NCBI GenBank assembly: GCA_021803575.1
Contig: JAJZLH010000012.1
Location: 1 to 51,438 of the forward strand
Reading direction: 5' to 3'
DNA: 51,438 nt
Origin: Bacillota bacterium
GTDB taxonomy: Bacteria > Bacillota > Sulfobacillia > JAJZYS01 > JAJZLH01
Positions within the stretch are counted from its first letter, which is position 1. Every line of letters begins with the position of its first letter. The position numbers and the translations under genes were made by a program. The notes beneath the pieces were generated by a model. The model did not search any database. It saw only the letters and a program-made list of their open reading frames with translations, and was not told the origin of the DNA. Shown in pieces: positions 1 to 51,438 of the stretch.

Positions 1-1
1 G

Positions 2-568
2 ATCCTGGTGCTCTTGCCGTTCATCGACCGCATCCCGCACCGCAAGCCGGCTGAACGCAAGGGCTATCTCTTCTCCGGCGGCGTGGTGGTGGCGGCCATC
101 GCCGTGCTCACCTACCTGGGCGCCGTCAACCAGGGCGTGGCCGCACCCGTGCAGGCCGCATCCAGCTACCTGGCCGTCAACGCCGCCACCAAGACGGCGA
201 CTCTCACCCTGGACGGCGGCTATGGCACCGAAAACGGCGGCTTCAACTTCAACGGGGCCTCGGCCGGTGCCATGGTGGTGACCATCCCCCAGGGCTGGAC
301 CCTGGACGTGGCCTTCACCAACGATGGCAGCCTGAACCACTCGGCCGCCATCACCGCCTCCCCCACCTCCTCCACGCCGGTGGTGGCCAGCGCCGAGACG
401 CCGGGTCCAACCCTGGGCACCGCCCCTGGCGGCAAGGCCAGTTTCACCTTCAAGGCAGCGACCGTCGGCAACTTTGTGATCGGCTGCCTGGTGCCTGGCC
501 ATCTCCAGCTCGGCATGTGGGCTAAGCTGGTGGTGGCTCCCAGTGGGGCGCCCACCATCAAGCTCTGA
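2..568 (+). CDS. C-terminal part of a cytochrome b-like protein fused to a sulfocyanin-like cupredoxin domain (5' truncated by window)
   Basis: The reading frame is open from the first bases, so the gene begins upstream; the GTG at 8 is probably internal. Numbering from that GTG, residues 1-20 (LLPFIDRIPHRKPAERKGY) look like the loop before the last helix of cytochrome b/b6 proteins, and residues 22-42 form one hydrophobic membrane helix. Residues 55-178 resemble sulfocyanin, a blue copper protein: FNFNG near 79-83, a beta-rich core, and copper ligand candidates H111, C160, H165 and M170 in the pattern CLVPGHLQLGM. The copper domain would sit outside the membrane, next to the quinol-oxidising cytochrome, and could receive electrons from it. 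Domain recognition is from memory of the families. The upstream part of the cytochrome is not visible. Confidence 0.72.
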   Translation: MLVLLPFIDRIPHRKPAERKGYLFSGGVVVAAIAVLTYLGAVNQGVAAPVQAASSYLAVNAATKTATLTLDGGYGTENGGFNFNGASAGAMVVTIPQGWTLDVAFTNDGSLNHSAAITASPTSSTPVVASAETPGPTLGTAPGGKASFTFKAATVGNFVIGCLVPGHLQLGMWAKLVVAPSGAPTIKL

Positions 569-666
569 GCGCCCGAGGCGGCGCTAGCTGATTTCACCCG
601 GCGGCCCTGTGCCGTTGCCCACGCTGACGATCGGCCAACCGCACCCGGCGGGCCGGGAAGGACGGG

Positions 667-1902
667 ATGAAGATGGCATCGCAGAGCCCTGCCAGCGGTG
701 AACTGATCAGCTTTGAGGGCGGCCAGATGCACACGCCCGACCGCCCCCTGGTGGCCTTCATCGAGGGCGACGGCATCGGCGTCGACATCTGGCCGGCCAC
801 CCAGGCCGCCGTGGACGCCGCCGTAGAGGCTGCCTACCATGGCCGGCGCCAGATTGTCTGGACCGAGGTGCTGGCCGGGGAGAAGGCCCACCAGCGGGTG
901 GGCACCTACCTGCCGGCGGCCACCTTGGAGGAGCTGCGCCGGGTGAAGGTGGGGATCAAGGGGCCGCTCACCACGCCGGTGGGCGGAGGTATCCGCTCCT
1001 TGAACGTGGCGCTCCGCCAGGAGCTGGACCTGTATGCCTGCGTCAGGCCGGTACGCTACTACCCGGGCGTGCCCAGCCCGCTCAAGAATCCTGAGCGGGT
1101 CGATATGGTGATCTACCGGGAGAACACCGAGGACGTGTATGCCGGCATCGAGTGGCAGTCCGGCTCGGCCGAGGCCGGCCGGCTGATCCGAAGCCTGCGC
1201 GATGAGCTGGGTGTCAGCATTGATCCCCAGTCCGGCGTCGGCATCAAGCCGATCAGCCCCACCGCCTCCAAGCGGCTGGTGCGGCGAGCGATCGCCTACG
1301 CTGTGTCGGCGGGCCGTAAGTCGGTGACGCTGGTGCATAAGGGCAACATCCAGAAATTCACCGAGGGAGCCTTCCGGGACTGGGGCTACGAGGTGGCAGC
1401 GGAGTTTTTGGGCCAGGTCGTGCTGGAGCGGGACCTCGATGGGCCGCCCCCCCCCGGCCAGGTGGTGATCAAGGACCGCATCGCCGACAACATGTTCCAG
1501 CAGGTGCTGCTCCACCCCGAGGCCTACGATGTGATCGCCACCACCAACCTGAACGGCGACTACCTGTCTGATGCCATCGCCGCCGAGGTGGGCGGCATTG
1601 GCATGGCACCGGGCGCCAACCTGTCCGACCAGGCGGCGATCTTCGAGGCCACCCACGGCACCGCGCCCCGCCATGCCGGCAAGGACGAGGCGAACCCGGG
1701 CAGCCTGATGCTGTCTGCGGTGATGATGCTCACGGCGATGGGATGGCAGGAGGCGGCGGCCATGCTGGAGGGCGCCCTGGCCCGCACCATCGCCTCAGGC
1801 GTCGTCACCTACGACCTGGCTGGCCCCGGCACCAGCCGGGTATCCACCTCGGCGTTCGCCCGGGCCATGATCTCGCGCATGCACCCAGAAGGAGGCAATT
1901 GA
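667..1902 (+). CDS. icd: isocitrate dehydrogenase
   Basis: A TCA-cycle enzyme that oxidatively decarboxylates isocitrate to 2-oxoglutarate. The 411-residue protein matches the E. coli Icd type closely: [20 protein letters not shown] (S111 is the equivalent of the regulatory Ser113), [33 protein letters not shown] and the C-terminal [16 protein letters not shown]. The residues that choose the coenzyme are unusual: R335-H336 replace the Lys-Tyr of NADP enzymes, A342 replaces Val, Y382 is kept, and the later Arg is G386. NADP versus NAD use is therefore open. ATG 667 follows GGAAGGA; ATG 673 is an alternative start. The gene is followed at once by mdh, suggesting an operon with malic enzyme and sucCD. 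Confidence 0.95.
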
Positions 1903-1903
1903 G

Positions 1904-2836
1904 ATGAGCAGGCGCCCAAAGGTAACCCTGGTCGGAGCCGGAAACGTCGGTGCCACCACCGCCATGTGGCTGATGGCCCGCAACATCTGCGACCTGGTGC
2001 TGTTCGACGTGGTGGAGGGCTGGCCGCAGGGCAAGGCGCTGGACCTGGCCGAGGCGGCTCCGATCTTCGGTCACACCGTGGCGGTGAGCGGCACCAATGA
2101 CTTCGCCGATACCAAGGACTCGGACGTCCTGGTCGTCACTGCCGGATCGCCCAGGCGGCCGGGGATGAGCCGCGACGACCTGCTCAAGGTGAACAACGAT
2201 GTCATCTCCGATGTGGTGTCACGGGCGGTGGCAGTATCACCCCAGGCGGTGGTGATTGTCGTCACCAACCCCGTGGACGTGATGACCTTTGTCGCCCAGC
2301 GCGCCTCCGGCCTCCCGCACCAGCGCGTGTTCGGCATGGCCGGAGGCCTCGACTCGGCCAGATTCCGTACCTTCCTGGCCTGGGAGCTGGGGGTGTCCGC
2401 CAAAGACGTGTTCGCCTTTGTGATGGGCGGCCATGGTGACCAGATGGTGCCGCTGGTGCGCTACTCGACGGTGGGCGGCGAACCGGTGGAAAAGCACCTC
2501 TCCAAAGAGGCGCTGGACCGCATCGTGACTCGGACCAGAGGCGGCGGCGGCGAAATCCTGCAGCTGCTCAAGACCGGTTCCGCCTTCGTCGCCCCGGCGG
2601 CGGCCACGGCGGAAATGGTGGAGGCGGTGCTGCTCGACCAGCGCCGCACCATCCCGGTGGTGGCCTACCTAGAAGGCGAATACGGGCAACGGGACGTCTA
2701 CGTCGGGGTTCCGGCCGTGGTTGGCAAGTCCGGTGTGGAGCAGGTGGTGGAGATCGACCTCAGGCCCGAGGAAGCAGCCGCCTTCAGAGCCTCCGTCGAG
2801 GCGGTGCGGGGACCGCTCGGGGTGCTGGGCTTCTGA
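1904..2836 (+). CDS. mdh: malate dehydrogenase (LDH-like type)
   Basis: Interconverts malate and oxaloacetate with NAD(H). The 310-residue protein has the Rossmann motif GAGNVG (11-16), D35 at the end of the second strand (NAD preference), substrate arginines in GSPRRPGMSRDD (the second Arg, rather than the Gln of lactate dehydrogenases, points to malate), the D150/R153 pair and catalytic H177 in GGHGDQMVPL. ATG 1904 lies one base after the icd stop and about 8 bases after AGAAGGAGG, a strong ribosome-binding site inside the end of icd. The two genes are almost certainly co-transcribed and probably translationally coupled. Confidence 0.95.
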   Translation: MSRRPKVTLVGAGNVGATTAMWLMARNICDLVLFDVVEGWPQGKALDLAEAAPIFGHTVAVSGTNDFADTKDSDVLVVTAGSPRRPGMSRDDLLKVNNDVISDVVSRAVAVSPQAVVIVVTNPVDVMTFVAQRASGLPHQRVFGMAGGLDSARFRTFLAWELGVSAKDVFAFVMGGHGDQMVPLVRYSTVGGEPVEKHLSKEALDRIVTRTRGGGGEILQLLKTGSAFVAPAAATAEMVEAVLLDQRRTIPVVAYLEGEYGQRDVYVGVPAVVGKSGVEQVVEIDLRPEEAAAFRASVEAVRGPLGVLGF

Positions 2837-4092
2837 GCCGGCACTGGCTGAGCCGGGATCGCGCCCTGCGCTATCACAGCCAGCGCCGCGGCAAGATCGA
2901 GATCACGGCCAAGATGCCGCTGGACGACATGGACGGCTTGTCGCTGGCCTATACCCCTGGCGTCGCCGAACCGTGCCGCGAGATCCACAGCCACCCAGAG
3001 ACGGTCTTCTCCTACACCAATCGGGGCAACCAGGTGGCGATCTTGACCGACGGGTCGGCGGTGCTGGGCCTGGGTGACATCGGCGCCGAAGCCTCCTTGC
3101 CAGTGATGGAGGGCAAGGCGGTGCTGTTCAAGCGCTTCGGCGGCGTGGACGCCTTCCCGATTTTGGTGGGGAGTCAGGACCCGGATGACATCTGCCGGGT
3201 GATGGAGCTGATCGAACCCGGCTTCGGCGGCGTCAACATCGAGGACATCGCCGCACCGCGTTGCTTTGTGGTGGAGCGGCGGCTCAAGCGCTCCCTGACC
3301 GTGCCGGTCTTCAACGACGACCAGCACGGCACCGCCATCGTGGTGGGAGCCGCCTTCATGAATGCGATCCAGGTGGCCAACCGGCAGATCGGATCGGTGC
3401 GGGTGGTGATCAACGGCGCCGGGGCGGCCGGCATTGCCGTGGCCCGCATGCTGCTCGACCTGGGCGTGGCGGATCTGTCCCTGGTCGACCGCCAGGGCCT
3501 GATCTGGGCCGGCCGAGCCGGCCTGAACGAGGAGAAGGAGGAGATTGCCCAGCGCACCAACCCGGAGCGCCGGGAGGGCGACCTGACCCAGGCGCTGAAG
3601 GGTGCCGACGTGGTGATCGGCCTGTCGGTGGCCGGAGCCCTGACCATGGAGATGCTCTCCGGAATGCGGCCGGACGGCGTGGTATTCGCCCTGGCCAACC
3701 CGGTGCCGGAGATCTGGCCGGTGCAGGCGCTGGAGGTCGGAGCCTTGGTGGTGGGTACCGGGCGGTCGGACTTTCCGAACCAGATCAACAACGTGCTCGG
3801 CTTTCCGGGCGTGTTCCGGGGGAGCCTGGACGTACGGGCCAAGGAGATCAGCACCGGCATGCACCGCGCCGCCTCGCTCGCCATCGCCAGTCTGGTCGGA
3901 GGCGAGCTCAGGCCCGACTACATCATCCCATCACCGCTCGATCCGCGAGTGGCACCGGCCGTTGCCGAAGCGGTGGCCCGCGCCGCCCTGGACGAGGGGC
4001 TGGCCACCGTCACCGATCTCGATCCCAAGGAGATCGGCCGGCGACTGAGCGAGGAGACGGCGGGACCGCGAGAAGGGGGAGACCTGAACTGA
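2833..4092 (+). CDS. NAD(P)-dependent malic enzyme, probable CTG start
   Basis: Oxidatively decarboxylates malate to pyruvate. The frame encodes [24 protein letters not shown], the nucleotide-binding [17 protein letters not shown] and [10 protein letters not shown], all typical of the short bacterial malic enzymes. The first ATG is at 2914, but homology continues upstream: [14 protein letters not shown] fits the N-terminus of the family. No ATG, GTG or TTG lies in frame between the mdh stop and 2914. A CTG at 2833 overlaps the mdh TGA as CTGA, exactly as at the next gene junction (4089), giving a 419-residue protein of normal length. CTG 2848 or 2866 cannot be excluded, and the ribosome-binding site here is weak. 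Function is secure; the start is inferred. Confidence 0.88.
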
Positions 4093-5198
4093 AGCTCTAT
4101 GAGTACCTGGCCAAGGACGCCCTGCGCCAGGCCGGGATCCCGGTGCCAGAGGGGCGCCTGGCCAGCACGGTGGCGGAGGTGGCGGCGGCGGTGGCCGAAA
4201 TCGGGCCTGCGGCCGTGAAGGCGCAGGTGCTGGTCGGCGGCCGCGGCAAGGCCGGCGGCATCCGCTTCGCCGAGAACCGGCAGGAGGCAGAGGCGGTGGC
4301 TGGGGCCATCCTGGGCATGAACCTGAAGGGGTACCTGGTCGAGCGGGTCTACGTCGAAGAGAAGCTGGCCGTGGACGCCGAGTACTACGTATCGGTCACG
4401 GTCGACCGCAGCGCCAGAAGGCCGCTGATCATGGCGTCGGCCAAGGGCGGCATCGAGATTGAGGACGTGGCTGAAGAGGACCTGGTGCGCCGCCACGTCG
4501 ACCTGTCCTTCGGCCTGCCCGCCTACCTGGGGCGCGAGATCGCGGCCGAGATGGGGCTTAGCGGTGACCTGGCAAAACAGGTGGCGACCATCATCGGCCA
4601 GCTCTACGACGTGTTCCGCAGCCACGACGCCGAACTGGTCGAGATCAACCCCCTGGTGCGGAGCGGCGAGCGGATCGTGGCCGCCGACGCCCGGCTCAAC
4701 ATCGACGACAGCGCCCTCTATCGCCACCCCGGCCTGCCCGAGGTGGACGAGGGAACCGCCCTCGAGAAGAAGGTGCACGCCATCGGACTCGCCTACGTCG
4801 AACTGGACGGCGACGTGGCGATCATGGCGAACGGTGCCGGCATGTCGATGGCCACGCTGGATGCGGTGCAGCACTTTGGCGGCCGGCCGGCCAACTTCCT
4901 GGACGCCGGCGGCGGCGCCAGCGTGGAGCCGACGGCCCAGGCCATTGAGGTGCTCTGCGAGATGCATCCCAAGGTCATCCTGATCAACATCTTCGGTGGC
5001 ATCACCCGCTGTGACGACGTGGCCCGGGCCATCACCCAAGTCAAGGCCGGGCCGGGCATCCCGGTGCCGCTGGTGGTGCGGCTGGCCGGAACCAACGAAC
5101 AGGCCGGCATCGAGATCCTGAAGGCGGCGGGCATCCAGGCCTACCGCGACATGGACCAGGCCGCCCAAGAGGCGGTCCGGCTGAGCAAGGAGGCGTGA
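4089..5198 (+). CDS. sucC: succinyl-CoA synthetase beta subunit, CTG start
   Basis: With SucD it makes succinate, CoA and a nucleoside triphosphate from succinyl-CoA. The first residues from CTG 4089 are (M)[19 protein letters not shown], which align from residue 1 with the usual SucC start (MKLHEYQAK). Further ATP-grasp motifs are GGRGKAGGIRF, EINPLV, LDAGGGASVEPTAQAI and NIFGGITRCDDVA. The CTG overlaps the malic enzyme stop as CTGA and lies about 6 bases after AAGGGGGAG, a strong ribosome-binding site. No ATG, GTG or TTG exists near this position in frame, so CTG initiation is well supported. The 369-residue product is slightly shorter than E. coli SucC (388). The sucD start follows within two bases of the stop. 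Confidence 0.93.
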   Translation: MKLYEYLAKDALRQAGIPVPEGRLASTVAEVAAAVAEIGPAAVKAQVLVGGRGKAGGIRFAENRQEAEAVAGAILGMNLKGYLVERVYVEEKLAVDAEYYVSVTVDRSARRPLIMASAKGGIEIEDVAEEDLVRRHVDLSFGLPAYLGREIAAEMGLSGDLAKQVATIIGQLYDVFRSHDAELVEINPLVRSGERIVAADARLNIDDSALYRHPGLPEVDEGTALEKKVHAIGLAYVELDGDVAIMANGAGMSMATLDAVQHFGGRPANFLDAGGGASVEPTAQAIEVLCEMHPKVILINIFGGITRCDDVARAITQVKAGPGIPVPLVVRLAGTNEQAGIEILKAAGIQAYRDMDQAAQEAVRLSKEA

Positions 5199-5199
5199 C

Positions 5200-6072
5200 G
5201 TGGGCATCCTGATCGACCGTGCGACCAGAGTGATGGTGCAGGGCATCACCGGCAACCAGGGCTCGTTTCACGCCGGCCAGATGAAGGCATACGGGACACA
5301 GGTGGTGGCCGGCACCTCGCCGGGCCGAGGCGGCAGCCTGCATGAGGGCATCCCTGTGTACGACCGGGTGAGGGACGCTGTCCAGGAGACCGGCGCCAGT
5401 GCGTCGTGCATGTTTGTGCCGGCACCCTTCGCCAAGGATGCCGCCTTCGAGGCCCTGGCCGCCGGCATCCAGCTGCTGGTCATGGTCCCCGAGCACGTGC
5501 CGGTCCAGGACACGATCGCCATCTTGGAGTACGCCCGCTACCAGGGAGCCGTGGTGCTGGGCCCAAACACCTTCGGCCTGATCACCGCCGGTGAGGCCAA
5601 GATGGGCATTCCCCCCAATCACATCTTTCAGCCGGGCCCGATCGGCATCGTGGCCCGCTCCGGTACCTTGTCCTATGAGATTGCTGACGCCCTGACCAGA
5701 GCCGGGCTGGGCCAGACCACCGCCGTCGGCATGGGCGGGGATCCGGTGGCGGGCCAGACCTTTAACGAGATCCTGCACCGCTTCGATCAGGACCCGGCCA
5801 CGGAGCTGGTGGTGATGGTAGGCGAGATCGGCGGCAGCGCCGAGGAAGAGGCAGCCCCCTTCATCCAGCGCATGAATAAGCCGGTGGTCGCCTATCTGGC
5901 CGGTAAGGCGGCACCAGCCGGAAAGCGGATGGGTCACGCCGGGGCCATCATCGAGCGCGGCCGGGGCACCCTGGAATCCAAGCGCCAGGCCCTGGAAGGG
6001 GCGGGCGCCACGGTGGTGGAGATGCCGTGGGACGTCGTGCCGGCTGTCCAGCGCCGCCTCGCCAAAGGCTGA
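5200..6072 (+). CDS. sucD: succinyl-CoA synthetase alpha subunit
   Basis: The CoA-binding and phosphohistidine subunit of succinyl-CoA synthetase. The N-terminal CoA-binding fold has QGITGNQGSFHAGQM and GTSPGRGG; the phosphorylated histidine is H246 in GKRMGHAGAII; VGEIGGSAEEEAA is also typical. The 290-residue length is normal. GTG 5200 begins one base after the sucC stop, and the AAGGAGG inside the end of sucC serves as its ribosome-binding site. It is the last gene of the icd-mdh-malic enzyme-sucCD run: a new promoter for marR lies about 45 bases downstream. Confidence 0.95.
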   Translation: MGILIDRATRVMVQGITGNQGSFHAGQMKAYGTQVVAGTSPGRGGSLHEGIPVYDRVRDAVQETGASASCMFVPAPFAKDAAFEALAAGIQLLVMVPEHVPVQDTIAILEYARYQGAVVLGPNTFGLITAGEAKMGIPPNHIFQPGPIGIVARSGTLSYEIADALTRAGLGQTTAVGMGGDPVAGQTFNEILHRFDQDPATELVVMVGEIGGSAEEEAAPFIQRMNKPVVAYLAGKAAPAGKRMGHAGAIIERGRGTLESKRQALEGAGATVVEMPWDVVPAVQRRLAKG

Positions 6073-6115
6073 GCCGGGGCCGAGGCAGCGGCACAAAACT
6101 TTAGGGGCCGCCTTC

Positions 6116-6144
6116 TTGCCACCAGCCGAGCCGGTGCCTATACT
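6116..6144 (+). promoter_or_regulatory. sigma-A-type promoter for marR, probably giving a leaderless mRNA
   Basis: TTGCCA (6116-6121), a 17-base spacer and TATACT (6139-6144). Transcription would begin about 6151, while the marR ATG is at 6152, so the message would have little or no leader. No Shine-Dalgarno sequence precedes that ATG. Confidence 0.7.
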
Positions 6145-6151
6145 TACCGTT

Positions 6152-6643
6152 ATGCTAACCAATACCGACGCCGAGCGCGAATCGATCCGTCGCTGTGTGG
6201 ATGCGTACATGGAGGCGCTGCAGCGGGCCGACTCGCTGCAGTTGGACGTGTGGCTCTCGCACGGCATCACGATCGGGCAGCTGCGCACGCTGCGCCAGCT
6301 GGAAGGCGGCGCCCTGATCGCCGGCGACCTGGCCGAGCGGGTCGGTCTGCACCCGGCGTCCTTGACCCGCACCCTGGACAAGCTGGAGGAGAGCGGCTGG
6401 GTGGAGCGCACGCCCTGCGACGAGGACCGCCGCCGGGTCTGGGTGTCCCTGACCGAGGAGGCGAGGAGGCGGCTGAAGCGGCGGCGGGGCGGGGTCAGGC
6501 AGATCCTGGAGCGGGCTGCCGCCAGCATGACGACTGCCCAGCGGCTGGCCATGAGCGACGGCCTGCGGGCCTTCGCCGGCGCCCTGCCCGAGGATCTGAG
6601 GCTCTCGCCTGATCCTACTGAGGTTGGTGAGGGCCGCCCGTGA
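6152..6643 (+). CDS. MarR-family transcriptional regulator
   Basis: A winged-helix regulator of about 163 residues. The helix-turn-helix is in AGDLAERVGLHPASLTRTLD, followed by the wing VERTPCDEDRRRVWVSLT with the Asp-x-Arg-Arg wing tip common in MarR proteins. The frame is open further upstream to a TTG at 6116, but that codon lies in the -35 box, so ATG 6152 is preferred. The gene overlaps the start of an MFS exporter gene (GTGA), the usual layout of a MarR repressor with the pump it controls; the ligand cannot be told from the sequence. An operator may overlap the promoter just upstream, but I see no clear palindrome there. Confidence 0.88.
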   Translation: MLTNTDAERESIRRCVDAYMEALQRADSLQLDVWLSHGITIGQLRTLRQLEGGALIAGDLAERVGLHPASLTRTLDKLEESGWVERTPCDEDRRRVWVSLTEEARRRLKRRRGGVRQILERAAASMTTAQRLAMSDGLRAFAGALPEDLRLSPDPTEVGEGRP

Positions 6644-8427
6644 GCGCTGCACCGAATCCCGCGCCCTCTGCTCGCCACGGTCTCGAGTACAAATGGGTAG
6701 CGCTCGCCAACACCACGGTCGGCACCCTGATGGCCACCATCAACAGCACCATCGTGCTGATCTCGCTGCCGGTGATCTTCCGCGGCCTGGCGGTCAATCC
6801 TCTGGCCCCCGGCCAGACCGGGCTCTTGCTTTGGGTGCTGATGGGCTACAACCTGGCCACCACCGTGCTCCTGGTCACCTTTGGCCGCATCTCCGACACC
6901 TACGGCAAGGTGCGCTTTTACAACCTGGGCTTCATGGTCTTCACCCTCGGTTCGTTGCTGGCGGCCTTCACACCCAGTCTCGGGCTGGCCGGGGAGTGGG
7001 AGTTGATCGCCTTCCGGGCAGTCCAGGGCGTGGGTGGCGCCTTCCTGTTCGCCAACTCGGCCGCCATCCTGACCGACGCCTTCCCCTCCGACCAGCGGGG
7101 ACTGGCGCTCGGCATCAACCAGATCGCCGCCATCGGCGGCAGCGTGCTGGGGCTGGTGCTGGGCGGCCTCCTGGCTGCCGTCGACTGGCGGCTGGTCTTC
7201 CTGGTCAGCGTGCCGATCGGGGTGGCCGGCACCATCTGGAGCTACAAGAAGCTGCGCGAGGTGGGAGTAACCACCCGTCAGCCGCCCGACCTCTGGGGCA
7301 ATCTCAGTTTTGGCATCGGCCTCACCCTCTTGATGGTGGCACTCACCTATGCCCTGTTGCCCTATGGCAATCAGGCGATGGGCTGGACGAGCCCGCTGGT
7401 CGAGTGGGGCGGAGGCATCGGTCTCCTCCTGCTGGTGGCCTTCGGCCTGATCGAGCGGAGGACCGCCTACCCGATGTTCCAGCTCCGCCTGTTCGCCATC
7501 CGCTCCTTTTCCGCCGGGAACCTGAGCGGCTTTTTGGGCGGCCTGGCCAGGGGCGGGCTGCAGTTCATGCTGATCATCTGGCTACAGGGCGTGTGGCTGC
7601 CGCTGCATGGCGTCGCCTTCTCGCAGACCCCCCTCCAGGCCGGCATCGACACCCTGCCGATGATGGTGGGCTTCATGGTGGCCGGCCCGATCAGCGGCAC
7701 GCTGTCCGACCGCTACGGCGCCAGGACCTTTGCCACCCTGGGCATGCTGGTCTCGGCCTTCGGCTTCTGGCTCTTGACCACCCTGCCCCCCGACTTCGCC
7801 TTCGGCCCATTTGCCCTCTACCTCGGCACCCTGGGAGTGGGCATGGGCCTGTTCGCCGCCCCCAACACGGCCTCGATCATGAACTCGGTGCCAGCCGCTT
7901 ACCGGGGCGTCGCCTCTGGCATGCGGGCCACCTTCCAGAACGCAGCGGTGATGATGAGTCTGGCCGTCTTCTTCACGCTGGTCATCTCCGGCTTGACCAC
8001 GCGCCTGCCGCACGCCCTCTTCGCAGGCTTCACGGCGGCTGGCCTGAGCTCGGCGGTGGCGACGCCCCTGTCGCATATGCCGCCGGTGGTGGCGCTCTTC
8101 TCCGCTCTGCTCGGCTACAACCCCCTCGCCCACCTCTTGCCGCCGGCCCTGTTGGCCGCCCTGCCCAAGGCGGCGGTCGCCCACCTCTTGGGGACGCGCT
8201 TCTTTGCCGGACTGATGTCCGCCCCGTTCAGCGCCAGCGTGCACGTCGCCTTCTACATCTCAGCTGGCATGTCGGTGGTGGCGGCCGTGGCCTCCCTGAT
8301 GCGAGGCGGCCACTACGTGTGGCAGAACGATCCCCAGATGTCCAGCCTGCCGATGGTCCCAGATCGCCCGGACGGCGAAGCGGAAGATGCCGGATCGGCT
8401 GAGCCGGAGGCGGCGGGCGGGGACTAG
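6640..8427 (+). CDS. MFS transporter, DHA2 (14-helix drug:H+ antiporter) type
   Basis: A 595-residue integral membrane protein with about 14 hydrophobic helices. It carries the MFS motif A variant GRISDTYGKVRFY after the second helix, the motif-C-like region GGSVLGLVLGGLLAAVDWR and a second motif-A-like GTLSDRYGARTF in the second half. A long loop (about residues 470-530) before the last helix is common in 14-helix exporters. The start is GTG 6640, overlapping the marR stop by 4 bases, so translation is coupled and the MarR protein probably represses both genes. The substrate is unknown; export of toxic organic compounds is the family role. Confidence 0.87.
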   Translation: MSAAPNPAPSARHGLEYKWVALANTTVGTLMATINSTIVLISLPVIFRGLAVNPLAPGQTGLLLWVLMGYNLATTVLLVTFGRISDTYGKVRFYNLGFMVFTLGSLLAAFTPSLGLAGEWELIAFRAVQGVGGAFLFANSAAILTDAFPSDQRGLALGINQIAAIGGSVLGLVLGGLLAAVDWRLVFLVSVPIGVAGTIWSYKKLREVGVTTRQPPDLWGNLSFGIGLTLLMVALTYALLPYGNQAMGWTSPLVEWGGGIGLLLLVAFGLIERRTAYPMFQLRLFAIRSFSAGNLSGFLGGLARGGLQFMLIIWLQGVWLPLHGVAFSQTPLQAGIDTLPMMVGFMVAGPISGTLSDRYGARTFATLGMLVSAFGFWLLTTLPPDFAFGPFALYLGTLGVGMGLFAAPNTASIMNSVPAAYRGVASGMRATFQNAAVMMSLAVFFTLVISGLTTRLPHALFAGFTAAGLSSAVATPLSHMPPVVALFSALLGYNPLAHLLPPALLAALPKAAVAHLLGTRFFAGLMSAPFSASVHVAFYISAGMSVVAAVASLMRGGHYVWQNDPQMSSLPMVPDRPDGEAEDAGSAEPEAAGGD

Positions 8428-8460
8428 CAGGGAACTCCGGCGGCAAGTCCCGAACCCTTG

Positions 8461-8480
8461 CCGGTCGGCTGATCGACCGG
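8461..8480. repeat. short inverted repeat before the ferredoxin-NADP reductase gene
   Basis: CCGGTCG (8461-8467) is matched by CGACCGG (8474-8480) around a 6-base loop, in the 68-base gap between the MFS gene and the reductase gene. It could be an operator or a weak hairpin; there is no T-run to mark it as an intrinsic terminator. Confidence 0.4.
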
Positions 8481-8495
8481 ACGAGGGGGTGTCGG

Positions 8496-9476
8496 ATGGA
8501 GTCGGAATGCGACATCGCCATCGTCGGCGGTGGCCCGATCGGCATCTGGGGCCTGTATCACGCCCGTCTCCGCCAGGTGCGCGCTGTGCTGTTCGACAGC
8601 CTGCCGGAGCTGGGCGGGCAGTTGACTGCCATGTATCCGGAGAAGGACATCTTCGATGTCGCCGGCTTCCCGCGGGTGTTGGCCCGCGAACTGGTCGCCC
8701 AGCTCGTCACGCAGAGCGTGGATGATGCCAAGCGGGTCAGAGCCGGCGAGAAGGTGCTGTCCCTCACGGCTGTTGGCGAGGCGTGGCGGATTGAGACCAC
8801 CCTTGGCCAGTATCTGGCCAAGGCGGTGGTGATCGCCACCGGACTGGGCGCCTTTCGGCCCAAGCTGCTTGGGGTTCCCGGAGAAGAGAAGTTCGAAGGG
8901 CTGGGTGTGTCCTATTTCGTGAAGTCGCTCCAGGCCCTGGCCGGGAAGCGGCTGGTGGTGGTGGGCGGCGGCGACTCAGCGGTGGACTGGGCCAACACCT
9001 TCCGCCGCCACGGCGCCTTGACCCTGGTCCATCGCCTGGAGCGCTTTCAGGCCCACCCGGCGTCGGTCCAGGAGATGCGGGAGGGCGGCGAGGTGGAGAT
9101 CCTGATGCCCTGGGAGGTGACGGCGCTTCACGGCGGCGACCGCCTGGAGGCGGTGACGGTGCGCGCCCTGGACGGCAGCCAGGAGCGCCGGATCGACTGC
9201 GACGAGCTGCTGGTCTGCATCGGCTTCAATGCCGACCTGGGTCCGCTCAAGGCCTGGGGACTGACCCTGAGCGGCGGCAAGGTGGAAGTCGACCGCGAGA
9301 TGCGGACCAACCAGCCGGGCATCTTTGCCGCCGGTGACGTGGTCACCTATCCTGGCAAGCAGAATCTGATCGCCATCGGCTTCGCCGAGATTGCGATCGC
9401 CATCCGCTCGGCCATCGAATACGCCTTCCCCGGCGTCAAGAGCGGGCTCACCCACTCCAGCTCACGCGGTTTCTAA
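8496..9476 (+). CDS. ferredoxin/flavodoxin-NADP+ reductase, thioredoxin-reductase-like type
   Basis: A 326-residue flavoprotein that moves electrons between NADPH and ferredoxin in the cytoplasm. The FAD-binding motif is VGGGPIG (10-16), with ELGGQLTAMYPEKDIFDVAGFP, then an NADPH-binding VVVGGGDSAVDWANTF and a C-terminal GIFAAGDVVTYPGKQNLIAIGFAE. The redox-active CxxC of thioredoxin reductase is missing from the NADP domain, which places it with the YumC-like reductases of Bacillus and relatives. ATG 8496 follows GAGGGGGTG. It is a single gene with its own spacing; a new -10 element lies just after it. Confidence 0.88.
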   Translation: MESECDIAIVGGGPIGIWGLYHARLRQVRAVLFDSLPELGGQLTAMYPEKDIFDVAGFPRVLARELVAQLVTQSVDDAKRVRAGEKVLSLTAVGEAWRIETTLGQYLAKAVVIATGLGAFRPKLLGVPGEEKFEGLGVSYFVKSLQALAGKRLVVVGGGDSAVDWANTFRRHGALTLVHRLERFQAHPASVQEMREGGEVEILMPWEVTALHGGDRLEAVTVRALDGSQERRIDCDELLVCIGFNADLGPLKAWGLTLSGGKVEVDREMRTNQPGIFAAGDVVTYPGKQNLIAIGFAEIAIAIRSAIEYAFPGVKSGLTHSSSRGF

Positions 9477-9491
9477 GCCGCCGTCGCCGCC

Positions 9492-9500
9492 TGCTATACT
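9492..9500 (+). promoter_or_regulatory. extended -10 promoter for menG/ubiE
   Basis: TGC followed by TATACT (9495-9500), an extended -10 element. No good -35 box is visible 16-18 bases upstream. The expected start near 9507 leaves a short leader containing GGGAGG before GTG 9519. Confidence 0.5.
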
Positions 9501-9518
9501 GGGCAGGGAGGCGTCAGC

Positions 9519-10229
9519 GTGGAGCGGCTTCAGGAACCGGAGGTCACCTCTCTCTTCGACCACATCGCCCCCGTCTACGACCCAATGAACAGGGTGCTGA
9601 CGCTTGGGGCGTACGGGCTGTGGCAGCGCGCTCTGATGCGTCGGGCCGACTTGCGGCCGGGGCTGAGCGTGCTGGACGTGGCGACCGGCACCGGGGACCT
9701 GGCCGTGCTCGCCGCCAGGCGGGTCGGGCCCAAGGGCCAGGTGGTCGGCGTGGACCTGTCGCCCCGGATGCTGGCGCTGGGCGAGCGCAAGCTTGAGCGC
9801 ATCAGGCCGCCGCTCCCAGTCCGGCTCGAGGTGGGCAATGCCCTGGCTCTGCCGTTCGCTGACGACAGCTTCGACCGGGCGGTGGTCGGATTCGGCCTGC
9901 GCAACATGCAAAATCTGGTCCAGGCCCTCTCCGAGATGCGACGGGTGGTGAGACCGGGAGGACTGGTGCTCTGCCTGGAGATGAGTCATCCTGAGCGGTG
10001 GCTGTGGGCCACCGGCTTTCACCTCTACTTCGACCACCTGGTGCCGATCGTGGGGTCTCTGGCCGGTCGCGGCCGGGCCGCCTACCAGTGGCTGCCCAAG
10101 TCCCTGGCGCTGTTCCCCGACCGCAGGACCCTGGAGGCCTTGTTCGAAGAGGCGGGGCTGATCAACGTCCAGTCCTGGGCGATGGGATTCGGCGGTGTTG
10201 CCATCCACCGCGGCCAGGTACCCAGATAA
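9519..10229 (+). CDS. menG: demethylmenaquinone / ubiquinone methyltransferase
   Basis: An S-adenosylmethionine-dependent C-methyltransferase for the last step of menaquinone synthesis (UbiE/MenG family). Motif I is LDVATGTGDLAVLAA, preceded by the family-specific FDHIAPVYDPMNRVLTLG; later motifs are DDSFDRAVVGFGLRNM and RRVVRPGGLVLCLEMS. The 236 residues are the normal length. GTG 9519 follows GGGAGG. Menaquinone rather than ubiquinone is inferred from the Gram-positive-like context. It sits immediately before hemA (12 bases), so quinone and haem synthesis, both needed for respiration, may share a transcript. Confidence 0.9.
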   Translation: MERLQEPEVTSLFDHIAPVYDPMNRVLTLGAYGLWQRALMRRADLRPGLSVLDVATGTGDLAVLAARRVGPKGQVVGVDLSPRMLALGERKLERIRPPLPVRLEVGNALALPFADDSFDRAVVGFGLRNMQNLVQALSEMRRVVRPGGLVLCLEMSHPERWLWATGFHLYFDHLVPIVGSLAGRGRAAYQWLPKSLALFPDRRTLEALFEEAGLINVQSWAMGFGGVAIHRGQVPR

Positions 10230-10241
10230 GGAGCGAGTGGA

Positions 10242-11540
10242 TTGAACCTGTTGTGCATCGGCTGCGACCACACCACAGCGCCCCTGGCCACCCGGGAGCG
10301 ACTGGCGATTGGCCCCGACCTCCTGCCGGAGGCTCTGGAGCGAACCGCCGAAGGCTTCGCCGAAGTGGCCATCCTCTCTACCTGTAACCGGACAGAGTTC
10401 TATCTGGCCGGGGGTGCGGAGTCAAACCTCGACCTGGTGCGCCAGTGGCTTGGCGAGCGCTCCGGCCTCAGTCCGGATGAACTCGACGCCTGCCTGCACC
10501 TCGTGCGGGGTCAGGCGGCGGTGCGCCACCTGTTCCGGGTGACCGCCGGTCTGGAGGCCCTGGTGGTCGGTGAGACCCAGATCATCGCCCAGGTGAAGGA
10601 AGCCCATCAGGCCGCGCTGGCGGCGGAAACCAGCGGACCAACCCTCACCCCGCTCTTCCAGCAGGCCCTGAAGGTCGCCAAGCAGGTGCACACCGAGACT
10701 GCACTCGGCCAGTCGGCCGTGTCGGTGGCGTACGCCGCCCTGGCCCTGGCCAAGGACGTGCTCGGCTCCTTGGCCGGCCGCGGCGTGCTGTTGCTCGGCG
10801 CCGGCGAGCTGGCGGAGCTGTGCCTGGTGCACCTGCGCGATGCCGGCATCGGCCGCGTCCTGGTTGCCAACCGCACCCTGGCCCATGCCCGCTCCCTGGC
10901 CGCTCGCCTGGGCGGTGAGGCCGTGCCGTTCACCCAAGCCGCCCAGGTCATGGCCGAGGTGGACATGGTGATCGGCTCCACCGGTGCCCCCCACGCCATC
11001 CTCGACCGCCAGGATGTGGAGCAGGTGATGGCGGCTCGGCATGGCCGCCCACTCTTCATCTTCGACCTGGCCGTGCCGCGGGACATCGCGGCCGACGCGG
11101 CCGAGCTTCCAGGCGTTCGCCTCTACCACATCGACCACCTGAGGGAGGTGGTGGCCGAGAACCTCGCCGGGCGCCAGGACGCCGCCACCGTGGCCGGCCG
11201 GCTGGTCGACCAGGCGGTCAGCGCCTACCTGAGCGCCGAGCGGGGACGGATGGCGGTGCCGCTGATCGTGGCGCTGAGCCAGCGAGCGGAGCAGATCTCC
11301 GCCCGTGAGCTGGAGCGGCTGTGGCGGCGGCTGCCGGAGTTGGACGCCCGGGAGCGGGAGGCGATCCGAGCCACCACCCTGCTCATCGCCCATAAGCTGG
11401 TCGACCCGCCGGTGCGGAGCCTGAAGGCACTGGCCGGCAGGCCGGATGGCACAGAGACGCTGCGGGTGGCCCGGGCGGTGCTGGGGCTCGATGCGGACGC
11501 AGAGGCCAAACCCGCCCCTGATTCGGCACCGGGCGCCTAG
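10242..11540 (+). CDS. hemA: glutamyl-tRNA reductase
   Basis: The first enzyme of the C5 route to tetrapyrroles; it reduces glutamyl-tRNA to glutamate-1-semialdehyde with NADPH. Catalytic Cys48 is in LSTCNRTEFY; the N-terminal GCDHTTAPLATRERLA, the central VVGETQIIAQVKEA and the NADP-binding GVLLLGAGELAELCL follow, then a C-terminal helical dimerisation domain. The 432-residue length is normal. The start is TTG 10242, about 8 bases after AAGGAGCGAG. It opens hemA-hemC-hemD-hemB; hemL, the next enzyme, is not in the window. Confidence 0.95.
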   Translation: MNLLCIGCDHTTAPLATRERLAIGPDLLPEALERTAEGFAEVAILSTCNRTEFYLAGGAESNLDLVRQWLGERSGLSPDELDACLHLVRGQAAVRHLFRVTAGLEALVVGETQIIAQVKEAHQAALAAETSGPTLTPLFQQALKVAKQVHTETALGQSAVSVAYAALALAKDVLGSLAGRGVLLLGAGELAELCLVHLRDAGIGRVLVANRTLAHARSLAARLGGEAVPFTQAAQVMAEVDMVIGSTGAPHAILDRQDVEQVMAARHGRPLFIFDLAVPRDIAADAAELPGVRLYHIDHLREVVAENLAGRQDAATVAGRLVDQAVSAYLSAERGRMAVPLIVALSQRAEQISARELERLWRRLPELDAREREAIRATTLLIAHKLVDPPVRSLKALAGRPDGTETLRVARAVLGLDADAEAKPAPDSAPGA

Positions 11541-11548
11541 AGGCGGCT

Positions 11549-12481
11549 GTGCAAGGCGCCAGCGCATCCAGGTCTCCGGGAGCGAGCGCCGGACCAGCGA
11601 TCAGGCTGCGCCTCGCCTCCAGGGCCTCGGCCCTGGCCCTCGCCCAGCTGTCCGAGGTGGAGGCGGCGCTGGCAGCACTGATGCCGGGCGTCGAGTTGGT
11701 GCGCGTCCTGATCCACGCCAAGGGCGACGGCAGCCTCGTGCCCTTTACGGAGCTGGACTCGGTCGGCGTGTTCACCTCCGCCTTGGAGGCGGCCGTGCTG
11801 AACGGTGAGGCGGATCTGGCGGTGCACAGCCTGAAGGACCTGCCCACCTCCTTGCCCGCCGAGAGTGAACTGGTGGCGGTGCTGCCCCGCAGCTCGCCCT
11901 GGGACGTGCTGATCACCGCCGGTGGCCAGTGCCTGGCCGAGCTGGCGCCATCCAGCCGGATCGGCACCTCCTCGCCGCGCCGGCGGGCCCTCCTGGCGAT
12001 CAGCCGACCCGACCTCGTGCTGGTCGAGGCCAGGGGCAACGTCGATACCAGGCTCAGGCAGCTGGACGCGGGCGCCTTCGACGCCCTGGTCCTGGCCGAG
12101 GCGGGCCTCCTGCGCCTGGGCGTCAGCCGCCCCTGGGAGCGCATCGGTCCGGAGCCGCTCCTGCCGGCCGCCGGCCAGGGTGCGATTGCGGTGGAGGCCC
12201 GCCGCAACGACCCTCGGACCGAGGCTGTGCGCGGCCTCCATCACCAGGCCACGGCCGATGCGGTCAAGGCTGAGCGCGCTTGCCTGGAGGCCCTGGGCGG
12301 CGGCTGCAGCCTGCCCCTGGGCGTATGGGCCGACGCTCAGGACGGTGAACTCTCGGTGCGAGGCCGGCTGGTCAGCGGCGGGCGGTTGGCCGAGGCCACT
12401 CGCACAGGCCGGGCCGCCGACGCCCGGGCCCTCGGCACGGCGCTGGGCCGGGAGCTTGGGCGGCGACTGGAGAGGCCCTAG
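11549..12481 (+). CDS. hemC: porphobilinogen deaminase (hydroxymethylbilane synthase)
   Basis: Joins four porphobilinogen units into hydroxymethylbilane. Key features are RLASRASALALAQ, VHSLKDLPTS, the arginine-rich IGTSSPRRRALL, VEARGNVDTRLRQL, and C253 in LGGGCSLPLG, which carries the dipyrromethane cofactor. Frame GTG 11549 gives 310 residues; the first 17 (rich in Ala, Ser and Pro) are not conserved, so the real start may be internal, near the first conserved strand IRLRLASR, but no better start codon stands out. The gene lies 8 bases after hemA and 1 base before hemD. Confidence 0.93.
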   Translation: MQGASASRSPGASAGPAIRLRLASRASALALAQLSEVEAALAALMPGVELVRVLIHAKGDGSLVPFTELDSVGVFTSALEAAVLNGEADLAVHSLKDLPTSLPAESELVAVLPRSSPWDVLITAGGQCLAELAPSSRIGTSSPRRRALLAISRPDLVLVEARGNVDTRLRQLDAGAFDALVLAEAGLLRLGVSRPWERIGPEPLLPAAGQGAIAVEARRNDPRTEAVRGLHHQATADAVKAERACLEALGGGCSLPLGVWADAQDGELSVRGRLVSGGRLAEATRTGRAADARALGTALGRELGRRLERP

Positions 12482-12482
12482 C

Positions 12483-13610
12483 ATGCCTGCTCTCACTTGG
12501 ATCGGCGCCACGGCCGGCCTCGACCTGCACCCATCCGCTTGCCGCCTCGTGGCGAGGGCGGAGGCGGTGTGGGTGGAGAGGAGCCTGACCGGCTTCGGGC
12601 ACGACGCCAGCTGGCACCGGTTCTCTGAGCGGCCGCCCCTGCCCGAGTCGGCGGCTGGCCGCCGGATCGTGGTGCTAGCCAGCGGCCATCCCTTGGCCGG
12701 AGCCAGAGCCGCCTTTTGGCGGGAGTGGCCGCCAGGGCGGAGCGCGGCGGTGTCCGTCGACCCCTACGTCGCTCTGGCGGTGGCCGGGGGCGGAGGGCCG
12801 TGGCTCACGCCCCATCGGCCCTACAGGGTGCACGGGGGCCAGCTGGTGGCCGATCAGCCGCCGGCGAAGGGGCCCCTGGCCGGCATGGACGTCCTGATCA
12901 CCAGGCCGCTGGATCAGTCCTGGCGCCTGGGCGCGGCGCTGGCCCGACTCGGTGCCCGCCGCCTCTACTGCCCGCTCTGGCGGTACGCGGCCCCAAGCAC
13001 CCAGGAGGCGGAGGATGACTGGACCCGGGCCGGGCCCTGGCAGGCGGTGCTGGTGACCAGCCAGGAGGCCGCCCGGCGGAGTGCCGATCAGATCCGCCTA
13101 GCCGGCCCAGGACTGGTGGCAGCGGTGGGCGAGACGACCCGTGCGGCGCTGCGCCGCAGGGGTGTCCAGGTGCAGGTGGTGGGCACTGGCGGCGGGGTCT
13201 CACTGGTGGAGGCGCTCGGTCCGCACCTGACACAGGGGGCGCGGGTGGCAGTGCTGCGCGCCGAGGGGGCACCTGGTACCCTGCCCGAGGCGCTCTTGGC
13301 CCGGGGCTGGTCAGTGCGGGAGGTGGCCACCCATCGGCTGGCCACCGTGCCGGAGAGTGGGCTGGGGGGACTCTCCCAGGTGGTGGCGCTGAGCGAGAAC
13401 CCCTGGGCGCTGGTGCTCAATGGACGCACGGCCGCCGTGCTCGCCCAGGTCCTGGACCCGCCTGGGCGAGAGCGCCTCAAGCTGGCCGTGATCGGGCCAG
13501 AAACAGCGAAGGCTGCGCGAGAATGGGGATTGCGGGTGGCCATTCAGGCCGACCGGCCGAGCTGGCACCGCCTGCTTCAACAGCTCGCAGATGTGGGAGG
13601 ATGCACCTGA
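12483..13610 (+). CDS. hemD: uroporphyrinogen-III synthase with an extra N-terminal domain
   Basis: Closes hydroxymethylbilane to uroporphyrinogen III. The protein is 375 residues, about 120 more than a plain HemD. Residues about 130-375 fit HemD: LAGMDVLITRPLDQSWRLGAAL, LVTSQEAARRSA, VAAVGETTRAALRRRG and VLNGRTAAVLAQ. Residues 1-125 start LTWIGATAGLDLHPSACRLV and continue with GRRIVVLASGHPLAGA, which faintly recalls the first half of tetrapyrrole methylases (CobA/SUMT); the second, SAM-binding half is missing. The domain may be a degenerate relic or a structural part. ATG 12483 directly follows the hemC stop. The hemB start overlaps the end of this gene. Confidence 0.85.
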   Translation: MPALTWIGATAGLDLHPSACRLVARAEAVWVERSLTGFGHDASWHRFSERPPLPESAAGRRIVVLASGHPLAGARAAFWREWPPGRSAAVSVDPYVALAVAGGGGPWLTPHRPYRVHGGQLVADQPPAKGPLAGMDVLITRPLDQSWRLGAALARLGARRLYCPLWRYAAPSTQEAEDDWTRAGPWQAVLVTSQEAARRSADQIRLAGPGLVAAVGETTRAALRRRGVQVQVVGTGGGVSLVEALGPHLTQGARVAVLRAEGAPGTLPEALLARGWSVREVATHRLATVPESGLGGLSQVVALSENPWALVLNGRTAAVLAQVLDPPGRERLKLAVIGPETAKAAREWGLRVAIQADRPSWHRLLQQLADVGGCT

Positions 13611-14608
13611 TGGATGCTGCGACCGAGACCGAGCTCAGTTTTGCGCGCACCCGCCGTCTCCGCCAGCGTCCGGCCCTGCGCCGCCTGGTCCAGGAAACCA
13701 GGCTCGATCCCGCCAATCTGATCAAGCCGCTGTTCGTGGTCCCGGGCCGGGACCGCAGGGAGGCGATCGCCAGTCTGCCTGGCCAGTTCCACCTCAGTCC
13801 GGACCAGGCGGCCGTGGAGGCTCGGCGGCTGGTCGGCCTGGGCGTGGGTGCGGTGCTGCTGTTCGGGTTGCCAGCAGGCAAGGATGCGCTCGGCCAGAGC
13901 GGGCTCGACCCCAGGGGTCCGGTGCCGGAGGCGGTGCGGCAGATCCGGGCGCGCTCGCCGGAGACGGTGGTCATCACCGACGTGTGCCTGTGCGAGTACA
14001 CGGACCACGGCCATTGCGGCGTTTTGGACGAGGCGGGACGGGTCGACAACGACCGCACGCTGTCCCAGCTGGCGCGCATGGCCGAGGTGCACGCCGAGGC
14101 CGGCGCCGAGATCGTCGCTCCCTCTGACATGATGGACGGCCGGGTGGGGGCCATCCGCCGCCACCTGGACCGCGGCGGGTACACCGACACGGCGATCATG
14201 AGTTACGCAGCCAAGCATGCCTCCGCCTTCTACGGGCCGTTTCGTGAAGCCGCCGGCTCGGCGCCGGCCTTCGGCGACCGCCGCAGCTACCAGATGGATC
14301 CCGCCAATGGCCGGGAGGCGATGCGCGAGGTGATGCTCGACGCCGCGGAGGGGGCCGACCTGATCCTGATCAAGCCAGCCCTGCCCGCTCTGGATCTGAT
14401 CGGTGAGGCCCGGCGGCTGGTCCATCTGCCGATCGCCGCCTACCAGGTGTCCGGGGAGGCCGCCATGATCGAAGCCGCCGCCCAGCGCGGCTGGCTCAGC
14501 CGCCAGGACGCCATCTTGGAGTCTCTGGTGGCGATTCAGCGCGCCGGCGCCCAGCTGATCGTCACCTACTTCGCCGACGAGGTGGCGGGGTGGCTTGGTG
14601 CCAGGTAA
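13610..14608 (+). CDS. hemB: delta-aminolevulinic acid dehydratase (porphobilinogen synthase)
   Basis: Condenses two aminolevulinate molecules to porphobilinogen. Schiff-base lysines are K202 (SYAAKHASAFYGPF) and K255 (LILIKPALPALDLI). The metal site DVCLCEYTDHGHCG has three cysteines (C126, C128, C136), the zinc-dependent form. ATG 13610 overlaps the hemD stop as TGATG and lies 9 bases after GGGAGG; ATG 13601 in the same frame touches that site directly and is less likely. The 332-residue length is normal. Gene order A-C-D-B differs from pathway order, as is common in Gram-positive bacteria. Confidence 0.95.
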   Translation: MDAATETELSFARTRRLRQRPALRRLVQETRLDPANLIKPLFVVPGRDRREAIASLPGQFHLSPDQAAVEARRLVGLGVGAVLLFGLPAGKDALGQSGLDPRGPVPEAVRQIRARSPETVVITDVCLCEYTDHGHCGVLDEAGRVDNDRTLSQLARMAEVHAEAGAEIVAPSDMMDGRVGAIRRHLDRGGYTDTAIMSYAAKHASAFYGPFREAAGSAPAFGDRRSYQMDPANGREAMREVMLDAAEGADLILIKPALPALDLIGEARRLVHLPIAAYQVSGEAAMIEAAAQRGWLSRQDAILESLVAIQRAGAQLIVTYFADEVAGWLGAR

Positions 14609-14633
14609 GATAGGGCGAGACGGGAGTTGAGCC

Positions 14634-15527
14634 ATGCAAGTCGTTCGCATCACCCCTCGCGGTTACTGCTACGGCGTGGTCGACGCCATGACCATGGTCC
14701 GGCGGGCGGCCCAGGACCCAGCCATGCCGCGGCCGATCCATGTGCTCGGCCTGATCGTGCATAACCGCCACGCCGTCGCCGAGCTGGACAAGTGGGGCGT
14801 GGTCCATCTGGACGGCCAGGACCGGCTCAGCCTGCTCGACCAGGTGGCCTCTGGCACGGTCATCTTCACCGCCCACGGCGTCTCGCCCGAGGTGAAGGAG
14901 CGGGCGCGGGCCCGCGGCCTCAACGTCCTGGATGCCACCTGCCCTGACGTGACGCGCACCCACGACCTCATCCACCAGCTGGTGGATGAGGGCAAGAGCA
15001 TCATCTACATCGGCAAGAAGGGACATCCGGAGCCGGAGGGCGCCATGGGGGAGGCCCCGCCAGGCCGGGTGCAGCTGGTGGAGACCGAGGCCGACCTGGC
15101 CGACTTGAGTCTACCGGCCGACCGGCCGGTGGCGATTGTGACCCAGACCACGCTCTCGCGCTGGGATACGGCCGCCCTGATCGAGCGGCTGAGAGAGCGC
15201 TATCCCCAAGCCGAGGTCCACAACGAGATCTGCATGGCCACCCAGCTGCGCCAGGAGGCGGCGGTGAACCAGGCCGACCAGTGCGATCTGGTGATCGTGG
15301 TCGGTGACCAGCGCAGCAACAACTCCAACCGCCTGGTCCAGGTGGTCCAAGAGGTGGCGCACCGGCCGGCCTACTTGGTGGGCACGGTGGAGGACATCGA
15401 CCCCCGCTGGTTGGCTGGCAAGCGAACGGTGGGGGTGACGGCGGGCTCTTCGACGCCCAGCCAACTGACCAGGCAGGTGATCGACTTCCTGGAGTCCTAT
15501 ATGCCTGATCAGATACCCGTCGCCTAG
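14634..15527 (+). CDS. ispH: 4-hydroxy-3-methylbut-2-enyl diphosphate reductase
   Basis: The last enzyme of the MEP pathway, an Fe-S protein that makes IPP and DMAPP. The three cluster cysteines are C12 (RGYCYGVVDAM), C103 (LDATCPDVTRTH) and C200 (EICMATQLRQEA). FTAHGVSP, GKKGHPEPEGA and the later GDQRSNNSNRL are also conserved. The Tyr-Cys-Tyr-Gly-Val-Val-Asp start is the Bacillus-like version of the motif. The protein has 297 residues. ATG 14634 follows GGGAG. Its place after the haem genes links isoprenoid supply (quinone tails) with haem formation; co-transcription with hemB (25-base gap) is likely. Confidence 0.94.
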   Translation: MQVVRITPRGYCYGVVDAMTMVRRAAQDPAMPRPIHVLGLIVHNRHAVAELDKWGVVHLDGQDRLSLLDQVASGTVIFTAHGVSPEVKERARARGLNVLDATCPDVTRTHDLIHQLVDEGKSIIYIGKKGHPEPEGAMGEAPPGRVQLVETEADLADLSLPADRPVAIVTQTTLSRWDTAALIERLRERYPQAEVHNEICMATQLRQEAAVNQADQCDLVIVVGDQRSNNSNRLVQVVQEVAHRPAYLVGTVEDIDPRWLAGKRTVGVTAGSSTPSQLTRQVIDFLESYMPDQIPVA

Positions 15528-15556
15528 ACGTCGCCCCGAGTGAAGGAGGGAGCCAC

Positions 15557-15769
15557 ATGCCGTATAAACTGTGCCCGCAGTGCTCCAGCTGGGCCTACTC
15601 CGCCAGTCGCCTGCCCAAGTGGGAGTGCCCGGAGTGCGACACCGACATCACCGACGTGCCGAGCCAGGACGTCACGCCGCCAGGCGTCCACGAGTACTTC
15701 AAGCAGCTGTCGGAGACGGTGTGGAACAAGGACGTGGTGGTGACCCTGAAACGGGTGCCCAAGACCTGA
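15557..15769 (+). CDS. small zinc-ribbon-like protein of unknown function
   Basis: A 70-residue protein with two CxxC pairs: C6-C9 (LCPQCS) and C24-C27 (WECPECD), the spacing of a zinc ribbon. The rest is polar and charged with no membrane segment. ATG 15557 sits after GAAGGAGGG, a strong ribosome-binding site, which supports it as a real gene. Its neighbours are ispH upstream and a B12-binding mutase subunit downstream. I do not recognise the family; a role as a structural or metal-binding partner of the mutase module is only a guess. Confidence 0.72.
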
Positions 15770-15793
15770 GCTGGGTGCCCGGCCTGACCCAGC
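15770..15793 (+). other. hairpin between the zinc-ribbon gene and the B12-subunit gene
   Basis: GCTGGGT (15770-15776) pairs with ACCCAGC (15787-15793) around a 10-base loop, starting at the base after the zinc-ribbon stop codon. There is no T-run. It could slow transcription or shield the message end. Confidence 0.4.
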
Positions 15794-15821
15794 CGTGACG
15801 ATCGGAGGCAACGGCAGAGGG

Positions 15822-16229
15822 ATGGACGTGTTGCAGCGCAAGATCCGGGTGCTGGTGGCCAAGCCAGGGCTGGACGGGCATGACCGCGGCGCCAAGGTGG
15901 TGGCTCGGGCCTACCGCGATGCCGGCATGGAGGTGATCTACACCGGGCTGCACCAGACGCCGGAGCAGATCGTGGAGGCCGCCCTGGAGGAGGACGTCGA
16001 CGTGGTGGGGCTGTCCATCCTGTCCGGCGCTCACAACACCCTGGTGCCGAAGGTGCTGGACCGGCTTAGGGCAGAGGGCCTGGACGACGTGATGGTGGTG
16101 GTCGGCGGCATCATCCCCGAGGAGGACGCCATCCACCTGCGCCAGCTCGGCGTGGCGGCCGTCTTCGGGCCGGGCACCCCGACCCAGGAGATCGTCGACT
16201 TCACGCTGGGCCACGTCCGAGAGCGATGA
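15822..16229 (+). CDS. stand-alone B12-binding subunit of a methylmalonyl-CoA mutase family enzyme
   Basis: A cobalamin-binding domain protein of about 135 residues. The base-off B12 motif DxHxxG is in [10 protein letters not shown] (D18, H20, G23), followed by GLSILSGAH and [12 protein letters not shown] of the Rossmann-like fold. It matches the C-terminal part of methylmalonyl-CoA mutase, or the small subunit of two-part mutases such as isobutyryl-CoA or ethylmalonyl-CoA mutase. ATG 15822 is chosen; GTG 15795 is an alternative that adds nine unconserved residues. It overlaps meaB by 4 bases (ATGA). The large catalytic subunit is not in the window, so the true substrate is unknown. Confidence 0.87.
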
Positions 16230-17161
16230 CCGAACTCGCTCAGGCGATCCGCTCGGGAGACCGGCGGGCGCTGGCCCGCGCCATCAGCCTGGTCGAGTCG
16301 AACAGCCCTCTGGCGCCGGCGCTGTTGGCCGACCTGTGGCCCTTTACCGCCAGCGCCCGGGTGATCGGGCTGACCGGCGCACCGGGGGTCGGCAAGTCGA
16401 CCCTGGTGGACCGCCTGGCCAGGCGGTACGCCGAACAGGGCCAGCGGGTGGGAGTGCTGGCCATCGACCCCAGCTCGCCCTTCTCCGGCGGTGCGCTGCT
16501 CGGTGACCGCATCCGCATGGACGACCCCGACCCCCGCGTCTTCATCCGCTCGCTGGCCACACGCGGCCACCTGGGCGGCGTCAACCGGGCGCTGGGCGGC
16601 GCGATTGCCCTGATGGCAGGGGCCGGCTACGGCCTGGTGCTGGTGGAGACAGTCGGCGCCGGCCAGAGCGAGGTTGAGATCATGAGCCACGCCGATCTCA
16701 CCGTGGTGGTCCTGATGCCGGGCGTCGGCGACGACGTGCAGGCCAACAAGGCGGGCATCCTGGAAATCGGCGACCTGTTCGTGGTCAACAAGGCGGACCT
16801 GCCAGGATCCGATCTCACCGTGCGCCAGATCCGCTCCATGCTGGGTCTCCTGGACAAGAGGCTGGCCCAGGTCCCCATCACCAAGACCGTCGCCACCGAG
16901 GGCGTGGGCATAGACGCCCTGATCCAGGCCCTGGACGGCTTCGGCCGAAGTCCGGAGGAACTGGAGCGCCAGGCGGCCAGGCGCCGCCAGCAGGCCGACC
17001 GCCGGCTGCGCGAGGCCCTGGCCGAACTGGCGGTGGAGGAGATCCGGGCCGGTGCCGGGGATGACCGCTGGCAGGAGGCCATCACTCGCATCGCCGCCCG
17101 GGAGACCGATCCGGAGCGTGCGGCCCGCGCCCTGTTGCGACCGATCACCAAGGAGGCGTGA
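16226..17161 (+). CDS. meaB: MeaB-type GTPase chaperone of methylmalonyl-CoA mutase
   Basis: A G3E-family GTPase that loads and protects the B12 cofactor of acyl-CoA mutases. Seen are the P-loop GAPGVGKST (51-59), the family stretch [32 protein letters not shown], and the guanine-specificity motif VNKADLP. The C-terminal helical tail is rich in Arg and Gln. The 311-residue length is normal. ATG 16226 overlaps the B12-subunit gene, a neighbour pair typical of mutase systems and strong support for the assignment of both. Confidence 0.93.
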
Positions 17162-17169
17162 GTCAGGGC

Positions 17170-18342
17170 ATGGACTTTCAACTGAGCGAGGACCAGCAGG
17201 CGATCCGTCAGGCTGTGCACGAACTGGCTCAGGAGATGATCAAGCCAAGGGCGGCCGCCGCCGACCATAGCGGCGAGTTTCCGTGGGAGTCGGTACGGCT
17301 GCTGGCCGAACAGGGATACCTGGGCATGAACCTGCCCACCGAGTACGGCGGCGCCGGCCTCGACTACGTCAGCTACGCCATCGCCCTCGAGGAGCTGGCC
17401 AGAGCCGATGCCACCACGGCCGTCATCCTGGACGTCCAGAACAGCCTGCACGCCGAGTGCATCCTCCGAAACGGCAACGAGGCGCAACGCCAGCGCTTCC
17501 TGCCACCGCTCTGCCGCGGCGAGGTGTTGGGCGCGTACTGCCTGACCGAGCCTCAGGCCGGGTCGGACGCCGCCAATCTGCTCACTGTGGCCAAGCGCGT
17601 GGCCGGCGGCTACGAGCTGACTGGGCGCAAGGTGTTTGTGACCAACGGCTCGGTGGCCCACCGCTACGTGGTCTACGCCGTGACCGACAAGGACCAGGGC
17701 AAGAAGGGGCTCAGCGCCTTTGTGGTGGACAAGGACATGCCGGGCGTGAGTTTCGGCCCCCTGCTCGACAAGCTGGGCATCCGGGCCAGCGCCACCTGTG
17801 ACGTGGTGCTGGACCAGGTGGTGGTGAGCGAGGACCGGCGGCTGGGAGAGGAGGGCGACGGCTACAAGATCGCGCTGCGCACCCTGCAGGGCGGTCGGGT
17901 GGGCATCGCCGCCCAGGCGGTGGGCATCCTGCAAGGAGCGATCGACACCGCCACCGCCTATGCCCTCAGCCGCCAGCAGTTTGGCCAGCTGATCGGCGAG
18001 TACGAGGCCATTCAGTGGATGCTGGCCGACATGGAGACAGAGGTGGAGGCAGCGCGCCTCCTCACCTACCGCGCCGCCTGGCTGCACGGCAGCGGCCAGC
18101 GGGCGGCGGCCGCCATCTCCATGGCCAAGCTATTCGCCTCCGAGGCAGCCATGCGCGGCACGGTCAAGGGTGTGCAGATCCTGGGCGGGTACGGTTTCAC
18201 CTCGGAGTACCCGGCCGAGCGCATGATGCGGGACGCCAAGATCACCGAGATCTATGAAGGCACGTCTGAGGTGCAGCGGATGCTGATCGCCCGCCACGTG
18301 CTGGACCTGCACACCCAGCAGGCGGCGCCGCTCTTGGTGTGA
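17170..18342 (+). CDS. acyl-CoA dehydrogenase
   Basis: An FAD enzyme that introduces the alpha-beta double bond in acyl-CoA. The 390-residue protein has AYCLTEPQAGSDAANL, GRKVFVTNGSVAHRYVVYAV, the QFGQLIGEYEAIQW region, ILGGYGFTSEYPAER and RDAKITEIYEGTSEVQR, in which the Glu of YEGTSE is the catalytic base of short- and branched-chain enzymes. ATG 17170 fits the family start (MDFQLSEDQQ); GTG 17158, overlapping the meaB stop, is the other choice, but it lies only one base after AAGGAGG. With the B12 mutase and MeaB genes it suggests a branched- or odd-chain acyl-CoA pathway. Chain-length preference cannot be read from the sequence. Confidence 0.9.
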   Translation: MDFQLSEDQQAIRQAVHELAQEMIKPRAAAADHSGEFPWESVRLLAEQGYLGMNLPTEYGGAGLDYVSYAIALEELARADATTAVILDVQNSLHAECILRNGNEAQRQRFLPPLCRGEVLGAYCLTEPQAGSDAANLLTVAKRVAGGYELTGRKVFVTNGSVAHRYVVYAVTDKDQGKKGLSAFVVDKDMPGVSFGPLLDKLGIRASATCDVVLDQVVVSEDRRLGEEGDGYKIALRTLQGGRVGIAAQAVGILQGAIDTATAYALSRQQFGQLIGEYEAIQWMLADMETEVEAARLLTYRAAWLHGSGQRAAAAISMAKLFASEAAMRGTVKGVQILGGYGFTSEYPAERMMRDAKITEIYEGTSEVQRMLIARHVLDLHTQQAAPLLV

Positions 18343-18344
18343 CG

Positions 18345-19172
18345 ATGCCCAGCCAGGGCGCCGTCCGAGCCCTGCTCCTGGCCGCCGCCGAGGCGGCCGA
18401 CCGGGCCGTCGGCGCCATGGACCGGAATGTGCGCGCCGAGAAGGTGGGCGACGGCGCCGACGGCGAGCCGACCACGGCCGTCGACCAGGCTGCCGAACGG
18501 GCGGTGTTCGGGGTCCTGGCCGAGGCCGACTGGCCGCTGCGGGTGATCTCCGAGGAGCGGGGCGAGCTGACCCTGGTCAAGGGCCCGGATCCGATCGAGG
18601 TGCTCTTGGATCCGGTCGACTCCACCGCCAACGCCATTTTGGATTTGCCGGTCTACACGGCTGCTCTGGCCGCCTTTTCAGGGGACCGGCCCCTGGCCGC
18701 CGTGGTGCGGAACCTGGCCACCCACCAGACGTACAGCGCCGAGGGGACCGAGCGCGCCTTCTTCGACGGGCGCCCCGTGCACTGCCCGGACCAGAGCCTG
18801 GCTGAGGCGGTGCTGGCCTTCGGCCCGATCCGTGAGCCCTTTGCCCAGCAGGCTCTCCTGGCGGTGGTGGCGAGAAGCCGGGGTATCCGCCTGTTCGCCT
18901 GCCCGTCCTGGTCCCTGGCGGCGGTGGCGGACGGACGGCTGGGCGGATTTTTGGGCCTGGGCCAAAAGCGGCCGGTGCACCGCCTGTTTGACGTGCTGGC
19001 GGCGGCGCTGGTGGTGGAGGCGGCGGGCGGTGTGGTGACCGACCACGAGGGAAACGGGTGGCAGGTGTCTCGGCACGATCTCACCACCGCCGTCACGGTG
19101 GTGGCGGGAGGGAGGCACACCCACGGCGAACTGCTGGGAGTCCTGCGCGAGCTGATGGCCCAAGGCGGCTGA
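18345..19172 (+). CDS. inositol-monophosphatase/FBPase-family phosphatase
   Basis: A Mg2+-dependent sugar or inositol phosphatase of about 275 residues. The three metal-site motifs are present: GEPTTAVDQAAE, ISEERGE plus LLDPVDSTANAI, and FDVLAAALVVEAAGGVVTD in place of the usual WDxAAG. Family members act on inositol-1-phosphate, fructose-1,6-bisphosphate, PAP or NADP; the substrate here is unclear. ATG 18345 is preferred; GTG 18339 in the same frame overlaps the previous gene's stop. It lies in the same tight run as the acyl-CoA dehydrogenase gene. Confidence 0.82.
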   Translation: MPSQGAVRALLLAAAEAADRAVGAMDRNVRAEKVGDGADGEPTTAVDQAAERAVFGVLAEADWPLRVISEERGELTLVKGPDPIEVLLDPVDSTANAILDLPVYTAALAAFSGDRPLAAVVRNLATHQTYSAEGTERAFFDGRPVHCPDQSLAEAVLAFGPIREPFAQQALLAVVARSRGIRLFACPSWSLAAVADGRLGGFLGLGQKRPVHRLFDVLAAALVVEAAGGVVTDHEGNGWQVSRHDLTTAVTVVAGGRHTHGELLGVLRELMAQGG

Positions 19173-19209
19173 TACCAGCGCCCAGATGGAGACTGAGAGG
19201 AGAGAGGAA

Positions 19210-19533
19210 ATGGCTGCCAAGGAGTCGTTGACCGAGTTGACGGCCCGCCTGAATGGGCGTCCCGAGTTGCTGACTGACCTGGACGTCCTGTACCGGCTGC
19301 GTCTTGGCGGTGAAGGAGGCGGCACCTTCGACCTGCGCATCGCCGCCGGCCAGGCTGTGCTGAGCGAGGGCGGGACCGAGCCCGCCACGGCCGAGGTGTC
19401 ACTGAGCGTTCCTGACTTCGTGTCCCTGTCCCAGGGCCAGACCTCGGGCATGGCCCTGTTCATGGGGGGGCGCATCAAGGTGGACGGCGACCTGGGCACC
19501 GCCCTCAAGCTGGAGAGCCTGCTCCGGTCGTGA
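19210..19533 (+). CDS. SCP2 sterol-carrier-domain protein
   Basis: A single-domain protein of about 107 residues. The SCP2 pattern is recognised in FDLRIAAGQAVLSEGG, AEVSLSVPDFVSLSQGQTSG and ALFMGGRIKVDGDLGTALKL, where the last stretch is the conserved end of the fold. Such proteins bind lipids or acyl-CoA in a hydrophobic tunnel. ATG 19210 follows a purine-rich GGAGAGAGGA; the frame is open to ATG 19186, but this adds only charged, unconserved residues. The neighbouring acyl-CoA dehydrogenase and mutase genes fit an acyl-chain-carrier role; this is inference. Confidence 0.82.
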   Translation: MAAKESLTELTARLNGRPELLTDLDVLYRLRLGGEGGGTFDLRIAAGQAVLSEGGTEPATAEVSLSVPDFVSLSQGQTSGMALFMGGRIKVDGDLGTALKLESLLRS

Positions 19534-19540
19534 GTCGGCG

Positions 19541-20290
19541 GTGAGCCCGATCCGACTGGTGCTGGGTGGCGCCACCGGCAAGACCGGCAGCGAAGTGGCG
19601 CGCCACCTGGTGCAGGAGGACGGCTTCGAGATTGTGGGCGCGGTCGGGCGGAGCCTGGCCGGAGGGGATCTGGGCGGGCTGCTGGGCGAGGGGCGCCTCA
19701 GAGGGATACCGCTCAGCGCCAGCGTGTCGGAGATCGGCGCCCAGGCCGACCTCTACATCGATTTCACCCAGGCGGAGGCGGCGGTGTCACTGGCCACCGA
19801 GGCGCTGACCAAGGGTCTGAGGGTGCTGATCGGTACCAGCGGCATCGATAGCGAGGCCGCCTCCCGCCTCGCTCAGGAGGCTGCCCGGCGGTCCCTGGCC
19901 GTGGCGATCATCCCCAACTTCGCACTGGGCTCCCTCCTGCAGCGGCGGATGGCGCTGGAGCTGGGCCGCCGCTACGGGCGGGTGGAGGTGGTGGAGGGCC
20001 ATCACATCGCCAAGCGAGATGCCCCGTCCGGTACGGCCAGGGACCTGCGGGACCGGCTTGAGGCCGAAGGCGTCGCCGTCGCAGTGCACGCGATCCGGAT
20101 CGCCGGCCTCCTGGCGCGCCAGGAGGTGTGGGTCGGCGGCGTGGGCGAGGTGCTGACGGTCAGCCATGAGGTGACCTCCCGGCGCGCCTATGGCCCGGGT
20201 GTAGCGATGGCCGCCCGCCGGCTGATGGCGGTCTCGGGATTCTTCACCGACCTGGCTGAACTGTGCCCCGAGCTCTTGGCCCAGGATTGA
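19541..20290 (+). CDS. dapB: 4-hydroxy-tetrahydrodipicolinate reductase
   Basis: A lysine/diaminopimelate pathway reductase using NAD(P)H. The nucleotide motif is LVLGGATGKTGSEVA; the active-site motif is EGHHIAKRDAPSGTAR with H154, H155 and K158. The N- and C-terminal parts fit the family and the length, 249 residues, is slightly short. GTG 19541 lies 7 bases after the SCP2 gene stop, without an obvious strong ribosome-binding site, so coupling to the upstream gene is possible. dapA and lysA are not nearby. Confidence 0.93.
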   Translation: MSPIRLVLGGATGKTGSEVARHLVQEDGFEIVGAVGRSLAGGDLGGLLGEGRLRGIPLSASVSEIGAQADLYIDFTQAEAAVSLATEALTKGLRVLIGTSGIDSEAASRLAQEAARRSLAVAIIPNFALGSLLQRRMALELGRRYGRVEVVEGHHIAKRDAPSGTARDLRDRLEAEGVAVAVHAIRIAGLLARQEVWVGGVGEVLTVSHEVTSRRAYGPGVAMAARRLMAVSGFFTDLAELCPELLAQD

Positions 20291-20301
20291 GCGGCGAAGT
20301 G

Positions 20302-20310
20302 TGCTATACT
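20302..20310 (+). promoter_or_regulatory. extended -10 promoter for the ErpA-type gene
   Basis: TGC plus TATACT (20305-20310), the same extended -10 as before menG. No convincing -35 box. The leader would be about 30 bases and contains GAGGAGGG before ATG 20348. Confidence 0.5.
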
Positions 20311-20347
20311 CTTGGCGCAATGAAGAGTCTCTGAGGAGGGCCTGCCC

Positions 20348-20698
20348 ATGGTCACGATCACAGACAAGGCGGCGGAAAAGGTCAAGAATCTGATGGTGGA
20401 GCAGGGCGGCGAGGGCAAGGGCCTGCGGGTGTTCGTAACCGGTGGCGGTTGTGCCGGCTACTCGTACGGGATGGCCTTCGACGACCGCAGCCAGGACGAT
20501 CTGGTGGCGGAGGCCGGCGGCATTCAGGTGCTGGTTGACCCGGAGAGCCTTCCCATCCTGGACGGTGCCACCATCGACTTTATCGACGAGCTGTCCGGCA
20601 GCGGATTCACGATCGAGAACCCGAACGCGGTCAAGACCTGTGGCTGCGGCCACTCCTTCACCACCGACGAGGAGAAGGCCGTCCACTCGCACTGCTGA
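20348..20698 (+). CDS. erpA: A-type iron-sulfur cluster carrier (HesB/IscA/ErpA family)
   Basis: Carries and inserts Fe-S clusters into target proteins. The 116-residue protein has the three conserved cysteines C35 (TGGGCAGYSYG) and C98/C100 (VKTCGCGHSF). The tail beyond the last CxC (about 16 residues ending HSHC) is longer than usual and adds a fourth cysteine. ATG 20348 follows GAGGAGGG. It has its own promoter and terminator and so is a single-gene unit, working together with the SUF genes 19 kb away. IscA, SufA and ErpA cannot be separated by sequence alone; the symbol is the nearest general label. Confidence 0.9.
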   Translation: MVTITDKAAEKVKNLMVEQGGEGKGLRVFVTGGGCAGYSYGMAFDDRSQDDLVAEAGGIQVLVDPESLPILDGATIDFIDELSGSGFTIENPNAVKTCGCGHSFTTDEEKAVHSHC

Positions 20699-20722
20699 GC
20701 GAGCAGTAGACGCCGACAAGGA

Positions 20723-20755
20723 AAGAGCCTTCGCCTCTGCGAAGGCTCTTCTCGT
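20723..20755 (+). terminator. intrinsic terminator after the ErpA-type gene
   Basis: A 12-bp stem (20723-20734 with 20739-20750, core GAGCCTTCGC/GCGAAGGCTC) around a CTCT loop, followed by TTCTCGTT, a weak T-rich tail. Confidence 0.85.
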
Positions 20756-20796
20756 TGCGCCTCGCCCCGAGATCTGAGCGCTGGAGGGAAGGCGTC

Positions 20797-21579
20797 ATGT
20801 TGTCCCTGGGGGCGGCCGCCGAGGCCATTGAACGCTATCTGAGGCCGGACACGTTCCCGCTCGCCATCGCCGTGGTACACGATCCGACAGAGATTCCGGA
20901 GCGGGCCAGACGGCCGAAACGGGACCTCGGCGTGACGCTGTCGGTATGCCAGGGCGTGTCCATCGCCCGCCGCTATGGCTGGACGATGGCGATGGACGGG
21001 GACGACCTTTCCTGCCCGATCGCGCAGGTGGCCTTTGGCTTCGAGACCCCGACCACGACCTACGCCGAGGGCACACTGGCTCTCGGCATGTATGCCAAAG
21101 ATGGGGCCGCCGCCCAGCGCACCGAGGCAGCGGTGGCCGCCGTGGACGCCGCCCAAGCCGGGACCATCCTGGTCGGGCCCCTGGCCCGGGCCACCTTCAC
21201 ACCAGAGGTGGTGGCGATCTACGGCAACTCGGCCCAGATCATGGTGGCGGTGGCGGCCGCTCTGTTTGGCAAGGGCGGCAGCCTCACCTCCAGCTTCAGC
21301 GCCCGCGCCGACTGTGCCGAGATCATCAACCGCACCCGCCTGACCGGTGAGGCGCAGGTCATCCTGCCCTGCTATGGGGACCGCGTCTTCGGGCAGACCC
21401 AGGACCACGAGATGGCCTTCTCCCTGCCCTACCAGCAGCTGGACGCCTTCGTGGAGGGCCTGGAGGGGTGCCACAAGGGCGGTGTCCGGTATCCGGTGCC
21501 GCACTACCTGCGCTATCAGGCCGAGTACCCGTCCACCTACCAGACGGTGATGCGGGAGTTTGCTGAACGGGACGACTAG
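20797..21579 (+). CDS. DUF169-family protein
   Basis: An uncharacterised 260-residue protein. The DUF169 (COG2043) pattern is seen in PLAIAVVHDPTEIPERARRP, SVCQGVSIARRYGW, DDLSCPIAQVAFGF and LPYQQLDAFVEGLEGCHKGG. It has no signal peptide or membrane helix. Cysteines in SVCQ, SCPI, ADCAE and LPCYG are partly conserved in the family in my memory and may bind a metal or cluster; this is not proven. ATG 20797 follows GGAGGGAAGG; an upstream frame extension to 20755 overlaps the terminator and is rejected. A Nudix gene starts two bases after the stop. Confidence 0.82.
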   Translation: MLSLGAAAEAIERYLRPDTFPLAIAVVHDPTEIPERARRPKRDLGVTLSVCQGVSIARRYGWTMAMDGDDLSCPIAQVAFGFETPTTTYAEGTLALGMYAKDGAAAQRTEAAVAAVDAAQAGTILVGPLARATFTPEVVAIYGNSAQIMVAVAAALFGKGGSLTSSFSARADCAEIINRTRLTGEAQVILPCYGDRVFGQTQDHEMAFSLPYQQLDAFVEGLEGCHKGGVRYPVPHYLRYQAEYPSTYQTVMREFAERDD

Positions 21580-21581
21580 CT

Positions 21582-22070
21582 GTGGTCAGACGAGAGGTGT
21601 CGAGCGGCGGGCTGGTGGTCAACCAGGCGGGAGAGGTCCTGGTAGTCCGGGATCGCCACGGCCGCTGGGCCCTGCCCAAGGGTCACCGCGAACCGGGGGA
21701 AGATCTCGCCGCCACGGCCAGGCGCGAGGTGCAGGAGGAGACCGGGGTGGAGGCGGTGGCGGTGCGTGTCCTTGGCCGTCACCGCTATCCGCTGCCGGAG
21801 AGGCCGGGCGTCGACAAACTGGTCGTGCTGTTCGTGATGCGGATGAGCGGCGGTAGCCTGGGGCCCGTGCACGAAGTCCAGGACGCCGCCTTTGTGAGCT
21901 GGCCGGAGGCCAAGCGGCTGTTTGTCACGGGCGGCTACCCCGGCTATGCCGAGATGCTTCAGGGCTGGCTGGACCGCCGGCTGCCCGAAGGGCTGTCCTG
22001 GGCGGCAACGAAAAGCGCCGCCTCACCAGGAGGCGGCGATCGGACCAATGGTCGGGTGGACAGGATTTGA
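21582..22070 (+). CDS. Nudix hydrolase
   Basis: Hydrolyses a nucleoside diphosphate linked to another group. The full Nudix box is [20 protein letters not shown] followed by TGV (residues 34-56), with the preceding GRWALPKGH. The 162-residue protein has a C-terminal tail (from about residue 140) without conservation. GTG 21582 lies two bases after the DUF169 stop. The last seven codons overlap the 3' end of the tRNA-Pro gene on the opposite strand, which is unusual. The substrate is not predictable; members with this PKGH lead often act on Ap4A, (d)NTPs or NADH-like compounds. Confidence 0.88.
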
Positions 22071-22125
22071 ACCTGCGACCTCTGCGTCCCGAACGCAGCG
22101 CGCTACCAAACTGCGCCACCACCCG
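22049..22125 (-). tRNA. tRNA-Pro (anticodon CGG)
   Basis: Read on the minus strand, the acceptor stem CGGGTGG pairs with CCACCCG; the D arm is GCGCAGTTTGGTAGCGC, the anticodon stem-loop is CTGCG-TTCGGGA-CGCAG with anticodon CGG, and the T arm is GCAGG-TTCAAAT-CCTGT. The discriminator A is followed by an encoded CCA (22049-22051). It is 77 bases with CCA. It decodes CCG proline codons, common at this GC content. It converges on, and slightly overlaps, the Nudix gene. Confidence 0.95.
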
Positions 22126-22139
22126 CCGACCATCGGCCC

Positions 22140-22169
22140 ATTGTATGGGTGGCCCAGGGAGCGAGTCAA
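22140..22169 (-). promoter_or_regulatory. promoter of tRNA-Pro
   Basis: On the minus strand: TTGACT (22169-22164), an 18-base spacer and TACAAT (22145-22140). The start would fall about 8 bases before the mature tRNA 5' end. Confidence 0.72.
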
Positions 22170-22225
22170 GGAGAACGGTGACAGGGTGCGGTGAAAATGG
22201 GTGAGCATGGCAGGAGAGTGCAGCT

Positions 22226-24097
22226 GTGAGCGAACCGGTGAGGGACAGCTACCTGATCATCGGCACGGCCGGCCATGTCGATCATGGCAAGACCACCCTG
22301 ATCAGGGCTCTGACCGGCCGGGAGACCGACCGGCTGCCCGAGGAGCGCCGGCGCGGCATCTCGATCGAGCTGGGCTTCGCCCCCTTCGTGCTGCCGTCCG
22401 GGCGGCGTGCCGGTGTGGTCGACGTGCCGGGTCATGAGCGCTTTGTCCGGCACATGGTCTCGGGAGCGTTCGGCATGGATCTGGTGCTGCTGGTGGTGGC
22501 AGCCGACGAGGGTGTGATGCCGCAAACCGAGGAGCATGTCGCCATCCTGTCCTTGCTGGGGCTGGAGGCCGGCCTGATTGTGCTGACCAAGGCGGACCTG
22601 GTGGATGAGGCGGTGCTGAAGCGCCGGCGGGACGAACTCAAGACACAGCTGGCCGGCACCTTTCTGGCCGGGGCCGAGATCTTGCCCTTTGCGGCCAGCA
22701 CGGGAGCGGGCCTGGCTGAGATCAAGTCCGCCATCGACCAGTTGAGCCTGGCCCGACCTGCCCGCTCAGACCAGGGTCCGGCCCGCCTGCCCGTCGACCG
22801 CGCCTTTGTGATGAGCGGCTTTGGCACTGTCGTCACCGGCACCCTCTTGAGCGGCCGCCTCTCGCTCGACGACCGCCTGGTGGCGGTGCCGGCCGAGAGG
22901 CCGGTCAGGGTACGGCAGATCCAGGTGCACGGGGAGGCCCGGACGGTAGCCAGGGCAGGTGAGCGGGTCGCCCTCAATCTGGCCCAGGTGGAGACCGCCG
23001 AAGTGGGACGGGGCAGCCTGATTTTGGGCAAGGGCGGCGGCGAGCGCACCGACACCGTCTACGTCCGGCTCACCCTCGTGTCCGGAGCGCCGTCGATGCG
23101 CTCGAATCAGCGCCTCCACATCCACGCTCTGACATCTGAGGTGATCGGCCAGGTGGTCCTGCTCGAAGGCGACCGGCTGGAGCCAGGCCAGAGCGCCCTG
23201 GCCCGCGTCCGCCTGGAGCGGCCGCTCTGGCTTCTGCCCGGCGACCGGCTGGTGCTGCGCCAGGTGGCGCCACAGGCCACGGTGGGCGGCGGTGTGGTGA
23301 TTGCGACCAAGGGCCGCTACCGGCGGCGGCGGGCCGAGGACCTAGCCGACCTGGGTGAGATGGAGACCGGCGGCCTGGCCGGGCGACTTAGGGCCGAGGC
23401 CCGCCACCAGATGGAGCCGGCATCGGCAGGGGCGGCCCCGGCTGAGTTGCTCCGTGAACTGGCCGCCGATCAAACCTTGCGGCGGCTCGGCGGCCAGTGG
23501 CTGAGCGCGCATCTGCTCGCGGTGCGCCAGAGGGCCCTGGTGTCCTACCTCGAACAGCTGCGGCGGGACCAGCCGGAGCGGCTGGGCGAGCGACCTGAAA
23601 CTGTCCGTCAGCGATTTTTCCCCGAGCTGGAGGGGCCGGCCTTCACCCAGCTCATGAGCGAGCTTGCCGGCAGTTCGGGACTGCGGCAGGGGCGCGAGCT
23701 GATCGGGCTGGCCACCGGCCCGGACGAGGCGCACCCCTTGGCCGAACCCGCCCAGCGCCTGTTGGCGCTGCTCGAGAGTACGCCCTTCGCGCCGCCGTCG
23801 GCTGGACAGCTGGCTGAGGCATTGGCTCTGCCGCTGGGCGAGCTGGAGCGGCTGGGCCGCTATCTGGTGGAGAGTGCCCAGGCGGTGCGCATCGGCGAGT
23901 GGTGGTTCACCCGCTCCGCCCTCGACGAGGCGGAACGGCGGATCAGGAAGTGGTTCGAAGCCCACCCCCAGATGACGGCAGGTGAGTTCCGGGACCTGAT
24001 CGCCACCAGCCGCCGCTACGCCATCCCCTTGCTCGAGTACTTCGATAGCCGCCGCGTCACGCGCCGGGTCGGCGAGGTGCGGATCCTGGTGCCCTAG
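22226..24097 (+). CDS. selB: selenocysteine-specific elongation factor
   Basis: Brings selenocysteyl-tRNA to UGA codons marked by a SECIS hairpin. The GTPase domain has GHVDHGKTT (16-24), the SelB-typical TDRLPEERRRGISIELGFA, DVPGHERFV and LTKADLVDE. EF-Tu-like domains II and III follow, then about 300 residues with the winged-helix repeats that bind SECIS RNA, ending RRVTRRVGEVRILVP. The 623-residue length fits bacterial SelB. GTG 22226 follows GGAGAG. selA, selD and tRNA-Sec are not in the window, nor did I see a gene interrupted by an in-frame TGA, so the selenoproteins lie elsewhere. Confidence 0.94.
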   Translation: MSEPVRDSYLIIGTAGHVDHGKTTLIRALTGRETDRLPEERRRGISIELGFAPFVLPSGRRAGVVDVPGHERFVRHMVSGAFGMDLVLLVVAADEGVMPQTEEHVAILSLLGLEAGLIVLTKADLVDEAVLKRRRDELKTQLAGTFLAGAEILPFAASTGAGLAEIKSAIDQLSLARPARSDQGPARLPVDRAFVMSGFGTVVTGTLLSGRLSLDDRLVAVPAERPVRVRQIQVHGEARTVARAGERVALNLAQVETAEVGRGSLILGKGGGERTDTVYVRLTLVSGAPSMRSNQRLHIHALTSEVIGQVVLLEGDRLEPGQSALARVRLERPLWLLPGDRLVLRQVAPQATVGGGVVIATKGRYRRRRAEDLADLGEMETGGLAGRLRAEARHQMEPASAGAAPAELLRELAADQTLRRLGGQWLSAHLLAVRQRALVSYLEQLRRDQPERLGERPETVRQRFFPELEGPAFTQLMSELAGSSGLRQGRELIGLATGPDEAHPLAEPAQRLLALLESTPFAPPSAGQLAEALALPLGELERLGRYLVESAQAVRIGEWWFTRSALDEAERRIRKWFEAHPQMTAGEFRDLIATSRRYAIPLLEYFDSRRVTRRVGEVRILVP

Positions 24098-24138
24098 GCC
24101 GGTGATCCCTCAGGACCGATGGTGGCGGTCAGGCGTTC

Positions 24139-24147
24139 TGATATAAT
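24139..24147 (+). promoter_or_regulatory. extended -10 promoter for secDF
   Basis: TGA plus a perfect TATAAT (24142-24147), an extended -10 without an obvious -35 box. The expected leader of about 50 bases contains GGAGGT before ATG 24206. Confidence 0.62.
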
Positions 24148-24205
24148 CCCGGTGGCCATCTCCTTCTGGCCGGCCCACACAGCACGTTGCCCTGGGAGGT
24201 CTCCA

Positions 24206-25411
24206 ATGTCAGGCAGGGGACTCGGCGGACTGGTCGCCATCTTGGTTGTGCTCCTCGCGGTGGCCTTTTACTTTACCAGCGTCAACCCCGCCCTCCGCTA
24301 CGTGAAGCAGGGTCTGGACCTGCAAGGCGGGGTGCAGGTGGTGCTTCAGGCCACCGCTCCTGTGACCGCCGCCGACATGCAGAAGGTCGAGAACATCATC
24401 GCCTTTCGCGCCAATGGCTTTGGCGTCTCCTCGCCCAGCATCCAGATCCAGAATCAGAACCAGATCGTGGCCCAGCTGCCTGGCATCAAGAATCAGCAGC
24501 AGGCGATCACCGCCCTGGGCCAGACCGCCCAGCTTGAGTTCAAGGGGCCCAAGGGCCAGCCCATCCTGTCCGGCGCCGATCTGGTCTCTGCCCAGGCGGC
24601 TCTGGCGTCGACCGGCGGCACGGGAGCCGTGATCAACCTCACCTTCAACGCGGCCGGCACCAAGGCGTTTGCGACTGCCACCCAAGCCTATCTGCACCAG
24701 CCGATTTCCATCTTCCTGGATGGCAAGAACATCGAGACCGCCACCGTGCAGTCGGTGATCAGCAACGGCCAGGCCCAGATCACCGGCATCGGCACCCTGC
24801 AGCAGGCGCAGCAGCTGGCCACCCTGCTCAGCTCCGGCGCCCTGCCGGTACCGCTCAAGATCATCGAGGCGACGGCGGTGTCTGCCACCCTGGGTGCTTC
24901 CTCCATCCACGCCTCCGAGGTGGCCGGCCTGGTGGCCATGGCCCTGATCGGCCTGTTCATGGTGGCAGCCTACCGCTTTGCAGGTTTCCTGGCAGACATG
25001 GCCCTCTTCTTCTACCTGATGCTGTTCGTCGCCATCCTGGTGGCCGTCGGCTTCGTGATGACCCTGCCGGCCGTGGCTGGCGTCATCCTGTCAGCCGGTA
25101 TCGCCGTCGATGCCAACGTCATCATCTTCGCCCGGGTGCGAGAAGAGCTGCGCGCCGGGCTCAGTGTCAAGACGGCGCTCGACAAAGGCTTCCGGAACGC
25201 CTTTCGGGCCATCCTGGACTCCAACGTCTCCACCATCATCGCCGCCATCGTGCTCTACTACTTCGGTTCCGGCGATGTGCGCGGCTTTGCCGTGACGCTG
25301 GGCCTGGGCGTGGCGATCAGCTTCGTGACCGCCATCTTGTTCACGCGCTACCTGCTCCGTCTGGCTGAGGACTCGGTGCTGGTCAGCAACCTGAAAGTCT
25401 TCCTGGGATAA
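24206..25411 (+). CDS. secD: protein translocase subunit SecD
   Basis: Works with SecF to pull secreted proteins through SecYEG using the proton gradient. The 401-residue protein has an N-terminal helix (LGGLVAILVVLLAVAFYF), the family motif GLDLQGGVQVVLQA, a large extracytoplasmic domain (about residues 40-225), and five C-terminal helices including VILSAGIAVDANVIIFARVR. ATG 24206 with GGAGGT 5 bases upstream is chosen; the open frame before it contains no conserved residues. The length suits Gram-positive-type SecD, which lacks the large insert of proteobacteria. secF follows after 16 bases. Confidence 0.95.
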   Translation: MSGRGLGGLVAILVVLLAVAFYFTSVNPALRYVKQGLDLQGGVQVVLQATAPVTAADMQKVENIIAFRANGFGVSSPSIQIQNQNQIVAQLPGIKNQQQAITALGQTAQLEFKGPKGQPILSGADLVSAQAALASTGGTGAVINLTFNAAGTKAFATATQAYLHQPISIFLDGKNIETATVQSVISNGQAQITGIGTLQQAQQLATLLSSGALPVPLKIIEATAVSATLGASSIHASEVAGLVAMALIGLFMVAAYRFAGFLADMALFFYLMLFVAILVAVGFVMTLPAVAGVILSAGIAVDANVIIFARVREELRAGLSVKTALDKGFRNAFRAILDSNVSTIIAAIVLYYFGSGDVRGFAVTLGLGVAISFVTAILFTRYLLRLAEDSVLVSNLKVFLG

Positions 25412-25427
25412 GGGGCGGTCAACCGGC

Positions 25428-26441
25428 ATGGGCTTTCACTTCGACTTCATGGGCCGTCGGCGCCAGTTCTACGTCCTGTCCGCCGTCATCCTGGTGGTGG
25501 CGCTGGCCGGCTTCTTCGTGCGCGGACTGAACCTCGGCATCGATTTTGCCGGCGGCATCCAGATGCAGGTCCACTTTCAAAAGCCGGTGCAGCTGGCCGC
25601 CGTGGACGCCACCCTGAAGAAGGATGGCGTTACCAACTACTTCGTCGTTTATCTCGGCCACTCCACCCAGAACGTGCAGATCTCGATGCCGCCGGTTTCA
25701 GAGACCCTGCGCGCCACCGTTGACCACAGCCTCAGCCGGGACGTTGGCCCGTACAGCATCACCAGCTTCACCAAGGTGACCGGCAGCTTCTCCTCCCAGG
25801 TGGTGCGCGGCGGCATCATCGCCGTTCTCCTGGCGTCGCTGGGCATCATTCTCTACATGGTGATCCGCTTCGACCTGCGCTTCGCCATCTCCGGCATCTT
25901 CGCCGTGTTCTGGGACGCCTTCGTCTCTCTGGGGCTGGTCGCCCTCATCCACTTCACCGTCAACGCCCCCTTCGTGGCCGGCGTGCTGACCATCATCGGC
26001 TACTCGATCAACGACCGCATCATCATCTTCGACCGGGTGCGGGAGAACCTGAAAAAGCGCGGCAAGGAGAGCCTGGCCGAGGTGGTCAACCTCAGCCTGA
26101 ACCAGACTCTGGGCCGGTCGATCGCCACCGCCACGGTGGTGGTGATGGCGATGACGGCGATTTTGGTTCTGGGCGGCACCACCACCCAGGACCTGGCGGC
26201 GACGGTGGTGATTGGCGTCGTCTTCGGCGCCTACTCGTCCATCCTCCTGGCCTCGCCGATCTGGTACGACTGGGTCTCGCGGGTCGAGGCCCAGGAAGCG
26301 GCGGCGGCAGTGCGGGTGGGCCGGGCGCCGGCTCCCCGGCCCAAGCTGGCGACACCGGATCCTCTGGCCGAGCAGGCGGTGCGGCAGCAGACGGCCGGGC
26401 GCAACCGGCCGCGGGGCCGCAAGAGGCGGCGGCGGCGCTGA
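25428..26441 (+). CDS. secF: protein translocase subunit SecF
   Basis: The partner of SecD. N-terminal FDFMGRRRQFYVLSAVIL is typical of the family start, followed by LNLGIDFAGGIQMQVHF, an external domain (about residues 40-125) and five membrane helices with TIIGYSINDRIIIFDRVREN, the second-half motif. The C-terminal 60 residues are basic and rich in Arg and Pro and end in RKRRRRR, suggesting a cytoplasmic tail that may touch the ribosome or the membrane surface. The 337-residue length is slightly above the usual 300. A strong hairpin follows, ending the selB-secDF block. Confidence 0.95.
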   Translation: MGFHFDFMGRRRQFYVLSAVILVVALAGFFVRGLNLGIDFAGGIQMQVHFQKPVQLAAVDATLKKDGVTNYFVVYLGHSTQNVQISMPPVSETLRATVDHSLSRDVGPYSITSFTKVTGSFSSQVVRGGIIAVLLASLGIILYMVIRFDLRFAISGIFAVFWDAFVSLGLVALIHFTVNAPFVAGVLTIIGYSINDRIIIFDRVRENLKKRGKESLAEVVNLSLNQTLGRSIATATVVVMAMTAILVLGGTTTQDLAATVVIGVVFGAYSSILLASPIWYDWVSRVEAQEAAAAVRVGRAPAPRPKLATPDPLAEQAVRQQTAGRNRPRGRKRRRRR

Positions 26442-26457
26442 CCAGCACCGCCCAGGA

Positions 26458-26491
26458 AGAGGGGCACCGGCCGCCTGGCCGGTGCCCCTCT
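26458..26491 (+). terminator. strong GC hairpin after secF
   Basis: A 15-bp perfect stem (26458-26472 with 26477-26491, AGAGGGGCACCGGCC and its complement) around a GCCT loop. No T-run follows; termination is inferred from stability and position. Confidence 0.78.
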
Positions 26492-26570
26492 GGCCGCCCA
26501 CGCTGATAGATGGATGGCGACAGGTTAGACCCGGGGGGGAGCGAACTCCCTAGACAAGGGGGAATTGCCG

Positions 26571-26936
26571 ATGCGAGGCATTATTGTCGGACTGGTGCTA
26601 GCTGTCCTGGTGGCGGTGTTCGCGGTGCAAAACTCGCAGCAGGTGACCATCCAGGCCTACTTCTGGAGTCTGCCCGGGGTCAGTCTGGTGCTGGTCATCC
26701 TGCTGTCGGCCCTGGTCGGTGTGGTGCTGGGCGCCCTGATCGGCGCCAGCCGGATGTGGAAGATGCAGGGGGCGCACCGCCAAGAGGTGAGTCAACTGAA
26801 GGCGGAGCGGGATGCCGCCGTGGCGGCCCACCAGGCCATGGAGAAGAGTGTCGGCACTCCAGGCGCCTTGAGTGCGCCGAAGGCCCCCGTCGCCGAGACC
26901 GAGCGCGTTCCCCATGATCCCAGCGCCAATCCGTGA
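26571..26936 (+). CDS. LapA-domain (DUF1049) membrane protein
   Basis: A 121-residue protein with two membrane helices (IIVGLVLAVLVAVFAV and LVLVILLSALVGVVLGALIG), the NSQQVTIQAYFW element of the LapA/DUF1049 family between them, and a cytoplasmic coiled-coil-like tail (HRQEVSQLKAERDAAVAAHQ). Family members help assemble lipopolysaccharide in Gram-negatives, but in other bacteria the role is unknown. ATG 26571 follows AAGGGGGAA; TTG 26565 is less likely. The end overlaps recJ by 4 bases (GTGA). Confidence 0.82.
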   Translation: MRGIIVGLVLAVLVAVFAVQNSQQVTIQAYFWSLPGVSLVLVILLSALVGVVLGALIGASRMWKMQGAHRQEVSQLKAERDAAVAAHQAMEKSVGTPGALSAPKAPVAETERVPHDPSANP

Positions 26937-29194
26937 GCAGCCCGCCCCTTAGCTTTTGGCTGCCGCCGTGCCACCCTGACCAGGTCGGGGCGTTTATGGC
27001 AACCACCGGTCTCGACGCCCCTCTGGCCGAGGCCATGGTGCGGCGCGGGCTCATTGCCGAGAGGTTCGGTGAGGAGGTCCTCGCGCCCGATCCGCCTGAC
27101 TGGCGGCAGTTTCTGACAGAGGCGGAGCAGGATCGGCTGAAGGAGACGGTGCAAGGGCGCTCTGTGCTGGTCTTCGGGGACTACGATGTCGACGGCCTGG
27201 CCGCTACGGCCATGACCGTCCTGGCGCTCGGCCCTCTGGCCCGCTCGGTCAGCTGGCGGCTCCCCAATCGCTTCCTCGGCGGCTACGGTCTCTCCCTGGC
27301 CACGGTCGAGGCCGCGGCCGAGGACGGCGTGGAGGTGCTGGTGACTGTGGACTGCGGCATCACCGCTGTGGCCGAGGTTGCGCGGGCCCGTGAGCTGGGT
27401 CTCAGCGTGGTCGTGGTCGATCACCACCTGCCGGGCGACGCCCTGCCCCAGGCCAGCGTCACGATCAGCCCGGTGCTGGCCGCGGGCAGGCCGCCGCTCT
27501 GTGGTGCAGGACTGGCCCTGATCCTGACCTGGGCCCTGGCCGGGGACGGAGCGGCCGTGCTCGACCTGGCGGCGCTGGGCACCTTGGCCGATCAGGTGCC
27601 GCTGCTCGGGGCGAACCGCTGGATCGTGCAGCGGGGGCTCGCCGCCATCAATCAGAGCCCTCGGCCGGGGCTGGCCGCCCTGCTCGAGCAGGCCCGGCTC
27701 GCCAGACCGCTCAGCGCTCAGGACCTGGCCTTTCGAATCGCACCACGCCTGAACAGCCTGGGCCGGATGGGCTCCCCGGACGACGGCGTGCGCCTGCTCT
27801 TGGCCGAGGGGGCGGAGGCAAGGACCCTGGCCCAGCGCGTCGAGACGGTCAACGCCGAGCGGCGGGAAGGGCTGGAGGTGATCGAGGCGGAGGGCCTGGC
27901 CGCCCTGGCCGATCAGCCCGCAGAGGGGCCGATCCTATTGGCCAAGGACGGCTGGTCGCCGGGGCTGATCGGCATCCTGGCCTCGCGCCTGGCCGGCCGC
28001 ACCGGCCGGCCGGCCGTGGTGGCGGCGGTGGTGGAGGAGCAGGTGATCGGTTCGGCGAGGGCGCCGCTCGGTTGCGATGTGCGAGGGGCGCTGGGGGCGG
28101 CGGCAGGTCTCCTCTCACGCTACGGCGGTCACGCCCAGGCGGCTGGCTTCGAGACCACCCGGGCCAACCTGCCCCGGCTGTGGCAGGTCCTGCGCCGGGA
28201 ACTGGCCGGCCCCTTTTCCTCCCGGCTGCCTGTGGACGGGCTCTTGCCGGTGGCCGACGCCGCCTCTGTCCATGCGGCCCAGGACCGGCTGGCACCGTTT
28301 GGCGCCTCCTTTGAGCCGCTGCGCTGGATGGTGGCGACCGGCGCTGTGGGGAGCGTCCGCCAGATCGGCGAAGGCGGCCGTCACCTCGCCTTCACGGTCG
28401 GCACCCTGCCGGCCGTGTGGTGGAGTGCAGCCCAACACCTGCCGCTTCCGCCCTTGGTTGATGTGGCCGGGCAGCTGGAGCCAGATCCCTATACCCGGCA
28501 GAGCCGGCTGGCCGTGACGGCGCTCCGGCCTTCGCTCTGGACCGAGGTGGCCGAGATCTGGCTGGACGGTGCGGACCAAGCGGATGAGGCGGATCCGGGG
28601 CCAGCCGAGGGCCTTCAGCTGGTGCCATGGCCGGGCGGGTGGCCGGCACTGGCAGATCGCCCAGGCAGCCTGCTCCTGGTCACTGCCGATCTGAAGGCAG
28701 CCTGGGCAGGCAGGCTTGTGGAGAGGGACGTCCTGCCGTTCGGGCCCGGGCTGGAACCGGCCAGGTGGCAGGCCCTCCAGGAAGAGGGCTGGGTGAGAGC
28801 GTGGGTTGGCTACTGGCCGCCAAAGGTGGCAGGCGCTCACACCCTGGTCTTTCTGGACCCGCCGACCGAGGCCGAGCTGGGGCGGTGGCGAGCGGCCGGG
28901 TGGCGCCAGGCCTACCTCCTGCCACAGCCGGCCAAAGGGGCGCCGCTCGTGCGAGAGGACATCCTCGCCGCCTGGCGCCGCCTGGGCAAGGCCGGACCTG
29001 CCTCGGCCGGCGATCCCTGGACGGCGGCGGCCGCCGCTCAGGTGCTGGCCGAGCTCGGCCTGAATGGCGGCGAACGGGGGGGCGATCGAGTGGATCTCCT
29101 CTCCAGCCCTACGTTTGCTCGTTTTGGCTGTGAGCGCAGTTGTGTTAGGGTAACCCTGGCGGACGGCGAGGAGCGGCCCCAGGCCGGTCGCTAG
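26933..29194 (+). CDS. recJ: single-stranded-DNA-specific exonuclease RecJ
   Basis: A DHH-family 5'-3' exonuclease for recombination and mismatch repair. Motifs: FGDYDVDGLAA (83-88 core), TVDCGIT (D140), VVDHHLPG (163-165), APRLNSLGRMGSP, and the DHHA1 part GSARAPLGCDVRGAL with YGGHAQAAGFE. Usually the last motif is GGHAAAAGF, so this is a mild variant. The 753 residues include a long poorly conserved C-terminal region (from about residue 550), also seen in Firmicutes RecJ. Start GTG 26933 overlaps the lapA-like stop. apt follows after 12 bases, an order common in Firmicutes. Confidence 0.93.
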   Translation: MSSPPLSFWLPPCHPDQVGAFMATTGLDAPLAEAMVRRGLIAERFGEEVLAPDPPDWRQFLTEAEQDRLKETVQGRSVLVFGDYDVDGLAATAMTVLALGPLARSVSWRLPNRFLGGYGLSLATVEAAAEDGVEVLVTVDCGITAVAEVARARELGLSVVVVDHHLPGDALPQASVTISPVLAAGRPPLCGAGLALILTWALAGDGAAVLDLAALGTLADQVPLLGANRWIVQRGLAAINQSPRPGLAALLEQARLARPLSAQDLAFRIAPRLNSLGRMGSPDDGVRLLLAEGAEARTLAQRVETVNAERREGLEVIEAEGLAALADQPAEGPILLAKDGWSPGLIGILASRLAGRTGRPAVVAAVVEEQVIGSARAPLGCDVRGALGAAAGLLSRYGGHAQAAGFETTRANLPRLWQVLRRELAGPFSSRLPVDGLLPVADAASVHAAQDRLAPFGASFEPLRWMVATGAVGSVRQIGEGGRHLAFTVGTLPAVWWSAAQHLPLPPLVDVAGQLEPDPYTRQSRLAVTALRPSLWTEVAEIWLDGADQADEADPGPAEGLQLVPWPGGWPALADRPGSLLLVTADLKAAWAGRLVERDVLPFGPGLEPARWQALQEEGWVRAWVGYWPPKVAGAHTLVFLDPPTEAELGRWRAAGWRQAYLLPQPAKGAPLVREDILAAWRRLGKAGPASAGDPWTAAAAAQVLAELGLNGGERGGDRVDLLSSPTFARFGCERSCVRVTLADGEERPQAGR

Positions 29195-29206
29195 GGAGTG
29201 TAGGCG

Positions 29207-29722
29207 GTGGAGCTGGCCACGAAACTGCGCACGATCCCCGACTTCCCGAGAGCCGGCATCCAGTTCGTCGATATCACGCCGCTGCTCCAGGATCCAGAAG
29301 CCTTCAGGGAGGCCTTTGACCAGGTCGTGACCTGGGCCCGCACGCTTCACTTCGACCTGGTGGTGGCGCCAGAGGCCAGAGGGTTCCTGCTCGGCGCACC
29401 GCTGGCGCTCAGCCTGGGCAAGGGCTTCATTCCCGTCCGCAAGCCGGGCAAGCTGCCGCATCGGGTGGAACGGGGTGCCTATCAGCTGGAGTACGGCGAG
29501 GCGATGCTGGAGATCCACCAGGATGCCGTCAGGCCAGGCCAGCGGGTGCTGGTGGTGGACGACCTCTTGGCCACGGGCGGCACCGTGCTGGCCACTGCCG
29601 ATCTGGTGGCCCGGCTGGGCGGCGAGACGGTGGGGTTTGGCTTTTTGGTCGAGCTGACCGCCCTGGCCGGACGGGCAGCACTGGGTGAGGTGCCGGTGTT
29701 CTCAGTGCTCGAGGTCGGCTGA
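29207..29722 (+). CDS. apt: adenine phosphoribosyltransferase
   Basis: Salvages adenine with PRPP to AMP. The 171-residue protein shows IPDFPRAGIQFVDITPLL at the N-terminus, EARGFLLGAPLA, the GKLPHRVERGAYQLEYG loop and the PRPP motif VLVVDDLLATGGTVLA. GTG 29207 follows AGGGAG. It is placed between recJ and rel, as in Bacillus. Confidence 0.96.
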   Translation: MELATKLRTIPDFPRAGIQFVDITPLLQDPEAFREAFDQVVTWARTLHFDLVVAPEARGFLLGAPLALSLGKGFIPVRKPGKLPHRVERGAYQLEYGEAMLEIHQDAVRPGQRVLVVDDLLATGGTVLATADLVARLGGETVGFGFLVELTALAGRAALGEVPVFSVLEVG

Positions 29723-29745
29723 GCCGGCCAAGAGGAGGTGATGGC

Positions 29746-31923
29746 ATGCGGGCGGAAGGCGAGCTTGGCCAGGAAATCGGCTACCTTCCGGACGCTGAGC
29801 GCGCTCTGGTCGAAAAGGCGGTGGAGGTGGCTGGGCGCGTCCATGCCGGCCAGCAGCGCAAGAGCGGGGACGCCTTCATCACGCACCCGGTGGCGGTGGC
29901 CCGCATCCTGGCCGAGCTGCGCCTGGACGCCGTGACCCTGGCCGCCGCCATCCTGCACGACGCCGTGGAGGACACCAGCCTATCCCTGGCCGAGATCGAG
30001 CAGAGCTTCGGCGACGAGGTGGCCAGCCTGGTCGACGGCGTCACCAAGCTCACGCAGCTGGAAGACCGCTCGCATCTGGAGGCCGAGGCGGAGAACCTGC
30101 GCAAGATGTTCCTGGCCATGGCCCAAGACGTCCGGGTGATGATGATCAAGCTGGCCGACCGCCTGCACAACATGCGGACGCTGAAGGCGCTCAGCCAGGC
30201 CCGGCAGAAGGCGATCGCCCAGGAGACACTGGAGATCTTCGCCCCGCTCGCCCACCGGTTGGGCATGAGCCGGCTGAAGTGGGAGCTGGAGGACCTGGCG
30301 CTGCGCCACCTCGATCCGCCCGCCTACCGCGAGATCGCCGAGAAGGTGGCCGACAAGCGGCAGGAGCGCGAGGCCCAGATCTTGGCGATCGTCAGTTCGC
30401 TGACCGAAGCCCTCCAGCAGCACGGTATCGCGGCCGAGGTGCAGGGGCGGCCGAAGAGCTTCTACTCGATCTACCAGAAGATCAAGCGCGAGGGGCGCGA
30501 CTTCCGCGAGATCTACGACCTGATCGCGGTCAGGGTGCTGGTCGAAAACGCCCGCGAGTGCTACGGCGTGCTCGGCATCGTGCACACCCTGTTCACGCCG
30601 ATCCCGGGCCGCTTCAAGGACTACATCGCCATGCCCAAGTCCAACCTCTATCAGTCCTTGCACACCACGGTGCTGGGCGCCGACGGCCGCCCCTTCGAGG
30701 TGCAGATCCGCACCTTCGACATGCACCACACCGCGGAGTACGGAATTGCCGCCCACTGGATCTACAAGGAGGGGGAGACCGATCCCCGCTTCAACCAGCG
30801 GCTGGCCTGGCTCCGCCAGGTGCTGGAGATCCAGGGCGACCTCACCGAACCGCACGAGTTCTTCGAGAGTATGAAGATCGACCTGTTCTCGGACGAGGTG
30901 TTCGTCTTCACACCCAAGGGCATGGTGCTGGAGCTGCCCAGGGGCGCGACGCCGATCGATTTCGCCTACCGCATCCACACCGACGTCGGACATGCCACCA
31001 TCGGCGCCAAGGCGAACGGGCACATCGTGCCTCTGGACTACCACCTGCACAACGGCGACATCATCGAGGTGCTGACCTCGCGGGCCGCCAAGGGGCCATC
31101 CGCCGACTGGCTGCAGTTCGCCACCACCTCGACCGCCAAGAACCGGATCCGCCAGTGGTTCAAGGCCAAGAACCGGGAGGAGAACATCCGCCAGGGTCGG
31201 GAGCTACTGGAGCGGGAGGCTCGGCGGCTGGGCCTCGATCCGGAGAGCCTGGTCAAGGAGGACTGGCTGGCTGAGATCGGCCGCCGCCACCGCTACGGGT
31301 CGGGCGACGACCTTCTGGCTGCGATCGGCTACGGCGGCTTCTCAGTCGGTCAGGTCATCTCCAAGCTGCGTGAGAAGCTGCCCGCCACGCCGCCACCAGC
31401 CCTGGTCGAGTCTCTGCCCGAGCGCTGGCAGAAGGCAGCCAGCGATTCGTCGGGTGTGGTCGTCCAGGGGGCAGACAACCTGCTCGTGCACCTGGCCGGG
31501 TGCTGCTCGCCTGTGCCGGGCGAACCCATCGTCGGCTACGTGAGCCGTGGCCGCGGCATCACCATCCACCGCACCAACTGCTACAACCTGCGCCACCTGG
31601 AGCAGGACTCCGGCCGTTTTGTGGAAGTGGCCTGGGCTGGCAGCGGCGCGGCGCCCAAGGACGTTCGCAGCACCTATACCGTTGAGATCGAGGTGCGGGC
31701 ACTCGACCGGCCGGGACTCCTGGCCGATGTGGCCACCATCCTGGCTGCCAACCGGGTCAACATCCTCTCCGCCAAGGCCCGCGGCTATCGCAACGCCACC
31801 GCCGCCGTGACGGCAGTGGTGGAGATCAGGAACATCGGCGAGCTGTCCCGCCTGATCGACCAGCTGGGCACACTGCCCGAGGTGATCTCGGTGCAGCGGG
31901 TGGCGCGCCAGAAGGCAACCTGA
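29746..31923 (+). CDS. rel: bifunctional (p)ppGpp synthetase/hydrolase
   Basis: Makes and degrades the stringent-response alarmone. In order: HD hydrolase domain with H47 (THPVAVARIL) and H71-D72 (ILHDAVEDT); synthetase domain with GRPKSFYSIYQKIKREG and YDLIAVRVLV; the RxKD signature R289-F290-K291-D292 (GRFKDYIAMPK), the bifunctional form rather than the ExDD form of RelA-only enzymes; TGS domain near residues 390-450 (FVFTPKGMVLELPRGATPID); and a C-terminal ACT domain (DRPGLLADVATILAANRVNI). It is 725 residues, the normal length. ATG 29746 lies 7 bases after AGGAGG; ATG 29741 is out of the frame. Its stop overlaps the dtd start. Confidence 0.96.
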   Translation: MRAEGELGQEIGYLPDAERALVEKAVEVAGRVHAGQQRKSGDAFITHPVAVARILAELRLDAVTLAAAILHDAVEDTSLSLAEIEQSFGDEVASLVDGVTKLTQLEDRSHLEAEAENLRKMFLAMAQDVRVMMIKLADRLHNMRTLKALSQARQKAIAQETLEIFAPLAHRLGMSRLKWELEDLALRHLDPPAYREIAEKVADKRQEREAQILAIVSSLTEALQQHGIAAEVQGRPKSFYSIYQKIKREGRDFREIYDLIAVRVLVENARECYGVLGIVHTLFTPIPGRFKDYIAMPKSNLYQSLHTTVLGADGRPFEVQIRTFDMHHTAEYGIAAHWIYKEGETDPRFNQRLAWLRQVLEIQGDLTEPHEFFESMKIDLFSDEVFVFTPKGMVLELPRGATPIDFAYRIHTDVGHATIGAKANGHIVPLDYHLHNGDIIEVLTSRAAKGPSADWLQFATTSTAKNRIRQWFKAKNREENIRQGRELLEREARRLGLDPESLVKEDWLAEIGRRHRYGSGDDLLAAIGYGGFSVGQVISKLREKLPATPPPALVESLPERWQKAASDSSGVVVQGADNLLVHLAGCCSPVPGEPIVGYVSRGRGITIHRTNCYNLRHLEQDSGRFVEVAWAGSGAAPKDVRSTYTVEIEVRALDRPGLLADVATILAANRVNILSAKARGYRNATAAVTAVVEIRNIGELSRLIDQLGTLPEVISVQRVARQKAT

Positions 31924-32372
31924 TGCGGGCTGTGGTGCAGCGGGTGCAGGCGGCCTGGGTCGAGGTAAGAGGCCAGCGGGTGGCAGAGATCGGCGAAGGG
32001 CTGGCCGCCCTGGTCGGGGTGGCGCAAGGGGATGACGACCGGGCGGCGTCGGCCGTGGCCTCCAAGATTGCCAACCTCAGGGTGTTTGCGGACCCAGCCG
32101 GCAAGATGAGCCGGAGCCTGCGCGATACCGGCGGCCAGCTCCTGCTGGTGCCCCAGTTCACCCTGATCGGCGATGTGCGGGAGGGGAACCGCCCCGATTT
32201 CCACCGGGCGGCGGGCAGGGAGGAGGCCCGCCGGCTGCTCGCCCTCCTGGCTGCCGAGACGGAGGAGCTGGGGGTGCCGGTCCGCCAGGGCGTGTTTGGT
32301 GCCATGATGCGGGTGGTGACCGACGGGGTGGGGCCGGTCACCATCCTGATCGACAGCGAGCGCCAGTTCTGA
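31923..32372 (+). CDS. dtd: D-aminoacyl-tRNA deacylase
   Basis: Removes D-amino acids (and Gly from tRNA-Ala) wrongly attached to tRNA. The 149-residue protein starts MRAVVQRVQAAWV as usual. The active-site motif normally SQFT is PQFT here (P77-T80; the catalytic Thr80 is kept), and the cross-subunit Gly-Pro motif is in GVGPVTILID. ATG 31923 overlaps the rel stop (TGATG). The rel-dtd pairing is a common Firmicutes arrangement. Confidence 0.92.
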   Translation: MRAVVQRVQAAWVEVRGQRVAEIGEGLAALVGVAQGDDDRAASAVASKIANLRVFADPAGKMSRSLRDTGGQLLLVPQFTLIGDVREGNRPDFHRAAGREEARRLLALLAAETEELGVPVRQGVFGAMMRVVTDGVGPVTILIDSERQF

Positions 32373-32400
32373 CCATCGGTCTGGGGAGGCGGCCAAGGCA

Positions 32401-33447
32401 GTGAAGACGATGCAGGCGGTGGTGAAGACGGCGGCCCAAGAGGGTGCGGTCGTCATGGAGCGGGAGACGCCGAAGCCGGGTCCGGGCCAGGTGCTGATCC
32501 GGGTGCTGGCGGCGTCGATCTGCGGCACAGACCACCACGTCTACGTGTGGGACGAGTGGGCGGCGGGCCGGGTCAAGCCGCCGATGACGATGGGCCACGA
32601 GTGCGCCGGCCAGGTGGTCGAACTGGGGGCGGGCGCCGTGGGCGTGGCGGTCGGGGACCTGGTCTCGGTGGAGACCCACCTGGCGTGCGGCATCTGCTAC
32701 CCGTGCCGCACCGGTCAGGCGCACATCTGTGAGCAGGTGTCGATCCTCGGTGTGGATCGGGACGGCGCCTTCGCCGAGTACCTGGTGGTGCCGGCCCAGA
32801 ACTGCTGGGTGAACCCAGCGGGCACCGACCCGGCGCTGGCCGCCATCCAGGAACCCTTCGGCAACGCCGTCCACACGGCGCTGGCCACGCCGCTGGTCGG
32901 CCGCCGGGTGGCGGTGATCGGGGTCGGGCCGATCGGACTGATGGCCGTGGCCATCGCCAGGGCAGCTGGTGCCGAGCAGGTGCTGGCGGTCGACCTCAGC
33001 GCCTGGCGGCTGGCCATGGCCGAAAAGATGGGCGCCGACGCCGTGATCGACGCCAGCCGGGAGGATGCCGCCCGGGCCCTCCTGGAACTCACCCACCGCC
33101 GCGGCCTGGACGTGGTGCTGGAGATGTCGGGGTCGGAACAAGCACTCGGCCAGGCGCTCGCCGCCTGTGCCAACGGTGCCACCGTGGCTCTGCTCGGACT
33201 GCCGTCCGGCCCCGTCCGCATCGACCTGGGCAACCAGGTGATCATGAAGGGCATCACGCTGCTCGGGATCACCGGCCGGCGCATGTTCGAGACCTGGTAT
33301 CGGGGCCAGGCGCTTCAGGCCTCCGGCCGGGTCGACCTCAGGCCCCTGATCACGCACCGCCTGCCGATGAGCGAGGTGGCGCAGGCGATGCGGCTTCTGG
33401 AGAGCGGCGAGGCGGCCAAGATCGTACTCTTTCCCGGAGGTGTCTAA
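32401..33447 (+). CDS. tdh: L-threonine 3-dehydrogenase
   Basis: A zinc-dependent medium-chain dehydrogenase that oxidises threonine to 2-amino-3-ketobutyrate. Catalytic zinc ligands are C41 ([11 protein letters not shown]) and H66-E67 (GHECAG); the structural zinc has C96, C99, C102 and C110 ([15 protein letters not shown]). The NAD motif is [16 protein letters not shown]-typical [13 protein letters not shown] and [11 protein letters not shown] separate it from sorbitol or alcohol dehydrogenases. GTG 32401 begins 348 residues. kbl, the next enzyme, starts one base after the stop, which confirms the assignment. Confidence 0.94.
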
Positions 33448-33448
33448 G

Positions 33449-34627
33449 ATGGGGGCACTCGACTTTCTGGACCAGGAGCTCAAGCAGCTTAGGGCGGACG
33501 GGTTGTTTCGCACCAACCGGGTGCTGGCGGGCCCCCAGGGGGCCAGGGCTGTGATCGACGGCCAGGAGGTGGTGAACCTCTCTTCCAACGACTATCTGGG
33601 ACTGGCCAACGACTCCCGGCTGAAGGAGGCCGCCATCGCCGGCGTCCGGGACTGGGGAGCAGGCACGGCGGCCGTGCGCACCATCATCGGCACCATGGCC
33701 ATCCACGAGGAGCTGGAGCGGAAGCTGGCCGCCTTCAAGCACACCGAGGCGGCGATCGTCTTCCAGTCCGGCTTCACCTGCAACTCAGGCGTGGTGCCGA
33801 CCATTGTGGGCGAGGGCGACACCATCATCTCCGACGAGCTGAATCACGCCTCCATCATCGACGGCGCCAGGCTGTCCCGGGCCCAGATCGTCCGCTACCG
33901 GCACCGCGACCTGGACGATCTGGAGGCCAAGCTGAAGGAGGCCCAGTCCTCGCGGCGCCGCCTGGTGGTGACCGACGGCGTCTTCTCCATGGACGGGGAC
34001 ATCGCACCCCTGCCCGGCATCGTGGCCCTCTGCCAGCGCTACGGAGCGATCAGCTACGTCGACGACGCCCATGCCTCAGGCGTCTTGGGGGAGGCTGGCC
34101 GGGGCAGCGTGCACCATTTTCACCTGGACGGCCAGGTCGACGTGCAGGTCGGCACCCTGTCCAAGGCGGTGGGCGTACTGGGCGGCTACGTGGCCAGCAA
34201 CCGGGCGCTGATCGACTGGCTGGTGCACCGGGGCCGGCCGTTCCTATTCTCCACATCTCACCCGCCAGCCGTGACCATGGCCTGCATCCGCGCCCTGGAG
34301 ATCATGGAATCGGAACCGGAGCGCCACCGGCGGCTGTGGTCCAACACCGCCTACTTCAAGGCCAAGCTTGAGGATCTGGGCTTCGACTGCGGCCACTCCG
34401 AGACGCCGATCACGCCGGTGATAGTCGGTGAGGGGGCGCGGGCGATGGAGATGTCGGACCGGCTGATGAAAGAGGGCGTCTTCGCCCAGGGCATCGCCTA
34501 CCCGACCGTGGCCAAGGACAAGGGGCGGCTTCGCACCATCGTCACGGCCGGTCACTCCGAAAGCGACCTGGACGAGGCCGTCACCGCCTTTGCCAAGGTG
34601 GGCCGGGAGATGGGCCTGATCCCCTAG
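33449..34627 (+). CDS. kbl: glycine C-acetyltransferase (2-amino-3-ketobutyrate CoA ligase)
   Basis: A PLP enzyme that splits 2-amino-3-ketobutyrate with CoA into glycine and acetyl-CoA. The PLP lysine is K239 in [15 protein letters not shown]; other motifs are [28 protein letters not shown] (the KBL version), [13 protein letters not shown] and [16 protein letters not shown]. It is 392 residues. ATG 33449 follows GGAGGTG; an upstream GTG at 33440 is less well placed. The related 8-amino-7-oxononanoate synthase (BioF) is the alternative by sequence, but adjacency to tdh decides for Kbl. Confidence 0.94.
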
Positions 34628-34670
34628 TCGGCCCAGGCCGATGGTGTACCACAGAGCCTGGGGTTGCCGT

Positions 34671-34708
34671 CAGGGCTCCCTGTACCCACAACATGTGTGG
34701 AAGCCCTG
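34671..34708. promoter_or_regulatory. imperfect hairpin between kbl and the antitoxin-like gene
   Basis: CAGGGCT (34671-34677) pairs with AGCCCTG (34702-34708), and inside it CCACA (34686-34690) pairs with TGTGG (34696-34700) around ACATG. It may end the kbl transcript or be an operator of the ribbon-helix-helix protein. No T-run is seen. Confidence 0.4.
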
Positions 34709-34718
34709 GTGCGAGGTG

Positions 34719-34970
34719 ATGGCGGTGATTCGCAGACAGATTCTCCTGGCCGCCGAACAGGACAGAGCTCTCAAGCGACTGGCGAGGCGGACTGGACAGT
34801 CGGCGGCAGCCTTAGTGCGGGAGAGGGTCGCGCTGCGGCTTGGTCAGGAGCAGGCGGCTGATGCGGCGTGGGGCGCACTGCTCCTGGAGTGGTCGCGGCG
34901 GGCAGCGGACGGCCGTCCTAGAACTTGGCGCCGGGCTGACCTGTATCACGACCGCGCGCCCGGCCAGTGA
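34719..34970 (+). CDS. ribbon-helix-helix antitoxin-like protein (VapB-type)
   Basis: An 83-residue basic protein. The N-terminal strand AVIRRQILLAAEQDRALKRL followed by a helix and ARRTGQSAAALVRERVALRL matches the ribbon-helix-helix fold, and the tail WRRADLYHDR resembles VapB-like antitoxins whose C-terminus wraps around a PIN toxin. ATG 34719 is chosen after GCGAGGTG; an upstream start at 34641 adds residues with no resemblance to the fold. A truncated PIN-like frame starts at the stop codon (GTGA), the usual vapBC overlap, so this is probably the surviving half of a toxin-antitoxin pair. Confidence 0.7.
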   Translation: MAVIRRQILLAAEQDRALKRLARRTGQSAAALVRERVALRLGQEQAADAAWGALLLEWSRRAADGRPRTWRRADLYHDRAPGQ

Positions 34971-35071
34971 TCACGACGCTTGCGGATGCCAATCCTCTCG
35001 TTCACCCGACTCGAGGAAACACAGATCGCGCTCGCCACGTGGGATTCACCCTGACCGCACGCCCTCGGTAG
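34967..35071 (+). pseudogene. remnant of a PIN-domain (VapC-like) toxin
   Basis: A 34-codon frame beginning with GTG 34967, overlapping the antitoxin stop. It reads ITTLADANPLVHPTRGNTDR then ARHVGF before a TAG stop at 35069. The DANPLV start is that of PIN-domain nucleases, in which the first Asp binds the metal ion, and ARHVGF fits the next helix. The remaining ~100 residues with the other acidic residues are missing. It is judged a decayed toxin; the short length makes this moderately sure. Confidence 0.55.
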
Positions 35072-35139
35072 GTTGCGGGTGAGGCAAACGGCTGGGGATG
35101 CCTCGATTTCACCGCGCTCGGCTGGGTAGAGAGCAGGAA

Positions 35140-35190
35140 TTGATGGACCATCACCAAGAATAATCTATTAATCTATAGAGCATTAGATAG
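35140..35190 (+). promoter_or_regulatory. AT-rich promoter/operator of the ArsR-rhodanese gene
   Basis: A rare AT-rich stretch in this GC-rich window. It contains TTGATG at 35140 and a tandem ATCTATTA/ATCTATAG (35163-35178), with ATCTA matched by TAGAT further on. ArsR-type repressors usually bind such sites in their own promoter. The exact -10 box is ambiguous (TATAGA 35174 or TTAGAT 35183). Confidence 0.5.
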
Positions 35191-35205
35191 GATGGGGGGA
35201 TCGAC

Positions 35206-35880
35206 GTGGGGAATGACCACCGACAGTTCAAGGACGCTGTCTACGGGCAGGTCGCGAGGGTGGGCAGAGCGGTGGCGCACCCCAAGAGACTGGAGATGCT
35301 GGATCTGCTGTGCCAGGGTGCGGCCTCTGTGGAGCGCTTGGCACAGAAGTGCGACCTGTCGATGGGCAGCACCTCGCAACACCTGCAGGTGCTATACGAA
35401 GCCCGCCTGGTGCGGCGGGAGCGCCACGGTACCTATGCCATCTACAGTCTCGGCGGTGAACTGAGTTGCACCCTGTTCCAGACCCTGCGCCAGGTAGCCG
35501 AGGACTATTATGCGGAGCTGCGCGAGGTGGCAGAGGCGGTTCTGACTGCCGAGCCGGAGGTGGAGGCCGTGGACCTCGCCACGCTCAGACAGCGGGCAGA
35601 TCGCGACCAAGTGCTGATGCTGGATGTCCGACCGGCTGACGAGTACGCCGCCGGACACTGGCCGGGGGCGCTGTCGCTGCCCCTGGAGACGCTGGCCGAT
35701 AGGCTGGCTGAATTGCCTCGAGACAGGACCATTGCGGCCTACTGCCGGGGGCCCTACTGCGTGTTGTCCCTGGAGGCGGTGGCGCTCCTGCGCCGCCATG
35801 GGTACCATGCGATCCGGCTGAACGAGGGTGTGCCTGAGTGGCGAGCCCAGGGACTGACCGTGGCTTCTGGACAGGGGTAG
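35206..35880 (+). CDS. ArsR-family regulator fused to a rhodanese domain
   Basis: A 224-residue two-domain protein. Residues 15-85 are an ArsR winged helix (GRAVAHPKRLEMLDLL, the recognition helix in MGSTSQHLQVLYEARLVRRE). Residues 125-220 are a rhodanese domain with LDVRPADEYAAGHWPGA and the active loop YCRGPYCVL, with catalytic C180 (C185 follows). Rhodanese cysteines carry persulfide sulfur, so the fusion probably senses sulfane sulfur and controls the genes behind it. C36, C49 and C88 in the N-terminal part may also take part. GTG 35206 follows GGGGGGATC; the leader is AT-rich. The downstream DsrE and SQR-like genes fit a sulfur-response role, by inference. Confidence 0.88.
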   Translation: MGNDHRQFKDAVYGQVARVGRAVAHPKRLEMLDLLCQGAASVERLAQKCDLSMGSTSQHLQVLYEARLVRRERHGTYAIYSLGGELSCTLFQTLRQVAEDYYAELREVAEAVLTAEPEVEAVDLATLRQRADRDQVLMLDVRPADEYAAGHWPGALSLPLETLADRLAELPRDRTIAAYCRGPYCVLSLEAVALLRRHGYHAIRLNEGVPEWRAQGLTVASGQG

Positions 35881-35939
35881 GCCGGCCACCATACGGCGGC
35901 CGAAGGGCGTAGCGGGCATGACCGAAGGGAGAAAGCGCA

Positions 35940-36293
35940 ATGCGACAGCTGCTGTGGATTTTGAACGACCCGCCGTATGGCACTGAGCGCTCTTACAACG
36001 GTCTGCGACACGCCACTGCCGTCGCCAAGGAGGCGGAGTGCACGGTGCGGGTCTTCTTGATGGCGGACGCCGTGGGCTGTGCCCGACGCGGGCAGCAGAC
36101 GGCGAACGGTTACTACAACCTGGAGCGGATGCTCCAGGTGCTGATCCGCCAGGGAGCAGAATGCGCTGCCTGCGGTACCTGCATGGACGCCCGTGGCCTT
36201 GGCGACGACGATCTGGTCACGGGCGTCCACCGCAGCACGATGGCCGAACTAAGCTCCTGGACGCTGGAGGCAGACCGGGTGCTCGTCTTCTAG
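35940..36293 (+). CDS. DsrE-family sulfur-relay-like protein
   Basis: A 117-residue cytoplasmic protein of the DsrE/DsrF-like fold. LWILNDPPYGTERSYNGLRH is the typical first strand and loop, ADAVGCARRGQ and the cysteine group C75, C78 and C81 in CAACGTCMDARG follow. DsrE-like proteins carry sulfur as persulfide on one such cysteine. ATG 35940 follows GAAGGGAGAAAG. It lies 60 bases after the ArsR-rhodanese gene and 48 bases before the SQR-like gene, so persulfide transfer between a quinone reductase and downstream acceptors is a likely role. Confidence 0.85.
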   Translation: MRQLLWILNDPPYGTERSYNGLRHATAVAKEAECTVRVFLMADAVGCARRGQQTANGYYNLERMLQVLIRQGAECAACGTCMDARGLGDDDLVTGVHRSTMAELSSWTLEADRVLVF

Positions 36294-36340
36294 GCGACAC
36301 GATCTCGTGCGGAGCCGATCAGTTTGGAAGGAGGGACTTC

Positions 36341-37483
36341 ATGCATCGCGTGGTGATTGTGGGCGGCGGCGTTGGCGGGATGGTGTCAGCCCACGAACTC
36401 CGGCGCCGGTTGCCAGCCGATGACCAAGTGGTGGTGATCGAGCAAAGCTCGGTGCACACCTTCTGGCCGTCGCTGCTGTGGATCACCGGGGGGACCCGCA
36501 AGGCTGACCAAGTGACCCGCCGTTTCAGCGACCTGCGCGAGAAGGGCATCCAGGTCGTGCATGCCCGGGTCGATGCCATCGATCCCGAGGCCCGTACGGT
36601 TCGTGCCGGTGGTCAGACCTTCAGCGGAGACGCCGTCATCCTGTCGCCCGGTGCAGACCTCGACCCTTCGCTGGTGCCGGGACTGGCGGCGGAAGCCGGC
36701 GATCTCTACACGGTGAAGGGCGCCGAGTCGGTGCACAGCCGCCTGGCGGCGTTGACCAAAGGACGGGTGGTGGTGCTGGTCAGCCGGGTGCCGTTCAAGT
36801 GCCCGGCCGCCCCCTATGAGGCGGCCATGCTGATCGACGGCTATCTCCGCCAGAAGCACAGGCGGGATGCCGTCCAGGTGGAGATATGGGCGGCCGAGCC
36901 CATGCCGATGGGGGTGGCAGGGCCCGGCGTCAGTGAGGCGGTGGCAGCCGCTGTTCGGGACCGGGGCATCGCCTATCATCCGAGCGAGACGGTGGAGAAG
37001 GTGAACGACGGCAAGCTCTACATGAAAGGTGGCCAGGAGGTTCCGTACGACCTGTTGGCCTACGTCAGCCCGCATGTCGCACCGCCGGTGGTGGTGGCTG
37101 CCGGCTTGGCACCAGCCGGCGGCTGGGTGCAGGTCAACCGAGAGACGCTGGAGACCAGCTTCCCCAACGTCTTTGCCATTGGCGACGTCACCGGGATCGG
37201 ACTTCTCTTGGGCAAGCCGCTGCCCAAGGCTGGCACGTTTGCCCACCGCCAGGCGGAGGCAGTGGCGGAAACGGTCGCCCGCCGCCTGACGGGTAGAGGC
37301 GGGGATCAAAAATTCTACGGGGTTGGCGAGTGTTTCGTGGAGATGGGGCGCAGCGTGGCCGGCTTCGCCCGCGGCAATTTCTACCATGAACCGCTGCCCG
37401 ACGTGCACGTCTATAAGGCAGGCAAGCACTGGCACGCCGCCAAGGTGGCGTTCGAGCGACACTGGTGGAGTCAGTGGTGGTAG
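36341..37483 (+). CDS. sulfide:quinone oxidoreductase-like flavoprotein
   Basis: A 380-residue FAD-dependent oxidoreductase. FAD motif VVIVGGGVGGMVSAHELRR (4-22), second site region SPGADLDP, the cysteine C154 in VPFKCPAAPYEAAM, FAD end NVFAIGDVTGIG and C331 in VGECFVEMG. C154 and C331 match the two active cysteines of sulfide:quinone oxidoreductases; the third (early) cysteine of the classical type is absent, as in some SQR types and in flavocytochrome-c sulfide dehydrogenases. The C-terminal HWWSQWW is amphipathic and could attach to the membrane. ATG 36341 follows GAAGGAGGG. The neighbouring DsrE and rhodanese genes support a sulfide-oxidising role. Confidence 0.85.
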   Translation: MHRVVIVGGGVGGMVSAHELRRRLPADDQVVVIEQSSVHTFWPSLLWITGGTRKADQVTRRFSDLREKGIQVVHARVDAIDPEARTVRAGGQTFSGDAVILSPGADLDPSLVPGLAAEAGDLYTVKGAESVHSRLAALTKGRVVVLVSRVPFKCPAAPYEAAMLIDGYLRQKHRRDAVQVEIWAAEPMPMGVAGPGVSEAVAAAVRDRGIAYHPSETVEKVNDGKLYMKGGQEVPYDLLAYVSPHVAPPVVVAAGLAPAGGWVQVNRETLETSFPNVFAIGDVTGIGLLLGKPLPKAGTFAHRQAEAVAETVARRLTGRGGDQKFYGVGECFVEMGRSVAGFARGNFYHEPLPDVHVYKAGKHWHAAKVAFERHWWSQWW

Positions 37484-37556
37484 ACGGGGCGAGTGGCCCG
37501 TCTCCTGCCCAGGGCACCAGCTCACTGGCCCAGTCCCCCGGCCGCTAGGCCGTTTG

Positions 37557-38831
37557 GTGGTCGAGCCGCCCGCCGCCGGCATCCGCCCCAATCTCAGCCA
37601 ATTCCTGTGGTTGGCCGTCAGTACAGTGCTGGTCGGAATGACGGTGGGCCTCGAACGCACCGTGGTGCCGCTGCTCGGACAAGACGTGTACCATCTCGCC
37701 TCGGCCAGCCTGGTGCTCTCCTTCATCGTGGCCTTCGGGGTGACCAAGGCTGCCCTCAACCTGGTGGCCGGGCACTGGTCGGACCGAGTGGGACGGCGGC
37801 CGATCCTGGTCCTCGGCTGGCTGACGGCCCTGCCCATGATCGGACTGCTGCTGTTTGTACACAGCTGGCTGGCAGTGGTGATCGCCAACGTCCTCCTGGG
37901 AGCGAACCAGGCGTTTGCCTGGACAATGACCATCACCAGCCAGCTGGATCTGGTAGGCTCCCGCCAACGGGGCCTGGCGATGGGGATCAATGAAGGCACC
38001 GGCTATCTGGGAGTCGCCATTTCCACAACTGTGACGGCCTTCATCGCCGCTCGCTTCGGGCTCCTCCAAGCCCCTTTCCTGTATGGTGCGGTAGTGATTG
38101 GGGCGGGTCTGGCCACCAGCTTGTTGGTGATTCATGAGACCCAAAACCGGGCGCTGCGGGAGGTCGCGACTAGGCAACCTGCCTTGGGCGCTGAGGAGGA
38201 GGCTCCACCCACAGCCACTGACACTGCCAGCCAGATCTTCTGGCTGACCACTGTCCGAGATCGCAGCCTCTCGGCCATGAGTCAGGCCGGGCTCGCCAAC
38301 AAGTTGGCCGACACCCTAGTCTGGGGCGTGGTGCCACTCTATCTAGATCGGATCGGTCTACCCATTGCCCAGATCGGACTGATTGCCGGCGCCTATACCC
38401 TAGTCTGGGGCATCGGCCAGTTCGGCACCGGCATCATCTCCGACTACGTTGGCCGCAAGCTGCCCATCGTCAGCGGCCTTGGGCTGCTGGGAGGCGGGAT
38501 CTTGATCTTTGCCGCCGGGCACGCGTTCGCCTGGTGGGTGATCACGGCAGCAGTGATGGGACTTGGCATGGCGCTGTTATACCCCAACCTAAACGCCGCT
38601 GTCGCCGATGTGGCGCCGGCCCAGATCAGAGGCGGCGTGCTGGGCGTGTATCGGCTGTGGCGAGACGGTGGCTACGCGATCGGAGGTCTCTTGCTGGGGG
38701 CTACCATCGGCAGCCTGGGCATGGTGAGAAGCATCGACCTGATCGGGGGTCTGGTGCTGCTGTCCATGGCGGTGGTGATCTGGCGCATGGCCGAGACCCA
38801 TCCGCCTCGCCTCTCTCACCTTGGCCCTTAG
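37557..38831 (+). CDS. MFS transporter in the sulfur island
   Basis: A membrane protein of about 424 residues with 12 hydrophobic helices. The MFS motif A is GHWSDRVGRRPILVLG after the second helix and GIISDYVGRKLPIVSG in the second half; NEGTGYLGVAIS is in helix 5. The start is unsure: GTG 37557 or TTG 37554 is the first near the first helix, and neither has a clear ribosome-binding site. Earlier frame sequence overlaps the SQR-like gene and is not conserved. The substrate is unknown; position suggests export or uptake of a sulfur compound, by inference. Confidence 0.78.
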   Translation: MVEPPAAGIRPNLSQFLWLAVSTVLVGMTVGLERTVVPLLGQDVYHLASASLVLSFIVAFGVTKAALNLVAGHWSDRVGRRPILVLGWLTALPMIGLLLFVHSWLAVVIANVLLGANQAFAWTMTITSQLDLVGSRQRGLAMGINEGTGYLGVAISTTVTAFIAARFGLLQAPFLYGAVVIGAGLATSLLVIHETQNRALREVATRQPALGAEEEAPPTATDTASQIFWLTTVRDRSLSAMSQAGLANKLADTLVWGVVPLYLDRIGLPIAQIGLIAGAYTLVWGIGQFGTGIISDYVGRKLPIVSGLGLLGGGILIFAAGHAFAWWVITAAVMGLGMALLYPNLNAAVADVAPAQIRGGVLGVYRLWRDGGYAIGGLLLGATIGSLGMVRSIDLIGGLVLLSMAVVIWRMAETHPPRLSHLGP

Positions 38832-39289
38832 CCGCGCGACTGGCCCCGATAAGGAAACTGACGCGGGCTCGATGATGGCTTTGCTGTGTGGACTCGCCCA
38901 CGGCGCCTTGCCGCTGGAAGTATGCCAACAGCATGGATCTGCGACGCCTTCCCGCTCCCCCAGACGGTGTTCAACCGAGGCGGGACCATCCCGCGTTACC
39001 GGATCGGCTGGTGACCCCGATGACTGGCTGAGAGCAACCAAGTCGTGTCACCTTCCCAGTCTGGATGTGACCTCCAACCAGTCGTCGGCTCGGTCGACAC
39101 AAAACGCCCGATGACGGGTGAACAGCTTTCTGGCTGCCACCATCGCATCAGACCCCGAACCTGGCCAGGACCATCAATGCACTGTCTCGCCTTGACGACG
39201 ATCTGGAGCCCACTAGGCCCGTAGCGGCGGACGGCGGGAAGGGGCGGCGCCAGCTCGAGGCGCCGCTTCAGCCAGCCGCCGTAGCCGCT
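38832..39289. other. stretch with no convincing gene between the MFS gene and the suf promoter
   Basis: About 460 bases. A 97-codon open frame (38821-39114) and a minus-strand frame (38589-39041) cross the region, but neither resembles a known protein nor has a ribosome-binding site. I see no RNA gene, IS end or clear repeat. It may be decayed DNA at the island edge. Confidence 0.6.
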
Positions 39290-39318
39290 TTGACAACCCT
39301 GTGCCTCTCGCCTATACT
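39290..39318 (+). promoter_or_regulatory. strong sigma-A-type promoter of the suf operon
   Basis: A perfect TTGACA (39290-39295), a 17-base spacer and TATACT (39313-39318). It is followed by a leader of about 50 bases. No obvious Rrf2 operator palindrome was identified, but the leader and spacer are the place to look. Confidence 0.85.
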
Positions 39319-39373
39319 CCGCATGGAATCCTGAGCCACCAACTCATGATTCACCTTAGAGCTTAGGGAGGCC

Positions 39374-40144
39374 ATGCCAGTGCGACCCAGCCTCGAGATC
39401 CGGGATCTGCACGTGTCGATCGACGAGAAGGAAATCCTGAGCGGGGTCGACCTCAGCGTGCAGGGCGGCGAGGTTCACGCCATCATGGGGCCAAACGGCA
39501 CCGGCAAGAGCACGCTGGCCTCGACACTGATGGGCCACCCCCGCTACCAGGTGACGCAGGGTGAGATCTTGATCGACGGTGTCGACATCACGGGCATGAA
39601 GCCGGACGAGCGGGCCCGGCGGGGCCTGTTCCTGGCCATGCAGTATCCGCAGGAGCTCTCGGGGGTGACCACCGGCAACTTCCTGCGCACGGCCGTGAAC
39701 AGCCTCAATCCGGACCACCCGATGCCGGTGCTGCAATTCCACAAGCTGCTCACCGAGAAGATGAAGCTGCTCGACATCGAGCCGGACTTCGCCCAGCGCT
39801 ACCTCAACGAGGGCTTCTCCGGCGGCGAGAAAAAGCGCAACGAGATTCTCCAGCTGGCTGTGCTCGCCCCTCGCCTGGCCGTGCTGGACGAGATCGACTC
39901 CGGTCTCGACATCGACGCCGTCAAGATCGTCGCCCACGGCGTCAATACGCTGCTCAGCGAGAACATGGGGGTGATCATCATCACCCACTACGAGCGCATC
40001 CTGCGCTATGTGAAGCCGCACTTCGTGCACATCCTGATCGGCGGCAAGGTCGCCGTGTCCGGCGGGCCCGAACTGGCAGATGAGCTGGAGGCCCGCGGCT
40101 ACGACTGGATCAAGACCGAGGCCGACCCGGCCCTCGCCGAATAG
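39374..40144 (+). CDS. sufC: Fe-S cluster assembly ATPase SufC
   Basis: The ABC-type ATPase of the SufBCD scaffold. Walker A GPNGTGKST, the signature FSGGEKKRNEILQLAVLAPR and Walker B LAVLDEIDSGLDIDA are all intact, and ITHYERIL follows. The 256-residue length is normal. ATG 39374 lies only two bases from AGGGAGG; GTG 39380 has better spacing and may be used instead. It leads the operon sufC-D-S-U-B, the Bacillus order. Confidence 0.95.
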   Translation: MPVRPSLEIRDLHVSIDEKEILSGVDLSVQGGEVHAIMGPNGTGKSTLASTLMGHPRYQVTQGEILIDGVDITGMKPDERARRGLFLAMQYPQELSGVTTGNFLRTAVNSLNPDHPMPVLQFHKLLTEKMKLLDIEPDFAQRYLNEGFSGGEKKRNEILQLAVLAPRLAVLDEIDSGLDIDAVKIVAHGVNTLLSENMGVIIITHYERILRYVKPHFVHILIGGKVAVSGGPELADELEARGYDWIKTEADPALAE

Positions 40145-40155
40145 GAGGCGCTGGC

Positions 40156-41412
40156 GTGGCCGAGACGCTGGTCCACAATCCGTACCTGACCCGCTGCCGC
40201 GAGAAGGGCGAGCCAGCCTGGCTTCTGGAGCGCCGTGAGGATGCCTGGCAGGCCTCTCAGAGCCTGGCTCTGCCGCGCCCGGAGAAGACCGCCATTGACC
40301 GCTGGGGCCTGGAGCAGGCGCTACCGGGCCACGCGGCGGCCCCGCAGACGGCGGTCGAGGTGAGGAGTGACGCCGGAACCCACCTCATCACCTGGAACGG
40401 CGCTGTCCAAAGCGCCCAGATCGACCCCGCCCTAGCGGAGCTGGGCGTGCTGCTGATCGGCATCGATCAGGCCATGGGCCAGCACCCAGAGTTGCTCGAA
40501 CCCTATCTCGCTTCCCACATCCTGGCCCCCGATCACCTGCTGGCCGCCCTGCACCGCACCTACCTGCAGGGCGGTCACCTCCTCTACGTGCCGGCTGGCG
40601 TGGAGATCGACACCCCGCTGGAGATCATCTCCGCCCTGGGCCAGGAGGATGCCTACCCGCACACCCTGGTCGTGCTGGAGCGGCAGGCCAAGGTGACGCT
40701 GGTCATGACAGAGCTGTCCATTGGCTCGTCGGCAATTCGGGTCAACTCGGCCTTTGAGGCCTTCCTGGGCGAGGGTTCATTCCTGCGCTACGCCACCGTG
40801 CAGAAACTGGGCGCTGAGGTGAGGGCCTTCCAGCCCCGGCTCGCCCACCTGGCCCGCGACGCCCGGATGGAGTGGATTGTGGCCCAGGCCGGGGGCGGGC
40901 GCGTACTGACCACCAACCAGACCCTGCTCGAGGAGGAGGGCGCCAGCGCCGAGAGCTACGCCGTGTTCCTGGGTGCGGGCGATCAGGTTCTCGACTTTCA
41001 GACCAAGATGAACCACTGGGCGTCCCACACCAGTTCAGACATGGACTCTAAGGGCGTGATGACCGGCCGCGCCAAAGCGGTGTACACCGGCTTCACCGAG
41101 ATCAAGAAGGGGGCTCACGGCTGCGCCAGCTGGCAGAAGGAGAAGACCCTGATGCTGAGCGACGAGTGCCGAGTGGACCTGATCCCGGCGCTTTGGATCT
41201 ACGACGACGACGTCCAGAAGGCGGGACACGCCGCCGCCGCCGGGCGCGTCAACCCGGAGCAGCTCTACTACCTGATGAGCCGCGGCATCCGGGAAAAGGA
41301 CGCCCTCTTGCTGCTGGTGACGGGTTTTTTGGCCACCATCCTCGACCGCATTCCCCTGGCCGACGTGCGTGACGCTATCTCCGAACTGGCGGCGGAGACG
41401 ATCGCCAGATGA
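40156..41412 (+). CDS. sufD: Fe-S cluster assembly protein SufD
   Basis: The non-catalytic partner of SufB in the SufBCD scaffold. The 418-residue protein has an N-terminal helical part, a beta-helix core with GGHLLYVPAGVEIDTPLEI, and the shared C-terminal SufBD core MDSKGVMTGRAKAVYTGFTE, AHGCASWQKEKTLMLSDECR and YYLMSRGIREKDA. Compared with SufB it lacks the larger conserved cysteine set, as expected. GTG 40156 follows AGGAGG. Its last codons overlap sufS (ATGA). Confidence 0.93.
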   Translation: MAETLVHNPYLTRCREKGEPAWLLERREDAWQASQSLALPRPEKTAIDRWGLEQALPGHAAAPQTAVEVRSDAGTHLITWNGAVQSAQIDPALAELGVLLIGIDQAMGQHPELLEPYLASHILAPDHLLAALHRTYLQGGHLLYVPAGVEIDTPLEIISALGQEDAYPHTLVVLERQAKVTLVMTELSIGSSAIRVNSAFEAFLGEGSFLRYATVQKLGAEVRAFQPRLAHLARDARMEWIVAQAGGGRVLTTNQTLLEEEGASAESYAVFLGAGDQVLDFQTKMNHWASHTSSDMDSKGVMTGRAKAVYTGFTEIKKGAHGCASWQKEKTLMLSDECRVDLIPALWIYDDDVQKAGHAAAAGRVNPEQLYYLMSRGIREKDALLLLVTGFLATILDRIPLADVRDAISELAAETIAR

Positions 41413-42635
41413 CGGACTTCACAGGCGTGCGCGCAGACTTTCCGCTGCTCAGCACAGCCGAAGGCCGCACCCTCACCTACCTGGACTCGGCGGCCACCGC
41501 CCAGAAGCCGGAGGTGGTGCTGGAGGCGCTTCGCCACTTCTATCGCTACGACAACGCCAACGTCTACCGCGGCGTGTACGGCCTGGCCGCCCGTGCCACC
41601 GCTGCCTTCGAGGCTGCCCGGGAGACGGTCGCTGCCTTTATCGGGGCCGACGCCGACGAGGTGATCTTTACCCGCGGCACCACCGATGCGGTGAACACAG
41701 TGGCCTGGGCCTGGGCCAGGGCGGCACTTGGCCCTGGCGACGAGATTCTGACCAGCGAGGCTGAGCACCACTCCAACTTGGTGCCCTGGCAAGAGGCGGC
41801 ACGGGCCGCCGGGGCCAGGCTGCGTTTTGTGGAACTGGCAGCAGACGGCAGCGTCCAGACTGAGGCGGTACTTGGGGCGCTGGGTCCTCGCACCAGGCTG
41901 GTGGCGTTGGCCCAGGCCTCCAACGTGCTCGGCAACCTGCCGCTCGATGTCGGTGCCGTCTCGCGGGCCGCTCACCGGCTGGGGGCCATAGTGCTGGTAG
42001 ACGGCGCCCAGAGCGTGCCCCACCTGCCGGTCGACGTCCACGCCATGGAAGCCGACTTCGTGGCCTTCTCCGGCCACAAGATGATGGGCCCAACCGGCAT
42101 CGGCGTACTCTACGGCCGGCGTGAGATGCTCGCCGCCATGGCGCCCTTCCAGTTCGGCGGCGAGATGATCAGTCACGTCGAGGCGGAGAGCGCCACCTTC
42201 AAGGAAGCGCCGCAGAAGTTTGAGGGCGGCACGCCGCCGATCGCCCAGGCCATCGGCCTGGCCCGCGCCTGCGAATACCTGAGCGGCCTGGGCATGGCCG
42301 AGGTGGCGGCCCACGACCGCCGCCTCGGTGAACTGGCTGCCAGCCAGCTCGGCGAGGTGCCAGGCGTCACCGTCTACGGCCCCGGCGGCGCCCGCCTGGG
42401 CGTGGTATCATTCAATCTAGAGGGCGTGCACCCGCACGATGTCGCCACCGCCCTCGACCAGCAAGGAATCTGCGTCAGGGCCGGCCACCACTGCTGCCAG
42501 CCGCTGATGCGCCGCCTGGGAGTGGTCGCTACGGTGAGGGCCAGTTTTTACGCCTACAACAGCGAGGAAGACGTCGAGAAGCTGGTCGCCAGCGTCATGT
42601 CCACCATGGAGTTCTTTCACCATGTCGCTCACTGA
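41409..42635 (+). CDS. sufS: cysteine desulfurase SufS
   Basis: A PLP enzyme that takes sulfur from cysteine for cluster synthesis. PLP lysine K224 (FSGHKMMGPTGIGVLYG), the active-site cysteine C362 in VRAGHHCCQP (the second, C363, replaces the usual Ala), and the N-terminal YLDSAATAQKP. The 408 residues fit the group II desulfurases, which depend on SufU or SufE. ATG 41409 overlaps the sufD stop; its 3' end overlaps the sufU start by 14 bases. Confidence 0.95.
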   Translation: MTDFTGVRADFPLLSTAEGRTLTYLDSAATAQKPEVVLEALRHFYRYDNANVYRGVYGLAARATAAFEAARETVAAFIGADADEVIFTRGTTDAVNTVAWAWARAALGPGDEILTSEAEHHSNLVPWQEAARAAGARLRFVELAADGSVQTEAVLGALGPRTRLVALAQASNVLGNLPLDVGAVSRAAHRLGAIVLVDGAQSVPHLPVDVHAMEADFVAFSGHKMMGPTGIGVLYGRREMLAAMAPFQFGGEMISHVEAESATFKEAPQKFEGGTPPIAQAIGLARACEYLSGLGMAEVAAHDRRLGELAASQLGEVPGVTVYGPGGARLGVVSFNLEGVHPHDVATALDQQGICVRAGHHCCQPLMRRLGVVATVRASFYAYNSEEDVEKLVASVMSTMEFFHHVAH

Positions 42636-43059
42636 CCTCTACCGCGAGATCATCCTCGAGCACGCCCGCCATCCCCAGCACAAGGGGTCCCTGGCCGAAC
42701 CGGTCAGCTTCCAGGCCGGCCTCAACAACCCGACTTGTGGCGACGAGGTGATCGTCCAGGTGCGGGTGGGCCCGGGAGGCACCATCGAGGAGGGGAAATT
42801 CGATGGCGTGGGCTGTTCGATCTCGATGGCTGCGGCCTCCATCATGAGCGGGATGGTGGCGGGGCGCACCCTGGCCGAGGCCAAGCAGTTGATCGACGCC
42901 TACACGGCGATGGTCAGCGGCAAACAGGCCCCGACCGACGAGCTGGCCGAGCTGGCCGCCTTCGCCGGAGTGGCGCAGTTTCCGATGCGGGTGAAGTGCG
43001 CAACCCTTCCCTTTCACGCACTGCAAAAGGGTATCGCCAGATATGAGGAGGGATTCTGA
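42622..43059 (+). CDS. sufU: SufU sulfur transfer protein
   Basis: A zinc protein that accepts persulfide from SufS and hands it to SufB. Zinc ligands C39, D41 (NNPTCGDEV), C65 ([13 protein letters not shown]) and C126 ([12 protein letters not shown]) match the Bacillus pattern. The 145-residue length fits SufU. The start overlaps the end of sufS. The sufSU pair and lack of sufE place the system with the Gram-positive type. Confidence 0.95.
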
Positions 43060-43060
43060 G

Positions 43061-44461
43061 ATGGCCACGCGGCAGGTCCCCAGCGTCGAGGAGTACCAGT
43101 ACGGCTTCCATGACGTCGATGTGTCCGTCTTCCGCTCCGGCAAGGGGCTGAGTGCCGATGTGGTGCGGGCCATCTCGGAGATCAAGCACGAGCCGAAGTG
43201 GATGCTCGACTTCCGGCTGCGCGCCCTGGAGATCTTCCGGAAGAAGTCCATGCCCACCTGGGGCGGCGACCTCAGCCACCTCGACTTCGACTCCATCACC
43301 TACTACGTGAAGCCCACCGAGCGTCAGGGCAAGACCTGGGACGACGTTCCGGAGTCGATCAAGGACACCTTTGAGAAACTGGGCATCCCGCAGGCAGAGC
43401 GCAAGTACCTGGCTGGGGTCAGCGCCCAGTACGAGTCCGAGGTGGTCTACCACAGCCTGAAGCAGGAACTGACCGACCAGGGCATCATCTTCCTGGACAC
43501 CGACAGCGCGCTCAGGGAGCACGAAGACCTCTTCCGCCAGTACTTCGCCACCGTGGTGCCACCGGAGGACAACAAGTTCGCCGCCCTCAACTCGGCGGTC
43601 TGGTCCGGCGGATCATTCATCTACGTGCCGAAGGGCGTGAAGAGCGACATTCCGCTGCAGGCCTACTTCCGTATCAACGTCGAGAACATGGGCCAGTTCG
43701 AGCGCACCCTGATCATCTGTGAAGACGACAGCTTCGCCCACTACGTCGAGGGCTGTACGGCGCCGATCTACTCCACCGACTCGCTGCACGCGGCGGTGGT
43801 CGAGATCATCGTCAAGCAGGGTGCCCGCTTCCGTTACACCACGATCCAGAACTGGTCGAACAACATCTACAACCTGGTCACCAAGCGGGCTGTCGCCCAT
43901 GAGCGGGCCACCATGGAGTGGGTGGACGGCAACATCGGTTCGCGCCTGACCATGAAGTACCCGTCCGTGTACATGGTCGGCGAGGGAGCGAAGGCACATG
44001 TGCTGTCCATCGCCGTGGCCGGCAAGGGCCAGCACCAGGACGCCGGCGCCAAGGTGATGCACCTGGCCCCCAACACCACCTCCACCATCATCTCCAAGTC
44101 GATCTCCAAGGGCGGCGGCAAGACCACCTACCGCGGCCTGGTCCACTTCGCGGAGGGTGCCGAGAACTCCAAGTCCAAGGTCAACTGCGACACCTTGATC
44201 TTTGACGCCGAGTCCACCTCGGAGACGCTTCCCTACAACGAGGTGCTGGACAGCCGGGTGACCATGGAGCATGAGGCCACCGTGTCGAAGGTTTCCGAGG
44301 ATCAGCTGTTCTACCTGATGAGCCGTGGCCTGAGCGAGGAAGAGGCCACCCGCATGATCGTGATGGGCTTCATCGAGCCGTTCACCAAGGAGCTGCCGAT
44401 GGAGTACGCCGTGGAGATGAACCGCCTGATCAAGCTGGAGATGGAAGGGTCGGTCGGCTAA
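43061..44461 (+). CDS. sufB: Fe-S cluster assembly protein SufB
   Basis: The scaffold on which new clusters form. The 466-residue protein has all family stretches: [66 protein letters not shown], and the ending [17 protein letters not shown]. Conserved cysteines include those in EGCTAP and VNCDTL. ATG 43061 follows GAGGAGGG, one base after the sufU stop. Confidence 0.96.
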
Positions 44462-44779
44462 GTGGCCTACCAGACTCTGTTCCAGGTATCCGAGATACCG
44501 CTCGGCGAGGGCCGGGCCAAACCGGTCGACGACGAGCGCACAGTCGCCGTCTTCCACCTCGCTGACGGCTTCTTTGCCATTGACGACACCTGCTCGCACG
44601 CCCAGGCCTCACTCTCTGAGGGTGAGGTGGTGGAGCACACCGTGATCTGCCCCCGCCACGGCGGCCGCTTTGACCTCATGAGCGGGCGGGCCACCGGCCT
44701 GCCTGCCACCGCCCCGGTGGCCTCCTATCCGGTGCAGGTGGACGGGGAGAGCGTTCTGGTCGACTGGGAGGGTGGCTGA
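44462..44779 (+). CDS. Rieske-type [2Fe-2S] ferredoxin
   Basis: A 105-residue soluble Rieske protein. The cluster ligands are C44 and H46 (DDTCSHAQASLSEG), C63 and H66 (VICPRHGGRFD). It resembles the small ferredoxin components of dioxygenases (NirD-like fold). GTG 44462 follows the sufB stop directly. Its place in the operon after sufB is common; it may accept clusters from SUF or deliver electrons for cluster assembly. Confidence 0.9.
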   Translation: MAYQTLFQVSEIPLGEGRAKPVDDERTVAVFHLADGFFAIDDTCSHAQASLSEGEVVEHTVICPRHGGRFDLMSGRATGLPATAPVASYPVQVDGESVLVDWEGG

Positions 44780-44780
44780 G

Positions 44781-45209
44781 ATGCGCCTGTCGGCAAGGAG
44801 CGAGTATGGCCTGAGGGCTCTGGCAGCCCTGGCCGGCCGGGAGGCGGCGGAGCCGGTGCCGCTTCGCCAGCTGGCCGAGGCGGAGGGGTTGTCTGAGCAG
44901 TTTCTGGAGCAGATTTTTGTCGAGCTCCGGAAGGGCGGATTTGTCACCTCCACCCGCGGCGCGCATGGCGGCTACAGCCTGGCCCGGCCCGCCGACGAGA
45001 TCCTGGTTTTCGATCTCCTGGAGACCCTGGAGGGCGACCTCGCCCCCTATGAGTGCGTGGCGACCGACCAGCCGGAGTGCCAGCAGGTGCCCTTCTGCGT
45101 CACCCGCCAGGTCTGGGTCAAACTCAGGGAGTCGATGCAACAGGCGATCGGAACGATGACCCTGGCCGAGATGGCGGGGGCGCCCTCCCGGCAGACGGTG
45201 GGCCACTAG
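44781..45209 (+). CDS. Rrf2/IscR-family transcriptional regulator
   Basis: A 142-residue winged-helix regulator, probably an Fe-S sensor. MRLSARSEYGLRALAALA is the usual start, the helix-turn-helix is in LRQLAEAEGLSEQFLEQI and the wing is RGAHGGYSLARPADEI. Three cysteines C92, C100 and C106 lie in ECVATDQPECQQVPFC, the place where IscR binds its [2Fe-2S] cluster; spacing is C-x7-C-x5-C rather than IscR's C-x5-C-x5-C, as in several Gram-positive members. ATG 44781 follows GGGAGGGTGG. As the last suf gene it is likely to give feedback on the operon; binding sites were not identified. Confidence 0.9.
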   Translation: MRLSARSEYGLRALAALAGREAAEPVPLRQLAEAEGLSEQFLEQIFVELRKGGFVTSTRGAHGGYSLARPADEILVFDLLETLEGDLAPYECVATDQPECQQVPFCVTRQVWVKLRESMQQAIGTMTLAEMAGAPSRQTVGH

Positions 45210-45240
45210 CCGGAACGGCGAGGTTGGGGAGGGCAGGCCC

Positions 45241-45765
45241 TTGCTGATCGGTGACCTGGTGACGTTGCGCGAGGTGGCGTGGGGAGATCTGGCTGCCCGC
45301 CAGGAGTGGTTCCGCGACCCTGAGGTCACCCGCTACCTGGGCTGGCTGGATGGGGTGCCGGTGCCCTACCTGCAAGACGACAGCCCCGGGTCTCTGGAGT
45401 GGACGGTGGCGCTTCGAGACTCCCAGGAGCCGGTCGGCATCGCCCAGCTGGGGAAGCTGGACACTGTGGCGGCACAGGCCTCGCTTGGCCTGGTGATCGG
45501 GCGGAAGGAGCTGTGGGGGAAGGGACTGGGCGCCGACGTGATCCGGCTGGTGCTCGCCTACGCCTTTCAGGTGGCCGCCCTGAACCGGGTCTGGCTGACC
45601 GTCGAGAGTCGGCACCTCAAGGCGGTCCGGCTCTACGAGCGCGAGGGCTTTTTGGCAGAGGGCGTCCTCCGCCAGGCCCGCCAGACCCAGGACGGTCTGC
45701 AGGACGTGACGGTGATGGGCATCCTGCGCCCGGAGTGGGAGAGTCGCCACAGCCATGGCGGCTGA
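45241..45765 (+). CDS. GNAT-family N-acetyltransferase (RimJ/RimL-like)
   Basis: A 174-residue acetyltransferase. The N-terminal VTLREVAWGDLAARQEWF and the acetyl-CoA motif ELWGKGLGADVIRLVLAYAF followed by NRVWLTVESRHLKAVRLYER identify the RimJ/RimL-like subgroup, which acetylates ribosomal proteins, antibiotics or polyamines. The substrate here is unknown. TTG 45241 follows GGGGAGGGC. The next gene overlaps its end by 11 bases. Confidence 0.84.
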   Translation: MLIGDLVTLREVAWGDLAARQEWFRDPEVTRYLGWLDGVPVPYLQDDSPGSLEWTVALRDSQEPVGIAQLGKLDTVAAQASLGLVIGRKELWGKGLGADVIRLVLAYAFQVAALNRVWLTVESRHLKAVRLYEREGFLAEGVLRQARQTQDGLQDVTVMGILRPEWESRHSHGG

Positions 45766-46972
45766 GAGTCCCAGCGCCCGCTCCTGGCTCCTGCTCCGAG
45801 ATCTTGCGAAACTGGGTCCCCGCCGCTCTGGTACCGAGGGCGGCGCCCAGGCGCTGGCCTGGCTCGACCAGACGCTCGGCCAGGAGGGCCTGGCGGTGCG
45901 TCGGGAGGCCTTTCTGGCGCCCAGCCGCACGCTGTACTGGGGACCGGTGGTGAGCGCCCTGCCGCTGGTGGTGCTGGCCGTAGCACAGCTCCGCTTCCCG
46001 CACCTGATCGGCGCCCTCGCCCCCTTCCTGATGTGGCTGTTGCTGGTGCCTCTGGTCGGAGAGCTTCTGGCTCTGCCCATCAACCTGGACCTGATCCTGC
46101 CCCGCCGCATCACCTACAACCTGGATGCCCCCGTAACGGGCGAGGGCGAGGGTGAGATCGTGCTGGTCGCCCACCACGACACGCAGTGGTCGAGCTGGCT
46201 GTTCCACCCCAGGCTCGGCCTCCGCCTGCGCTGGTACTTCCTGCTCGCCTACCTCGGCCTGTTTGGTGTGCCGGTCCTGTCCAGCGTGGTCGCCTTCAAC
46301 CCCCGCCCCCTGCCCATGGCGCTGCTCACCGCCTGCACAGTCCTCCTGGCCGCCATCAGCGCCTCCCTGGCGGTGGCCGCGCTTACCGGCCAGGACGTGG
46401 TCGGGGCCAATGACAACGGCTCTGGGGTGGCGTGCGCCATCGCCCTGGCCGGGCGGGCCAGGGCGGCCGTGGAGAGCGGTGAGTGGCCGCGGGACGGCGC
46501 CCGGCTGCGCCTCCTGCTCACCGGCGGCGAGGAGGTGGGGGCGCGCGGCATGCTGCACTGGCTGAAGAGCCAGCGCCCAGAGCCGGCCAGCGTCGTGTTC
46601 GTGAACCTCGACAACGTGGCAGGAGGCGGCCTTCGCTACTTGCGAAGCGAGGGCATGGCCCTGCCGCTCCGCTACTCGCCCGCCCTCATCCGGCTGGCCG
46701 AGCGGCTGGCGGAGGAGAGCCCCGCCGACCTGTCGGTCGGGCGCACCCTGCTCCTGCCCACCGACATGATGTGGACAAGCGCCCAGGGCTATGCCGCCAT
46801 CACCTTCATCGGCCAGGGCCCGGACGGCGCCATTCCCAACTACCACTGGCCGACCGACACCGCCGAGAACATCTCGCCACCGCACCTGGGCGAGGTCGAG
46901 GACACGCTGTTTCGGTATCTCGCGGCCTTGTGGCGGGAAGCCGCCGCCAGCAAGGAGAATGCCTCCGCCTAG
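45755..46972 (+). CDS. membrane-bound M28-family peptidase-like protein
   Basis: A 405-residue protein with the zinc ligand pattern of M28 peptidases: H140 and D142 (VAHHDTQ), D220 (GANDNGSG), E259-E260 (TGGEEVGARG), D286 (VNLDNVAG) and H364 (NYHWPTDT). Four hydrophobic helices (about 64-80, 86-108, 160-181 and 187-211) precede and split the domain, so the active site would sit next to the membrane. Start ATG 45755 overlaps the acetyltransferase gene. Substrate and side of the membrane are unknown. hisS lies downstream under its own promoter. Confidence 0.84.
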   Translation: MAAESPSARSWLLLRDLAKLGPRRSGTEGGAQALAWLDQTLGQEGLAVRREAFLAPSRTLYWGPVVSALPLVVLAVAQLRFPHLIGALAPFLMWLLLVPLVGELLALPINLDLILPRRITYNLDAPVTGEGEGEIVLVAHHDTQWSSWLFHPRLGLRLRWYFLLAYLGLFGVPVLSSVVAFNPRPLPMALLTACTVLLAAISASLAVAALTGQDVVGANDNGSGVACAIALAGRARAAVESGEWPRDGARLRLLLTGGEEVGARGMLHWLKSQRPEPASVVFVNLDNVAGGGLRYLRSEGMALPLRYSPALIRLAERLAEESPADLSVGRTLLLPTDMMWTSAQGYAAITFIGQGPDGAIPNYHWPTDTAENISPPHLGEVEDTLFRYLAALWREAAASKENASA

Positions 46973-46984
46973 GCGAGCGGCGCT

Positions 46985-47013
46985 TTGACAGGCCATCAGG
47001 CCGCCTCTAGAAT
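46985..47013 (+). promoter_or_regulatory. near-consensus promoter of hisS-aspS
   Basis: TTGACA (46985-46990), a 17-base spacer and TAGAAT (47008-47013). The start near 47020 leaves a short leader with GAGGAG (47030-47036) and no room for a T-box. Confidence 0.85.
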
Positions 47014-47040
47014 GAGCGGATCGAGCCGGTGAGGAGCGTG

Positions 47041-48291
47041 TTGGGCGTGGTGCAGCGGCCCCGCGGTACCGCCGATGTGCTGCCCCCTGAGAGCCAGCGC
47101 TGGCAATGGCTGGAGTCCTTGGCGCGCCAGGTCTGTGAGCGGGCCGGCTTCGGCGAGGTGCGCACGCCGACCTTCGAGGCGACCGAACTGTTCAGCCGCA
47201 CCAGCGGCGAGTCTTCGGACGTCGTGCAGAAGGAGATGTATACCTTCACCGATCAGGGCGGACGCTCCCTGACGCTGCGCCCGGAGTCCACCGCCTCGGT
47301 GGTGCGGGCCTACCACGAGGCCTCGTTGAGCGGGGTGCACAAGCTCTTCTGCATCCAGTCCCACTTCCGCTACGAGCGCCCGCAAAGGGGGCGGCTGCGC
47401 GAGCACCACCAGCTGGACTGCGAGATCCTGGGCACTGATCTGCCGCTGGCAGACGCTGAGCTGATCGGCGTGGCCTGGAGCTTCCTGTCGGAGGCCGGGG
47501 TGGAGGACCTCACCGTGTCGCTCAACTCGATCGGCGACCTGACCTGCCGCCCCGGCTACCGGCGTGCCCTCCAGGAGTACTACCGGCCGCACCGGGAGGA
47601 ACTGTGCCCGGACTGTCAGCGCCGCCTGGAGATCAACCCGCTGCGCCTGCTCGACTGCAAGCGGGAGGGCTGCCAGGCGCTCAAGGCCGGTGCCCCGAAG
47701 AGCCGGGACCACCTCTGTCCGGCCTGCCAGGAACACCTCGGCCAGCTGTGCCTCCTGCTCGACCAGGTCGGCATCCGCTACCGCTTCGACGACCTCTTGG
47801 TGCGCGGCCTCGACTATTACACCCGCACCGTGTTCGCGGTCAGCCACGGCGCCCTGGGCGCCCAGTCCGACCTCTGCGGCGGCGGCCGCTACGACCAGCT
47901 CTCGGAGGCGATCGGCGCCAGCCCCCTGGCCGGCGTCGGCTTCGGACTGGGCCTGGAGCGGCTCTTGATCACCCTGGGTGACGGCGGGGCCCCGCCGCCG
48001 CCGCGCCTCTACCTGGCGGTGACCGAGGCCGCCCTGGAGGGACCGGCCCTGGCGATGGCGATCGAGCTGCGCCGGAGCGGGCTCAGCGTCGAGATGGAGC
48101 TTCTCCACCGCTCACTCAAGGCGCAGTTCCGCCGGGCGGACAAAGAGGGGTTTGACCACGTGGCCGTGTTTGGCGAGGAGGAGCGGCGTTCGGGCCTGCT
48201 CACGGTGCGCAGCCTCAGGGACGGCACAGAGGGGCGCTACCCGGCCCACGAACTGGCCGAGCGCCTGGCCGGGCGGAGGTCGGGCCTGTGA
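47041..48291 (+). CDS. hisS: histidyl-tRNA synthetase
   Basis: A class II synthetase of about 416 residues. QRPRGTADVLPPES at the N-terminus, motif 2 HFRYERPQRGRLREHHQL, the HisA motif LVRGLDYYTRTVFAV, motif 3 GVGFGLGLERLL and the C-terminal anticodon-binding domain. Cysteines in ELCPDCQRRL, LLDCK and HLCPACQ form a small insert common in bacterial HisRS. The start is TTG 47041 or GTG 47047, both just after GAGGAG; GTG 47029 lies before that site. The end overlaps the aspS start (GTGA). Confidence 0.95.
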   Translation: MGVVQRPRGTADVLPPESQRWQWLESLARQVCERAGFGEVRTPTFEATELFSRTSGESSDVVQKEMYTFTDQGGRSLTLRPESTASVVRAYHEASLSGVHKLFCIQSHFRYERPQRGRLREHHQLDCEILGTDLPLADAELIGVAWSFLSEAGVEDLTVSLNSIGDLTCRPGYRRALQEYYRPHREELCPDCQRRLEINPLRLLDCKREGCQALKAGAPKSRDHLCPACQEHLGQLCLLLDQVGIRYRFDDLLVRGLDYYTRTVFAVSHGALGAQSDLCGGGRYDQLSEAIGASPLAGVGFGLGLERLLITLGDGGAPPPPRLYLAVTEAALEGPALAMAIELRRSGLSVEMELLHRSLKAQFRRADKEGFDHVAVFGEEERRSGLLTVRSLRDGTEGRYPAHELAERLAGRRSGL

Positions 48292-50048
48292 GCGTGGACT
48301 GGCGCCAGCGGTGTGCCACCGCCGAACTGGCCGGCATGCGCCCCGGCGCCGAGGTGCTGGTTGCCGGCTGGGTGCACCGCCATCGCCACCATGGCGGACT
48401 GGTCTTCTTCGATCTGAGAGACCGCAGCGGCCTGGTGCAGGTGGTGGTCCACCCTGAGAACCCCCACTTCGCCCTGGCGGCCGCATTGCACCCGGAGTGG
48501 GTGGTCCAGGTCCGAGGCGAGCTGCACCAGCGCGACCAGGCCAGGGTGAACCCCAAGATCGCCACCGGGCAGGTGGAGATCGTGCCAAGTGAGCTCACGG
48601 TGCTGGCGGAGGCGGCCCCGCTGCCGATCTCGCCGGCCGATGAGGGCGAGGTGGAGGAGAGCCTGCGCCTTCGCCACCGCTACCTGGACCTGCGCCGGCC
48701 GCAGATGCAGCGGAACCTGGAACTCCGCCACCAGGCGCTGCAGGTGGCGCGCCGTCACCTGGCCGAGCAGGGCTTCTGGGAGGTGCAGACCCCCAGCCTC
48801 AGCCGGTCCACGCCGGAGGGGGCGCGCGACTTCCTGGTGCCGAGCCGGCTGGCCAAGGGCCGCTTCTACGCCCTGCCCCAGTCGCCGCAACTCTACAAGC
48901 AGCTCCTGATGGTGGCTGGCGTTGAGCGCTACTTCCAGGTGGTGCACTGCTTCCGGGACGAGGACCTGCGCGCCGACCGCCAGCTGGAGTTCGTGCAGAT
49001 CGACATTGAGCAAAGCTTCGTCGACCGCGACGACATCATCCGCCTGGGCGAGAGCCTGGCCCTGACCCTGGCCCGGGAGGTGGCGGGCTGGCAGCTGGAG
49101 GAGCCCATCCCCCGCCTCACCTACCGTGAGGCGATGGAGGCCTACGGCACCGACCACCCGGACCTGCGCTTCGGCATGCCGATCATGAACCTCACGCCAG
49201 AGGCCCTGGCGGGGACAGTGCCTTTCTTGGCCGAGGCTGCCCGCCAGGGCGAGCGGGTGGCGGCCCTGGCCTCGCCCAGGCCGCTCAGCCGGAAAGAGAT
49301 CGATGCCCTCTCGCTGGCGGCGGGAGTCGACCTCGGTAGCCTGAGCCTGGCCGAGGGCAAGGCGGGCGGCTCACTCGGCCGTTTCTTCGACGGTCCCTTG
49401 GCCCAGAGCTGGGGAGCAGGGGAGGGTGTGCTCTTGGTCGCCCACGGCCCAGGCGACGTCTTCCTGGAGAAGATGGGTGCCCTCCGCCTCCGCCTCGGCC
49501 GTGAGGCGGGCCTCATTCCGAGCGGAGCGCACCAGTTCGTCTGGATCACCGACTTCCCGCTCCTGGAGTGGAACGGCGAGGACAGCCGCTGGCAGGCTGT
49601 CCACCATCCGTTCACCGCACCTTTGGACGAGGACTTGGAGCGCATCGAAGAGAGCCCGGGAGACGTGCGGTCCAAGCAGTACGATCTGGTCCTGGACGGG
49701 TTCGAGGTGGCAGGCGGGTCGATCCGCATCCACCAACGCCCGCTGCAGGAGCGCATCTTCGCCCAGATTGGGCTCAGCAAAGAGGAGGCCCAGGAGAAGT
49801 TCCAGTTCCTGCTCGAGGCCTTCCGCTACGGCGCGCCGCCACACGGCGGCATCGCCTTCGGCTTCGACCGGCTGGTCATGCTGATGGCGGGCATGACCAC
49901 GATCCGCGAGGTGATCGCCTTCCCGCTGCTCTCCAGCGGAGCCGACCCTCTGACCGGAGCCCCCAGTCAGGTGACGGCGGCCCAGTTGGCCGAACTCGGC
50001 CTCGTGGTCGAGCTGGCAGATCCCCTGCCGCGGCCGCCTGTGTCTTGA
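48288..50048 (+). CDS. aspS: aspartyl-tRNA synthetase, probably non-discriminating
   Basis: A class II synthetase of 586 residues with the OB-fold anticodon domain (AGWVHRHRHHGGLVFFDLRD), motif 2 (HCFRDEDLRADRQLEF) and motif 3 (HGGIAFGFDRLVML) and the bacterial GAD insert. H35 before GG replaces the Leu of Asp-specific enzymes; a His at this position is linked with enzymes that also charge tRNA-Asn with Asp, which then needs GatCAB. Start GTG 48288 overlaps the hisS stop. GatCAB is not in the window, so the dual specificity is inference. Confidence 0.94.
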   Translation: MSVDWRQRCATAELAGMRPGAEVLVAGWVHRHRHHGGLVFFDLRDRSGLVQVVVHPENPHFALAAALHPEWVVQVRGELHQRDQARVNPKIATGQVEIVPSELTVLAEAAPLPISPADEGEVEESLRLRHRYLDLRRPQMQRNLELRHQALQVARRHLAEQGFWEVQTPSLSRSTPEGARDFLVPSRLAKGRFYALPQSPQLYKQLLMVAGVERYFQVVHCFRDEDLRADRQLEFVQIDIEQSFVDRDDIIRLGESLALTLAREVAGWQLEEPIPRLTYREAMEAYGTDHPDLRFGMPIMNLTPEALAGTVPFLAEAARQGERVAALASPRPLSRKEIDALSLAAGVDLGSLSLAEGKAGGSLGRFFDGPLAQSWGAGEGVLLVAHGPGDVFLEKMGALRLRLGREAGLIPSGAHQFVWITDFPLLEWNGEDSRWQAVHHPFTAPLDEDLERIEESPGDVRSKQYDLVLDGFEVAGGSIRIHQRPLQERIFAQIGLSKEEAQEKFQFLLEAFRYGAPPHGGIAFGFDRLVMLMAGMTTIREVIAFPLLSSGADPLTGAPSQVTAAQLAELGLVVELADPLPRPPVS

Positions 50049-50073
50049 GACGTGACCCTGGGCGGTGTAGAAT
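50045..50073 (+). promoter_or_regulatory. promoter of the 6S RNA candidate
   Basis: TTGAGA (50045-50050), a 17-base spacer and TAGAAT (50068-50073), overlapping the last codons of aspS. Confidence 0.75.
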
Positions 50074-50084
50074 CACAGGCGAGA

Positions 50085-50263
50085 AGAGAGCCCTGCCGTG
50101 TGCGTGTCTCCCTAGCGTTCGAGCCCAAATCGACGACATGGGAGCCCGCTTCTCCGGGCGGCGAGAGAAACTATGCGATGCATGGGACTCGGTAACCATC
50201 TGGGAGGGCACCCACCTGCAATTGCAGGTTCTGAACCGGTCGGGACACGGCATGGTGGGGCAA
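50085..50263 (+). ncRNA. ssrS: 6S RNA candidate
   Basis: An RNA of about 175-180 bases with its own promoter and terminator and no reading frame of note. The 5' end GCCCTGCCGTGTGCG matches the 6S 5' consensus (CUGxxGUGUxCG) and pairs with the 3' end ACACGGCATGGTGGGGC: GCCGTGT/ACACGGC plus GCCC/GGGGC. Between them lie a large partly unpaired region and, on its 3' side, the small hairpin ACCTGCAATTGCAGGT, as in the 6S bubble. In Bacillus the 6S gene bsrB also lies downstream of aspS. 6S RNA binds sigma-A RNA polymerase by imitating an open promoter. Ends are estimated from pairing. Confidence 0.72.
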
Positions 50264-50270
50264 CGGAATT

Positions 50271-50296
50271 GGGGGCTCAGCCGTGAGCCCCCTTGT
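50271..50296 (+). terminator. intrinsic terminator of the 6S RNA candidate
   Basis: A 9-bp stem GGGGGCTCA (50271-50279) and TGAGCCCCC (50284-50292), loop GCCG, then TTGT. Confidence 0.8.
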
Positions 50297-50340
50297 CGCG
50301 CGCCGTCCTCGCCACCAGTGGTCCAGGGAGAGGTGGAGTC

Positions 50341-51378
50341 ATGGCCATTGACCTGCGCTCCGACACGGTGACCCGCCCCAGTCCGGTCATGCGCCAGGCG
50401 ATGGCGGTGGCCGAGGTGGGCGACGACGTCTACGGCGAGGATCCGACGGTCAGGCAGCTGGAGCAGCGGGCAGCGGAGCTGGTCGGCCTCGAGGCCGGGC
50501 TGTTCGTCCCGTCCGGAACGATGAGCAACCTGGTCGCCGTGATGACTCACCTCCATCCCGGCGACGAACTCTACGCCGAGGCCGAGGCCCACGTCCTCTA
50601 CTACGAGCAGGGCGGTTGCGCCCGGGTGGCTGGGGCCATGCCGCACCCCATCTTGGGGGTGGCCGGCCGCTTCAGCGGCGACGACCTCCGCCGCCACGTG
50701 CGTCCGGCTGACCTCCACTTTCCGCGCCCCGGCCTGGTGGCGGTGGAGAACACGCACAACCGTTCAGGCGGCGAGGTGTGGACGGTCGAGGAGACAGAGG
50801 ATGTACTGCGGGCAGCCAGGGAGCTGGGGCTGGCCACCCACCTCGACGGCGCCCGCCTGTTCAACGCCGCGGTGGCGCTGGAGGTCCCGGCCCAGGCCCT
50901 GGCCTCCGGCTTCGACTCGGTGTCGATCTGCCTGTCCAAGGGCCTGGGCGCCCCGGTCGGATCGGTGCTGCTGGGCAGCCGCAGCTTCATCGCCCAGGCC
51001 CGGCGCAACCGCAAGGTGGTGGGGGGCGGCATGCGCCAGGCCGGCATCCTGGCGGCCGGTGGCCTGGCCGCCCTCACCGACGGCGTCGGCCGGCTGGCGG
51101 AGGACCATCGGCACGCCGCCCAGCTGGCCGACGGTCTGGACGCCCTGCCTGGCCTGTCGGTAGCCCCGGTGCGCCACCGCACCAACATGGTGATGGTCGA
51201 TGTGACAGCCCCGGCCCCGCTCTGGGTGGAACGGCTGCGGCCGCGGGGCGTCCTGGTCAACGCGGTGGGACCGAACCGGCTGCGCCTGGTGACTCACCTC
51301 GACGTGTCCCAAGCCGACGTGGCGGAGGCGCTGGCCGCCTTCGCCGAGTTGGCCAAGGAGGCGGCCGCGTGGTCCTGA
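50341..51378 (+). CDS. ltaE: low-specificity L-threonine aldolase
   Basis: A PLP enzyme splitting threonine (or allo-threonine) into glycine and acetaldehyde. The 345-residue protein starts MAIDLRSDTVTRPSPVMRQA, with the PLP lysine K200 in SICLSKGLGAPVGS, LDGARLFNAAVAL and GVLVNAVGPNRLRLVTHLDV. ATG 50341 follows AGGGAGAGGTGGAG. It is a second threonine-to-glycine route besides tdh-kbl. The stop overlaps the next gene start by 10 bases. Confidence 0.93.
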   Translation: MAIDLRSDTVTRPSPVMRQAMAVAEVGDDVYGEDPTVRQLEQRAAELVGLEAGLFVPSGTMSNLVAVMTHLHPGDELYAEAEAHVLYYEQGGCARVAGAMPHPILGVAGRFSGDDLRRHVRPADLHFPRPGLVAVENTHNRSGGEVWTVEETEDVLRAARELGLATHLDGARLFNAAVALEVPAQALASGFDSVSICLSKGLGAPVGSVLLGSRSFIAQARRNRKVVGGGMRQAGILAAGGLAALTDGVGRLAEDHRHAAQLADGLDALPGLSVAPVRHRTNMVMVDVTAPAPLWVERLRPRGVLVNAVGPNRLRLVTHLDVSQADVAEALAAFAELAKEAAAWS

Positions 51379-51438
51379 TCGACGGCGGCCAGCTCTCCCT
51401 GGAGGACGCCTGGCGGGTGGTGGCCGGCGAAGAGGTGG
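51369..51438 (+). CDS. start of a probable histidine ammonia-lyase (aromatic amino acid lyase), truncated by the window
   Basis: GTG 51369 overlaps the threonine aldolase stop and opens VLIDGGQLSLEDAWRVVAGE to the window end. The LIDGGQLSLEDAWRV pattern fits the N-terminus of HutH-type lyases (LxLDGxxLTLEDV). Only 23 residues are visible, so the active-site Ala-Ser-Gly cannot be checked. Confidence 0.55.
   Translation, partial: MVLIDGGQLSLEDAWRVVAGEEV

Follow-up and report, generated by a model that had tools for sequence, protein, structure and literature searches.

The question raised by this locus is whether a cytochrome b can carry, on its own polypeptide, a copper domain at the place where its relatives carry heme c. 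The window, i.e., the whole stretch of 51,438 nucleotides that was analysed, is contig C3 of G000, a 1.5-Mb draft genome in 79 contigs with an estimated completeness of 97%. Nucleotides 2–568 of the forward strand form a stop-free frame of 188 residues, the 5′ end of which is cut by the contig start. This frame is the 3′ end of a gene, in which the end of helix F, the following loop, and helix G of a b6-type cytochrome b continue in-frame into a sulfocyanin (SoxE) domain. The features are as follows:

2–145, forward strand: 3′ coding part of cytochrome b, assigned by Pfam Cytochrom_B_C in the full-length orthologue, alignment, hydropathy, and charge count
within 2–145, forward strand: end of transmembrane helix F (residues 1–8), positively charged FG loop (9–22), transmembrane helix G (about 23–45)
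146–166, forward strand: short linker from helix G to the copper domain; the homology to the cytochrome b-c proteins of the relatives ends about here
167–538, forward strand: sulfocyanin copper domain (SoxE, PF06525; 59–63 bits, cut-off 21), rusticyanin-like by sequence and weakly so by predicted fold
338–340, forward strand: putative copper ligand His113, aligned with the conserved HS of rusticyanin
485–517, forward strand: putative copper ligand loop C162-LVPG-H167-LQLG-M172, aligned with CQIPGHAATGM of rusticyanin
566–568, forward strand: TGA stop codon of the fusion gene
667–1902, forward strand: isocitrate dehydrogenase gene (icd), directly 3′ of the fusion gene and used as a synteny anchor

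The Pfam SoxE match (PF06525) covers residues 56–179 of the window protein with 63 bits, and the fused domains reach 63 to 65 bits, above the gathering cut-off of 21. The scores against the NCBIfam sulfocyanin equivalog TIGR03094 are below the cut-off (51–60 bits vs. 168), as is that of the separate sulfocyanin of the window genome (80 vs. 168). Judged by these profiles, the fused domain belongs to the sulfocyanin family but is not an equivalog. The window protein contains the sequence FNFNGAS, which differs by one letter from the sulfocyanin motif FNFNGTS (PMC3750248). A full set of type-1 copper ligands (His, Cys, His, Met) is kept in all four fused copies found; copper loading is predicted. 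The original prediction had named the same set of residues, each numbered two positions too low (H111, C160, H165, M170); the correct positions are H113, C162 (nucleotides 485–487), H167 (500–502), and M172 (515–517). The structure model of the copper domain was of moderate quality (pLDDT 67), with rusticyanins and other cupredoxins as best matches at TM-scores of about 0.4, and that of the full-length fusion was poor (pLDDT 40). For the upstream part, residues 1–44 alone scored 17 bits against PF00032 (Cytochrom_B_C; E 0.01), which is below the threshold because only the end of the domain remains in the window; this region contributes to a match of 32 bits (cut-off 20.7) when the full-length orthologue is searched.

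Because the window genome lacks the sequence upstream of the fragment, the fusion was tested on the orthologues of two other species of this genus of uncultured Bacillota, G001 and G002, both deposited as "Bacillota bacterium" metagenome-assembled genomes (MAGs). The intact genes are located at L031 (JAJZLY010000020.1, G001; 85% identical to the window fragment) and L032 (JAKAUI010000045.1, a 193-kb contig of G002; 83% identical), and the two fusions are 92% identical to each other. Each is a single uninterrupted frame of about 515 codons that contains both domains, with neither a stop nor a new start between them. The G001 protein (L031 P0002) matched Cytochrome_B (PF00033) with 159 bits, Cytochrom_B_C (PF00032) with 32 bits, and SoxE with 64 bits, all above the cut-offs, so that the in-frame fusion of a cytochrome b C-terminus to a sulfocyanin domain claimed in the original prediction was confirmed. 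The Rieske gene and the N-terminal part of cytochrome b, both of which were looked for upstream, are present in L031 and L032. The Rieske gene lies directly 5′ of the fusion gene and encodes the cluster boxes CAHLQC and CPCHG. The earlier proposal of an unusual bc-type complex is supported as well. Purifying selection acts on both domains, as calculated for G001 versus G002 (dN 0.035/dS 0.463 and dN 0.077/dS 0.554). The Rieske protein (L032:8544–9080; L123:11639–12415) begins with a zinc-ribbon-like CSIC...CADC stretch, which reads CTRC...CPHC in G004; in L032, this start is followed by the twin-arginine stretch RRKFLRN.

The cytochrome b part of the fusion is most similar, among solved chains, to cytochrome b6. 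Two bis-histidine heme pairs are found in L031 P0002 (H-x13-H at position 103 and H-x14-H at 204), and their spacing is that of cytochrome b6. Six helices pass the hydropathy threshold and helix B was placed by homology, giving seven in total (A–G). The FG loop carries five Lys/Arg versus two Asp/Glu residues. With an odd number of helices and the N-terminus inside, the copper domain is predicted to face the outer (p) side, i.e., the side of the Rieske protein, in a topology similar to that of subunit IV of the b6f complex. The fusion protein contains no CxxCH motif. The PEWY motif of the Qo site is also absent from it and PLWF is found instead (approximately residues 292–297 of L031 P0002). 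This PLWF motif is common to the genus and most heme-c relatives of the order, with PAWY in G003 and G004 (noted at L031, L042, and L044); the acidic residue of the motif is missing independently of the heme-to-copper swap. Pfam places the fusion in both the cytochrome b and the SoxE family; two hallmarks of textbook bc complexes, the PEWY motif and heme c, are missing.

An orthologue was found in nine other genomes of the order (G003–G009, G012, and G014), the core of which is 51% to 67% identical, and in all nine a CxxCH domain follows helix G. The alignment of the window protein with these relatives stops at about residues 48–57, and the tails diverge after LTYLGA.xQG. Outside the order, CxxCH was located at the same place in G021, G030, G195, G269, G315, and, more distantly, in G042. 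In a tree built from the cytochrome b core, the copper forms group in a single branch nested within the heme-c forms and sister to the G005–G014 group (support 98/96), for which a single replacement of heme c by copper is the parsimonious reading. The related Bacillota cytochrome b-c fusions (G003–G009, G012, G014, G021, and G030) share with the copper form the same cytochrome b, the position after helix G, and the predicted topology, in which the tethered redox domain faces outward. They differ in that they carry heme c (CxxCH) instead of blue copper and are accompanied by a ccm operon and a cytochrome c domain on CoxII, both of which are missing here. The QcrC protein of Bacillus is a fusion of subunit IV to cytochrome c. 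As in the window fusion, its redox domain is tethered after helix G, with heme c there and blue copper here.

The gene neighborhood differs between the genus and its relatives. The locus is the same, as the neighbors are shared: mrp precedes it, and icd, mdh, and sucCD follow. In G005, genes for CcmE, an ABC ATPase, CcmB, and CcmC are located between the cytochrome b-c gene and icd, and the layout in G003, G004, and G007 resembles this region in the order of open reading frames and the position of the PF01578 match. In L032 and in the window, no ccm operon is present between the two genes and icd directly follows the fusion gene. In profile searches, none of the three genomes of the genus gave a match to PF01578 (CcmC/CcmF/CcsA), whereas all 12 other genomes of the order had one. 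The same distribution was obtained for the cytochrome c families PF13442 and PF00034 (no real match in three out of three genomes of the genus, matches in 12 out of 12 others), and these two profiles revealed no cytochrome c1/f-like subunit in the genus. A weak cytochrome c match in G002 (C38:53794, E 0.009, with two in-frame stops) was rejected because it is out of register with the coding frame in which it lies. ResB was uninformative, since it is missing from nearly all relatives as well and the maturation system of G005 is of the Ccm type. Estimated completeness is 96% to 97% for the genomes of the genus, all three of them MAGs or drafts, and all genomes compared are drafts or unnamed; a divergent protein with a single CxxCH could be missed by such profile searches. 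From these searches, c-type cytochromes and their maturation machinery appear to have been lost in the genus, a wider event that lay beyond the reach of the original prediction. The genomes of the genus have approximately 1.5–1.6 Mb (G000, G001, and G002) versus 2.0–3.5 Mb in the rest of the order, so that cytochrome c may have been lost in the course of a more general reduction.

The aa3 oxidase of the genus differs as well. Its CoxII retains CuA (ligands GECAQFCGVGHYLMHM in L105:4914–5807; CoxB TIGR02866 with 198 bits, cut-off 147.7) and ends after it, with a Pfam match to COX2 only. The CoxII of G005 and G006 extends into a cytochrome c domain (Pfam COX2 and Cytochrom_C in the case of G005).

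A second copy of the fusion is found in the window genome on contig C39 (L005), the first 127 bases of which are the same as those of C3. The copper domains of the two copies are 78% identical, and the C39 copy keeps all ligands. When nucleotides 1–568 of the window and of L005 are compared, near-identical and divergent blocks alternate after the 127 identical bases, as if by gene conversion. Neither the upstream cytochrome b part nor the partner Rieske gene was found in the window genome assembly, which would be expected if two near-identical stretches collapsed and were dropped from the bin. A small Rieske protein encoded at 44462–44779 of the window was considered as the partner and rejected, since it is of a different type and lies at the end of an apparent SUF operon. 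All three genomes of the genus also encode a separate sulfocyanin, which in the window genome is a lipoprotein with a lipobox-like signal (G000:C54). The fused copper domains form one clade, which adjoins the separate sulfocyanin of the genus and one long-branched G004 sequence (support 90/92); because of long branches, this placement is tentative. Two other genes were noted in the window genome. L106:1693–3454 (G000:C10) comprises a second, divergent cytochrome b gene and a Pfam-negative partner membrane protein, with matches in G000, G001, and G002. L005:2678–3436 (G000:C39), located 3′ of the second fusion, encodes a secreted-looking, cupredoxin-like protein without a Pfam match.

The explanation that fits these results best is a swap of heme c for blue copper on the quinol-oxidising subunit, linked to the loss of c-type cytochromes, which we regard as probable. 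The seven-helix b6-type cytochrome b with the type-1 copper domain tethered at its C-terminus after helix G would form a Rieske/cytochrome b complex with the Rieske protein encoded just upstream. Menaquinol or another quinol would be oxidised at the Qo site, where the Rieske cluster takes up one electron. The cluster would then reduce the fused copper centre, which would play the role of cytochrome c1/f or of the fused heme-c domain of the relatives. From there, the electron could reach the CuA centre of the aa3 oxidase, either directly or via the separate sulfocyanin lipoprotein, so that electrons would flow from QH2 via the Rieske cluster and the tethered copper to CuA. In the ancestor of the genus, a cytochrome b-c protein would have exchanged its heme-c domain for a sulfocyanin domain, and this exchange may have been accompanied by the loss of the adjoining ccm operon, the cytochrome c domain of CoxII, and the other detectable cytochromes c. 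It seems likely that c-type cytochromes were abolished altogether and that the chain from quinol to oxygen, consisting of the Rieske/cytochrome b complex and the CuA oxidase, is complete by virtue of the domain exchange; complex III would then be a b-Cu and not a bc complex. Several points count against this explanation. The PLWF motif is unusual for a Qo site, although the heme-c relatives share it, the structure models are weak, and the window gene lacks its upstream part. The separate sulfocyanin persists, so that the fused domain may share the role of acceptor. The copper acceptor would lie on the quinol-oxidising subunit as originally predicted; the replacement of a mobile carrier does not necessarily follow: the domain takes the place of the c subunit and the sulfocyanin lipoprotein remains.

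The persistence of the separate sulfocyanin in all three genomes, with a lipobox-like signal on the copy of the window genome, would also fit a fused domain that serves as a docking or storage site for copper, the real acceptor of the Rieske electron being the lipoprotein. We consider such a function quite improbable, as the four ligands are conserved, the domain is under purifying selection, and it replaces a heme-c domain in a genus in which no c1/f-like subunit was found for the role of acceptor. Even less credible, and in our view next to excluded, is an assembly chimera or annotation artefact that joined the end of cytochrome b to a sulfocyanin gene. The start of the window copy at a contig edge and the identical first 127 bases of C39 would be in line with an artefact. 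However, two other species with separate assemblies have the same junction, one of them on a 193-kb contig, as do the two divergent copies of the window genome. Two near-identical upstream copies would be expected to produce such a shared contig start.

The direction of electron flow has to be weighed as well. In Acidithiobacillus ferrooxidans, the bc1 complex that serves Fe(II) oxidation has been proposed to operate uphill. The fused copper might correspondingly act mainly to let electrons in from Fe(II) or a sulfur compound, with the complex running uphill toward the quinone. Sulfocyanin and rusticyanin have been tied to iron oxidation in acidophiles (PMC4062416, PMC3750248), and the free sulfocyanin lipoprotein and the second fusion copy of the window genome would be compatible with such a role. 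On the other hand, the copper domain replaces a heme-c domain that is present at this position in all relatives found, and the fusion gene adjoins genes of the TCA cycle rather than of iron oxidation. We therefore consider uphill flow unlikely, albeit the least unlikely of these three alternatives; the forward and the uphill direction do not exclude each other. The preferred reading remains the forward transfer from the Rieske cluster to the tethered copper.

Copper-based acceptors are known from other respiratory chains. In the SoxM supercomplex of Sulfolobus acidocaldarius, the sulfocyanin SoxE is associated with cytochrome b and a Rieske protein (PMC3062577, PMC3750248). As would be the case here, its Rieske/cytochrome b unit passes electrons to sulfocyanin instead of cytochrome c; the archaeal sulfocyanin is a separate protein, whereas here it is part of a bacterial cytochrome b polypeptide. 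Halobacterium salinarum has a halocyanin-CbaD fusion and no identified cytochrome c (PMC2674319, PMC8305020). There, too, a blue-copper carrier is fused to a respiratory complex, in this haloarchaeal case on a subunit of the terminal oxidase and not on the quinol-oxidising cytochrome b. The sulfocyanin of Sulfobacillus thermosulfidooxidans has been proposed to function in Fe(II) oxidation, and the organism was reported with cytochrome c (PMC4062416). It is likewise a blue-copper protein of the SoxE family in an acidophilic member of the Bacillota, which is stand-alone rather than fused. The literature searched, with subscription papers mostly outside its scope, describes no cytochrome b-sulfocyanin or other cytochrome b-copper fusion. 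The genome comparison drew on 399 genomes from the phylum, on 41 relatives, and on 84,980 genomes that were scanned for close relatives; outside the phylum, it extended to close relatives only.

If correct, the exchange would amount to a natural experiment: within one protein, the electron acceptor of a bc-type complex would have changed both metal and fold, with the rest still recognisable. It would permit asking directly which properties of its partner the Rieske protein depends on and whether a mobile carrier can be replaced by a tethered one. The exchange would also show a concrete way for a bacterium to dispense with the costly machinery of cytochrome c maturation. It would further link bacterial respiratory chains to the copper-based chains of Sulfolobus and the haloarchaea. 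The respiratory chain of this genus seems to run on copper where its relatives use heme c.
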